Shown here piece after piece: positions 1-64,000 of a stretch of DNA of 64,000 nt. The stretch's first letter is position 1, and every line of letters begins with the position of its first letter. A program made the translations under genes and the position numbers. The notes under the pieces were generated by a model that was not told the origin of the DNA, made no database searches, and saw only the letters and a list, made by a program, of their open reading frames with translations. The DNA comes from Chiridota heheva (taxonomy: Eukaryota; Echinodermata; Holothuroidea; Apodida; Chiridotidae). The stretch is from contig JAIGNY010002759.1 of the NCBI GenBank assembly GCA_020152595.1, positions 196,001 through 260,000 on the forward strand, written 5' to 3'.

Positions 1-350
1 TTGACCTTTGAGGCACATATTTTATTTTGTGCAGGACACAACCTTTCAGTATCCCACCAATTATCAACCTAACATCACTTATGGTTTTCCCAGGAAGCAC
101 AGCACAAATTGTGTATTTTTAATCAATTGTTTGACCTTTAACCTTTAAAGTACACGACTTAACTTGACACAATTATACATTACTCGAAACCCTCCAACCA
201 AGTTCAACTTGATAGCTTGTACGGTTCTCTTTGTACACGCAACACAATATTTTGTACACCCACCCCAAAAGAACTGAGAACAATAAGCCTCCATCTTAAT
301 AGCAATTTGTATCTCGCTCACAAAAGGAACTTTAAGTTCTGGCCTTTAAC
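1..350. other. intron sequence, no gene seen
   Basis: This is unique-looking AT-rich sequence of the intron beyond the minisatellite. I found no continuation of the 5-phosphatase coding sequence (no strand resembling the F-F-V-G-T motif) on the minus strand. Confidence 0.6.
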
Positions 351-2379
351 ATGCATATGGTAAACAGCATCAACATTACCTGAATGGACTAAGCTTCAAC
401 ATGCATATGGTAAACAACATCAACAGCATTTACCTGAATGGACTAAGCTTTAACATGCATATGGTAAACAGCATCAACATTACCTGAATGGACTAAGCTT
501 TAACATGCATATGGTAAACAACATCAACAGCACTTACCTGAATGGACTAAGCTTTAACATGCATATGGTAAACAACATCAACAGCACTTACCTGAATGGA
601 CTAAGCTTTAACATGCATATGGTAAACAGCATCAACAGCACTTACCTGAATGGACTAAGCTTCCACATGCATATGGTAAACAACATCAACAGCACTTACC
701 TGAATGGACTAAGCTTTAACATGCATATGGTAAACAACATCAACAGCACTTACCTGAATGGACTAAGCTTCCACATGCATATGGTAAACAACATCAACAG
801 CACTTACCTGAATGGACTAAGCTTTAACATGCATATGGTAAATAACATCAACAGCACTTACCTGAATGGACTAAGCTTTAACATGCATATGGTAAACAGC
901 ATCAATAGCACTTACCTGAATGGACTAAGCTTTAACATGCATATGGTAAACAGCATCAACAGCACTTACCTGAATGGACTAAGCTTTAACATGCAAATGG
1001 TAAACAACATCAACAGCACTTACCTGAATGGACTAAGCTTTAACATGCATATGGTAAACAACATCATTAGCACTTACCTGAATGGACTAAGCTTTAACAT
1101 GCATATGGTAAACAACATCAACAGCACTTACCTGAATGGACTAAGCTTTAACATGCATATGGTAAACAACATCAACAGCACTTACCTGAATGGACTAAGC
1201 TTTAACATGCATATGGTAAACAGCATCAATAGCACTTGCCTGAATGGACTAAGCTTTAACATGCATATGGTAAACAACATCAATAGCACTTGCCTGAATG
1301 GACTAAGCTTCAACATGCATATGGTAAACAACATCAACAGCATTTACCTGAATGGACTAAGCTTTAACATGCATATGGTAAACAGCATCAACATTACCTG
1401 AATGGACTAAGCTTTAACATGCATATGGTAAACAACATCAACAGCACTTACCTGAATGGACTAAGCTTTAACATGCATATGGTAAACAACATCAACAGCA
1501 CTTACCTGAATGGACTAAGCTTTAACATGCATATGGTAAACAGCATCAACAGCACTTACCTGAATGGACTAAGCTTCCACATGCATATGGTAAACAACAT
1601 CAACAGCACTTACCTGAATGGACTAAGCTTTAACATGCATATGGTAAACAACATCAACAGCACTTACCTGAATGGACTAAGCTTCCACATGCATATGGTA
1701 AACAACATCAACAGCACTTACCTGAATGGACTAAGCTTTAACATGCATATGGTAAATAACATCAACAGCACTTACCTGAATGGACTAAGCTTTAACATGC
1801 ATATGGTAAACAGCATCAATAGCACTTACCTGAATGGACTAAGCTTTAACATGCATATGGTAAACAGCATCAACAGCACTTACCTGAATGGACTAAGCTT
1901 TAACATGCAAATGGTAAACAACATCAACAGCACTTACCTGAATGGACTAAGCTTTAACATGCATATGGTAAACAACATCATTAGCACTTACCTGAATGGA
2001 CTAAGCTTTAACATGCATATGGTAAACAACATCAACAGCACTTACCTGAATGGACTAAGCTTTAACATGCATATGGTAAACAACATCAACAGCACTTACC
2101 TGAATGGACTAAGCTTTAACATGCATATGGTAAACAGCATCAATAGCACTTGCCTGAATGGACTAAGCTTTAACATGCATATGGTAAACAACATCAATAG
2201 CACTTGCCTGAATGGACTAAGCTTTAACATGCATATGGTAAACAACATCAACAGCACTTACCTGAATGGACTAAGCTTTAACATGCATATGGTAAACAAC
2301 ATCAACATTACCTGAATGGACTAAGCTTTAACATGCATATGGTAAACAACATCAACACAATTACCTGAATGGACTAAGG
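351..2379 (-). repeat. 54-bp minisatellite of an exon/5'-splice-site junction, ~38 units
   Basis: About 38 head-to-tail units lie here: 34 or so of 54 bp, some 50-bp variants and a 47-base terminal unit that overlaps exon 2365-2496. Read on the minus strand, each unit is CTTAGTCCATTCAG followed by a GTAAGT-type donor and about 34 bases of intron. The terminal unit contains the true exon end. Most units carry CAGGTAAGTG; four carry CAGGCAAGTG (GC donor); the 50-bp variants carry GTAATG. A 914-bp higher-order block (sixteen 54-bp units plus one 50-bp unit) occurs twice, at 505-1418 and 1419-2332, with the same order of sub-variants. On the plus strand one frame stays open (period MHMVNNINSTYLNGLSFN), but this follows from 54 being divisible by three and is not evidence for a protein. 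Confidence 0.95.
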
Positions 2380-2496
2380 AATGTGTATTCTCCTTCCCTT
2401 CGTTTGAGTACTTCTTCCCTTACTACGGCTGGTGTGAACTGTGGTTTGACCATGGAGTAGTCACCAACTTCAGAGTAGTCTTCAGTCTTCCCCCCG
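2365..2496 (-). CDS. INPP5B: INPP5B/OCRL-like exon h (junction to catalytic domain)
   Basis: This is a 132-base exon encoding GGKTEDYSEVGDYS, then PQFTPAVVREE and VLKRREGEYTFLSPF, ending in two bases of an R codon. Known OCRL/INPP5B proteins read K-R-E-K-E-Y followed by an F-R-F-F-V-G-T strand at this point, so the next exon should begin the 5-phosphatase fold; it lies left of the window. The acceptor is GTGTGCTACAG and the donor CATTCAG|GTAATTG. Oddity: its last 14 bases and its donor are the seed of the 54-bp minisatellite that follows without a gap. A read-through of the donor gives AGG TAA, an immediate stop. Confidence 0.75.
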
Positions 2497-4444
2497 CTGT
2501 AGCACACATGCAATGAAACAGGAAATCACATTCTTGTAAAGGGACAAGATAATATTGAATCACAGGGTGTATAATGAATAATGCAGTCAAATTTGACTCA
2601 TAGCTGTCAAGAAAGTCTGTCATATCCTCAAAATCTTTTCTCTTCAGGGAGATATTAGGCTCTGTGACTTACAAAGGTGTCAATGTGGCCCTAGGTATCT
2701 TGAACACACAGGCCCTTTAACCCATAAATGCTCAACCGGTCGTGCGACGAACGGTTTGGACATGCACTTTTCAAAAATCATTTTGCTTTGTCAATTAGGC
2801 CCAAATCAGTGATCCTGGTATCATTTAAAAGAGCTCGAATAGTAAAAAAATTAATTTTTTGATGGGGTTATGTTAAAGATTTTAGGAAAATAAAATCCAC
2901 AAATTTTAACATTTTTTTTTTTTTTTTTTTTTTTCTCAAAACTTCCTTGCCATACTTCCAGACCTTGCTTTTGTCTGAAAACCTGTTAGAAGTTGGCAAA
3001 GACATCAATGCATCCAATTCTGGTCAAATTTTGGCTGCCCCTAATGTATCAGCAATATCATTTTTAGGCAAAGGTTGTAAAAATTATCATAATTTTTAGC
3101 CTTTATGAGCCCAAAAATGTGGCCAAAATCATAGTTTCTGATCGCGATATACCTCCCTACACAAAATATACCATTAGAAATGATATTTCTACCTATTTTA
3201 AACAAAAACATAAAGAGCAACCCTCTTTATTCATAGCGAAATTGAAGTATCTAAACTAATCCACACACTGACACGTATACATTCTAGTGTAGCATTGAGT
3301 TACAAGACTACAACATAGGCAACCCAGGTTTGAGGGCCACACCAGATGTGCGGTTTTGTTTTTCGCGAGTAATTACAGGGTTGACTATTTTTTTGGTTTA
3401 TTTTCATTGTTTTTGTATGTTTTGCTTTGAGAAAAAAATTTAGACTGGTATCAATGGAAAGGAAATTTCACAAACAATTTAAATATGTAAAAAAAATCAC
3501 CATTTTCATTATTCACAAGAAGAAAAAAAACAAGCTCAAAAAAGCTTTAAAAATTGACCTAATTTTGCATAAAATTTGCATATTTATGTCAATGATTTTG
3601 ACTTTTTCATTTAAAAGTTTATTGTCTTTACATTCAAATAAACCAAACTTGTAGTGATAGAAAACGAAAGCAAAGTTGTGAAAATTAATTTTGAAGGAAA
3701 AAAATCCCAAATATTGCAGTCATGACCTAGGCCCCCAGGGCACCATGCCCAAGGAGTAACGCACCCCCTTAACACCCCTTGTCAGCGGAACTCAGTGGTC
3801 AGTTATGTCAATGACCTATTTACAGTATAAAAAGGACAAAAACACCAATGACCGATGAAAAAATGAATATTTATCTGATTTGAAAGTAACCAAAATGAAA
3901 TGTAATCTAACAGAAAACTCTGAAAGAGGTGAAGTTTAATTCACACTGAGGTTAGGGGATCACGCCAGGGATCCCAACAATCATATCTGGGCATCCGTTA
4001 TTTTTGCTGGGTCTGACAATTGGACAATCAAATTTTTAGCACTGTTTGTATTCAAACATATAAACATTCCAGGGCAACTTGATTTTCGATCTGGGCAACA
4101 ATAAGTGAGTGCAGATGGAGTTTAATATCCATGTTTTCAGGTTAGTTTGTCGAGCCCTGGATCATGCCTTCTTCCAAATCTTTCATATCAATGTCAAAGA
4201 TGCAAATGTAGTTACCAGTACAGCTGTTGTCCCAGTATAATGTTGAATCACAAAGCTTAGCACCAAATTTGATGATCTGTATAACTGCATGATGAATGTT
4301 TTATAAGTTAGGCTACCATGGTAGGATTTCATTCTTTCACTTCCCATTAAAACGAAAATGGAATTTGTAAAAAAAACCCATTAAGTTTCTAAGTTATATA
4401 CTATCGTAATTTAAGGATGTTTTCATGTGTGCAGTTTTTGATGT
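2497..4444. other. intron; diverged TTAACCC-type element near 2718-3760
   Basis: No exon is visible. From about 2718 (TTTAACCCATAAATG) to about 3760 the layout resembles the TTAACCC element family at 20.7, 24.8 and 44.5 kb. Shared points are a start with TTAACCC and an inverted GTCGTGCGACGAACGG-like motif, long T/A runs, and a central ACTGGTATCAATGGAAAGG that parallels ATTGGCATCATTGGAAAGG there. The right terminus is not recognisable, so it is at best an old relative. A 20-base T run lies at about 2912-2934. Confidence 0.3.
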
Positions 4445-4450
4445 ATGAGA

Positions 4451-5569
4451 AGCAAGAGCTATGTACCTCAATTAACATAGTGGCATACATGTCTGCAAGA
4501 GCTATGTACCTCACTTAACATAGTGGCATACATGTCTGCAAGAACTATGTACCTCAGTTAGCATAGTGGCATACATGTCTGCAAGAGCTATGTACCTCAG
4601 TTAGCATAGTGGCATACATGTCTGCAAGAGCTATGTACCTCAGTTAACATAGTGGCATACATGTCTGCAAGAACTATGTACCTCAGTTAGCACAGTGACA
4701 TACATGTCTCCAAGAACTATGTACCTCAGTTAGCATAGTGACATACATGTCTGCAAGAACTATGTACCTCAGTTAGCACAGTGACATATGTGTCTGCAAG
4801 AACTATGTACCTCAGCTAGCAAAGTGACATACATGTCTGCAAGAACTATGTACCTCAGTTAGCATAGTGACATACATGTCTGCAAGAACTATGTACCTCA
4901 GTTAGCATAGTGACATACATGTCTGCAAGAAGTATGTACCTTAGCTAGCTTAGTGACATACATGTCTGCAAGAGCTAAGTACCTCAGTTAGCATAGTGAC
5001 ATACATGTCTCCAAGAACTATGTACCTCAGTTAGCATAGTGACATACATGTCTGCAAGAACTATGTACCTCAGTTAGCATAGTGACATACATGTCTGCAA
5101 GAAGTATGTACCTTAGCTAGCTTAGTGACATACATGTCTGCAAGAGCTAAGTACCTCAGTTAGCATAGTGACATACATGTCTCCAAGAACTATGTACCTC
5201 AGTTAGCATAGTGACATACATGTCTGCAAGAACTATGTACCTCAGTTAGCACAGTGACATACATGTCTGCAAGAACTATGTACCTCAGCTAGCAAAGTGA
5301 CATACATGTCTGCAAGAACTATGTACCTCAGTTAGCATAGTGACATACATGTCTGCAAGAGCTATGGACCTCAGTTAGCATAGTGACATACATGTCTGCA
5401 AGAATTGTGTACCTTAGTTAGCATAGTGGCATACATGTCTGCACAATTATGTACCTCAGTTAGCATAGTGACATACATGTCTGCAAGAGCTATGCACCTC
5501 AGTTAGCATAGTGACATACATGTCTGCAAGAGCTGTGTACCTCAGTTAGCATAGTGACATACATGTCTA
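4451..5569. repeat. 43-bp tandem array, ~26 units
   Basis: The unit is GCAAGAACTATGTACCTCAG followed by TTAGCATAGTGACATACATG and TCT. About 26 copies have modest variants (GAGCTATG/GAACTATG, GTGGC/GTGAC). A four-unit (172-bp) block with the rare variants GTACCTTAGCTAGCTTAG and GAGCTAAGTACC occurs twice (near 4928 and 5100), a sign of recent block duplication. It lies in the intron between exons at 17.5 and 2.4 kb. Confidence 0.93.
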
Positions 5570-7251
5570 AGTAGATACCATCCTATCAGGAATACCAGAA
5601 GGAAATCTGACCTACAAAACTTTGTGAAATTAATATATCAACATTGGAGGAAATTTTACACAGGTTATCAATATCTGGTACCTTCAAATTACAATTTATC
5701 AATAGGGCACACTTGCTTACTAAAGACATTTGCTTTGGCTATATAAGACTTCATACTCTGTTCATATAGTAAAAGAGATTTACAAGTTAGCACATGGAAC
5801 ACAAACGCTCACACAAACACACAGTTTACAGTATGCCAGCAGTGTTGTTTTCAAATCTACAGTTAATAAAATAACAGTATGACAATAGTAGGCTGTATTC
5901 TAGGCTAAATTATACATGTACTTTGCCCACATTTTGAGTAATCAGAACCTTCATGTAAGAAAATATGAACAGAATCCCACCCTTATCAAAACTTACGGAT
6001 TGTCCTATACTATACACATGCTAATAAATTTAGTTTACAAATTATAATTTAAATTCATCATAAAAAATAAATAAAACATTTCTTCTGAAAATTAACTCAA
6101 AGAAATGGTATTTTTCATAAATCTATAACCTGAATTAATTGAACCTATAATAGATCTCATTTAGAATACAAGGTTTCTTTGTCAAATAATAGTCAAAGGT
6201 CATAGATGAAGAGTGTACATATCTGTGAGATATTGTTTACACAATGCAATCAATGAGCTAGGACAGATCATATATTCCCATCAATGTATTACATTCCAAA
6301 GGTATATTGAAATAAACAAGTGCATCTAAAAATGGCATCCATTAAATGATGTAGGTTATGTAGAATATTATTCTAGTGCACACATTAAGCTTCTGTAAAC
6401 AACCAATCGTATTGTTTGGTATTAAAGCAAATTTACTCAGTGCAGAGCAATCTCAGTTTAGCTTTGCTCAACTAATCATATGACCATTTTCTAGCGCGAA
6501 CTTTTTTTCTTCGTTGGCATTCAGAAGGACTTTTCAACAATAACTGCAGGACACATAATATAATGCAAGATATATCAGTTTGCTGGTACGTTTAATTTAT
6601 TCACATTTTCAGTTTTTTGTGGAGAATTTGTAAATTTTCATCAGGAGGATCAGGAACTGAAAGGAAGTGCTGTTTTATTGTCCACTTTAAATATGGGTTT
6701 ACAAAATCCCTTAAAATAAACGTTCTGTTGAACATACTGCTGGATTACAGTTTTGTGGTTACTTTCAATATGTGAGAATGGAAAGAACAATTCTTTTCCA
6801 CTGAGTATCATTCGGACAACAATTTAGACAATTGTTGTACATTGTGTGACAGTATCTCGATATGTTACTCAAATTGTGACATGAATCAGACTGTACAAAA
6901 GACACACAATGAGCAAACTGCAGTAAGATCAAGACTGAATGTGTTTCACTGTATAATTCCCTGCCTTACTACAGATTTGTTCTTGTGTCTTGACATCGCA
7001 GATCATATATTTCCATCGGTTTGCAAACATTTTCAAATAGGAATAACAACTACATCAATTATATAGTCATCGAAGATTAAGAGGAACTGTCAAAACAGGC
7101 ACTGGGAAACATGTTTGAGTTATTCATTTTGCCAGTTTGACAAATTGCAGAAGAAAAATGAATTACAATTGCCAATCTTAAAGGATGAACTTCTGATTGA
7201 AATATTTGTAAAAACCTGGATTTACCAACTACAAACTACTAATATTCTGAA
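5570..7251. other. intron/upstream flank of the nested LRR gene, no gene seen
   Basis: This is AT-rich unique sequence. It must contain the promoter and 5' UTR of the plus-strand LRR gene, but I see no element clear enough to call. Short open frames here lack any recognisable feature. Confidence 0.5.
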
Positions 7252-8573
7252 ATGCAGATCATAGTGATAATAATTGTTTATTCCTTTTATGCGGCAGTGT
7301 TGGCTTCTGAGCACTTAACCTTGAGCTCAGAGACTTCATGTGGGACTGTGTGTTCTTATGATGCAAGGAGTGAAACAGCTGACTGTGGGTGGATATCGCT
7401 AGAACAAGTACCACCCAGTGGGGATGCCAGCCCTGTATCACTTTGAATTTAGATGGAAATGAAATAAGCAATCTTTTAGCCGAGCACCTCTTGGGTTATG
7501 CTGCCATCAGGCAACTCGATTTATCATTTAATGAGTTGCATTCTATTGCACGAAAGACATTTCAGTACACTACAGGAATACAAAAACTTCTTATGACAGG
7601 GAACAGTCTGCAGATATTAGGCAACTATACATTTCCAGAATTACTCCACTTGACTCATCTTTTCCTTGATGACAACAAAATCAAATTTTTGGAGATTCAT
7701 GCTTTCAGCGATCTCACTAAACTTGAAGTTCTGGATATGAGTGACAATGAGATAAGAAACCTGCCTTCCCAAATATTTTCTGGTACACCAGCACTTTGTT
7801 CAATTTCCTTCAAAAGTAATTTTATCCATTCACTTGAGCCAACTCTTCTGCAAGCTGTGCCTCTTCTTCAAAATTTGGACTTGTCAAACAATGAAATACA
7901 AACTATCCCAAAAGGTTTCTTCATAAATCTTGTAAAACTCCAGGTAGTGAAGCTTGCTAATAATTACCTTGTGACTGTTCCGTCATTTACTACGACATCT
8001 CTTGAAATGATGAAAATACTGGACCTCGAAGGAAACGATCTGACAGACATTTCAAGAGTTCATGATTACCTCATTAATATTGAGGTAGTGCTCTTGGGTA
8101 AAAATCCTCTTCACTGCAACTGTGGCATGGAGTCAATTCGTGAATGGTATGGAACCAACGCACCACCTAAAGTGTCTTCATATGTTACATGTTCAACTCC
8201 CATGCAGTATGAAGGCATGTCAATTCTAGCTCTTCCCCCTCTATGTTCTGACGCATCAACTTCAACAATAAAAATACCAGATGATCCTTTGTCACCGGAG
8301 AAAGGACACAATAGTTATTCTGAATTTGCAACTTCTGGACCAGTCTCGAAAAAGGGGAATGATGATGTCACTATTTCAAATACCTTACTCTTAACAATTC
8401 TGATATCAGTTATCTCTACAGTCTGCATACTTCAATTCATAATCATATGTTGCTATTGCTACAGATTTGGGTTTCTGACCCAAAGCAATCCAAAAGATAG
8501 TCATTCATCTACAAAAACCTCACACAATTTTAATCTAAAAGAAACCAACAAAACTCAGCCAGAAGATTTGTAG
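7252..8573 (+). CDS. Leucine-rich-repeat type I transmembrane protein (one frameshift)
   Basis: A nested, single-exon plus-strand gene. The first frame (7252-7446) starts MQIIVIIIVYSFYAAVLA, a signal peptide, followed by a cysteine-bearing LRRNT (CGTVCSYD, ADCGWISLEQVP). The second frame (continuing from about 7437 to 8573) holds about nine LRRs of 22-25 residues (for example LNLDGNEI, LDLSFNEL, LFLDDNKI, LDMSDNEI, LDLSNNEI, LDLEGNDL) and a typical LRRCT (NPLHCNCGMESIREWY, VTCSTPM, LPPLCSD). A spacer, one membrane segment (TLLLTILISVISTVCILQF, then IIICCYCY) and a tail of about 45 residues complete it. The two frames differ by one missing base (or two extra) near 7425-7440, exactly where LRRNT should pass into LRR1. 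Such proteins are usually cell-surface adhesion or recognition receptors; the ligand is unknown. It could be a sequencing indel, an allele or a young pseudogene. Confidence 0.82.
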
Positions 8574-8914
8574 TCTCAATTGACTAATTGAACAAATTGT
8601 ACTAAACAGCACAGTTATGAGACTCCCTGACATAGCTCTAAATCAAAATCATAAAACTGCATCAAACATTTCAATATAAATAATTATACACAACCATTTT
8701 GAAGATTACAGTATGTGTTAATTGTCTGATTTCACTTACATCCTGAAGAATCAGAAGGAAAATGCGAAAGTTTAATACTTTCTTCACCATTTTGTTTTGT
8801 TATTCCATTACATATGTACAGTAAGATACACTACTAGCCTGCTCATTACTAATCCTTTAGGTGTAAGTGTACAGTGCATTAGAACTACACACACCATTAC
8901 ATTGTGTAATGTAT

Positions 8915-9175
8915 TGCCCGTACTCCACCCGTACTGGGCAGTGGGATATCAATGTTTTCTTTACCTGAATTGAAGAAGCACAATGAAATGCTTCAAAAAA
9001 ACATCATGGGTTGGGTAGACACGCCAGTGCACCACAACTGGTTATCAAAGGCCGTGGACATTGACTTGGTTGTCGAGATTATGTCTGTCCGTACGTCGTA
9101 CCTGTGTTCTCGTCCGGGTCGTATTAGGCGTTTAATGATAGCATTGTTACTATCATAACCGAATACGCAGGTGAT
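8915..9175 (+). mobile_element. SINE-like element, copy 1 (partner of 61.5 kb)
   Basis: From GGGTAGACACGCCAGTGCAC through CAACTGGTTATCAAAGGC, GACATTGACTTGGTTGTCGA and TACGTCGTACCTGTG to CGAATACGCAGG, this stretch is a close inverted copy of 61475-61690. The 61.5-kb copy continues into a tRNA-like head that is absent or replaced here. The same body motif (ACTGGTCATCAAAGGCC) occurs in the SINE at 36.8 kb. Confidence 0.7.
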
Positions 9176-9216
9176 GACCCTGTCATTGTAATTGTGTGTT
9201 CACTAGTTGCCATCAC

Positions 9217-9545
9217 CATCTCCTCTGAAACAAGCCACTTAAAGCTTTACATGTAGATACAGCATATGTTAATTATATATTTTGTTATAATCTTTGTATA
9301 CTATCATTAATAATGGTGTACTTTGTATGTAGTGGTGGGGGTAAATACTTTATTGACTAATTAGTAGAATTAATTATCGACGTCGCCATCTCCTCTGCAA
9401 CAAGCCACTTAAAGCTTTACATGTAGATACAGCATATGTTAATTGGATGACTATAAATGTTGTTATAATCTTTGTATACTATCATTGGTAATGGTGTACT
9501 TTGTATGTAGTGGTGGGGGTAGATAGATTATTGACTAATTAGTAG
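9217..9545. repeat. direct duplication, two ~155-bp copies
   Basis: CATCTCCTCTGAAACAAGCC at 9217 recurs as CATCTCCTCTGCAACAAGCC at 9387, 170 bases later. The copies then share TTAAAGCTTTACATGTAGAT, TAATCTTTGTATACTATCAT and TAGTGGTGGGGGTA. They are about 90 percent alike by eye. There is no coding content. Confidence 0.85.
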
Positions 9546-9864
9546 GAGAGCTCAAAGATATCAGTAACAATGACTTAACAGTGTTTCTGGTTCTTTTACT
9601 TCTTTTCAGTTAGTTTCTGCCAAGCATGTACACTTAAAAAAGTGTGTGGTGGTAATGGTGGTGAGGAATGGAAACTTTATCTTTTAATTGTTACAGTTAG
9701 AAGAAAATCCTTATTTCTGGTTGTTTGATCTCTATTTCAATTAGTTTCTGCTAAGCATCTATAGTTCAAAAAATCACCATATTTTTGCTCATATTTGCAT
9801 ACTTTGCTTGTGGAATATGTTTTTGCTTGACTGAACTATATATTATAATGTGTTAACTGAATTG

Positions 9865-10545
9865 TTTATGTGTTAATGTTTAATGGCACTAGGACAGTCT
9901 AGAGTCAAATGTGCTAAGAGGATGTTAAAAAATTATAACAGCTTCTATTTTCAAAATGGATTTCTATTGTCAAAATGGACTGGAATAAAGCCTTCACTTT
10001 ACCATTATACTCCTTTTTAATACTTACAAAAAAAATCTGTGCCAGAATAGCTAACAAAATGTTTGTTTGCTTTTTTGGTATATAATTTATTAAGTACCAA
10101 AATAGGAGTATAATGGTAATGTGAAGGCAGTATTCTAGTCCATGTTTACAATAGGAATCCATTTTGAAAATAGAAGCTGTTTAATAGGAAAGAGTTACGA
10201 CAGAGAGATAGCGAGAAGGAGAGAAGAAATACAAAATAAATAAATAAAGATATAAATATTAGAATAAGAATACAAATAAAAACAAAGGGGAGAGTGGGTG
10301 AGGATTAGATCAAGTGGAATAAATTGCTAAGAAGGTTATGTTGTTGGAGGGAATTTTCTTGAAGAGATTAGAGATCTAGAGATTAGAAGGAGGGGAGGGT
10401 AGATCTGAATTGGGAGTATAAAGGACAGGTTAAGAGGATATGATTGATCGAAATTTCAGTATTGCAGGTGAGGCAGATAAGTTTGGGAGAGCCTAATAGG
10501 AGGTAGGAGTAAGTGAATAATAGTGCGTGAGTGGTAACTGAATTG
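9865..10545 (-). mobile_element. RNase H LINE, truncated copy split by a fold-back element
   Basis: The minus-strand 3' tail of the family is visible at 9865-9930 (TTAATGGCACTAGGACAGTC, AGAGTCAAATGTGCTAAGAG). The body resumes at 10181 (GGAAAGAGTTACGACAGAGA) and runs to about 10545, ending in the purine-rich segment that in full copies encodes the C-terminal region after RNase H. The fold-back element at 9938-10180 sits inside it, so the LINE inserted first. Confidence 0.7.
9938..10180. mobile_element. fold-back MITE, family 1 copy 1
   Basis: This 243-bp element starts ACAGCTTCTATTTTCAAAAT and ends with the inverse, ATTTTGAAAATAGAAGCTGT. The inverted arms run about 85 bases each, with a short AT-rich centre containing CAGAATAGCTAACAAAAT. 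There is no coding capacity. A second copy lies at 43374-43613. A target duplication could not be fixed by eye. Confidence 0.85.
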
Positions 10546-13250
10546 AAGATGATAAAGAAATTAATATGAAATATTGAGAATGGAAGAACTATTAAATTGG
10601 TTTCTTCACTTTTCTTCTGTCCTTAGCCATTCAAGATGGACTAACCTACAGGCTTTAAATATCCCTGTCATATGCACCAATGCTTATCTAAACGGCTGGT
10701 GTATATGAACCAGTTTGTTCTGCTGTTATGAAGTAGTATTATGTACAATTTAACATAATTAAATATGTACAAAATGTATATATAGCAATTAGTAATGACT
10801 CACTAAATGCAAGTAAGTTTTATTGAAAACTATTTATATGAGTAATAAGTGTGGCCTACTGCATAGTAAAATACATACAAAGACAGTAAAAACAGTTAAA
10901 AAGACACTAAAATCATTAAAAGGCTGACCTACTGTATACAATGAAAAACTCTCTCTATACGCTTAAAATGCTTTACAATCAAGACCATTTCTTGCACACT
11001 GATTGTTGATACCTTTTCTATGACATGACAAGGTTTGGTCAGTTTGATCTTACACTTTACGACAGATATAATTGCTGGCACACTTCAAAAACAAAACTTA
11101 ACAATTAGATTTCAGAATTATGCTGTAGTTGGTATACAGTCTATACGTAAAACACTATGTCACACTTGTTTTACAATTGCCAGTTAAGGCTGTAACACAC
11201 CGAAAGCGATGCGGCGAGCAATTTTTTATACAAAATTAAATCAAAAAAGAAAAGAAACATTTTGACCTGTTGTTTTCAGAAAAGCATCATCATTGCATGA
11301 CTATTCAGATGATAACTGAAAATTGATTGAAAGGGCCTTTCTGCCCATTAAGGCAAAATTCGCATCGCGACAGAAAATTGCGCCCCACTGAAGCGAATTT
11401 CTCCAGTTTGGATAAAAAGCATTTCTAACAAATTTTCCAGTATCATCAGACAGCCTCAATTGTAAATGTAAACTTCAACGTGTGTAAGCAAAAAGTCAAA
11501 GCATCGTATAATATTTGTTTCCTGTATGATTATCTAAAAATCGCTCGCCACGTCGCGTTCTGTGTCTTACGGCCTTAAGATTTAAGGTAGCTAAAGCATC
11601 GGGCCATTGCTAATGTTTTGTTTGTTTGCTGTAACCCTTAATAGCAACAAATATAAAAATACCAACTCAAATATGTTTTTTGTTGGTCTTCAGTTTGAGT
11701 GTGTGTATGGGATTGTGTGTGTGTGCCTGTGTGTGTCAATAAAAGGTATACAGAAAATCTTTCATTTGAATCAAAACAACATTGCCTACCTATTGACACA
11801 ACCTAGTTGAGCAAGGGGTGTTACAGCACACAAACAATATTATACAGATGGCCTGAGTCAATTTATTGTTGTCACTTTATTTCTGCCATCTCACAAAGGG
11901 CAATTGAACCAAGAAACTTTACAGTATTTTCAACTAGAATATCAGCCAAGCCATTAATTTCAAGACTATAAAATATATGTGAAACTTGTGGATTCATGGC
12001 TTGTTCTTGGTCCAAAACACCCATTTTCTGTGTGGTACTGTAATTGTCCCATTTCGGTAAAAAAAAATTGAAATCATTTTCTTTTATTGGACGATTCAAA
12101 GTTTGTTTTTTTACCATTATTTTGGGGAAGTTTGTTTGCAAATTTTGAATTTTAAACATTTAATGACTTATTTCATAAGTGTGCAGCTTTTATATAATGT
12201 ACATAGTCTATAAAAAGAAAAAACAACTGGGTTGCAAATGCAATTATCTAACATTAAAGGGAATAAACACTTGTTTGTAACTGCTTGAAGATGAAAACGT
12301 ATTGCAATAACGGTAAATAAATTGCAAGAATCAATAAATACGTTGTTCAATTGTACTGCTTCTTTTCTGTGTACAGTTATTGCTCTCTTATTAATCCTAT
12401 GGTACCATGATATCAACATGTAGCAGAATGAATACCATACTAGAAACACAATTTAATTTTGAGGAATAATATTTCAAGAGCCGTATTATTACAGTACAAA
12501 ATCCATTCAAATCATGAAAACAATGTGTATCTTTAAAATTAATTGAATAGACAACATTTGTATTTGCATGTTCAGGAATTGCACATTAGGGAAGTCAATA
12601 AGCAGAATGGCTATTTTCTCTGATTTAGATTTAATGGGGGCAGTTGAAACTTGAAAAGATTTCACTTATAAGGACAAACTACAATAGCTTCTTTAAAATT
12701 GTTCCTATTGCAGAGGTTATCTTGAGAAGTTTTTACGGTCGTCATAATAATTCAAATTCAGGCCAGGCTGTTAAACTTCCATTACAATATTACCAATAAA
12801 AATTTTTTTTTTTTTTTTTAAAGATGTTTTTCTTAAGATCTGAATCAGCTGCACTTCCTCTATTGCCATTGCAAAACCTTAAACCTTAAAACTATATATC
12901 TTTTCCTGTCTTTTGGGGAATTGGTCAACTAAGTTTCACTCCAATCCTTCCATAATATCTTGAAAAACTCCCAAAATAAGCCGCACTCCTCTCTGCCCAC
13001 ACTGCACCAACTCAACTTCACCTAACCAGTTCCTCCTCCTCCATTGACCATCTTTAAAGGATTACAGTACTTCAGTGGTCAAGCATGTCCATCGTATATG
13101 AAAGGGGACTTTGATATTTCCTTAACGGAATAAGATTTTTGAACGCTTTCTTCACAGTTTTGTTTCTTTTGAAGTCCTCTTTTATATCAGATAAACTTGC
13201 TTGCCTGCTACACTATACTTTAAATTAAATTTCATATCAATGCCTCATAC
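10546..13250. other. intron, no gene seen
   Basis: This is AT-rich unique sequence. It includes a short GT-rich stretch near 11700-11735 and a T run near 12805. Open frames of 67-95 codons here show no domain, no codon signature and no splice-consistent neighbours. A pair of GC-richer pieces near 11190-11230 and 11540-11580 (AAAGCGATGCGGCGAGC; CTCGCCACGTCGCG) is loosely inverted and may mark the arms of an old element. Confidence 0.45.
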
Positions 13251-15760
13251 CCACTATATATTCAAGAGATATCAGAGATACAAATATTTTCATTGTAATG
13301 CAAATAAGCTAGTTAGTATGTATACACAACCCCCTAATCATGCTTAACTGAACAGTACCAATGCCACATATCACTGTACCAAGTTATTATCTCAGGTTAA
13401 ATATTATCCACAAGTCTATTGTTATGCAAATAACCTAACTAATATGCACATTACACCTCACCATTAAGTGTAGACAATGCTCTTCACATATATGTTCATT
13501 TGTGTAAACAAAATCCCCACTCCTGCTTTTATTTTAAGAGATATCATAGATATAAATATTTTCATTCTTAAGCAAATAAGCTAATTAGTTTGTTTGATGA
13601 GAGCTTAACGGCACAACCACAACGAGGGTCAAATTGTGCCTGAGAGGTTAGATCATTATAGAGGTAGGAAGGAAAGAAAACAGGGGGAGATTGAGAAAAA
13701 TACAAGAACTAAAAGTCAGAAAGCTGGGATCGAGAGAGGAGTTGCATGGCTGAAAACAAAAAAGAAAAAGTGTAGAGAGAGGGGAGTGGGAGAGGAGGAC
13801 TAAATATGGTTATAAAGGAAGCATGATGAAGGAAGGAGATAATTTTATCCAGAGGGTTATTCTGAAAGAACTCGCAATTGAGTTGTGGGGAGCGAGGGAA
13901 GCTCTGGGAAGGTTGTATAGGAGGCAAGCAAGGAGAACATGATGGACTGTTAGGGTGCAAAGGCAATTGTTGCAGAGGGGTTGGGGAGCCAATAAGGAGG
14001 TGGGAGTGAGTGAGGTGAGTGTGACCTATTCTAAGACGGGTGAATGTTTGTGACCTAGTGGGTTTGATTGGAATGGTAATATGAACTTTGTCCCATGAGG
14101 TTTGCCAGCTGTTACGAGACAAGGGAAGTGATAAGAGGTTTGATGTCAGAAAGGGTTTTGGAAAATGAGGTAGGGGGAGGTTGAGTGCAAGTTTAGTGGC
14201 TGCATCAGCCCAGTTATTGCCAGGAATGACAACAAGGCTGGGTATCCAGAAGAAAAGAATACTTTTCCTGCAGAGGTGGGCGAAAGGAGTTTCCGGAGGA
14301 GGGGGTGGGATGTCAAATTTCCCATTTAAAGATTGAGTAAAGAAGTAAGGACAGTCTTGGGTCAGAGAAGATGGCAAAGTGGCTGAGCGGAGAGTACTCA
14401 ATAAAGTTGAGGGCAAGGAGGATGGCTTTTGCCTCGGCTGAAAAGATGGGCGAGTGGTTGGAAGTCTGCTACTGAGGGTGATGTCTTGGATGACCGCAGC
14501 AGCAGCTGTCTTGTTGCCTTCCTTGGAGCCATCAGTATAGATGGAGGTGTAGTTTGAGAGTTGGTCTTTGATTTGGTTGTGGAGATTGATGAAGAGGTTA
14601 GGGTGGGTTTGGGATTTTTGATGAGTGGAGAGGCCCAGGTGGATAACAGTGAAAGGGGTGGCCCAAAAAGAAAAAGTGGGCCAAGAGAAGGTGCCAAGAG
14701 TGGCGGGGTTGATGCCGAGATGGAGGTCTGATTTGATGCGTAAGCCAAAGGGAGGGTAGGGTTTTAGTCCTATCAAAGAGGGTGGAGAAATTGGGGTATC
14801 TAATGAAATTGGGGTACCTAATGAGCTAATTAGTATCCACACACAACCCCCAATCATGATTATTTGAACAGTACCCATGTCCTCTAAACCTGTACCAAGT
14901 TACATGAATGTACACCATTCATAGCTTTAAGTTATGCGCTCATGTTAAACTTTTTGTTAGAAAGTCTGTTGTTATGCAAATAACAAAATCAATATGAACA
15001 CTCCACCTCAATATTAAGTGTAGAAAATGCCCTTCACATATATGATCATTTGTGCAAACAAAATCCTCACATTCACTTTAATTTAGGAGATATCATAGAT
15101 ACAAATATTTGCATTGTTATGCAAATAAGCTAATGCACACACAACCCCTAATCATACTCACTTGAACAGTACCCCTATGCCAAGTTACATGAATGTAAAC
15201 CATTCATAACTTAAGTTATGAAAACTTTAACCAAAATCTTTAATCAAAACTTTAACCTAACAAATATTTTAATTGTTATGCAAATAAGCTAATTAGTATG
15301 CACACACAATCTCCCAATCATGCTTTATTGAACAGTACCTTTATGCCAAGTTACATGAATGCACACCATTCATAACTTAAGTTATGAAAACTTTAACCAA
15401 AATCTTTGACAAAACCTGACAAATATTTAAATTGTTATTTAAATAAGTTAATCAGTATGCACATACAGCCCCCATTCATGCTCATTTTAACAGTACCCAT
15501 GTCCTCTACCCCTATCGCCAAGTCACATGAATGTACACCATTCATAAGTTATGAAAACTTTAACCAAAAACTTTAAGCAGAACTTTAACCTGACAAATAT
15601 TTTCATTGTTATGCAAATAAGCTAATTAGTATGCACACATAATCCTCCAATTGTGCTCATTTGATCAATACCCATGTCCTCTACACCTGTGCCAAGTCAC
15701 ATGAATGTACACCATTCGTAACTAAAGTTATGAAAAGTTTAACCAAACAATGCGATGTCG
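13250..15760. repeat. degenerate tandem array, units of ~155-285 bp
   Basis: A unit marked by TTATGCAAATAAGCTAATTA and then TATGCACACACAACCCCC, followed by CATGCTCATTTGAACAGTAC and CATGAATGTACACCATTCAT, recurs at about 13300, 13570/14830, 15117, 15277, 15432 and 15607. The first units are longer (273-287 bp), with an extra block containing AATATTAAGTGTAGA and CAAACAAAATCC. The array is interrupted by the LINE copy at 13589-14823. Confidence 0.8.
13589..14823 (-). mobile_element. RNase H-bearing non-LTR retrotransposon, 5'-truncated, with target duplication
   Basis: The minus strand encodes the C-terminal part of a LINE polyprotein: an RNase H domain and a following Cys/His segment. Seen across frames: SIYTDGSKEG (first catalytic Asp), SAEAKAILLALNFIEYS (Glu), FAIFSD (second Asp) and VIPGNNWADAATKLAL, then RLRIGHTHLTHSHLLIGS and HVLLACLLYNLPRASLAP. 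The frame changes several times, so the copy is dead. AGCTAATTAG stands on both sides (13579-13588 and 14824-14833). Joining the flanks restores one unit of the surrounding tandem array, so the boundaries are firm. RNase H in a LINE points to the I/Nimb/Ingi-type group; the exact clade is not determined. Confidence 0.87.
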
Positions 15761-16914
15761 ACGCCGGGGGTAGTATAGAATACCACTACTAATCTTTGAA
15801 TAGTTGAGCTACAAATCTACTTAAGACACTGAATGGCTGTAACATGACGACCCGACATCTTGATTTCAAAATCTACAAAATACATTGCTCAGAATTTTAG
15901 TATAGTGAGCATAACAATGTTAGGTTTAATTTGGTGGTGTCTACAGTGTAGTAAATCGTGCCAGAAAGATTAACATACATCAAAGGTGATAGAAAATAGG
16001 CCACAACCACCATAACAACGTAGTAATTCGGTTGGGCAAAAAAAAATATCCAATCATGCATTACCAATGCATGATTGATGTACCAATGCACATTTTGATG
16101 TTATTGAGGCTTGTCTCAAACTTTGATCCATTTACGGCACTTCTCCGGATCTTCAGAGTTTTTAGCAAAACAAATAAACAAAATTCTGTTTGCTAACCAT
16201 TCTGGGTAACAAGAATTGGATTAACAAAGCCGGTGGCAGGCCTGTAGATGCAATTTATGTTCCCTGTTTTGATGTCAGGAAGTCTTGTGTATGCAGAAAT
16301 TTTTTTGTGCAGTATATTGCATTGACTGCATGAGCGCGTGCAACTTAGCTATGTACCACGTAGGATTTTGTCCCTTTAAGTTTGCAAATTTTGTTGCTAG
16401 GCAAATTTGTGTGGTGATTGGTTGAAAAAACTGTCAAACAACTAACTCAGAAGGGTTAATTCTACAGTAGCAGATATTACAGGAAAATTAAATTACTTTG
16501 CATTTGTCCATATTCAGGGATGTAAGTAGGATATAAAAAACAATCCTGGAATTTTCAAACATCAAAATACACATGCATAGCGCTGCACTTACCCCATGCA
16601 AAATATTGAGCAAAAATCACTATTCAAATATTCAAAAATCCTTGTGTTTGAGTGGAGTACAATGGAAACAGCTATATTTGTAAAAAAGATCTTTGATGTT
16701 AAAGTTTATTTCTAGTGTATACACTTGTATCTATATTAGTATACTGTTGTTCTGTTATTCCTTTTCAAGTATCTTGTTTGCTATTCTGTTTAAAAGAAAA
16801 TAATCAATTAAAGAAATAGTAATAATAATATATAACAAAATAATAAATTCCAAGAACCAAAAAATCCAGAATCGTATGAAAGTCCTGAAGTCTTACATCT
16901 CTGAATATTCAAGT
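15761..16914. other. intron, no gene seen
   Basis: This is unique-looking AT-rich sequence with a short inverted pair near 16054-16080 (CATGCATTACCAATGCATGA). No exon or element is recognised. Confidence 0.45.
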
Positions 16915-17432
16915 TGCCACAAATGGGTCAAACTGACAATCTCAAGGTACCACAGCCAACCCAAATGGGTCAAACTGACAATCTCAAGGTACCACAACCA
17001 ACCCAAATGGGTCAAACTGACAATCTCAAGGTACCACAACCAACCCAAATGGGTCAAACTGACAATCTCAAGGTACCACAGTTGCCCCAAATGGGTCAAA
17101 CTGACAATTCAAGGTACCACAACCAACCCAAATGGGTCAAACTGACAATCTCAAGGCACCACACTTGCCACTTGCCCCAAATGGGTCAAACTGACAATCT
17201 CAAGGTACCACAACCAACCCAAATGGGTCAACCTGACAATCTCAAGGTACCACACTTGCCACTTGCCCCAAATGGGTCAAACTGACAATCTCAAGGTACC
17301 ACAACCAACCCAAATGGGTCAAACTGACAATCTCAAGGTACCACAGTTGCCCCAAATGGGTCAAACTGACAATCTCAAGGTACCACACTTGCCCCAAATG
17401 GGTCAAAGTGACAATCTCAAGGTACCACAAGC
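16915..17432. repeat. 42-bp tandem array, ~12 units
   Basis: The unit is CCAAATGGGTCAAACTGACA, then ATCTCAAGGTACCACAACCA and AC. Variants carry CACTTGCCACTTGCC inserts. It starts about 60 bases downstream of the donor of exon 17489-17645 on the minus strand. Three frames stay open across it because the unit is a multiple of three; these are not genes. Confidence 0.93.
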
Positions 17433-17488
17433 AAGTAAATGAGAATGGTCCTCTACCATGACAGCCCTCTTTTTTATACAGTACATAC

Positions 17489-17645
17489 CTATCAACATCA
17501 TCATTGTCCACATAAAAAGTACTGTTACTGTCCGCATGATGGTTCCGCCTTGCATTTCGCCTCTCTGGTACCCTTGGCTGTTGGAGACTCAACTCTGAGA
17601 AGTCATCTTCAAATGTTAGATCGTTGTCGTTTCTGTCATTGTCCT
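17489..17645 (-). CDS. INPP5B: INPP5B/OCRL-like exon g (acidic linker motif)
   Basis: This is a 157-base exon encoding an acidic/Asn stretch, then LTFEDDFSELSL, then RVPERRNARRNHH and NSTFYVDNDDVD. The FEDDFSELSL piece closely resembles the linker motif of OCRL (FED-N-F-S-S-M-N-L), which is one of the best identity clues for this gene. The acceptor is TTTCTGCAG and the donor AG|GTATGTA. It exits with two bases, and the C that opens the next exon completes a serine codon. The 42-bp tandem array at 16.9-17.4 kb begins about 60 bases into the following intron. Confidence 0.72.
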
Positions 17646-18149
17646 CTGCAGAAAGAAATTAAGGAGAAGGAAGAGATACAAAGGTTGGCCAATCGGATGG
17701 TTAACTGGTTGTTACAACACTATCAACAAAGTCATTTGTGCCAGAGGAAAGAAAGTTACAGTAACGTGTTATTAACAGATTAGTTTGGAAGAACAAACAA
17801 AGTTTAAATTGTTATTAGTGCAGCCGGCTAGTTGATTTAATATGAAAGGTAGAGAATAGTGGGTGGAATGAAGTAAATGTACAACTAAAATTACATTGTT
17901 AAAGTATCAAGATTTCCAAACAAAAATTAAGATTTGGGTAATTTAGTTTGACTGAAAATCAAATGCAATGTAGACATTTTTAGGGTAATATTCATATAAC
18001 GAAACAAAATTGACCATATTACATCTCTGTCTTTTGTTTATGGGTTCTCTTTACCCCTCCACCCTGACCCCTCCAAAACCACTTTCTGGTCTGATGTCAT
18101 AGTTGGAGCATCATCGATAGGGACAGTCACATGGGAAACAGTGATATTT
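17646..18149. other. intron, no gene seen
   Basis: AT-rich sequence upstream (minus strand) of the acceptor at 17646. A purine-rich AAGGAGAAGGAAGAGA stretch on the plus strand provides the pyrimidine tract of that acceptor. Confidence 0.45.
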
Positions 18150-18470
18150 GAATGATATTTATTAAAGCATTTAACATCTCATAAACCAGCATAGTATCTC
18201 AATGAATGATATTTATTAAAGCATTTAACACCTCGTAAACCAGCATAGTATCTCAATGAATGATATTTATTAAAGCATTTAACACCTCGTAAACCAGCAT
18301 AGTATCTCAATGAATGATATTTATTAAAGCATTTAACACCTCATAAACCAGCATAGTATCTCAATGAATGATATTTATTAAAGCATTTAACATCTCATAA
18401 ACCAGCATAGTATCTCAATGAATGATATTTATTAAAGCATTTAACATCTCGTAAACCAGCATAGTATCTC
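18150..18470. repeat. 54-bp tandem array, 6 units
   Basis: The unit is AATGATATTTATTAAAGCAT, then TTAACATCTCATAAACCAGC and ATAGTATCTCAATG. The six units are nearly identical (C/T changes in AACAYCTCRTAAACC). The high identity suggests recent expansion. Confidence 0.93.
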
Positions 18471-18599
18471 CGCGAATTTCTTTTAAAAATAAAATAAATT
18501 GTTTCTGTTAATTTATTGCAATCTCCACTTCAGTGCTCATGAAAACTTCTAATAATTGTATTTATTTGAAGTAATTTTCACACTAAGGGACAACACCAG

Positions 18600-19370
18600 G
18601 TTGGAGTCAGGTAGCTCAGTTGTTAGAGCAGCACGACTGGAGGACACCAGGTTGTAGGAGTCAGGTAGCTCAGTTGGTAGAGCGCACGACTGGAGGACAC
18701 CAGGTTGTAGGAGTCAGGTAGCTCAGTTGGTAGAGCAGCACGACTGGAGGACATCAGGTTAGAGGAGTCAGGTAGCTCAGTTGGTAGAGCGCACGACTGG
18801 AGGACATCAGGTTGTAGGAGTCAGGTAGCTTGGTTGGTAGAGCAGCACGACTGACGGACATTAGGTTGTAGGAGTCAGGTAGCTCAGTTGGTAGAGCGCA
18901 CAACTGGAGGACATCAGGTTGGAGGAGTCAGGTAGCTCAGTTGGTAGAGCAGCACGACTAGAGGACATCAGGTTGGAGGAGTCAGCTAGTTCAGTTGGTA
19001 GAGCGCACGACTAGAGGTACCCGCTTCAAGCCCTCAAACAAAGCCTCAGACAAGATCTAATCAGTTTTTCCACAGCTATGCAGACGGATACGCCGATCAT
19101 CAAAGCGGAACTACGTTGTTTCCAGCTCTTGCTCCTCATTCAGCTGTTGGCAGATGTGGCAATGGTTGAATGGCATTTGCCGTCCTTCGGAGGGTACGTT
19201 AAGCTGTCGGTCCCAAAAGTAGGAGTCACACCCACCAGGTTCTCTGCCCACTCCTTGAAAAAAATAGGGTGAGAACCCGGTTTTTATCCACTTCCGTCCC
19301 GGTCGCACACAACTGGCAACTGCTATGCAGGCTATAGTGTGGCGTCTATGCTCCGTATAGCATTCTCGCC
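18600..19370 (+). mobile_element. tRNA-derived SINE with tandemly multiplied head
   Basis: About eight units of 53-55 bp (18600-19010) each contain GTAGCTCAGTTGGTAGAGC, an excellent tRNA D-arm/A-box sequence. Each then reads CACGACTGGAGGACATCAGG. Only the last unit runs on to a B-box-like CGCTTCAAGCCCT and a long unique body (TTTTTCCACAGCTATGCAGA, GTCCTTCGGAGGGTACG, GGTGAGAACCCGG). The same body is found in the single-headed copy at 19925-20285. The units are too short and lack an acceptor half, so they are not functional tRNA genes. Confidence 0.8.
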
Positions 19371-19924
19371 AAGTTCCCATTAGGGAAGATAAGATTTTGG
19401 CTTTATTGACAGGTCTCTTGGCTGTTACTTCTCAAGCCTGTGTATTGCTAGTCTGCACCATGAAGCTGAAGCAATTCCTGAGTTCTTTCGCTTCTATTGT
19501 ATGCAGAGATGATATGCACTGGGGTGCATGTGATCAAATAAATAAAAGAAATTAAGACAACTCCAAGGTGTAAGCGAGCTAGCAGATGGGCTAAAATAAT
19601 ACTACAAGAAGGGATGCTTGGAGAACAGATAGGAATCAAGATGCACATTAATAGCTAGGACAAATATATTGTGACCTAGCTACAGGTTCAGGAAGTGACT
19701 TTTTATTGTAGATTGCACTATGACCAGGTGTCATACTGGCTGCTTTCCTTCTACATATTATGGCAGTATTAATTAAAAGTGCAAACAAAATTGTGTAAAA
19801 AAGTAGAGCAGTCATCAAAAGTTTGCATTGCAAGATCTGAAATTCAACTTATGTAAAACAAATTGCAACAATTTTGATGAAATTGCTTGCGATATTTTGA
19901 TTCATGATATTTAGTAGATTTATA

Positions 19925-20285
19925 CATCTGGTAACTCAGAAGGCTGAGCGTACGACTGAGATGCTGGAGGTCCCAGGTTCACGTCCAATGCCAATTTAAC
20001 CAGTGGTTTTTCCACAGATATGCAGAACGATACGCTGACATCAGGCACTGAGGTTTGTCTTCTGCATCACACCTTCTCCCCCAACCAATGTTTAGGAAAA
20101 GTGGTCAATGATTAGGTGGAGCTCACTGTCCTTTGGAGGGGATGCAAAGCACTTGGTCCCGATGGTAAGAGAATCAACCCCTGCCTGGTTCTCTAAACAC
20201 TTCTTAAAAAGAACAGGGTATTAAGCCAGTTCTCAGCCACTTCCTGTTCTGGTAAATTACTTGGGACCACACGAAACAAGTCAAA
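19925..20285 (+). mobile_element. tRNA-derived SINE, single-headed copy
   Basis: The head is CTGGTAACTCAGAAGGCTGA with B-box-like CCAGGTTCACGTCCAATG. The body TTTTTCCACAGATATGCAGA, CACTGTCCTTTGGAGGGGAT and AAAAGAACAGGGTATTAAGC parallels the element ending at 19370. It ends about 115 bases before the donor side of exon 20399-20464. Confidence 0.75.
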
Positions 20286-20398
20286 GGTGACTATCTAGGT
20301 GACTTACATGTGCTTTCTCCAGCATGTGCCTAGAAGTGTAAAAAATCATCAAATCTTACCAATACTAAATGATACAAAGCTAAAAGTGAAGACAATAC

Positions 20399-20464
20399 CT
20401 GAGGAAGATGAAGAAGATGAGGATGAGGAGGAAGAGGAGGATGGGTCCTGTACCAAGGAATTTT
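20399..20464 (-). CDS. INPP5B: INPP5B/OCRL-like exon f (serine-tract exon)
   Basis: This is a 66-base exon with CTTCCTGCAG acceptor and CAG|GTATTG donor. It encodes E-NSLVQDP followed by a run of 14 serines and G. The serine codons are mixed (TCC, TCT, TCA), so the tract is not a pure trinucleotide repeat. Phase 2 in and 1 out matches both neighbours. It extends the disordered linker. Its length is a multiple of three, so skipping would keep the frame. Confidence 0.62.
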
Positions 20465-20744
20465 CTGCAGGAAGGAAATAAAAAACAAGGAGACAATCAA
20501 AAACAAGGAGACAATCAGTGATGCATGAGAGATGATGGTTTGCAGTAGTTATAGTATGGAAGCCATGGGCTAATGATCGATTGACAGGTAGTGGAAACAT
20601 TCAATCTTAATTGACCATTTTACACCTGTTTTAATCTTTGATGATGATATGCAAATTGTTATGTTGTTTTGTGATTCATGAAGAGGCAAATCTTTCTCTT
20701 TCAAATAAAAATTCTTTGTTTTTTAATAATGTACTCCAGTTGCA

Positions 20745-21806
20745 TTAACCCTTACTCTACCACGTGGCGATATTATCGCCGTTTTCAAACCACCTTTTTT
20801 CTAAAAATAAAATCTGGACCTTACCAATGTATACAGGAGTAATCTTGGTATTATTTTGAAGTATGCAGATATTTCTTTCACAAAATGTAACTTTTCTATA
20901 GGTCATATTACAGAGTTTTGAGAAAAAATAGCTTGCAAAAGGATAAAACTCAAAAACTGCTGACAAATTGGCAACAAATGTTTTTTTTTCCTTTTTAAGA
21001 CTTACAATAACTTTAAGATCATATTTTTGCTTTAAAATCAAACAAGCAAATCCTAAGAAATGATATTATTGATTTCTGGTCTAATTTTTATAATCCTTAC
21101 CTGCAATCTTAAGTTCTGAAGAAATGTCTTCAAAATTCCATGAATTTCTGCCATTTAAAAAAAATTGTGTACCAAAACCGTACAACGCACATGCTTCCAT
21201 GAACCGCAGTTCGGAAGTGTTTGCAATTTCCTTTCATTTGATATATAAATACAGGCATAATCCCCCTCCCTCCAATTAAACCCTTTCCATTAATAATTAA
21301 ATTTCATTACAGCATTTTCAATGATCATCTGGTGTAGTGGATATGAACACAGCCAGCATGCGAGAGCACCAGGTTCGAGTCTCACCATGACTACTGCATT
21401 ATAATTTTTTTGCTGCAGTTTTTAGGGGTCATTTGACTTGAATTATTTTTTGTGATTTCATCTTTCCTTTCTTTCAAAAAATTATAGATTGGCATCATTG
21501 GAAAGGAGATTTTATAAAGAATCTAAATATGTAACACAAATCTCCGTTTTGAATAATGAAAAGGAGTTATACTCGTACAAAGAATGGCCTTTTGTTGACC
21601 AAATTTATCCAAAAAATGCTTACTTTGCATATTTTTGTCCAATATTTCCTTAATTCGGCTTTAATTACTCAAAAGATAAATATCTTAGCTTCCATCGTAG
21701 CTTTCATAATGAAAGGGAATAAAAGGAAGGCTGTCAAAATGCATGTAAAAAAAAGTTACAAAAATTGGGCTGGCAATTTTCAAAGCCCTGGTAGAGCAAG
21801 GGTTAA
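20745..21806. mobile_element. piggyBac-like non-autonomous element with internal tRNA-like promoter
   Basis: It starts TTAACCCTTACTCTACCA and ends with the inverse, TGGTAGAGCAAGGGTTAA. TTAA followed by CCC at both ends is the pattern of piggyBac-type target sites and termini. Near 21329-21382 it carries TCTGGTGTAGTGGATATGA and AGGTTCGAGTCTCACC, an A box and B box at tRNA spacing. No transposase is encoded. Related copies lie at 24770-25366 and 44530-46119 with the tRNA-like part at the same internal place. Confidence 0.68.
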
Positions 21807-23429
21807 AGAAGAGTACTGGTATGGGATCCTGACAGACAGTTTTAAGATCCCTTCCCCCCCCCCCTTCCCCCCTTCCTCTTTCCTCCCAAAGAGCATCTTA
21901 GAGTAGGAATTAACTATCAAATTTCCCATGGTTCTGAATAAAGCTGTCGAAAATTTTCCCACAAGAAATTGTGACAGAAATAATATTAATTTAGTACATA
22001 CAGCTTTATATGCTTCCCTCTTTCGCACTTAAACAGGGAACGATTTTAGAGCACATATATACTGTTGCTTACTAAAGAAACGTTTTCAATAAAAAAAATA
22101 TATACAACATTTTATGGAAAATATATATATATATATAGAACTGAAACTTTTTCCAGTTTTGGAACATCTAGGGGGAGAAGACATTTTCAAAGGCTGGAAT
22201 CAAGGAAAGAAATATACAACAATACTTTATAAGCAGTGACCAGTCTAGCTTCCTTCAAATTTTGTAGTAAGTCAAGAAATCCTTGAACTTTCATCAGTCA
22301 TAAATCCAAAATTAAATATTTTATTTCCACAAATTACAAGAATTAGTGCAGTGATCAAAAAAAAATATTCTATGTGAAAGAAAACATTAAAAGAAAGAGA
22401 ATGTTGAGGAAACTATGTCAATACACTACTCCTTTATATAAATTCAAATTTGAAGTTCTGCCTCAACTATGTAGAAACCACTGGCTGCTGCACAAGGCTG
22501 GGGCCATCCTCCTCACTTTCTTAACAACTGTCGAAGTGTCATAAAGAAAGTATAAAAGTTATCTCCAAATTTCTTCAAAGGTAAATTACTTGTCTACAGT
22601 ATATTCAGGTTTACTATTTTCCTAATAAATCCAAACGTTTGGAAGCCAAACAATTTTAGGAAATGTATGATGAAAATACTCTTGGTTGTTTATAAATGTG
22701 AGGATGTGATGTCACATAGACTGCTTTCAGTTGTTTCTACACATGCAGTACTAGACAGAACTTTCACAATGTAAATATCCTTAAGCATACTTTCTTCTTC
22801 ACTTCTTGCCCTTTAATGTCTATTGTTCAGAAATAATGAAGACTTTTCTACGTTAAATAAAATAAATATATATATATATATATATATATGGTTTATCCTA
22901 TTCACTTCAAGAGATAATGTTTGATCAATTTGTTTAGTACCCAAAGGCTATCTCAAAAACTATTTCAAGTAGCATACATAAATATCTATTGTGATGTCAC
23001 AATTTGTATCCTACATACTACAAGTCTGCAGGAAGGTACTGTAGGTATTAAGGTGTTTTGTATTCCTTTCTCAACAGCTGAGGTTATATATGTCCGTCCA
23101 CAGCCATTCAATACACCAGTCATTAAGCACTGGTGAATGAAGACCCACCCGAGATTGAACCCAGTAACTTTAGCTTGCCAAGCTGATGCACCACACCAAG
23201 GTCTCGGCAGGAAGAGTTTAGAATAAAGGGAGTCTAGAGAAGTGCCTATTATCATTCTATCACCTCATGCAAATTAATAAATGGAACAAACCAGTACTAT
23301 TACACAGCTACAATCCCTGACGCTGTACACCTAGTGAGAGGATCCTATTTTGTAGTTTTTTGATCTGATTCGTCCGGGATTCAGCCCTCAACTCACTGGC
23401 TAGGTAAAAGGTTGCTGACCAGTACTTAC
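21807..23429. other. intron, no gene seen
   Basis: AT-rich intron sequence with a C-rich run near 21855-21885 (minus-strand G tract), an AT dinucleotide run near 22125 and a TA run near 22868-22889. No exon signal is found. Confidence 0.45.
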
Positions 23430-23996
23430 CAACACGCCTTGGAGGATGGAGTGGTCTTGGTGGTGCTCTCTTGGGTGGGGGTGGGTGCGATGAAACCAAC
23501 TGATGATCCTCTTTATGCCCTCTAGATTTGGGCGGTGTGTTTGCAAGGTTTACGTACCGATTCATTTCAACATTATCATACGCGTTCCGATCTTTCATTG
23601 TGGCGTACGGCGAATCTGTCGTAAAATATGTATCCGTTAACAGATCACCCGACAACAACGTGTCTGCGTTTGAAAAGTTTGTTGGGGTCTGAATTGCACT
23701 TGCGGGTTTACTACTTAAAGGATCAAAAGAAGTGTCTGAGGCGAAACGATTCGCAAAAGTTTTTGCTTGAAGTGGCTGATGCTGACTGCCAAAGGTAGGC
23801 ATTCCAAAGGGATCTAGTCTTTGATTACTGTGCTGTGACGTGGGGTAACTGTATCTCTCATTTGTTGAACGTGGAGGAGCAGATGATAAAGAAGTTGGAC
23901 CAAAGTTCTTATTGGGATCCTGATTCATGTACCTTCGATATCGTGCAAGCCACTGGAACTGGGGTGCAATGCCACGTTTTATACTTTCAAGGTTAG
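23430..23996 (-). CDS. INPP5B: INPP5B/OCRL-like exon e (end of PH domain and long linker)
   Basis: This is a 567-base exon, the largest coding block seen. It begins NLESIKRGIAPQFQWLARYR, which matches the F-L-W-L-S-R-Y helix closing the INPP5B PH domain. A low-complexity linker of about 165 residues follows, rich in S, T, P, N and Q. Near its end are several tyrosines in acidic or polar settings (DTYFTTD, SPYATM, NAYDNVEMNRYVNL) and a proline/arginine run, PPPPKRAPPRPLHPPRR, of SH3-ligand type. The YATM tetrapeptide fits the YxxM motif bound by PI3-kinase p85 SH2 domains. The donor is GTTG|GTAAGTAC. Linkers of this family are usually poorly conserved, so the tyrosine motifs may be lineage-specific. 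Their use is inference only. Confidence 0.75.
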
Positions 23997-24124
23997 CTGC
24001 AAATATGAGAGAAAGGAATAATAAATAATCTGTTCTTGGAGTATAAAACTGTTTAACACTGTTTTCATATGCCTTACCAACTTACTATGCTTATGCTTAT
24101 GCGATTTATACTTTGTTTAGGTTT

Positions 24125-24772
24125 TGGCTTGATTTGTTGTTGTTTAACGCCACCACAACAGTCAAATGTGCCAAGAGGGTCTTAAAAAGTAAGGTGCTTG
24201 AGTTAGGACAGAGAGGAAAGAGAGGTGGGATAGAGGGAAGGAGGGAGAGAAGGTGGATAAAGGAAAGAAGTTAAGGTAATAAACGGAAGGTGAGGAAGGT
24301 AGGGCAGAGAAGGTGAGGAAGGTAGGGCAGAGAAGGTGAGGAAGGTAGGGCAGAGAAAGTGAGGAAGGTAGGGCAGAGAAGGTGAGGAAGGTAGGGCAGA
24401 GAAGGTGAGGAAGGTAGGGCAGAGAAGATGAGGAAGGTAGGGCCGAGAAGATGAGGAAGGTAGGACCGAGAAGATGAGGAAGGTAGGGCAGAGAAGAGAA
24501 GGAAAGGAAAGTTCAGATCAGGTGGAATAAATTGCTGTTGCAGAGAAAGGTGATGAAGTTGGAGGTACAGTAGGATTGTTCTTGAAAAGATCAGAAATTG
24601 AGATGGAGGGGAGAGGTGTGGTCTGGAGTTCAGGTATAAGGTATGCTTGATCAAGAGGTCGGTGTTGCATGTAGGGTAGAGAGGAGCAGGGGAGCCGGAA
24701 AATAGGTGAGTGGGTGAAAAAGGTGTGGCCGAGGCAGATGCGGGTAATAACAACACGGGAGGACGTTCGAAA
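24125..24772 (-). mobile_element. RNase H LINE, truncated copy with internal 23-bp array
   Basis: The family 3' tail is at 24125-24190 (GTTTAACGCCACCACAACAG, TCAAATGTGCCAAGAGGGT). The minus strand farther on encodes RICLGHTFFTHS, the counterpart of RLRIGHTHLTHS in the fuller copies. Between them a 23-bp motif (GAGGAAGGTAGGGCAGAGAA) is repeated about nine times (24285-24500). The 5' part is cut where the element at 24773 begins. Confidence 0.75.
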
Positions 24773-25366
24773 AGTGTTGAAATTTCCTTTCATTTGATAT
24801 ATAAATAAAGGCATACCCCCCTCTAATTAGAACCTGTCCTATAAGAAATATATTACACCTCTCCAGTTTGAACAACTACTTGGTGCAGAGGAAATGTACA
24901 TGGCTAGCATGCGAGCACTCCGGGTTCGAGTCTTACCATGACCACTGCGTAATTATTTTTCTGCTGCAGCTTTCAGGGGTCGTTTGACTTTTATCATTTT
25001 TGATGTGTTTTCATCTTTCCTTTCTTTCTAAATATTATAGATTAATGTCATTGGTAAGAAAATTTCACAAAAAATCTTAATATGTAACACAAATCTCTGT
25101 TCTCAATACTGACCAGAAGTTAAACTTCTGCAAAGATTGACCATTTGTTGACCAAATTTAGCCAAAAATTGCTTAATTTGCATAATTTTGTCCAACATTT
25201 CCTAAATTGGTTTTAATAACTTGAAAGATAAATATCATAGCATCTATTTCAATCAAACTTATAATGAATGAAAGAAAATAAAAGGAAAGTTGTCAAAAAC
25301 GCATATGAAAAACAAGTTACGAAAATTGGGGTCGCTTTTTTCAAAGCCCTGGTAGAGTAAGGGTTA
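24773..25366. mobile_element. TTAACCC-family element, left-truncated copy
   Basis: It begins within the shared AATTTCCTTTCATTTGATAT segment. It carries the tRNA-like boxes (TTGGTGCAGAGG at 24880; GGGTTCGAGTCTTACC at 24922) and ends CTGGTAGAGTAAGGGTTAA. The left half of the family is missing, replaced by the LINE fragment. Confidence 0.7.
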
Positions 25367-28319
25367 AAGTATATCAACGACTGTCTGCATGGCAAACTGT
25401 TAACAACTTGAATGACAGTCCGGGAGCATGCCATTATTAGGAACATCTATAACACACAAGAATATCTAAGTCATGCAGCCGGATTGTTCTAATGTTCGAT
25501 AAAATGTCATAGTTTCAAATTTATATAATTCAAATATTGAAAAACATTATGTTGAAATACATTTAAATGTTCAAAATGGCTTGTTTCGTGCCTAAAAGCC
25601 TAGCTGTATTGTCTATTATGTGTAATATTTCAAAAATAATAATAATAATAATTATGCATTTTTAAAGCACCAATCTATCTATGCCAACATAATCCGAGGC
25701 GCTGAGAAGGAAGATAGCGAATAAATTGCATAGAACATATGAAACATATCAAATGGGAGTGGAAACTAGTTAGCCATGACAGTAATGAAGATATTTTCAT
25801 GAGTTTTAAGAAGTCCCCTAGCAAAGATATTTTTCCCAGACACATTTCAAATTTGAGAATATGTAACATTACATAAGGCTGTAAAGTTAGGATAGCAAAG
25901 GATTATGGGAAATATCACAAAATGGCAGCTTCCATGTAACAAAATGTTCCTATTTTTAGGAAAATTTGTGTTCCTTAAACAGGCATGCTCCCAGACTGAA
26001 TGAGAAACTGGTCAGACAAAAGCTTGCTGTACTTCTTCATATCCATTCTGTACTACTAAATAACTCCAACTCAATATGATTAGATGATTTAGTTTCACTG
26101 GAATTTTTACTGCAGTTTCCATATTGAAGCTGGTAATTCCTTTAGAAAATACCTAATGCCAATTACATCTTGAACTAGTCTTAATGCTATAGTGCTTTTA
26201 ATTTGAATGAAACAACAGGCAGAATGCTTCACTTTTTGTATCCTCTGTTCTGTTAATCACTCCAATTCCATAAAAAGAATAGTTCTGCTTCAATAGTCAC
26301 AAAAACGTGCTAGTATTCCACAAAGCTGTTTTTACTAACACCTTTAAATCAATCACAATAATCTCTTTCTATCTGAAAACATGGAAACTTGATAGGAATA
26401 AAGCAGCTCCTGAATTTACTTCCTTGTAAAAAAATGTCTCAGATCGACTATGACAATGTGTATGAGTTCCTACCCAAACAATGTATGCTAAGTAACATTG
26501 AAAGTTCATACTGTCTGTAGGGCAAGATAAGATGTTTATACAATACCTATGAGAAAACTCTTGTTATACTTACAAGACAATTTTCAAGTTGAGAAGGAAG
26601 TCACAAGGGATACAAACACTGTATTGAAATCAGTCTTAAAACCTTGGAGTGCAGGAATAGGGAAAGAAAGTTTAGGCATAAATCTTTGAATTTTGGGAAC
26701 ATTTTTTCTGCTTTGGGTTAATTGCTGATCAAATTTGGAGAAATGTTCAATGTATGTTAAATATGTGGTAAGAATTGACAGGCATTTCTTTCAGATTAGT
26801 TTTTTTCACATTGTTTGTTTGCCCTTTCTTGCAGAATTTTTTTTTTTTTTTCTCCACAGATCACTGAAATAGAATATTTCCTGACAACACTTTCGACCAA
26901 CACTGACTGATTCACTTAGGTTTTATTGTATCAAGAACACAAAACAGAATCAAAACAAATCTCTTCACTTTCAGATTGTTGATTCCTTTTGCTCACTTTT
27001 CATATCTCACTGATGCTTTGTGTGTGATTTGGGATTTTCTTTGCCTTGCCTGACACACTTGTTACAAACAGGCAGACAACTTTGTATTCCATCAGTCAAT
27101 CACAAGCTCTTCTGGAAGGTGCACTTCATTTCCTCCACAGTAACAGCAACAGTCAACAAGGCAAAAGTAGAGGCAGCCATTTTGTGGGGATTTGTACTTA
27201 TTTTTACAAAGCGTTTAGATTTGAAAAATAATATGAAAAATAATAATAATTTAAAAGCCGCCCCTATTTTTCAGCAAGTTAGGAGCGGCAGAGGAGTGAA
27301 AAGAAACAACTTTGTTTACATCTTATTCTTTATAAATTTCTTTCCTAAATCTCAGTCACTGAGAGTAATGACACAGTTTTCATGCCAATCAGTTCAAAAT
27401 ATTTTTAAAAAACAAATTCTGAACGTTTCTAGATGTCAGCCTCACAACCAGTGATGAGAGACTATTCTAGTAGAATTTTATTGGGGGTACAGTACTTCAA
27501 AAGCAAAGCTTCTGCACTATTTTAAAAGTTTATGATAGACAATTAAGACAAGGATCTTATATATAAGAAGCTAGCACAGTATCGCATTAATATATCTGAA
27601 GCTTAAAACTTTGCTAACTAAAGCCTGAAAATTCAACATCTTCAAACCTTTGAATCTTGGAAGTTTTACTGCTTTAATGTTTATCAATTTTACAGCAATT
27701 TAGCTAACCAGTTGCCACTACATGTCCAATAAGCAGCATTTCTTAATAGAAGGCCCACGGGACAAATCTAACCAGTCAGACAATCCAATCTGGCCCGCGA
27801 ACAATAGTCGTAGCGGGAAAAAAAAATCTGAATGAGATAGGTAAAAATCCCAAAATAATTGTTCATTTGGGGTTTTTCCTAGGCAGATCTGCGCACTATA
27901 ACATCGCGGCTTATCAAGCAAAATGTTATTTTTAGTTCCGTTATAAAATGTGCAGACTTGCGGCTTTGTCAAAGGAAGGCTGATAAGAGAACCGGCCACA
28001 TCTGCCATACATCATTCTTATCGCGCGCGCTCTTTTCTTTGTATTCAGGGATTGTTTTGACTGGTTTTGTTTGTCACGAGACGCTGGTTTTGTGATGCGA
28101 TTGGCCCACGGCCTAGGGCTGTTGTGAAATGATGGCCCTTGGAAAAAATTATTCAAGAACCCTTGCTTTAAATAGTCAACTTACTCTACATACTCTTATC
28201 ATTTTATATTGAAATTTATATACAGTAGAAATATTGTTATCATATTTTGCTAAGAGATACAAAACGTGGCATAAGACTTCTAGGGTACTTACAGAATGGA
28301 TTATGAAAAATAGAAAGAC
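25367..28319. other. intron, no gene seen
   Basis: Long AT-rich intron between exons 36.05 kb and 23.9 kb. There is an ATA run near 25638 and a T run near 26837. Short open frames have no recognisable domain and no splice-compatible context. Confidence 0.45.
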
Positions 28320-29440
28320 TATTAGGAGCCTTATGGAATTAAAGTGATGACTAATGTTCCCAAAAAGATAGGAGAATTTCAGTTTACGGAATCAAAGTGA
28401 TGGCTAATGTTCCAAAAAGACAAAGAGATTTTCAGTTTACGGAATTAAAGTGATGACTAATGTTCCCAGAAAGACAAGAGAATTTCAGTTTACGGAATTA
28501 AAGTGATGGCTAATGTTCCCAAAGGGACAAAGAGATTTTCAGTTTACGGAATTGAAGTGATGACTAATGTTCTTAGAAAGACAAGAGAATTTCAATTTAC
28601 GGAATTAAAGTAATGACTAATGTTCCCAAAAAGACAAGAGAATTTCAATTTACGGAATTAAAGTGATGACTAATGTTCCTAAAAAGACAAAGAGACTTTC
28701 AGTTTACAGAATTAAAGTGATGACTAATGTTCCCACAAAGACAAGAGATTTTCAGTTTACGGAATTAAAGTAATGACTAATGTTCCCAAAAAGACAAGAG
28801 AATTTCAGTTTATGGAATTAAAGTGATGACTAATGTTCCTAAAAAGACAAAGAGATTTTCAGTTTACAGAATTAAAGTGATAACTAATGTTCCCAGAAAG
28901 ACAAAAGATTTTCAGTTTATGGAATTAAAGTGATGACTAATGTTCCCAAAAAGACAAGAGATTTTTAGTTTACGAAATTAAAGTGATGTTTCCAAAAAGA
29001 CAAGAGATTTTCAGTTTACGGAATTAAAGTGATGACTAATGTTCCTAAAAAGACTAAAGATTTTCAGTTTATGAAATTAAAGTGATGACTAATGTTCCCC
29101 AAAAGGCAAGAGACTTTCAGTTTACAGAATTAAAGTGATGACTAATGTTCCCACAAAGACAAGAGATTTTAGTTTACGGAATTAAAGTGATGACTAATGT
29201 TCCCAAAAAGACAAAAGACTTTCAGTTTACAGAATTAAAGTGATGACTAATGTTCCCACAAAGACAAGAGATTTTCAGTTTACGGAATTAAAGTAATGAC
29301 TAATGTTCCCACAAAGACAAGAGATTTTCACTTTACGGAAGTAAAGTGATGACTAATGTTCCCACAAAGACAAGAGATTTTCAGTTTACGAAATTAAAGT
29401 GATGACTTATGTTCCCAGAAAGACAAGAGATTTTCAGTTT
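28320..29440. repeat. ~52-bp tandem array, ~21 units
   Basis: The unit is TTTCAGTTTACGGAATTAAA, then GTGATGACTAATGTTCCCAA and AAAGACAAGAGA. Single-base length changes (ACAAGAG versus ACAAAGAG) prevent a continuous frame. One unit near 28985 is shortened (GTGATGTTTCC). Confidence 0.93.
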
Positions 29441-31946
29441 CAGTAAATAACTTTTTTGTAAGCACTTTCTTTTTCTTTGAACTTTTAAAGACATTTGTAA
29501 TAAAATATATTTTAGTCCACCAGGGACCTTTTAATGCATGTTTGAAGTATAAGGTATAAAGTCGTCAAACACAAACTCAACATGAAAGAGACAGCTTTTT
29601 GAGATTTGTTTCGCGAAAAAATAGAAGTAATAGATTGGAGACAAGTTTGACCACATAAAATATTTTTGGTTTTGATGATTTTAATATGGTTAAAGCTCAA
29701 ACAAACATGTAGAAATGATTGGTATCAGATAAATGAGATGTATTATCATACAAGTACATATAGTAATGTAGCCCCACATTCCTCAGAGTTTCTTGCAAAT
29801 TTTCATTTACATACATTGGCAATGATTGCATTGTTAGCACATTTGTAAAACATTATCTAATGGATTAACTGTGATTTACCACCAGAAATAAATTATCTAA
29901 ACAATTATGTTTTCAATCAATAAAGCAATTTAGAAAATAAAATCTTCATCAACAATTCTAAACCAATCAAGTGTGTAACTTCCTTTCCTAAACAGGCCTT
30001 TCACTGACACCAGTAATCTTTAAAATAACAATTTTGACAATTTAGAAATTGGTGAAAATATATTTACGGTCAAATGTTCAAAAGATTTTGCAAGCTTTAT
30101 AAGCTTTACAGCAAGCTCGAGGATTTTAACCTCAAATATAAAATATTCCTCAGAATAAAAGAACATTTTAGGGGTTCTAAAAAGTACTAATACTACCTTA
30201 GAAATTGTTTAATTTTGTATTTATAGTTGCTACAAACACTGGAATCTAAATGAATCTAAGTGGCATTTGTTGATGAAAATAATCCTGTAATATTTGTATC
30301 AAGAAGACTATTATTTAATCAAACTTAGAGATTTCATTTTTAACAATCAAATTATTTTTGGTTTTGACATAGAAGTGAACAAAGAAATCCTTGACACAAA
30401 AAATCTATGTAATTGTGTGATGAATATTAGTTTAATAAATTGCGAAAGAGGGAAGCATATAAAAATGTATTTATTGCATTAACATTATTTCTGATGACGT
30501 TTTTTTTGTGGGAATTTTTTTGACACCTTTACAATATTTAGAACAGTGAGAAATTGTTTAAAAATTCCATCTTAGCTTGCCAGTGCCTTGTCACGAATCA
30601 ACCACAGGCCAGCTTAATTCTGTGGTCAATCTGTGACGACTAGGCACAATGAATTATCATTGTAGAAAGAGCATCAAGGTGCTGGTGGATAGTCTTTACA
30701 CTGAATAATCAAATAGTTCATCAGGTTACCTAATCAACCATCGGTTTGTCGAAATGAAATTGAAGACAAGCTTGTTTATAGTTCTACAATATTGGAACAT
30801 AACCAACAGACTTGTTTTATGTGTTAGAAATGCTGAGCTTGGCAATATGCCTAATTATTTGGTTTTGTTCCCTTAAAATCATATGCAACATTTATATGAA
30901 CATACATCTACACTGTACTGTGAATAACACAATGACCAGCCATATTAAGGCTATCAAACCATTTTGCAAAATTGTGTTTGCTTCCTGATAACATGATATC
31001 TTTTTTTTGGTAGAAAAGACGATTTGATTTTTAAAATGAATGATGAGTTTAATCAAAAGCCAACCTCAAACAGAACTACTTCCAGCAGTCAGGCAGGTAC
31101 TGCGCTACTGTAGTGGTGAATGTTGCTTTCAGTCAAACAATGCAGTTATTTTAATAAAAGTTAAGTTTTACAATTAAAATTCCGAATTTGAATTTTTAAT
31201 TTTGGGTGGAACATTAAGAATTTTTGGCCCTTAGACCCTCAAATCCCACAACCTTGATTTTCTCAAAATCAAGGGTAATCCACACCATTTAACCCCAGAG
31301 ACTTCACAATTCATTGACTAGCAACCAGCTATTGTTACACCATACACAACACAGGGGTAATCTATACCTTCTTAACTGACAGCATCTTCATAGTCTATTC
31401 ACACTTCACTTGTTAGCAACCAGCTACTGTTACACTGTACACAATAGGTCATTCATCTAGGGCTCAAGCCTCATAACTACTCTTTAGTGAAGCAAATCAG
31501 ATTAGTCCTTGGCTGGGCCTAAGTATAAATATACACTATATGCTTGGGAGGACTTTGTGCAAAACCCATGAATGATTGATGGACCATTCCTCCTAAAGAT
31601 GGTTATTTCATTATAAAGTGCTACAATCTAAATATTTTAAAATACTAATATTTTAGTTCGCAACGAATCTCATAAGAGATATGTGGCAGGTGAGTCATAT
31701 TTGAATGGGTTTGAATGAGGTGTATACCTATTCTGCATGCCTCAGTTAACATTCTAAACAAAACCATTTGTCAAGTGCCTACAAATGCTTTTAATTTGTA
31801 AAAGATTGAATCCAAGAATTTCAAAGACGATACATATCAATGATATCACATAGTATCCACATCAAACTGCATACCGTATGTGAAAAAGGACACCTGAAAA
31901 TAATATGAGGAAGTCATTTATGTTTTGGAAGGAGGAAATTGCAATT
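29441..31946. other. intron; diverged interspersed repeat near 30410-30570
   Basis: AT-rich intron. The stretch 30410-30570 (AAGAGGGAAGCATATAAAAA, TGTGGGAATTTTTTTGACAC) resembles 49005-49160 (AAGAGGAAGTATATAAAG, GGTGGGAAGATTTTTGATAC), so both are old copies of one element. Nothing else is recognised. Confidence 0.45.
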
Positions 31947-31947
31947 T

Positions 31948-32567
31948 AAAGGAATATTCCCATGTTTTTTCATAAACTTTCACAAGAAAGAGATATTTTT
32001 TAGAAACAATTTAGAACAAAAATCTGTTAATATGTTATTTCTACTTGGAGATATTCAAATTTAAAGGTTGACAAAAAATGCTAATAAACGAATAGGAAAA
32101 GGCTCAGTATGACATCACAGCAACACATTTAGGCTCAGTATGACATCATAGCAACACATTCTCCCATTAAGTTTATGTACATGTATTTCATTAAAAAAAA
32201 AGAGTATCCTTTTTTATTTCTAAAACCTGCTAGAAAAATAAATTGATGAAAGTCAGGTATTTATCTACATTGCCAAATATACCCCCTACTTCAATAACTT
32301 TTGAAAAATTATTTCAAATCATACAGAAACAACTATTTAACATTCAAAGAAATACATAAACATTTGCAATGGAATTGCCTCTATGACATAATCAAACACA
32401 AATTCATCAAACTGTATAAAAACTTTAAAATGTAATTGGGAAATCTTTTAAAAATCCATATCTCCTGACCGCAATATGATATCAATCTGATTTTTGTACC
32501 AAATTGGCTCTAAACGTATGCTCTTTCAAATACAATTTTACAAAAAAATCCATGGGAATATTCCTTT
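31948..32567. mobile_element. fold-back/TIR element, family AAAGGAATATTCCCATG
   Basis: AAAGGAATATTCCCATG at 31948-31964 is matched exactly in inverse by CATGGGAATATTCCTTT at 32551-32567. The 620-bp interior is AT-rich and non-coding and includes a 33-bp direct doublet (GGCTCAGTATGACATCA, 32101 and 32134). A related element is at 40623-41712. Confidence 0.75.
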
Positions 32568-33264
32568 CAGTACATGCATGTAGAGGGCTATAAGGTTGTA
32601 CATATTTAAAATAAAAGAATCAAAGAGCAAATATATGCTGCCAGTAGTAGTATATAGAATTCAAGCAAGTAGGCCTATGTGCTGTGGGTAGGAACTGATT
32701 AATCTTCCCTTCACCAAATAGCAAGCACAAGAATACACATGGGGAAATACTGTACCTATAAGGAATGATAAGATGAAGTTAGTGTAATTATAACAAGCAA
32801 TGCGTGGCTTATTATATCTTTTACAGTGCTAAAAAATTAATTTAAGATACAATAGGGCAATTCTGCAAGAGTTTTACATGTACGACTGTCACTGAGCATG
32901 TAATTTTCTCTGCATATTGCTAGGGAGGAGGGATCAGGCAGTTTGCTGGGATCTTCGGCAGAAAATCTGTGAGAATTATATCCATCACTAAAAACAGTTA
33001 AGGATACTGTAGATACAGTATTACTTTTCTGTCGAGTCATGAACTTTTGAAGTAACGAAGCAAAACAATTCCTGTAAGCAGATCTCTTTCACACTGAATG
33101 GCAACTGGACTGACATGCAAGTAGAACAAACAACATTCGAGGCCCGGGGCTACCATGAAGCTTTAAATTGTTGAATGCTTACTGTACTGCCAATCCCGAC
33201 AGCTGTAACTGGTCGGAATACATGTAACAAAACAGGCTAAATACTGTGACCTTTGCTTTTAGAC
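32568..33264. other. intron, no gene seen
   Basis: AT-rich intron sequence; no recognisable exon or repeat. Confidence 0.4.
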
Positions 33265-33860
33265 ATTCAGGTTTGGTTTGGTTTGTTGATGTTGACCGGC
33301 ACCGCGACAGTCAGAGTCAAATGTGCCAAGAAGGTGTTAATAAATAATGGTGTAAGAGTTAGGATAGTGAGGAGATGGAAGGTTTGTAAGGGAGATAAAG
33401 GAGAAAGGCTGAATGTGGGAGAAAAACTAGGTGAAAAGAAAGGGGTGTGTAAGGATAGGTGTAGAAGGGGAGATGGGGAGGAGATTATATGTGGTGGAAG
33501 AGGTTTTGTTGCAGAGGAAGTTGATGTTTGACGAAGAATTGTTTTCGAATAGGTCAGAGATTGAGGAGAGTGAGGAGAGAAGAGGTCTGGAGTTTTGGTA
33601 TAGGGACAGGTTAAAAAAATATGCTTGATGGAGGGATCAATTTGCAAGTGGGGCACAGAGGGGCAGGGGAGCTGGGATTAAATAAGAGAGGAGTGGCCGA
33701 GGCGGATGACAACAATTTCTTCCCTGCAGTTGCGACTATGCGGAGGGGTGTTGGTTCCAACTTTAGGTTTGATGATGTGAAGTTTATTACTGGTTTCGTA
33801 ATTCCAGGAGTTTTGCTAGGTTTTGTTGATGTAGTTGGAGAGACAGTCAGACTGAACTTA
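33265..33860 (-). mobile_element. RNase H LINE, truncated copy
   Basis: The tail is intact: TTGACCGGCACCGCGACAGT and CAGAGTCAAATGTGCCAAGA at 33291-33331. The purine-rich plus-strand body that follows matches, on the minus strand, the segment after RNase H in the fuller copies (CPSVPHLQIDPSIKHIFLTC). The similarity fades near 33860. Confidence 0.75.
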
Positions 33861-34519
33861 AGGTTCTGTACATCTCATATAGGTTTACTTCTAAGTCACA
33901 AGGGAGATATTCACTATTCTGTTCCCCCATTCAGTACTGAGAGGATATGTCTGTACTGATTCCTGCACTCCACAAGAATAATATTCCTAATCAAAATAAA
34001 TACCAATTACATATCATCAAAAATAAAGCAAAACTGTTAGGGCCATAAATCCAAACAACATTTCTAAACATTTCTATCAAAAACAATTTTCAGAAAAATA
34101 AATTAAAATCCATGATTAGTAATACCACATACTGTAAGCTCCTACAAGTAAGAAAACAAGGACTAGAATTACAGCAATCTCCAGAGGGCATCACTCAGAA
34201 ACCCTTGACCCACCAACTTATAACCCCAAACATTCTCATTCTCACTCTTGATCCTAGTTGCAGTTTACATCCTAAACACTTGAGGATCATCACTTGTTAT
34301 TATTGTTTTCAGTTTAATTCAGGCTAAGCATTCATGGCTTGAGCTCTCTACAGGCTAGATTCACATTTCATCATTTTCATTCATGGCAAAAACGAATTGT
34401 TTTGATTTTACTGATACTAGAGACCACTTCACTTGATTTTCTTTTGAGTCAAGAAAATTCATTGTATGGCTGTTTTTTTATGGCATGACCCCATTGTTCA
34501 AGACATTCAATTGGAAAGT

Positions 34520-35340
34520 TTCAAGCAAGTGTTGATAAATCTTGCCTTAAAATATCCCCACCCCTCCATTTTTGCCCTTGCCCTATACTTATACATCCCA
34601 AATTTCAATCACTTCTTCTGTAAGCAGAAACAAAACCACACATCAAATTTGAACCAAATCCAGTCTTCAGTTCTTGAGATATTTTGATCACAGACAAAAT
34701 GTCCCCACCCCTCATTGCACTTTTCCCCTGTCTCAAAATGTATTCACTTCTTTCTTAAGCAGTAACAAAGCCACACAGCAAATCTAATCCAAATCCAATC
34801 ATCAGTTCTTGAGATATCTTGATGACAAACACATAAACTAACAAATAGAGGCAAAAACATGACCCAACCCCTCCATTTGCACTCTTCCCGTTTGCACTTC
34901 GTCCTTAGGCAGTGACAAAACTACACACCAATTTTGATGAGAATTCAATCATCAGTTCTTGAGATATCATGATGACTGACAAACACAAACTCACCTTAAA
35001 ATGTCCCCACCCGTCCATTTGCACCATTCCCCTTTTCCAATACGTCTCAAATTTTAATCACTTCTTCTTTAGGCAGTAACAAAACCACATAGCATATCTA
35101 ATCCAAATCCAATCTTCACTTCTTAAGATATCTTGATCACAGACAAAAGACAAACAAACAGAACACGTCCCCACCCGTCCATTTGCACTCTTCCCCGGTT
35201 CCAAGATGTCTCAAATTATAAACGCTTCGTCCTTTATAAGCAGTAACAAAACCACACACCAAATTTGATCAGAATCCAATCATCAGTTTTTGAGATATCT
35301 TGGTGACAAACAAACGGGCAAAAACATAACCTTTATCTAA
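34520..35340. repeat. degenerate tandem repeat, units of ~140-167 bp
   Basis: CCCACCCCTCCATTTGCAC, then TTAGGCAGTAACAAAACCAC, TCCAATCATCAGTTCTTGAG and ATATCTTGATGACAAACA recur five times. One inverted unit is at 51900-52015. The motif CTTGAGATATC with a following ACAAAC tract also occurs in the repeats at 37.9-38.3 kb. Confidence 0.8.
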
Positions 35341-36036
35341 CTTCATTGGATTAGAGAATAGAAATACAGAAAGAACGGTAGCATCAAGAATGAATCCCAA
35401 AATATTTTCATTTGTAGCAGATGTCAAAAAAGATATGCAATTCAATTTCGCTTTAATTGTAAGTTTGTGAGACTAGATTAACGACTTGATTGATAGATCT
35501 CAGTTTTGAAATTGAATTAATGAGACAGTCCCAATATCTGCTGAATAGAACTGCACTTTTGGCTAACGTTATTAAAGTGTACAGTATGTGAGTATTTTGC
35601 AAAGCAAAAAGCATTAATGTCATGCTTTTGGGACAAGAAGAACGAATACGAGTTTCATATTCAATATTCATAAAACTTTGATTTTAGATTTTATTTTAGA
35701 TCAGCTCAGTCCTCTTTTAAGCTGTGGTTTACAAATTCTTTCCAGATATTTCTTTATAATTTACAAAACACAGATTTTACCAAGTATAATTTTCCTATAT
35801 TTTTGCAGAGCATATTATACAACATTAGTTTTCCCATATATGAACGATTACACCAAGAAATTATTGAAGGTCCTTAAAGGAATTACAAGTTTTTAGTGAT
35901 CCACCAATGACATGACCCTTTGCACCATGGTACATGAAGCAGCCACCTTCTGATATAACATTAGATGAATATAAGCTGGCAGCATTGCTAACTACTTATG
36001 AATATGCATGATATAGGTGGATATCAGTGAAATCAC
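35341..36036. other. intron, no gene seen
   Basis: AT-rich intron downstream of micro-exon d; no recognised element. Confidence 0.4.
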
Positions 36037-36063
36037 CTCCAAATGGCTGTCGTTCTTCTTCAG
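36037..36063 (-). CDS. INPP5B: INPP5B/OCRL-like micro-exon d
   Basis: This is a 27-base micro-exon encoding EEERQPFG. The acceptor is AATCCGCAG and the donor GGAG|GTGATT. I accept it because its phases (2 bases in, 1 base out) fit both neighbouring exons exactly, making an S at the upstream junction and an A at the downstream one. Because its length is a multiple of three it could be skipped without a frameshift, so alternative use is possible. It lies about 11 kb from exon c and 12 kb from exon e, with repeats filling both introns. Confidence 0.5.
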
Positions 36064-36774
36064 CTGCGGATTCAAAATAGGAAGAAGTAATGTGAATATG
36101 ACATATAAGGTTCAAATCTACTTCAACTGTACCACAACCCATGTTTTAATACAATATGTGCATATGTGATGCTGTGTGTTTAAACAACACAGAAGCACAT
36201 GTATGTAGTTGGATAATGGTAGAGGGTCAAGCTCCTATTCAAAAGGTGATAGGTTCTGTCGTTGGGTTCTGTTTCGGGCATTGGGTTTAATTTCTGACAC
36301 TTGGCAAAGCCTTTGATTTTCAACAATGGGTTTGATTTCTAGCTATGGGTTTGATTTCCAGCACTGGGGTTAAATTTTTTCAGCTGGTAAATTATAATTA
36401 TCCTAAATAGATTCTGTTTTACAACTTTCCTTATTACATATCCAATGGATTTTAAAATGCAAAACTGCAAAACAAAATATGATAGAATACATAAAGATTT
36501 TCAGGAATCTGAATTATGACATCACAGCTAGTCTGATTTCACTTGTTTCTACACAAATGATACAAACTTTAAATTAAATATCACCATGAAATAGGATTTT
36601 TGAATGATTTTTTCACCATTTAGTTTCATTGAGTTCCTCTTTCATATGAGATGGATTTGCTTGTTCCCTGAACTAATCCTTTATTGTATTTCATCCTGAG
36701 ATTTTGCAACTTTAAAAATATTGGATACGCCAGGAAAGTAGTAAAGAATGAATCTACTCGAGTATGTTGGATGG

Positions 36775-36970
36775 TGTTGTGTATGTGGTGTAGTGATTGG
36801 TGCTTTGTCCTCTCACCCGCACGTCCTGAGTTCGCATCCCGGTGGGTCTGCAACCAGTGAGTTCACAACTGGTCATCAAAGGCCATAGCCGTCTTGATAT
36901 AATGTCCAGCACTGGATGCTTTCGGGACGTTAAACCTTGCTATGCTATGTTAATTCTACTTAACCTACTG
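36775..36970 (+). mobile_element. tRNA-derived SINE
   Basis: GTATGTGGTGTAGTGATTGG (A box) and CTGAGTTCGCATCCCGG (B box) stand at tRNA-like spacing. The body CAACTGGTCATCAAAGGCCA and GGACGTTAAACCTTGCTATG follows, then an ATTC tetranucleotide tail at 36993-37012. The body motif links it to the SINEs at 8.9 and 61.5 kb. Confidence 0.75.
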
Positions 36971-37014
36971 AAGGAAGTTTGCAAAAATATAATTCATTCA
37001 TTCATTCATTTAGT

Positions 37015-37840
37015 TATCAATTTTCTTTAAAAAACAATGGTTTAGAAAGTTAGGATGCAGGTGCCAACCTTCCATACACATAAACAACTGTCTGTCTACA
37101 TCAGTCACTTCTACACAAATGGGACTAAAACTTACTAATCTTCTTAATGGAATCAGAAAATGTTGCTTCCATAAAAGTCCTCTTTTCTCGTAGTTGCTGT
37201 TTCATTAGTGTGGCTGATCAAAGTTTGAACATTCAAATCAAACAAATGGAATATCTTGTCTTTTGTAAGCCATAAATGAAGTTCTGCATCCACTTTTTAA
37301 AACTTTCAATTTAAAATTAGATTCCACCAAAACCTAAAATCTTTAATTGTACATAAAATGTTACGGCAGTAGCATAACCCAGACATGTGAGTAATGTTTT
37401 TTTTAAAGTAGCTGAAAATGATAAATTTTCTCATCAAAATAACTAAGTATTGTCAATTATGCAGGAAATAGGTAAAATTAGCTTGGAAAATAGCTGCAAT
37501 CAGCTAAATAGCTGAAGTCTCACATGCTGAAATTGATCAAATTTCTCATCAAAATAGCTAAGTATTGTCAATTATGCAGAAAATAGCTGAAATTAGCTAA
37601 ATAGCTGAAGTCTCACATTCCTGATATTTATTCAAAGGAAGAAATCCCACATAATTGCTAATTAGGGATTAGAAGCAAATTTGATTTTTATTGTATATCT
37701 TTAAATGTTGTTCTTACACGTTAAGTTTATTTATCATACTGGAACATATAATTTGTGTATATTTTGTTTAAGATATCTTGTTTAAGTGTTAAGGTTTTTG
37801 CCCTAAGTTATAAGCCACAACCACAACAACCGATGAAAAA
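37015..37840. other. intron; short duplication near 37390-37620
   Basis: No gene is seen. GCTAAGTATTGTCAATTATG with AGCTGAAGTCTCACAT occurs twice about 110 bases apart (37441-37520 and 37556-37615). Confidence 0.5.
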
Positions 37841-37844
37841 TTGT

Positions 37845-38430
37845 ATTTGGCTCCGTCTGACATGAATAATGATGAAGTCAACAACTCAACATTCTATGGG
37901 ATCCTGTATCATTCTTGCTTTTATCAACAGCATCATACCAAGTTCGACTTAAATCTGACATGGGTTTGTGGAGATATGAGCATATCACAGTTACTTAGTC
38001 CCATCTTCTCATTAATATTTATCACATCAGCACCAAAACAATTGGGGTCATCTGCAGATCACAACACACCCATATACCAAGTATGGCATAAATCCACCTT
38101 AATGATCTCGAGATATCATGTTTACAAGATTAATATAATTTTACATTTAGCCCCGCCTACTATCTAATATTCATGACATCAGCACCAAAAACAATAGTGA
38201 TCATCTACAGACTACAACACATCCATATACCACATATGACATAAATCCGCCAAACGGTTCTTGAGATATCGTGTTTACAAGCTTCGGTCACAGACACACA
38301 TACCTACATACATACCTACACACATACATACATACCTACACACCATACATACAGACACACATACCTACATACATACATACAAACATACATGCATACACAC
38401 ATATATACATACTGTACATACACACGCCAG
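37845..38430. repeat. interspersed repeat units ending in a CATA tetranucleotide run
   Basis: Two to three diverged units share ATCAGCACCAAAACAAT, GATCACAACACACCCATATA, CCAAGTATGGCATAAATCC and GAGATATCATGTTTACAAG (37.9-38.28 kb). After TTCGGTCACAGACACACA the sequence passes into a 130-bp ACATACCTACATACAT microsatellite. This looks like the 3' end of a retroposon with a simple-repeat tail. Confidence 0.7.
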
Positions 38431-39895
38431 CATGACTACATAGGTTCCTTATGCTATTGCATTGGAACCAAAAAGGAGCAATTTCCTACATCAAACAGCA
38501 TCACATAATGTACATTTTTCAGAATTCTGTAAACAAAACAATTCCACTCTGCAAGTATTACTGTACACACACATCAACAAATTAAGAACCCCTTTAATTG
38601 AATGTGTATTTTTTTCTTCAAAATATGTGTTTCAGTCAGGAAGTCTAATTATTCCTGGTGGATCCAGGAAGAAGGGGGAGATGGGGGGGGGGGGAATTAT
38701 ATTGTGATTTGTTCAAGTATGAAGGCTCAGAGCACACATACACGCAATGTACACCTCCTGAATTGCATGGTTTAGATGTTATGTTTTGTGCACACACAAT
38801 AGAGGGCTTAACCGTTTCCCTCAGGGATCCCCGGGAAAAATTGGATACTCTTCCTAATTCCCGCATGCCTATCAGTGCTAAAAAGTGATGGTAATTTACC
38901 TTTAGTTGCGCCGTACTATCAGGACTTTTCACTGATTTTTTTGAAAAGAATAATCCTCAAGTTTGTATCCAAATATAATACATTTCATGTAACTAAAATC
39001 TTCCTCCACTTCTCATCTTTAATACAAAAATAACATCTGAGAACTTGGTCAGATCACATCAGACCTACTGTAATTACCAGTTGCCTAATTAGCTATCCTG
39101 TTATGACCATATGAATCACACAAAAAAAACATACTAGCAACAAAGCTGTGTGAATCACTACTAATGTTTATCAAGGGAAGTTCCCCTTAAAACAAAAACA
39201 TGTTTAATAAAGCAAATCCTGTAGAGTAACCGTGCTTGAGTTCTTCTACCTGAATGTCAAAAGAGTCATTTCTGAGAACTGACCATTATTTGATCACATC
39301 TTAAATTGTTTCCTCCCTAAAAGACATTGGAGACCTATCTTTTTTTTCCTTAAACCAATTTTTCCAGGAAAACGTAAAGTTTCGCATGAAATGGACATTT
39401 TCAGAAAGCTTTCAAAATAGACCTTGCACCGAAACTTTCTTCTATTAAAAAACAAAGATTACCTGAGAACATTTTCTAGTGGTATCAAAGAAAATACACA
39501 GATTTTTGTTCCTAATCTCATAAGTTTAGATAAACACCTATATTTTGGTTATTGCTTTGTTCATGTTTGCCTTTTTTTTCTTTTCCATTCTTACATAAAC
39601 AAAATTGTCACATCACTTTAGATCCACCTATAATTTAGAAGAAAATAAATTGTTGGTTGGAACAATTGAGCATCACAAAGAGCTAAACATTAGTGTTGTG
39701 ATTCTTCATTATTCCTTCCTCACATTTTAACATCCCCCACCCCCGCTAAATATTAGTGTTGTGATTCTTCATTATTCCTTCCTCACATTTTAACACCCCC
39801 CCCCCCACCCCCCACCCCATCTCCCCTTCTTTTGAATGTTAGATTTTTAGTTTGTTTTGGCATTATTTGAGGAAAAAACATTCACATTGGTCACA
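38431..39895. other. intron; short G tract, C tracts and a duplicated 54-bp segment
   Basis: No gene is seen. There is a G run at 38684-38693. GTTGTGATTCTTCATTATTC occurs at 39695 and 39753, each copy followed by a C-rich tract (39735; 39796-39825). Confidence 0.45.
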
Positions 39896-39899
39896 TTAA

Positions 39900-40392
39900 A
39901 GGAGGTAGGGAGAAGTTAAGATATTAATTGTAGGGTAGGGAACACTGAAGACGTTAATTGCAGGGTAGGGAACACTGGGAACTTTAATTGTAGGGTAGGG
40001 AACACTGGGGACATTAATTGTAGGGTAGGGAACACTGGGGACGTTAATTGTAGAGTAGAGAACACTGGGGACGTTAATTGTAGAGTAGGGAACACTGGGG
40101 ACATTAATTGTAGGGTTGGGAACACTAGGGATGTTAATTGTAGGGTAGGGAACACTGAGGACATTAATTGTAGGGTAGGGAACACCAAGGACATTAATCG
40201 TAGGGTAGGGAACACTGGAGACATTAAATGTAGGGTAGGGAACACTGGGGATGTTAAGTGTAATTGTAGTAGCAAACACGTTTATTGTAGGGTAAGGAAC
40301 ACTGGGGACATTAATTGTAGGGTAAGGAACACTGGGGACGTTAATTGTAGGGTAGGGAACACTGGGGATCTTAATTGCAGGGTAGGGAACAC
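39900..40392. repeat. 30-bp tandem array, ~16 units
   Basis: The unit is GGGAACACTGGGGACATTAA then TTGTAGGGTA. On the minus strand one frame reads a decapeptide period VPYPTINVPS over about 169 codons, but this is what a 30-bp period without stops gives. There is no start context, signal or splice support. One unit near 40255-40290 is interrupted (GTAGTAGCAAACACG). Confidence 0.93.
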
Positions 40393-40622
40393 GTATTACA
40401 GTCATTGGCTATGCTCTGATATCTCCCGATAGCCTAATGAATTGCCTGCCTTTCAAACTCATGATTTCAAGATCTACTGTATGTATGGGCCTGTGTGTAT
40501 GGGCAAGTAGGAAAAACACTAACTAAAATACTTAGCAATCCATCATTAAAATCAATCCAAAATTAACCAATTTTAGCTACTTTATTACAGGTATACTATA
40601 CAGTAATTTAACAAGATTTCAT

Positions 40623-41712
40623 TTAAAGGGATATTTCCATGAAATTTCATGTTTATGTATCTGATACAGGAATATTTAAGAAACTAATAGGTGGAAAAAA
40701 TCAGGTTGATTTCTCATTCCTAGAAGAGGTTATTGAAGTTACAGATCATTCTTGCCTGTATAAAAATGATCGTTATAATCATCATTATGTCATCCCAGCA
40801 TCATCATCATGTCATCACAGCATCACCATGTCATCACAGCATCATCATGTCATCACAGCATCATCATGTCATCCCAGCATCATCATCATGTCATCACCAT
40901 GTCATCACAGCATCATCATCATGTCATCACAACACTTAATTTACTACTATCATTATATCATCACGGCACTTCATGTATAGTACTACTTTTTATGTATTTC
41001 TTTGAAAAATAATTGCATATTTTCTAAATAATTGGGAACATTTTTTCTCTAAAATTCTTAAGAATGTTGTAGAATAAAATTTATTATGTTTTCATATCTG
41101 TTCATGTGATTTATATTGTAATTATGAAAAATTAGCTATTAATTATCAGAAATACATAAAGAGTAGTACAGGAAGTGTTATGATGACATTACACCCAATC
41201 CTCGCTACAAATTATCAGTCTTTTCACCCACAAGAATCTCCATTTCAGCGGGTATGACTTTTAGACTGAAGCAACTAAGAAACCCACCACAGATAGTTCA
41301 GTGATTTTACGTATCAGTAATTACACTCCCAATCATCTATATGCACACAATGGAACTAATTGTGAAGAGCCAGGTATTGTGGAATTGGTTAGTGCAGGGC
41401 CAGGTCATGCATGTAATATGGGGCTGAGGATTCATTTGGACTTTTAAAAGGATGTTTTTATCAGTGAGTTATAAACACTGGTGAGTTTGGATGCATTGGA
41501 CTCAAAATTTAAAGCAAGTTAATCATGATGGACATCATAATGATGACTTAGACTCAGTCAAAAAAGTCATTTTTATCAGGCAAGAAAAGCCTTCAAAAGT
41601 TCAATAACTTCTTCTACGAATGAGATATTTACACGTTTCTTTTTACCCATCAGTTTCTTACATTTTGCTCTATCAAATACATCAAATAAAATTCCAGGGG
41701 AATGTTCCTTAA
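40623..41712. mobile_element. TIR element related to 31.9 kb, with internal CATCAT array
   Basis: The left end TTAAAGGGATATTTCCATGA and the right end GGGGAATGTTCCTTAA (inverse TTAAGGAACATTCCCC) form diverged inverted termini of the same type as at 31948-32567. The interior contains an imperfect GTCATCACAGCATCATCAT array (40795-40935). It is non-coding. Confidence 0.55.
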
Positions 41713-41898
41713 TCCAATTTGATCTATTACAGGTATACGTATCTTATTGAGTCATTTGTCCATTGACTATTACATGTAAATTGTTCTTATTTCTTACAAC
41801 ACAATTTTCCCTAGGATATATTCTCCATCCATCTATTTCCTAGAAACACATTTGTCACAATTGCAATGCAGTATTGTATTTGTGCTGCACTTAATTCC

Positions 41899-41986
41899 AC
41901 ATAACAATGTATGTATACATTTACTGTATGAAATAAAAGTTAATTAACTTTTTATTGCATACAGTGCATACAATACATTGTTATGT
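41899..41986. repeat. ~88-bp near-perfect palindrome
   Basis: ACATAACAATGTAT at 41899 pairs with ATACATTGTTATGT at 41973. Inner pairs ACTGTATG/CATACAGT and ATAAAAGTTAATTAACTTTTTAT close the hairpin on a GTTAATTAAC centre. Either strand could form a stem of about 40 bp. Confidence 0.85.
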
Positions 41987-42389
41987 AGCATTTAATCAAC
42001 CCATCAATCATATCAAATTATGATTGATTTGCTTTGTTCCAATCTGCTTTTCAGAGCAAATCAGGTGGTCAAGCATGTACACCTTACAAAGTCGCAGGTA
42101 ATAAAAGGTGAAGAAGAAAGTATTGAATGAAATTTCTCACCCTTTCAAGGAGATATCTACAGTAGGTTCAAGTTTTGTGTATGTCTTGTATAATCCCACA
42201 AGAAATGGTATTACAGAGAGAGAGACACTCTTTGAAAGCTTTTGACTACAAATTGTACATCAATACTTTCTTTTTCTTAATTTTCTACCTTAATAAAGTA
42301 AGCAACTAATTAAAAAAAATACACTGATACACTTGTTTTTAGGGGAAAAATTAAATACATAAATTAAATAAAATAAAAGATAAATAAAT

Positions 42390-42445
42390 AAAGTAATAAT
42401 ATTAATGATAATAATAATAATATTAACAATTATAATAAAAATAAA

Positions 42446-42486
<41 letters not shown>

Positions 42487-42690
42487 TGATAATAATAGAA
42501 ATTAAAAATAAAAATAAACTAAAATAAAAATAAGAATAAAAATGAAAATAATAATAATAATAATGATAATAATAATAATAATACATAATAATAATGATAA
42601 TAATAATAATAATACATAATAATAATGATAATAATAATAATAATTATAATAATAATTATAACAATAATAATAATAATAATAATAATTTTT
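42390..42690. repeat. AAT trinucleotide microsatellite
   Basis: About 300 bp of ATAATAATA with interspersed GATAAT and two copies of AATAATACATAATAATGAT. Reading frames rich in Y or I on the minus strand are artefacts of the repeat. Confidence 0.95.
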
Positions 42691-42927
42691 GATATATAAT
42701 AATAATACTGTTTCAATAATTGTGCACTGATCCTGAAACTTTCCAATTATACAACCACTCTCAAACAAAAATTAAAAATGAAATGATAAAAAGTAACAAA
42801 CATGCATTATGTCTGATGAAAACATTTCTTATACACAAACAAACAAACTAAACCCAATTGACTTTATTCCTTCATATTGATTAATTAGGCACAACAGGTG
42901 GGGTCCTGTGGATGGATATAAGCTTTA

Positions 42928-43179
42928 CTTAAAGGAGCACTAGACCAAGCACTAGACCAAAAAGTGAGGGCTTATTATTAGGGGTCCCCCAAAAATCAAA
43001 TGTTTTTCTAGTATGCAATGGTATGGCAATTTTCTGGTTAATATGCATATTCAAGCGACCTTTGCCCTCACGTCACCTGTGGGCTATGGAGGCATGAAAT
43101 TTATTGCTCTTTTGTGAATAATATATCTGGAAAATTCAAAAACAAGCGCCCTTACTTTTCGGTCTAGCGCTCCTTTAAG
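42928..43179. mobile_element. fold-back MITE, family 3
   Basis: The left end CTTAAAGGAGCACTAGACCA and right end GGTCTAGCGCTCCTTTAAG are inverse with one or two mismatches. The match extends inward over AAAAGTGAGGGC versus GCGCCCTTACTTTT, except for an 11-base duplicate ACTAGACCAAGC on the left. It is 252 bp and non-coding. Confidence 0.8.
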
Positions 43180-43373
43180 AATGGATATTGTAATTTGCAT
43201 TCCATTAAATTCTGTTCTTATTATACAGTTTCTAGCTCTCAGTAGTTTAATGGACATTAGGCGGACATAGGCTGAGTCAGATTTGACAGCAACCTGGGAT
43301 CACATAACCTTTTGTGCTATAAATAATTTCCCACAAGCCTTTCCTCATCCATCACATGTAACTTAATCTCCAA

Positions 43374-43613
43374 ACAGCTCATATTTTTAAAATGGATTTC
43401 TATTGTCAAAATGGACTGGAATAAAGCCTTCACATTACCATTAAACTCCTTTACTGGTACTTAAAAAAACTCTGTACCAAAATAGCTAACAAAATTGGTG
43501 TTTGCTTTCTGGTACAGAGTTATTAAGTACCAAAAAAGGAGTTTAATGGTAATGTGAAGGCTTAAGTTCAGTCCATTTTGACACTAGAAATCCATTTTGA
43601 AAATAGAAGCTGT
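43374..43613. mobile_element. fold-back MITE, family 1 copy 2
   Basis: It is a homologue of 9938-10180: ATGGATTTCTATTGTCAAAA, TGGACTGGAATAAAGCCTTC and the inverse GAAGGCTTAAGTTCAGTCCA with TTTTGAAAATAGAAGCTGT. The left terminal bases are slightly decayed (ACAGCTCATATTTTTAAAAT). Confidence 0.85.
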
Positions 43614-44529
43614 TTCCACACTCTTAACCTCTGTGTGGTAAACTTTACAGTGGGTTTACAAGGACTTACATATCTCAAATATACATCTGTGTGCTTTTAT
43701 ATTTCAACTATAGTTAGTTGGTGGTTGTTTGGGAAATTGTTCTTTCCAAGAATAGCAACTCTCTTATCCTAGCAATAGCCCTTGTCCATCTAATGGACAC
43801 TTCACATCATATTTTGTCACTATAAGGATGTTTAAGCTGACGTCACGAGGTCACATGACTTTGTTTACATCACCATTTTGTAGGAGAGATTGCCTTCTTT
43901 TGCACACATTTGCATGTTGTTATATAAGATTACTTTTGTAAGTACAGTAGTATTCCAGAATATTGCTGTGCCATTTGCACTAACAAATAGATGTGTTTAG
44001 AATCCACAGATTAAGATTACTTGAAGTAATTTGAGGTAATTTTTTCTTTAAAATAACATTTCATTTAAAAAAATTAATTCATCTGGCCAAGTCATTTTAA
44101 CCAAGGCATGTGTATATGCCCAGCACGTGTTTTTATATGCCCAGCGCGTCCTTAGGGTGTGTTTTACATAGTCTGTTTGTTTCACGTGTGATGTGATTGA
44201 GCTGTGAGAAGATCAGATGCGTGAAATACTCTACGTGCAAAGCTCTTTCCTGCAAAATGGCTGCCAGTTGAGTTAGAGTCACATGATAAAATTCCTCTAT
44301 AGCTTGTATTTAGATTTAGCTTCTTTCTCTTAGCTATTACAGTATTTGATATAACTAGCTTTGCTTTGCACAATCTTTTTTCAACATACTTCAATCTTGA
44401 TTCTTTATTGTGTATGATGTGAAAACACAAATAAATTGATTAATAGCTAATTAGTTTCAGTCATTTATTGATGTATAATATCAAAACCCACATACAGTTG
44501 CAATATGACATAAATTCATATGCAAAAGT
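43614..44529. other. intron, no gene seen
   Basis: AT-rich sequence with a doublet TATATGCCCAGCACGTG / TATATGCCCAGCGCGT (44111 and 44133). No coding signal. Confidence 0.4.
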
Positions 44530-46119
44530 GGCTGAACTTGGTAAAACTTAGGAGTAATCTTGGTATTATTTTAAAGAACTTCGGATATTTCTTTCACAAA
44601 TTGTAACTTTTTGTTAGAGGTCATATTACAGAATTTTGAGAAAAAGTAGCTTGAAAATGGGTAAAAGTCAAAAGTTGCTGAAAAATTGACAAAAAAATGT
44701 TCTTTTTTTTTTAAAATCTTACAATAACTTTAAGATCACATTTTTACTTCAAAATCAAACACGTAAATCCTAAGACATGATATTATTAATTTCTGGTCTA
44801 ATTTTATAATCCCTTACTGCAATCTTTTGTTCTGAAGAAATGTCTTTAATATTTCTGCCATTTTGACCTGTTTTTCTTCAAAATTGTGTGGTTTTTTCTT
44901 CAAAATGATTTTTGTGACATTGATAAAGTTTTTACATATACTGTATGTTCCTTTGCCTGATATCAAAACTTGGTAATACACCCCCGGACAGGCGACTTTA
45001 TTATTTTCAATACAAATTTGATATGAAATATTAACTTTTTGCAAAAAAGCATTGATGCTCTTTTGTTCTGAAGAAAGCCTTTTGTTGTCATTTACATAGA
45101 GAATTTATTTCTGCCATTTTGATTAACCCCTGTACACACTCTAACAAAAACAAGCAAGTTTTAATCTAAACCAATATCAAAACCCACATACAGTTGCAAT
45201 ATGACATTTTTTCTCGGATATTTCTTTCACAAATTGTAACTTTTTTGTTAGAGGGTCATATTACAGAATTTTGAGAAAAAGTAGCTTGAAAATGGGTAAA
45301 GTCAAAGTTGCTGAAAAATTGACAAAAAATGTTCTTTTTTTTTTAAAATCTTACAATAACTTTAAGATCACATTTTACTTCAAAAACTGGTCTAATTTTT
45401 ATAATCCCTTACTGCAATCTTTTGTTCTGAAGAAATGTCTTTAATATTTCTGCCATTTTTGACCTGTTTTTTTCTTCAAAAATTGTGTAACAAAAGCATA
45501 CATCGCACATGCTTCGTTGAATGGCCATTCGAAAGTGCTTGCAATTTCCTTTATTTGATATCAAAATAAAGGCATACCCCCCTCTATTTAAACCCTTCCC
45601 TATAATAATCAAATTTCACAATGTACAGCATTTTTAATGACTACGTAGTGCTGTGGATATGAACGCGGCCAGCACGGGAGCACACTAGGTTTGAGTCTCA
45701 CCAGGACTACTGCGTTATAATTTTTCTGCTGCATTTTCAGAGGTCATTTGACTAAAATTATTTTGTGTTCTTTCATCTTTCCTTTAGTTCTAAAAATTAT
45801 AGATTGGCATCATTGGAAAAAATTTTATAAAAATCTAAATATGTAACACAAATCTGTTTTCAATAATGACAAGAAGTAATACTTGTGCAAGACCATTTGT
45901 TCACCAAATTTAAGCAAAATTTGATTAATTTTCATTTTTTGGTCCAATATTTCCTAATTTGGCTTTTATTACTCACAAGATAAATATCTTAGCTTCCATT
46001 CCTACCAAACTTGTAATGAAAGAAAATGAAAGGAAAGTTGTCAAAAATGCATATGAACAAACAAAAAAATATGAAAATTGGACTCACATTTTTTAAAGCC
46101 CTGGTAGAGTAAGGGTTAA
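44530..46119. mobile_element. TTAACCC-family element with internal duplication
   Basis: From AGGAGTAATCTTGGTATTAT it follows the 20.7-kb copy. A block of about 300 bases (TTTCTTTCACAAATTGTAAC, TGAGAAAAAGTAGCTTGAAA, TGACAAAAAATGTTC) occurs twice, at about 44585-44875 and 45215-45480, separated by an insertion. It retains the tRNA-like piece (ACTAGGTTTGAGTCTCACC at 45685) and ends CTGGTAGAGTAAGGGTTAA. The left terminus is missing. Confidence 0.65.
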
Positions 46120-46224
46120 TAAGAAGAACACAGACTATATTAAACCATGCAAAAAGCAAACGTTTGCTACAATACTGACTGCGTACATTCCACAATCCAA
46201 ATACATATACACCAAGTATACAAT

Positions 46225-46540
46225 TGGGAAGCATATAACATTGCATATAAACGTTCTTGTTCAGAAAACATTCATGTTCAAAAATGTTCAAGTTCAGAAA
46301 ACGTTCATGTTCAGAAAATGTTCATGTTCAAAAACGTTTAAGTACATACAGAAAACGTTTATGTTCAGAAAACGTTCATGTTAAGAAAACGTTCAAGTTC
46401 AGGAAACGTTCATGTTAAGAAAACGTTCAAGTTCAGGAAACGTTCATGTTAAGAAAACGTTCAAATTCAGGAAACGGTCATGTTAAGAAAACGTTCAAGT
46501 TCAGGAAACGTTCATGTTCAGAAAATGCTTAATGTTCAGA
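46225..46540. repeat. 17-bp tandem array arranged as 34-bp dimers
   Basis: GTTCAAGTTCAGGAAAC alternates with GTTCATGTTAAGAAAAC (about 9 dimers with the less regular left end, GTTCATGTTCAGAAAAT). Confidence 0.85.
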
Positions 46541-47116
46541 TAAATTTGTATAGCAGTAATATCCAAAGTAAAACCAATGTTCAGTGGCGTTTAGAGTTAA
46601 TAAGAAAATGCTCTATAAAATGAATGAGTCGAGTCTCTTTTTGAAGGTATTGATATTTGGAGCTGATTTTATGGCCATGGTGAGTGTATTCCATAGCACT
46701 GTGGCTGCAGCAGAGAATGATCGACGACCATATGTAGTAAGCTTCCATTTTGGAGTGTAAAGAAGATTCATGGCGGATGAACAAAGTGAATGGGACGAAG
46801 AATATGGCTTGATTAGGTTGTACAGATATTTTGGAGCGAATTCGTTGAGGTGGCCTGCTATATACGCAATGAGCAAGAGTTGAAATTCAGTGTGATATGA
46901 GACTGGTAACCAGTACGCTTACTGTATGTCAAACTGGAGTGATGTGCTGGGTTTATATTAAACGACTGACAATTTGGGCTGCTGCATATTGGGTTCCATT
47001 TCAAAAGCCCTGTTTGAGGGTTTCTTCTGGTTCCTTGTGAGTCTTTTAAGTTTATTCCTAATTATCTAAACACCCTTGGGTGAACTTGTTCATATAGTCT
47101 AACAATTCATACTTAC
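46541..47116. other. intron; decayed RT-like C-terminal fragment possible
   Basis: On the minus strand at 46613-46876 a frame reads LYNLIKPYSSSHSLCSS, WKLTTYGRRSFSAAATVLWN and INTFKKRLDSFIL. Wording of this kind (TYGRRSFS-x-A-A-x-x-LWN, then F-K-x-x-L-x-x-x-L) is the usual C-terminal tail of many invertebrate CR1-like reverse transcriptase polyproteins. It is therefore probably a solo 3' end of a LINE in sense with the host gene. Confidence 0.7.
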
Positions 47117-47245
47117 ATGCTTTGCATTCCTTTACTCTCTGAAAAAAGTTTGATGACTTAGTATGAAAGTTTACGTCAATAGTCAGCTGCATTTCTGAAG
47201 ATTTCATCTGCACTCGTATAGAACCTTTATCTTCTGGGATAGAAT
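47117..47245 (-). CDS. INPP5B: INPP5B/OCRL-like exon c (PH domain)
   Basis: This is a 129-base exon between a T-rich TAG acceptor and a near-perfect GCAT|GTAAGTATG donor. It reads SIPEDKGSIRVQMKSSEMQL, then TIDVNFHTKSS and NFFQRVKECKA. Alternating hydrophobic beta strands followed by an aromatic/basic helix fit the C-terminal strands and helix of a PH fold. It lies about 500 bases downstream of the preceding exon and in compatible phase (entry 2 bases, exit 1 base). Confidence 0.74.
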
Positions 47246-47366
47246 CTACAAAAAGAAACAAACAGTTCAATCTTTCTTAGTAACTTCTCTCTTTATGTTT
47301 GGATACTGTCATTATTCCCTTTGCTGGTAAATTTATGCAAATTAAAGAGTAACTGATGAATTTCTC

Positions 47367-47465
47367 CATTTGTTTGTTTGTTAAGGTTTAACGGCACTGC
47401 GAAAGTCAAAGTCAAATGTGCCAGGAGAGTATTACAAATTTATGGTGCTTGAGTAAAGAGAAGAG
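47367..47465 (-). mobile_element. RNase H LINE, 3' tail only
   Basis: TTTGTTTGTTTGTTAAGGTT, TAACGGCACTGCGAAAGTCA and GTCAAATGTGCCAGGAGAGT are the tail of the LINE family. No coding part remains. It sits in the short intron between exons c and b. Confidence 0.7.
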
Positions 47466-47754
47466 GAAGAAAAATTTAAATGAAATTGATAAGAGTAGGG
47501 ATGGTGTTTCTTTGTTGGCCTGGAATTTGACTGCAGTAAATTATTCCCCAGGAACATTCTACTTTTGCAAAAATTTGAAAGATTCCCAGCCTTGATGCTA
47601 CAACGAACATCCACCCTCATCAAATCAAGTCTCTTTGTGTACATATTATTTCTGTATTTCATTCTAAACATTCATGCCTTTTGTTTGAATATGTTCCTGA
47701 TTGTTTTATGGTAGTAAATAAGAAAGAAAAGGAAGTAATTGAAAAGCAACTTAC

Positions 47755-47855
47755 TTAACGTGTGTCTGAAGTCGCCCCTGATTGGCAGAATGGTTTCTAG
47801 CGTCAGATCCCCTGCTTTTGAAATTTGATCTGCTTTACAAATGAACATGAATAAT
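47755..47855 (-). CDS. INPP5B: INPP5B/OCRL-like exon b (PH domain)
   Basis: This is a 101-base exon with a strong pyrimidine tract and TAG acceptor and a TTAA|GTAAGT donor. It encodes ALFMFICKADQ, then LTLETILPIRGDFRHTL. The layout, a hydrophobic strand followed by a loop and a D-L-T-L-E-x-I-x-P-I segment, is that of the N-terminal PH domain of INPP5B (D-V-S-L-D-Q-I-V-P-V) and OCRL (V-Q-D-I-I-P-I). Entry is one base, exit is one base. The lone exit A joins AT of the next exon to make N. Confidence 0.74.
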
Positions 47856-49675
47856 CTACACGAGGGTGGAAGAGAAGAAAACTCAAAAGTAAAAAATAGG
47901 GAATGGTAGTGGCCAAATACACTGATCTTATAAAAGGGGGCTGCAAAATGTGAAGAAAGTATTCCCAAATCTTATTCCATGAAAAAAGGTTTCTGTAGAA
48001 AGAGTGGTGTGGGAATAGAGGTACAGTCACGTGTTCCCCAAAGGGCCATTCCGCATAACATAACACACTGGAGAATCACTTTAGCAGACCCCTAGGGTCT
48101 CCTGAGGATCTGTTTGGGCCATTCAGCAGTCTGTCACACATGTAATTGGCTGGAGAATGGCCCAAAATACTTTGTGTATCTCATAATAATTACAAATTTT
48201 TTTTTCCCTTTAGATTTGTGGCTAATTTGGATCATTGGGATAGCAGAATCATAAAATCATTTTTTTGAAGCACCTATGATTTATTTACCTTCAGTTGGAA
48301 TAGAAATAAATAAAAATTTGGCTACAAATTAATAACCTACATGTACCCCATTAAAGCTACAAACTATGTAATGTATTTTCAATGAAAGACACGAGCACTA
48401 TGAGGAATGTAGGGCTGTCATGTTACTTGTAGTTTTGTCATCTACCTATAGCCTAAATAGAACATTGAACTTGAATATTGTATGACACTGAAAGAAATAT
48501 ATTTTTGAATACTTTCTTCACCATTTCATCCAATCACTGTCCAGTATCATACAGGGTCAGCACATGCTTGACCACTTATCTTATTCTTTAAAGAGGTTTA
48601 TTTATTTAAAAGGTCATAAGAATACAGTATATGCTGCCAAAACTTATTTCACATTAAGATCACTTCTCTTTGTAAAGATTTTCTTCATTTATCAGAGACT
48701 TACAGAGTATCACACGTATACACTGTTTTCTAAAAAGAACATCAAAACACTCCTTCTGTTTAAACATGATTAATGAGTAAGTGTTATTAATTAATTACTC
48801 TTCATTTTTGCTCTGATTGCCATTTCCTCTTATTTGTAAAAGATATTATACAATTTAAAAGGAGCTTGAAAAAATCTCCGGTTTCAGCATTTATAACTGC
48901 AGGAAAATAGGGAATTGCAGGAAGAAAAAAAGAAGAAGTTTTTTATTTCTTGAGTAAACAACAGCATACGTGGTAAATGTGCTCTAAAAACAACCCCCAT
49001 GTAATTGTGAGATGAAAAATACATTGATTGCAAAAAAGAGGAAGTATATAAAGATGTAGTCACTACATTAGTATAATTTCTGTTGCAAGTTTTGGTGGGA
49101 AGATTTTTGATACCTTTATTCAGAACCATGGGAAATGTTATAATTAATCCCAACTCTGAGCTTACTGTAAGTAACTTTCCCTCTGCATCTTATCTTATTA
49201 TTCCTTGATTTCCTTGTTTCAAGGTTGGCTTGGTTTGTTGGTGTCTAAAGAACTTTAATTATAAATCTTCAAGATCAACCTTAGTACAGCAAACAGGTAA
49301 CAATTGTTGCAAACTCCATTGGCTGTATCTTACTGTGTATTAAATATAATTAGTTCACAACAATTGCCTAAGGATAGCCATCTGCGCGTAAAAAAGAAAG
49401 ACCAAGGGTCAATAAGATGCTCATCTAGTTTCCCATGATAATTAAGAATTACAGCCACGCAGACACAAGTTTTGCATAGCCTGTAAGAGAAATGTAGCCT
49501 TATAAATGTTTAACAGATTTAATCTACTGTATTATAAGAAATAAGTGCTTCCAAAATACAAGTGACATTAAAAAATAGATACACACATACAGAAAATAGT
49601 GGGTTTATATTTTTAGTTTCTTCGTTTTTGATAACAAATTAAAGAAAAGGTGAATTTGATCACATACAGTGTATG
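47856..49675. other. intron, no gene seen
   Basis: AT-rich intron between exons b and a. It includes the diverged repeat partner of 30.4 kb at 49005-49160 and a fragment GGCTTGGTTTGTTGGTGTCT at 49227, which looks like the outermost end of the LINE tail. Confidence 0.45.
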
Positions 49676-49679
49676 CACA

Positions 49680-49760
49680 TTTGGCTTGGTTTGTTGATGT
49701 TCAACGACACCGCGACAGTCAGATTGTTAAGGTTTAACGGCACCGCACAATGTCATGATA
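49680..49760 (-). mobile_element. two abutting 3' tails of the RNase H LINE family
   Basis: TTGATGTTCAACGACACCGC with GACAGTCAGA is followed directly by TTGTTAAGGTTTAACGGCAC, so a second tail inserted into or next to the first. Confidence 0.65.
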
Positions 49761-50142
49761 GTAATGATTTTAAACAACTGTACTAGTTCACCTGCCTTCC
49801 TGTCATGAATGATGTTATCTTCATACTGTACATAAGGTTAAAGCAATGCATATAAAAGATTTCTTTCCTTGTTTCAGGCTTTGAAAATTATAAGGTAATA
49901 TTCTCTCAGATGTTAGGGTTAAGATTCAATATTGCTTTGTCAGAATAAACTACTCCCCTTTATCAAAACTGTAAGAGATGATTGAGAAAACAATTTACAT
50001 TGGAATATACAGGTATGCTCTTTCATAAATTACAATTTTACGTACAAAATTGAATAAATGATATAAAACTTCACTCTGTTACAAAAACAAATGGTCAATA
50101 AGTAAATAATTTCGCTGTTTTAGTACTTTCTAATGGATTTTA

Positions 50143-51195
50143 TGTTTGTTTGTTTGTTTGATGAGGGCTTAACGGCATTACGACAACGAGGGTCAAATAG
50201 TGCCTGAGAGGTCAGATCATTCTAGAGGTAGGAAGGAAAGGAAACAGGGGGAGAATGAGAGAAATTCAAGAACAAAAAGTCAGAAAGCTGTGATCGAGAG
50301 AGGAGGTGCATGGGTGAAACAAAAACAAAGTAGAGAGGGGGTGGAAGAGGAGAATTGAATATGGTTGTAGAGGGAAGCATGATGAAGAAAGGAGATAATT
50401 TTATCCGGAGGATTTTTCTGGAAGAAGTCAGCAATTGAGTTGTGGGGAGCGAGGGAAGCTCTGGGAAGGTTGTACAGGGGGCAAGCAAGAAGAACGTGAT
50501 GGATTGTGAGGGTGCAGTGGCAATTGTTGCAGAGGGGTTGGGGGGAGCCAATAAGGAGGTGGGAGTGAGTGAGGTGGGTGTGACCAATTCTAAGACAGGT
50601 AATATGAACGTTGTCGATACGAGAGAGGTGGTTGATGGTGATTTTGATCAAAATTGTGGGCTGGATGACATGGAGTTTGTTATTAATTTGGGAGTTCCAT
50701 GAGGTTTGCCAGCGATCACGAAGAAGGGAAGCAATAAGCAGTTTGATGTCAGAGAGGCTTTTGGGAAAAGGGGTAGGGAGGAGGTTGAGGGCAAGCTTAG
50801 CGGCTGCATCAGCCCTGTCATTGCCAGGGATGCTAACATGGCTGGGTATCCAGAGGGTGGGAGAAAGGAATTTCCAGAGGAGGTGGCATGTGAGGGTATC
50901 CCATTTAAGATCGAGTAAAGAAGTAAGAACAGCCTTTGAGTCAGAGAAAATAGCAGAGTGGCTGAGTGGAGAGTACTCAATAAAGTTGAGGGCGAGGAGA
51001 ATGGCCTTAGCCTCAGCTGAAAAGATGGATGAGTAGTCAGGAAGTCTGCTACTGGGGGTGATGTCTTGGATGACAGCAGCAGCAGCTGTCTTGTTGCTTT
51101 CCCTGGAGCCATTAGTATAGATAGAGGTGTTATTTAAGAGTTGGTCTTTGATTTAATTGTGGAGATTGATAAAGAGGTCAGGGTGGGTTTGAGTT
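50143..51195 (-). mobile_element. RNase H-bearing non-LTR retrotransposon, 5'-truncated copy 2
   Basis: Homologous to 13589-14823. On the minus strand, spread over frames, it encodes SAEAKAILLALNFIEYS, SAIFSDSKAVLTSLL, SIPGNDRADAAAKLAL, the Cys pair segment CNNCHCTLTIHHVLLACPLY and NLPRASLAPHNS. This is the better preserved RNase H of the two copies (IPGNDRADAAAK is close to the family norm), but frame changes near 50640 and 50900 show it is inactive. The 5' edge near 51195 runs into another repeat. Confidence 0.85.
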
Positions 51196-51470
51196 AAGCA
51201 CCTTAGACAATAGTTTAATCCATACTGAAGTCGTGAAGGCCCAGCAGGCCGGTGCTAATCCTGTTTTCTTGGTGTAAGCAGATGAGAGCACGTCTTCCAA
51301 AGGACAGGATGCCAGTGCATCACAGATCAACTCCTCAGCACTGCTAGTTACTCATTTTACAGCTGAGTAGACTGGAGCAAGTAAAGTGTCTTGCTTAAGG
51401 AACCTTGTAATATTCACATACGAGAATGACAGCTTCCCCACTGAGCCACTGCACTGCAGAACAGTTTATT
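51196..51470 (+). mobile_element. SINE/L2-tail-like element
   Basis: TTACTCATTTTACAGCTGAG with TAGACTGGAGCAAGTAAAGT and GTCTTGCTTAAGGAACCTTG has the form of the conserved 3' region shared by MIR/L2-type retroposons (C-A-T-T-T-T-A-C-A-G, then A-A-G-T-G-x-C-T-T-G-C). Upstream, TCGTGAAGGCCCAGCAGG and AAGGACAGGATGCCAGTGCA make a non-tRNA body. Confidence 0.55.
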
Positions 51471-51494
51471 GTCCGTATTCTTAAAAAGTGATAT

Positions 51495-51553
51495 GGTTTG
51501 GTTTGCTGATTTTTAACGGCACGTTCACTGTCATATCAAATGTGCCAAGTGAT
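51495..51553 (-). mobile_element. RNase H LINE, 3' tail only
   Basis: GGTTTGGTTTGCTGATTTTT, AACGGCACGTTCACTGTCAT and CAAATGTGCCAAGTG match the family tail with some decay. Confidence 0.6.
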
Positions 51554-51889
51554 AAAGGTTTTATGCTGAATAGTATCTGCCTTTGTAAAACCCTTCCTGA
51601 TTCTTTACCATATGGTTATCAAGGATTAAAATACAGTACATGGAACATTTGAAATAAAAGAATGTAATATAAGTGTGATAGGCAGGGTCTGCTGATGACT
51701 GAAAATATTGGATGTCAGAATCTTGCTTGTCATGTTTCAAACAGTAAATGATAAGCACAAATGCATACACAGCAAAATCTGAGCTCAAGGAAATTTTAGT
51801 ACACTGCATGCTTTACATTCTTCTTATTCTGCAACAATTAAAAACATCTATAGAAAAATTGAATTCACTTCCTCCAACTTTCGGAGGTT

Positions 51890-52015
51890 ATATTTCTGCC
51901 CCTGTTTGTTTGTCTGTTTGTTTGTTTGTCTGTCATCAAGATATCTCAAGAACTGATGATTGGATTTTAATTAAATTTGGTGGGTGGTTTTGTTACTGAA
52001 TTAAGAAAGAAGTGA
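51890..52015. repeat. inverted single unit of the 34.5-35.3 kb repeat
   Basis: TTTGTCTGTCATCAAGATAT, CTCAAGAACTGATGATTGGA and TTTAATTAAATTTGGTGGGT are the reverse complement of the units at 34.5-35.3 kb. Confidence 0.75.
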
Positions 52016-52204
52016 TTAAAATTACATGATTAAAAACATAAGAGAAGCTAAAAATGATTCAAACTTAGATTAGCCATAACTTAGAAACTACAGGTCTTTT
52101 TGTCATGATCTAAAAACTTTCAGTCCCGACAAATAAAACACTTTCTGGTGAATATAAAATCTTTACTTGTCCATACGCCTTTATTGTGATTCGATATTAC
52201 TTAC

Positions 52205-52287
52205 GCTTGTTCTGCTTCAATAGAAGCCCCAGAACTGATGAGGGCCAGAAATCGCCTTCCTTGTGACCAGTCATCAACAACAGTGCA
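52205..52287 (-). CDS. INPP5B: INPP5B/OCRL-like exon a (start of PH domain)
   Basis: This is an 83-base coding exon. It encodes VVDDWSQGRRFLALI and ends in EAEQ plus two bases (phase 2). The donor is GC|GTAAGTAA. The acceptor is preceded by a T-rich tract but ends in the uncommon GAG, so the left edge of the peptide is the least certain boundary. The two bases GC join the A of the next exon to give EAEQ-ALFMF, which mirrors the HALFLY strand of the INPP5B PH domain. This should be the second coding exon; the initiating exon is further right and was not found. Confidence 0.62.
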
Positions 52288-54707
52288 CTCCAGACAGTAA
52301 AATGAAAAAAGTTAAGTCAAATTCATCAAAAAATAGACAGTACTAATTATGACAAATATTGCCCTGAGATGTAATGTAGTACAAAAGGCTTCTTTGCATT
52401 TCTTGCCTCTTGTTTCCATATTCCCTTGCAATCTATAATTGCAAATCCCAGATAAGCTTTCTTCAGAGGGGTGGTCCACCCAGCACCTTAGCTTCAATGC
52501 ATTAAATAAAAGAAAGAAATCCACAAGCAACACCCCTCCCTACTCCTTGATGTGTAAGACAGTGGTTGGTGCAAAGCTTGAGTGCCCTTGGCGACAAAAG
52601 CGGTGGACCAGACCTCTAGCTCCCCCCCCCCCCAAAAAAAAAAAAAAAAAATCCCTCTGACAGTTTTAAGTTATCCAACAAATAAGAGCTTTTTTTTGGT
52701 GCCTCAGAATCCGATTTGAGACCCCAAATCCGCTAAAGGCTCCAGTTGCACCCTCAGCGTACTTATGGTGACGCTGGCGAAGAGAACGAAAATGTCCCTC
52801 AGACCATTTTCAGCAACCCACTAGTGAAAGGCAAGGGATGGTTGTCCCTGTTGCTCCCTTGGAAGGTGCCAGCGTCCATACCACTTAAAAGTATTTACAT
52901 TTTCTAAGAAATGAAAGTGAAGACTGATATCTTCAATGCTTCAATTTTGTTTGTTTTTTTCAATTCAAAAAGCTGCTTTAAGGGTTCCTAATAAACAGGG
53001 AATTAGAATACAGACACTCCAAGTTTGCACTAGACACAAGAATTCACACGGATATATGGCTCTGAACACAATGACTTTCCATTGAAACAATTCAGAACTC
53101 TTTTTAATAATCAGTATTGTACAGTAGATACTGTAGTCCTGTAATTAACTTACACTAATCATTTTAGTGTCAAAGCAGGGTTGTTTTATTACAGGAAACG
53201 AGAGGCCAGGAATGGAAATGGCAGTGCCCTAGATTTGCTGTTTATAGCAGCAGGTTCTGCCCCTGCCCTCATTTAATCCACTCTGCCCCTCAAAAAAAAA
53301 ATATAATTGAATTAAAAATCATTTAAAAAAATAATAATCATCTTAATTAACCTCATGAATGAAATACCTTACATGGATACAGAACACAGAATGATAGCAT
53401 AGTAAGAAGTTGTCCTGTTTGGCGCATGAATGGTCCTTATCTGGTCAGAATAGTCTCATTCTGAGGTATAATTATAGCCGTGCTAAAATCCCAGAGCTTC
53501 AACAGGGACTTAAGCCTTAAGGGGGCCCCTGGATCCCATGCTGAAAAGGCACAATGCCTTATGTGAGCATTAATGTACCCCTCAACAAATCTAGCACCCT
53601 GCCCCTTTTTAATAAATCAAGCCAAGGGGTCTAAATAGTGATTGGAAAAGAGTACCCTGGCAGAAAATACTTTATGGTATCATTCAACAATGGTACTGGT
53701 CCACCATTTATATCTTACTTACATCATTTTTCCTTTTACACGATGAATTAATTGCAGTATGTTTATCATAGAATCACACTCTATATAAAATGCACAATCT
53801 TTAAAATTGTATATAAAATCCTACATGTACAATTTGAAATTGATCTTGTGTTATGGGTTGTATGTTTTACGTTCAGTACCAGTCAAAAAGTCCCCATCCT
53901 CAAATGTTTCCCCAAAATGATCACTAGACCACGAAGGTCTTTCCAGTTGCAGATTTTAACTGTTGGCTACATGTACTGTAGCAAATAGTGATACAGCCAA
54001 TAACACCATTTATTATGTTAAGATCTTCACCGTTTTCAAACATTTCCCTCCCCCTCCCCCTCCCTTCTCCCCCTCAGCCCTTTCCTTTCTCCTTAAAAAA
54101 TACCAATTTATCTTCAGGGATAGATGAATTTTAAAAAGGATATGTCCAAACACAGCTCTTCACCTCCTATCTCCACCATGATTTTCTCTTGCACTGCAGC
54201 TTTGGGGTCCATGATGGCCAGTGATTGAGACCTTCTCAAAAAAAAATAGTACTACAGTATATATGAGGGCTGTACTGTTGCTAGAAATATCACATTGCTG
54301 TTTTTTTTTCTAGATGATGAACAAGATGTTTCACTAATAAGTGTTTCTGGTGAGCATCAATGATTAATGTCACACTTACTCCAAACTACATGAAGATGGT
54401 TCCAGGCTATTCATTTTCGATCATTTTTCTATGAAGATGAGAAGAAATAAAGAAGATGAAAAGTAAACATAACTACTGTAAAAACAACTTGGCTTTTGGG
54501 GGAAAGGGGAATTCGGTAACATACTCTGGTTTCACCAGCTCGATTGTATGGAGCACCAAGATTGGTAAATTTTTTCCCATCAAATTTTGGGGTTAAGAAG
54601 GTAAAAAAAAAAAAAAAATGTCAGTTTTCATATGTTTCTTACATGTATGGAACAAAGGTTTAATTTTGTGTTGATGAGATTATGCAGTATTAAATCTCGA
54701 TGAGATA
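52288..54707. other. intron or 5' region of the 5-phosphatase gene, no exon seen
   Basis: The initiating exon should be here or further right. Several GTAAG-like donors exist on the minus strand (53150, 53703, 54371), but none follows a convincing ATG-led frame. A C11-A18 homopolymer pair lies at 52622-52651 and an A run at 54603-54618. Confidence 0.4.
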
Positions 54708-54715
54708 CCAAGAAT

Positions 54716-55789
54716 TAGAGCTGTGAACGTTTAGGGATTTTAGTAAACGTGAACACGCCAAAAAAAGCGAGCGTGTATCGTGTACACGAGTTTAGTACCG
54801 TAATTTTCGGAAATACACCAAAATTGCTCCAAAACTACGAGGCGAAGTAAAAAAATCGCGCAACCAGTATGGCAAAAGTACTGACTGCATTGCCCAAATA
54901 GACGCTGAGTTTTGCTTTCCAAATCGTAAAAAGTTTACTTCTACAGTATAAATCATCATTTTTGTGGAAAATATGCATGGAAATTCAGTTTAAAAAGAAC
55001 AGATAACTTCCTTTCAATGTCATTTAAACTCAACATCGCGTAACTTTTTTGTCCTATTCGCTACGGCTTTCAAAGTTCTGTGAAAAGCTTGCATACCGAG
55101 GCCTATGATATACCTCGCCGTAAAACATTTCAAAACTACGCCACCACACCCAGGAAGTTCTGAAATATCAGTTCTCTCAAAAAAAAATGGCCGGCATCTT
55201 TGCGAAGCATGCAGAATTTCAGCTCTGTTAAAACCTTTTTCTGTTTCTTTATTATGCAATATTTTTTTTTTCTTTGCAAAATTTATTTGACTCATCAGGT
55301 AATATTTACATTTAAATGTACTGATTGTCACGATTCAAGTATTTTTCAAGTGTTTTTTGGTCGATTTAACAGCTTGTAAAACGGGCCTTGATTGCGTGGG
55401 ATTTAAAGCCTTGTGGCCCTAACGTTAGGCCTATTGTTATGTTAGTTTCACTGTGTACTGCTGCACATTCGCGGTGCATTTTACAAGTTAGATTAGGCCT
55501 ACTCTGATGTCGGCGAAATCAAAGTGCATAATATCCCCATTCATTGGTGATTACTGCGCATTTGTGATTCACACATTTAAAAAGGATTATGCTAATCGGG
55601 TTTACAGTTTGTAAAAAGTCATTGATTGGAACTTTGTCAGCCGAATGTGTATGTGATTTGAATAATGAATGACATTGATTTACAACAGCAAGACTGACTG
55701 AAAAACGATTACTCGCAATAAAGTATTTAGTAAACGTTAACAAGATTTGCGAGCGTGTAGCGTGTACACGCTAAACGGTCACAGCTCTA
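54716..55789. mobile_element. non-autonomous hAT transposon with 8-bp target duplication
   Basis: The left end is TAGAGCTGTGAACGTTTAG and the inverted right end TAGAGCTGTGACCGTTTAG. CCAAGAAT stands immediately outside both ends (54708-54715 and 55790-55797). TAG-initial termini with 8-bp duplications define hAT elements. Subterminal arms also pair (GCGAGCGTGTATCGTGTACACG on the left is echoed on the right by GCGAGCGTGTAGCGTGTACACG in direct orientation; the ACACG core is self-complementary). The interior has no transposase-like frame. Confidence 0.9.
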
Positions 55790-55797
55790 CCAAGAAT

Positions 55798-56337
55798 AAC
55801 AATATTTTTCCAGCTTTCTCCAAAGGCTCCAAACATTGTTAGGAATTGTTCTTGCAATTTTGAAGAGTTTCATGACCAGGGATACCAACATTTGAGATTT
55901 GTGCTATTTGAGCCTTAGATCCATGAGTTACAGCACTTTTTGTTCTCCATAAAAACTCAACAAGTAGGGGTTCTAAATCTAAAACGATTCTTCAGTCCCA
56001 TTGCTCTACCAGTATTCACAACAACTTTTTTTTTTTCAAATTAAGTTTGTAAGCTTTGGAATTCTCTACTAAGTGTCGTTAAGGATGCTGTCAGCGTTTC
56101 ACCTTTATTATCGTTACGACACAAGTCAGCTTTTAAGTGACATATCAAGATCTGGACCTTCAGGCATCTAACGCCTTTTATCCAGTATTCATCATAAGTA
56201 TTGTATCATAGGTACATGTAGGAAACACTTGCAGTACAGTAGGTTAGTACACCCCTTTGCAAATATTGTCATTTCAAATGTGACCTACTGATTTTTGATT
56301 CTTATTTTAAAACTCTCACATCCTTGGTCACAAAACT
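55798..56337. other. no gene seen
   Basis: AT-rich spacer between the hAT element and the CR1-like LINE. Confidence 0.4.
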
Positions 56338-59300
56338 TTTAATTCAATTTCAATTTATTGCTTCCAGGACAAATGTACATTTGTAAAAAGAATTTACATT
56401 TAATAACATACATATAATAAAGAAAAGAAAATTACATAAAACATATAGTTATGATATAAATGATAAATCTATAGATACAAATTTTAAAATATAATATATA
56501 TATATATATAAGACATAACCTGGTAAAATGAGTTAAAGGATTAAAAAAGAATTAAAGAAGTGACCTTAGCTGTCCATTTTGTATATATAGAGCCGCCTGG
56601 TAGATAAAAGAATGTTTGTACAGTTGTATTCTGAATTTTGGCACTATGTTTGGATTGCAAACATTTCTATTGGTTTTGGCAAGAAGGCTTTGTAAAACAT
56701 TATATAATGGATGACTTTCAGTTGAATTTATTTTTCTTGCTATTGCACTAAAATCTGATTTGGCTCTGTCGTTGAGAATACAAATAAGGTTAAAATAGTC
56801 CAAGGTAAAAATCTTTGACGTATATCTTAAAATTTTCTTAATTCTGTCTTTGTCTTTTTCTAGTAAGAGATGATACCAAACTGGTACGGCATAAAGGAGC
56901 TGGGATATAATTACGGATTTAAAAAGATTCATTCTAGCATTAGAATTACAAAAAGATAGAATATACGATAACCTTGACACAATATAGTAAACTTTACTTA
57001 GCATTTTTGATATGTGTGGGGTAAAAGACAGTTTGTCATCTATACAAATACCAAGGAAATCAATTTTTGTACAATTGGCAACCTCAAGATCTGTTTATAA
57101 TTATGCTTTCAGAATTACACTGTGGAAGGCCTGTGTGTTTTACGTTTTTGTTTACAAAACACATTTCCTTTGACTTCTTTGGGTTCAGCAACAAGTTTTT
57201 ATCATCACATTTGGATACGACATCATTGACAAAGGTTTGATACTCCATTTAGTCCCAAATTACAAATTTTTTGGCAATTTTGCATGAAATGGCAGTATCA
57301 TCAGCATACTTAGTCACACAAATGTTCTCTCCCAACCGTATTTCATCTGTGTACAGTATATAGTGAAAAGTATTGCAGAGAGAGGGCCTCCCTGAGGTAC
57401 ACCCACATCTATTTTAGATTTTTCTGATAATCCTTTGTCTAATCGTATTTGTCCGGTCCACCCTTCAAGAAATTGGGCTATAAGATGGATAAGCCACGGA
57501 TCTTTTACAAATTTACTTAAGTCCTTGAGTAGATAGTTTGGCAACACCGTGTTAAACACACTTGAGAAATCAAGGAAAAGAACCTTTGATATAGTGGTTT
57601 CCTTGCAATTCAAATGAGTAACAATATTGTAACCAGAACCAGTATAGCATCTCCACATGAAACGCCCTTTTTATAGGCAAACTGATACGCATCACCTACT
57701 TCTTCAACTCACTCCATCAAATAGGGCAACATAATTTTCTGAAGGCTGTTAAAAGCTATACTTGCTAAATCTATCGGCCTATAATCATTTGCAGTTTGAG
57801 GTGTCTTAATTTTGGGAACAGGGGCTGTTATGGCATTTTTCCACAGCAATGGTATTTGACTCTTGGAAATAGTTTCCTCAAAAATGTATGTGTATAAAGG
57901 GGCTAATTCGTCACTTAGAAACTTAAAGACCCACCAAGGAAATTTATCAGATCCGCAGGCAACACCCTTTTTAACCTTTTTTAACTGATTACATACAGAT
58001 TCTACATTTAACTCAGTAATGCATGCATCTCCTGTGTATTCTGGCAAGGAAAAGTCAATGTCTTTGTTACGGGATTGATTAAAACGACCAAAATGTGTGT
58101 TCAGTTCATCCCCAAGAATTTCATCAATACAAACTTTATTGTTTTCATCTGGGTTTCTAACAGATTTAATCAAGCTTCAAAAAGAATTTAAATTAGCCTT
58201 CATGTGACCAAAGGTTTCACTCCTCACACCTTGTACGCATTTATTTATTGTCCTCTGAATTTTGTTTCTCAAGCCTTTATTCCCTTTCTCTATTGCCTTT
58301 TGTTTGTCTTTTTCTAGTTGGGTAATTCTGCTATCCAGTGGAATGCGTTTTGTCATTATCACGGGTGCTGACTTTTTGAGTGGTACACACTGTTTACTAA
58401 CAAACTCGATGTAGCATGAAGTAATTTCTGTAAACTCATCAAGACTGTCCGATGATTCTTTGAACATATTCCAGTCAGTGGTCTTAAGACATTCCTGCAT
58501 TTTCATTATATTTTGGTCTGTTAAATCTTTTTCCGTTTTCCTTTTTCTAGGTTCAAATTTACGGTGCTTTTTGTTGTATTTTGGCATTAGTTTTATATGT
58601 TATGATCAGACATGGAGATGGGGGCTGTCTTCCTTGTTACGTAATAATCACCTTTGACATATACAGCATCCAGAGTTGAATTCGCATTGGGATAGGTGAC
58701 AAAATCTACCTTATTTTTGAAGAAGATTGTTTCAAGGAATCTGATTCTTTGCCTGTTTATGTCACCAACAATAATGAAATAGGTCCTAGGTTTTTCTCTT
58801 TGTAGATTAGTAAGAACCGCTTTCAATTCATTATCAGCTGTTGTAAAGTTTGATGATGGGTCTGGTGTACACATTTACAATAGTAATATTTGATGTGTCA
58901 CTTGGTAGATAACGAGGGCGGGCCTGGATTGCGGGCAATTCAATATCTTTTGTTGACACTGATAGACATACTTCAGGGGTACATATTGTCCATTTCTTTG
59001 AAATATAACTAATCAGTCCTTCCCCATTTGCTAAAAATTGCCTGTCATGACGAAACATGTAATAATCATCGATAAGAAGCGCATTATCTGCTACTCTGTG
59101 TTGTGGCATTTCATTCTGGAAAAGTTTGTCCAAATTTTGAAGTTTTGTTTCTTGTAGAGCTATAAATGATAGATTACGCAAGTTAGCAATTCTTTGTTCT
59201 AAATGCATACATTTTCCTTGGAGGCTATTTACATTTGCTGTCAAACCATATGGAAAGCTGAAATTAGACGGATGTGTATGTCTAGTGCGTTGTTGTAATC

Positions 59301-59570
59301 CAGCTCTCGAGCCTCTATGATGTCGAGCAATTGATAAGTCTTTTAATTTGTTCATCAACCGTGAATCTATTGTGAAAACCTGCCTCATCCGAATATTGTA
59401 TAAAGATTGTGAGCTATAGTGTAGACATAGTGTAGACATGGTGACTTCAAAAAGCGTGGTAGGATGGGTAGTTGCTAAGGACGCTAAGTTCACTACCAAA
59501 AGTAAATGAAAAATATAACAAACCAGGTTTTTTAGTTCACTCACAAGCACCATATTTCAAGTTAGTAATC
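56338..59570 (-). mobile_element. CR1/Rex1-like non-LTR retrotransposon, decayed
   Basis: In order on the minus strand: an AP-type endonuclease from about 59300 (LTANVNSLQGK, FIALQETKL, then YFIIVGDINRQ and a terminal SMSDHN), a connecting Lys-rich segment (58587-58180), and the reverse transcriptase with YRPIDLASIAF, LFLDFSSVFNT, VGVPQGGPLSAILF and YADDTAISC (57290-57800). A thumb/C-terminal region (56552-57004) follows. The 3' end has GCAATAAATTGAAATTGAAT (56338-56358), a typical short-repeat tail of this clade. Breaks: a frameshift at 58865 inside the endonuclease, another frame change or stop after SDHN near 58590, an in-frame TGA at 58177, and more around 57700, 57300 and 57010. The catalytic YADD is present, but the copy cannot make a full protein. 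It may lie in the gene's first intron; it is in sense with that gene. Confidence 0.88.
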
Positions 59571-60132
59571 CACATATAAAACAATAATCACGTTCACAAA
59601 CAATAAAAAACAGCAAAAGATGACAAAAATACGAAGAAATTACGAGACAAATTTTAATACCAGCAGCTCATAAACAAGCGCCAAGGGCATGGTAAAAATT
59701 GCAAGATAAGTTCCTTAACATTTTATTTCCTGCAAAAAATATTTTTAAAACATTTCTCCTTGGGTGCAAAATTGGGGAAAATTTGAGAGACTATTTAAGG
59801 ATTCTCTTGTCCCTTAAAAATGAAATTCAGTTGTTTTTTTATCAGTAAAATCAAGTTAAACCAACTATTTACATTTGATCTTTAACAAATCTAACATTTG
59901 GTTAAGAATCCCATTTTCAAAATATGTTGACTGTTAGTAGTCATTTATTAGGTTAATCAGTTCCCTCGTTAAAAGTGATAGGAGTCTAACATTGCTTTCG
60001 AAATACTGTAGCTTCAAATTTGCCCAATTTTGCACTTAGGGTAGTATTGTGCAGGTTCCCAGTAGTCAAGCAAGTCACCACTCCTAGTAAATTGCCTAAT
60101 CTCGATAACATAAAGTAAGGATTCGCTATGCA
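59571..60132. other. no gene seen
   Basis: AT-rich sequence beyond the LINE 5' end; nothing recognised. Confidence 0.4.
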
Positions 60133-60327
60133 TTGTGTGACTCACCCCTACACCCTCGGACAAGTGGGTGGACAAAACATCTACATTGACGAGCCCCTCA
60201 GTCACTTAGGTAACTGTCATTCTTTGTAAAATGACTTACCCCAAATCAATCACCTCTGTACAAAGTCAATGGGTCTGAAATAAATTGACACTCACCTTGT
60301 CCAGGGGTGTAGGGGTGAGTCACACAA
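60133..60327. repeat. inverted repeat, 32-bp arms, 131-bp loop
   Basis: TTGTGTGACTCACCCCTACA with CCCTCGGACAAG (60133-60164) is the inverse of CTTGTCCAGGGGTGTAGGGG with TGAGTCACACAA (60296-60327), differing at two or three positions. It could be the core of a small fold-back element. Confidence 0.85.
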
Positions 60328-60699
60328 TTGACAAGTGCATAAGACACATTTGAGTCAAAAAGTCTCAAATTTTCCCTGATTTTGCAGCTAAGAAAAGTTG
60401 TACACATATTTTGCAGGGAATGGATTGCTAAGAAATTTATCTTGCAAAGTAAAGTTTCATGACCAAGGATGCCACAGTTTATCATCAATTTAAGAATAAG
60501 AATAGGGCCCTAAAAAAGAATTAAAAAAATTGATATTTTCCAATGCAGCCTATTACCCATAATGGTTGGGTAGCCAGTTATTCAACAACCAAATAAAAGT
60601 GTAATTTCATTTTGGCTTTTTGATGCCACAATGGCAGAAGCAAATTCAAATCAGCATCAACTTACACACTGACTGTTATAACACTAGGCCCAAGACATA

Positions 60700-61150
60700 A
60701 TCAAGAATACATAGGCTTAGGCCTACAGACATAGGGAGGGCTAGCCTAGGAAAGTTACAGTAGACCTAACGACGTTAACGTTAATCGTGTTAGCAATACT
60801 CCGGCTGTTCAGCGACAACTAGTTCTGTGAAAGGAGATGGAAAAAAGTTTTAAGTCAATTCACTATAATAGGTAAAATACAACAACGAGCAGATAAGAAA
60901 TTGCCTGAAATCATGCTATACGTACGCAACGGTAGAATAAACCGAATTTTCGTGATGAAGATGTCCGTAAAACATGTAGCGTAGTACTAAGTGTAACGTT
61001 AACGTTAGTGAACATGACATCCCACAGTGCAGTGACACTGACACCGGAAGTACTGACAGTATAGCCTGCCTGGGGCCCTCGCTCTAACGTTTGGTACATT
61101 TCATACTCAACTTGTCTACTTCTGCCAGTGCAACATATTCCTCCGTGGAA
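60700..61150. promoter_or_regulatory. possible promoter region (CpG-richer, ETS-like site)
   Basis: This stretch is visibly richer in CG dinucleotides than its surroundings (AACGACGTTAACGTTAATCG near 60769, CGTACGCAACGG near 60921). It contains ACCGGAAGT at 61043-61051, a strong ETS-type site common in TATA-less promoters. It lies on the upstream side of the 5-phosphatase gene, so it is a candidate for that promoter and first exon. I could not identify a coding start, so this is inference. Confidence 0.3.
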
Positions 61151-61474
61151 GCTGTGAGGTATAGGAACTCGGTTAAAAAAAAATAAGGGTTGGGGTTGGG
61201 GGATATTTAAAACGCTATTAAATTTCCTCCAAAAAAGAATGATCTTCAGCCTTCAGGGCTGCAAACTGTCGGCAAAATTAACAAATTGAACCTCAACTCA
61301 GTTCAAAAGGCAAAAAAGGGTGTGATCAAATCAAAATGTAATTACATGCACAAATACCGACACAAACAAAAACGTACAAATTTTGAAGCTTTTATCGCAG
61401 GGCTTCCAGACCTTCGCCCTGAACCCCAAAGTAAGCTACTCTGTTTAAATCGTTGATTGAGCGTCGTCGTCGAC

Positions 61475-61735
61475 GACGACTGAACACGCAATTACAATTA
61501 CGTCGCCTGAGTATTCGGTTATGATAGTAACAATGCTATCACGAAACGCTTAATACGACCCGGACGAGAACACAGGTACGACGTACGGACAGACATAACA
61601 TCGACAACCAAGTCAATGTCCACAGCTTTTATTAACCAGTTGTGGTGCACTGGCGTGTCTACCCAACTCAGGCTTAAACCCAGGGCCTCGTGGTTTGTAG
61701 ACAGGTATGATAACCGCTACACCACAGATAGTAGA
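61475..61735 (-). mobile_element. tRNA-derived SINE, copy with head
   Basis: On the minus strand the head reads TGGTGTAGCGGTTATCATAC (A box) then CCTGGGTTTAAGCCTGAG (B box). The body follows: GGGTAGACACGCCAGTGCAC, TGACTTGGTTGTCGATG and CCGTACGTCGTACCTGTG. It is the inverse of 8915-9175. Confidence 0.8.
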
Positions 61736-61754
61736 TCAGGATGATGATGATTTG

Positions 61755-61920
61755 AAAACAATTACAATGACGGGGGTCGTCGCCTGCGTGGTTTGATAGT
61801 ACAAATGCTATGCTTAATAACGTACGGACAGACATAACATCGACAACCAAGTCAACACGGCCTTTGATAACCAGTAGATATTGACCCGGGGCCTCGTTGA
61901 GAGTTCTACACCACAGGTAG
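61755..61920 (-). mobile_element. tRNA-derived SINE, deleted copy
   Basis: A shortened neighbour of the same family: ACAGACATAACATCGACAAC, CAAGTCAACACGGCCTTTGA and the head remnant GAGAGTTCTACACCACAGGT in plus-strand order. Several internal deletions relative to 61475-61735. Confidence 0.7.
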
Positions 61921-61950
61921 ATTATTCTTAGCTTTCTTTTATAGGGGAAT

Positions 61951-62841
61951 TTGGGGTAAGTGGTCCACGGGGTATCGGGCTACGTCCAACATCTTGTAAA
62001 ACGTTGGATTTCTTGCATGCTGCCATCTAATTTTTAATACACCCCGATTTCAGCACAATAAAGGTATACCGCTTCTATAAAGACAGTTATCCAAGTTCGT
62101 TAAATGTATTTTGAGTTAGAATTTAAAGCGATTTTTGGATCACGAAGACTCAATAGCTGTCCAATTACATCGTGCTCAGAAGAGGTGACTCAGTAAAAGT
62201 AAGTTTCATTCACTGATTATCCATTTTCTAACATAGAAATTTCACTCGTATTGTACATGCAGTTACCGTAGTGTGTTAACCTGCTACTAATGCACACATA
62301 GATGAGAAGGGTACGAGTATTAGGCTAGGAGTAGAAGAATTATGAGCCACTAGCTAAAGTCTTGTGAAGGTTAGGGTTCATTCACTTTCGGGTATTTAAA
62401 ATGGCGTTGTTTACATTGGCACCATTGGAAAGTGTACCAAAAATGATGTTATTAATGACTAGATGGTACAGGCTATGGTGTTAATTGTGCTTTTGATAAT
62501 CAAATGAATACAGAAAGTTTCCTAAACATGACAGTTGCATTGTTTGTAACTAGGGGTGTTTCCTGTGATTACATTAAGGACATACCCTTAAGTGTTGTCA
62601 TAACAAATTGAAGTACATCGCAAAATGTTGGGCCTACGGCAAATGTGCAATCAAAAATAAGGTATGTATTGGCAAACTAGTGAATTTTAAGGTACAAGTT
62701 GTCTTGTAATGTTTATAGGATCAACGAAAAAAATTAGGTACATTTCATTTCATTGATGATTATGATTAATTATGTATTGATATTGAGATAACGGGGTAAG
62801 TGGCCAACTTAGATTTGGGGTAAGTAATCCACTTACCCCAA
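61951..62841. mobile_element. TIR element with GGGGTAAGTGG termini
   Basis: TTGGGGTAAGTGGTCCAC at 61951 and its inverse GTAATCCACTTACCCCAA ending at 62841 delimit 891 bp. An additional copy of the terminus, GGGGTAAGTGGCCAAC at 62793, gives the right end a doubled structure. There is no coding capacity and no clear target duplication. Confidence 0.6.
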
Positions 62842-62885
62842 TGAAACTTTTACTCAATTAATTCAGACCCAGCTTTGCTGTTTCA

Positions 62886-63165
62886 CAGGACAGCCCGCCC
62901 CGTCCTTCCGTGGGCCCGCCCCGTCCCTCCGTGGGCCCGCCCCGTCCCTACGTGGGCCCGCCCCGTCTCTACGTGGGCCCGCTCCGTCACTCCGTGGGCC
63001 CGCTCCGTCCCTCCGTGGGCCCGCCCCGTCCCTCCGTGGGCCCGCCTTGTCCCTCCGTGGGCCCGCCCGTCACTCCGTGGGCCCGCCCCGTCCCTCCGTG
63101 GGCCCGCCCCGTCCCTCCGTGGGACCGCCCCGTCCCTTCGTGGGACCGCCTTGTCCCTTCCCTTC
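62886..63165. repeat. GC-rich 20-bp minisatellite, ~14 units
   Basis: The unit is CCCCGTCCCTCCGTGGGCCC with changes at a few positions (CTCCGTCAC, CCTTGTCCC). It is the only strongly GC-rich stretch in the window. Plus-strand frames read GPPRPSV repeats; with no flanking coding context these are treated as artefacts. Confidence 0.92.
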
Positions 63166-63299
63166 CGGACGCCCCTTCCGGCGCCCGCCCCCTGTCGTCA
63201 CAGGCGCAGATAGAAAAAAACTGTGGGCAGAGTATCATTTCGCCCCCCGTGCACCAACAAATGGGTAGAAAGAAATTCAAGATACGGATCATGTAGAAA

Positions 63300-63400
63300 T
63301 CACGTTCTCCTTGCTTGCCCCTTGTACAACCTTCCCCGAGCTTCCCTCGCTCCCCACAACTCAATTGCCGAGTTCTTCCAGAAAAAACCTCCGATTTCCA
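63300..63400 (+). mobile_element. RNase H LINE, internal fragment in opposite orientation
   Basis: The plus strand encodes HVLLACPLYNLPRASLAPHN and then SIAEFFQKKPP, nearly identical to the post-RNase H segment of the copies at 13.9 and 50.4 kb. This is the only copy in the window on the plus strand. Both its flanks are unrelated. Confidence 0.8.
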
Positions 63401-64000
63401 TCTGGAATAATGGGGCGGTTGGCAAAAGGCGGAAATTTTGAATAATCTATATATTTGGCCCCGGTTTAAAAATAGCTGCTTTCATTTAGCGTAAGTAAAA
63501 TTTGGCCTAAGTAAAATTGCAATTGTTTCGATCTAAACTGATGGAGCGGAAGACGGCAGAAAAGGAAAAGGGGGCGGGGGAACGGAGAAAAAAGGAAGAA
63601 TTTTTTAGCCCGAATGTAAGTTTTTATTTGGCTCTAATGATTAAGATCGTAGCGCATCCGGAGCGTTGCTCCTGGGCCCCAATCAGGTATTTTTTATCCT
63701 TGACTTGGTTTATAATCGCAACATATTTTCTAAAGTTTGCAAATTCCGCCTGAATTTATTAGTCTATTTGGCCTTAGAAAATTGAAATTAGCTTTCATTT
63801 GGCTCTCAAATTAATACAATTGCAGCGCCATATTCTGACCCTTACCTGGTACGAATATTGAAAACTTAATTTAGATTTATTTGATTTTATGCCCACCCAT
63901 CCCTTATGCTCCATACTCAACCCTATACCCTCCCATGAAACACACCTCTTTACATTTCATTGCTATACCCAAAATTAAACATTTTCTGAATCAACGGTTT
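63401..64000. other. no gene seen
   Basis: Mixed sequence to the window end. The frame at 63517-63753 has no recognisable domain. Confidence 0.4.

Follow-up and report, generated by a model that had tools for sequence, protein, structure and literature searches.

Minisatellites that span a splice junction have been described in amphioxus under the name "mirage", in the Adh3, BflGb6, BflGb9, troponin C and PGBD5 genes (PMC3087553, PMC3902484). According to these reports, the splicing of the genes concerned is undisturbed, and in BflGb6 the interior units have been homogenised while those at the edges have diverged (PMC3087553, PMC3902484). In humans, a minisatellite in IFI6 (6-16) is reported to supply multiple splice donors, a finding credited to Turri 1995 (PMC4526556), and repeats at exon–intron boundaries have been discussed as possible formers of introns (PMC2812944). 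A further report, from C. elegans, describes an intronic minisatellite as enriched near multiple alternative splicing (PMC4039745). A literature search, with most subscription journals lying outside its scope, found no junction-type minisatellite in an echinoderm.

The array described here, from the echinoderm Chiridota heheva, resembles the reported amphioxus mirage repeats in its junction-spanning anatomy, and may also do so in the likeness of its inner units and the oddness of the one beside the exon. It differs from them not only in its host but also in its copy number (38 copies versus the 3 and 6 given for BflGb6) and in that most of its distal donors are stronger than the real donor. 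It is also like the IFI6 repeat, as the latter is reported, in being a minisatellite with several possible 5' splice sites; however, the downstream donors of IFI6 are said to be used and to encode isoforms, whereas here every downstream donor brings a stop so that, as regards the coding outcome only, the array is not an isoform-coding repeat of the IFI6 type (37 of 37 downstream donors). A further likeness, based on tandem AG|GT copies, is to the intron gain or change proposed to result from tandem duplication across splice sites (PMC3087553, PMC2812944). The difference is that no new intron or exon is present here and the reading over the junction is conserved.

Anatomy of the array

The window, meaning the whole stretch of 64,000 nucleotides that was analysed, corresponds to C2714:196001-260000 (positions given below without a contig name are those of the window), and neighbouring DNA of contig C2714 was added to the analysis. 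Genome searches were made in the window's own assembly (1.10 Gb, 3,744 contigs), and the repeat counts that they give are lower bounds. The assembly contains bindin (PF02084, E 7.2e-34), a sperm protein of echinoderms, and by this marker the window does not come from amphioxus; COX1 had no match in it, and neither did mollusc haemocyanin, in a search that lacked a positive control. Tandem Repeats Finder (TRF) places a 54-bp minisatellite at 344-2378 on the minus strand, with 38.0 copies and a 95% match. The repeat spans an exon/intron boundary since it takes in the last 14 nt of the coding exon 2365-2496 and is contiguous with the true junction, with zero gap; the original prediction that the array had grown from this junction is supported. 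In a typical unit, 14 nt of exon are followed by 40 nt starting at the donor. Indeed, the exact 13-mer TTAGTCCATTCAG was found by script in all 38 units on the minus strand, and C plus TTAGTCCATTCAG constitutes the final 14 bases of the exon. The 37 spacings between units are of 54 bp (33 cases), 50 bp (three) and 53 bp (one). A query of three units had at least 16 matches in the genome, all of them at the array locus. On the plus strand, the array contains long open frames (315 aa, twice), which were not read as coding because the 54-bp unit has no stops in one frame.

Every one of the 38 units carries a splice signal in which CAG is followed by GT (34 units) or GC (four). The donor hexamers are GTAAGT in 27 units, GTAATG in four, GCAAGT in four, GTAAAT in two and GTAATT in just one, which is the donor of the true junction; this unit-by-unit tally agrees with the counts given originally, including the four GCAAGT. 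The 38 units fall into 13 types, with units 1 and 2 (counting from the true junction) being types of their own, and the far-edge unit 38 being of the same type as units 19 and 36. Among the 33 full-length units, nine of the 40 intronic columns are variable compared with none of the 14 exonic ones, which could hint at constraint but, with a hypergeometric P of 0.051, is not firm evidence of selection.

The array contains a large internal repeat, the second copy of which makes up nearly half of it. Units 4-20 (1308-2221, minus strand) and units 21-37 (394-1307, minus strand) are identical over 914 bp, with 0 mismatches, and a comparison one block apart over a 964-bp frame gives three. This perfect repeat means either that about 21 units are independent and a block was recently duplicated, or that the assembly doubled the sequence. 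Hence, of the claim that there are about 37 extra donors, the part that stands is that 37 downstream copies are present in the assembly, while those that are independent number about 20. The copy number would be partly an artefact if two alleles, or overlapping reads, had been placed end to end, as might be suspected from the absence of mismatches in a region where units otherwise differ from one another. Recent block duplication is, on the other hand, common in minisatellites, and a perfect 914-bp duplication is the expected trace of unequal exchange. An assembly doubling is the less likely of the two, albeit one to be taken seriously.

The exon and its host gene

Exon 2365-2496 (minus strand, 132 nt, phase 2 at both ends) has a weak acceptor at 2497-2498 (TGTGTGCTACAG|C, 5.1 bits on a rough matrix) and a 5' splice site, CAG|GTAATT, at 2359-2364. 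It is only 17th in a list of ab initio candidates, and 17% of null windows score as high for codon usage; its amino-acid composition is protein-like, with a score that just 14 of the 6,048 null windows reach. The exon has one match in the genome, and its peptide alone has no match in Pfam or the PDB. The next exon on the same strand lies outside the window, at C2714:195194-195410, and has a strong acceptor that fits phase 2. When the two are joined, the resulting peptide matches OCRL (4cmn_A, E 7.9e-32) and INPP5B (3mtc_A, E 3.7e-26), the alignment with OCRL being gapless from residue 28 of the query and running through the splice at residue 44; in Pfam, the joined peptide matches PF22669 (Exo_endo_phos2, E 5.6e-10). 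More exons, recognised by eye as encoding 5-phosphatase and downstream sequence, are found on the same strand. This homology through the splice settles, at the level of the predicted protein, that 2365-2496 is a real coding exon, as had been proposed, and that the host gene is an OCRL/INPP5B-like inositol polyphosphate 5-phosphatase, in which the exon comes immediately before the 5-phosphatase domain. The part of the exon that is repeated codes for the end of a linker, which can be aligned with OCRL as well as with INPP5B, and it is on the strength of this homology that the exon would be the source and the array the copy.

The preceding exon of the same gene is probably 17489-17645 (minus strand), which has an acceptor of 10.0 bits and which, when joined to the exon at 2496, is open in one frame; further exons may lie between them. 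Between these two, on the opposite strand, there is an open frame with leucine-rich repeats (7383-8570; Pfam LRR_8, 3.8e-31) and a hydrophobic stretch. Two minus-strand open frames elsewhere in the window, 56555-59556 and 50283-51152, resemble the remains of retrotransposons by eye, with only the latter giving a weak match to RVT_3. Beyond the window, minus-strand exon candidates at C2714:279761-288686 resemble, also by eye, a voltage-gated or two-pore channel.

Minisatellites in the gene and in the genome

The host gene is rich in minisatellites. In the 50.8-kb stretch between its outermost placed exons (12 exons in all), eight arrays with a TRF score of at least 150 occupy 15.2 kb (30%). Arrays seeded at random in this stretch span a known junction 0.13 times per stretch, and do so at least once in 12% of trials; both values are lower bounds because some exons of the gene are missing from the set. 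The position of the array over a junction is thus somewhat unlikely by chance, for a finding that was picked because of its position.

Some other arrays are close to exons of the gene. By eye, the arrays in the window at 4452-5568, 16920-17434 and 28331-29440 contain no convincing exon edge. That at 16920-17434, with a 42-bp unit, starts 54 bases past the donor of the probable exon 17489-17645 and is near this donor rather than spanning it, while the minus strand of the 43-bp unit of 4452-5568 includes TGCTAAC together with a donor-like GAGGTACAT and an acceptor-like TTCTTGCAG. At C2714:179393-182872, arrays with 37-bp and 25-bp units flank the phosphatase exon 181013-181122 at distances of 54 and 83 bp, and the array with the 25-bp unit occupies the greater part of an inter-exon gap of 1,951 nt. 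At C2714:147327-147666, three 116-bp copies begin 7 bases inside the intron that follows the exon candidate 147674-147826; this array does not overlap the exon edge and, being outside the counted stretch, was excluded from the count. The unit of the minisatellite at 18603-19017 resembles, by eye, the 5' half of a tRNA (GGTAGCTCAGTTGGTAGAGC); ARAGORN and Rfam found nothing in the window, including no tRNA at 18603-19017.

Genome-wide, a pattern of three consensus donors separated by gaps of 16-46 bp has 875 matches, versus 4,624 for the reversed pattern. Donor-bearing arrays are therefore not enriched over this one control motif and do not constitute a special class. Matches of the consensus-donor type fall on at least 18 contigs, 12 of which were sampled: in two there was no array edge, in nine the array did not end a good candidate exon, and in one (C868) it did. 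Weak exon candidates at three of these nine, including C699, were discounted. At C699:1471400-1472600, an array with a 36-bp unit begins at TTTTCCCAACAG|GTAAGT, where an acceptor-like stretch directly abuts a donor in a way that resembles a recursive splice site.

The C868 array (C868:542707-543557; 54 bp x 15.8) is situated where a candidate exon (EWYMSVV...ILMMK) ends, and 30 nt of this exon are present in each unit. Its 16 donors comprise the true GTATGT, followed by GTTAGT and then by 14 GTAAGT; that strong copies should be found here is inherent in the search pattern. The peptide of the candidate exon has no match in Pfam and no significant one in the PDB (best E 1.9).

A second sample, for which protein family was the sole criterion, consisted of 70 exon loci, with exon ends placed by eye. 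The CCT family contributed the 30 best of its 48 matches, and the kinesins 40 of their top 41 out of 120, one with ten internal stops being omitted. A short junction-spanning array was found at one of the 70, on C1495 near 555002, where the 5' splice site of a kinesin exon (C1495:554799-555051), CTCAC|GTAAGT, is followed by decayed copies; this array (18 bp x 2.9, 82% match, TRF score 70) is weak and imperfect. By eye, two more loci have arrays within a few bases of the junction that do not span it, and a third that looked close does not span it either. Junction-spanning arrays thus seem to be uncommon and to recur in the genome, the sample of 70 being too small for a rate.

Donor choice and the competing readings

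The true donor scores 7.8 bits, versus 12.7 bits for the GTAAGT copies, and outscores seven of the nine other placed donors of the same gene (all on the rough matrix). The description of the proximal donor as weak is thus right in relation to its GTAAGT copies but not in relation to the rest of the gene. Pairing with U1 is predicted to yield -8.1 kcal/mol at the true donor as against -13.2 at the GTAAGT copies, with the remaining types at -8.3 to -8.5, so a rule based on strength would predict downstream use, given that 27 of the 37 copies are strongly favoured over the true donor. The coding outcome points the other way. As originally predicted, splicing from any downstream donor would meet a stop, which in all 37 cases comes right after the junction-spanning codon and before the catalytic domain; the conserved protein reading is obtainable from donor 1 only, and a working gene therefore implies the use of donor 1.

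The array is probably a minisatellite of the mirage type that is neutral for its gene, with the mRNA being made from the first junction. A 54-bp stretch across the end of the exon and the start of the intron would have been duplicated in tandem, and the array would then have grown through unequal exchange, one recent step being the doubling of a block of 17 units, until it filled two thirds of an intron of the OCRL/INPP5B-like gene. As a result of exon definition, the spliceosome would match the first donor to the 3' splice site of the exon itself, and the 37 later donors would stay within the intron and be mostly ignored. This reading is favoured because only donor 1 gives the protein, because arrays in the genome show no preference for donors and because the amphioxus cases reportedly splice normally. 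A point that counts against neutrality is that the distal donors have not decayed, since GT or GC is kept in 38 of 38 units, although homogenisation accounts for this equally well. The original prediction held that the gene must either enforce use of the proximal site or produce truncated transcripts in a regulated manner. Such a necessity is not upheld, given that the gene is rich in minisatellites, that donor arrays show no excess over a control motif, that the same anatomy seems to recur elsewhere and that comparable repeats in amphioxus are reported to leave splicing undisturbed (PMC3087553, PMC3902484).

Nevertheless, a regulated role for the copies deserves consideration. On this reading, a regulated share of the transcripts would be spliced downstream, leading to an immediate stop and to degradation of these transcripts, thus tuning the amount of the phosphatase, with the length of the array setting the strength of the effect. 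This would fit with the stop that follows each of the 37 downstream donors, with the perfect consensus and far better predicted U1 pairing of 27 of the 38 donors, and with the report that units of the human IFI6 repeat are used as splice donors (PMC4526556). It is nonetheless improbable: donor arrays in the genome are no commoner than the one control motif, the array resembles the product of ordinary minisatellite turnover, and the amphioxus cases are reported to splice correctly (PMC3087553, PMC3902484).

A separate reading, which we consider to be quite improbable, is that the array erases itself. Every unit holds the same exon bases and AG|GT in the same register, so joining donor 1 to the AG of a unit would restore the mRNA exactly, and a transcript spliced at a downstream donor could be re-spliced in this way. 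A recursive (ratchet) splice site is a pyrimidine-rich 3' splice site that directly abuts a 5' splice site. The array is like such sites in that most of its units read CATTCAG|GTAAGT, with an AG directly followed by a donor, but it differs from them in having no clear polypyrimidine tract and in the mid-range value of its acceptor: CTTAGTCCATTCAG|G scores 7.8 bits (rough matrix), within the 4.5-12.0 of ten acceptors of the gene. If re-splicing did occur, the units would act as successive ratchet points at which errors put themselves right, which would explain the tolerance of dozens of strong decoys.

It is very unlikely that the copied donors are hidden by the RNA itself. In this scheme, a UUUACC would pair with GGUAAG in each unit, leaving the true donor the most open. 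With two folding windows, the true donor is indeed the most accessible of the 38 (and the fourth with a third window), its accessibility in one of these windows being 0.079 versus a median of 0.0065. Against this, a structure as closed as that of the unit is found in 5.2% of 500 shuffles and at 21% of 24 other GGUAAG sites, and the gain in accessibility is far below the 5 kcal/mol U1 advantage predicted for the GTAAGT copies. Moreover, the true donor of the C868 array is among its least accessible (rank 12-14 of 16), the opposite of what is seen here, and self-masking was therefore rejected as a general explanation. Least likely of all is that the array acts as a U1 sponge that blocks premature polyadenylation: there are 38 donors in 2 kb, and two hexamers resembling poly(A) signals lie just past the array (intron positions 2242 and 2339), but two per roughly 930 AT-rich bases is about what chance would give on a rough estimate, tandem donors show no genome-wide excess over the single control motif, and the earlier idea of a long intron guarded by the array is weakened by the fact that this intron has just 2,954 nt, 68% of it array, and is shorter than seven of the eight other placed exon gaps, some of which contain further exons.

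The array is thus most likely a further case of the known mirage class, ordinary in kind, in an echinoderm. It extends splice-junction minisatellites beyond the cephalochordates, in which they were described under that name, and provides a natural test of donor choice in which one site is to be selected from 38 that are near-identical, 27 of them stronger on paper; this choice is directly testable. The other loci suggest that such arrays recur in this minisatellite-rich genome, where they may be raw material for intron change.
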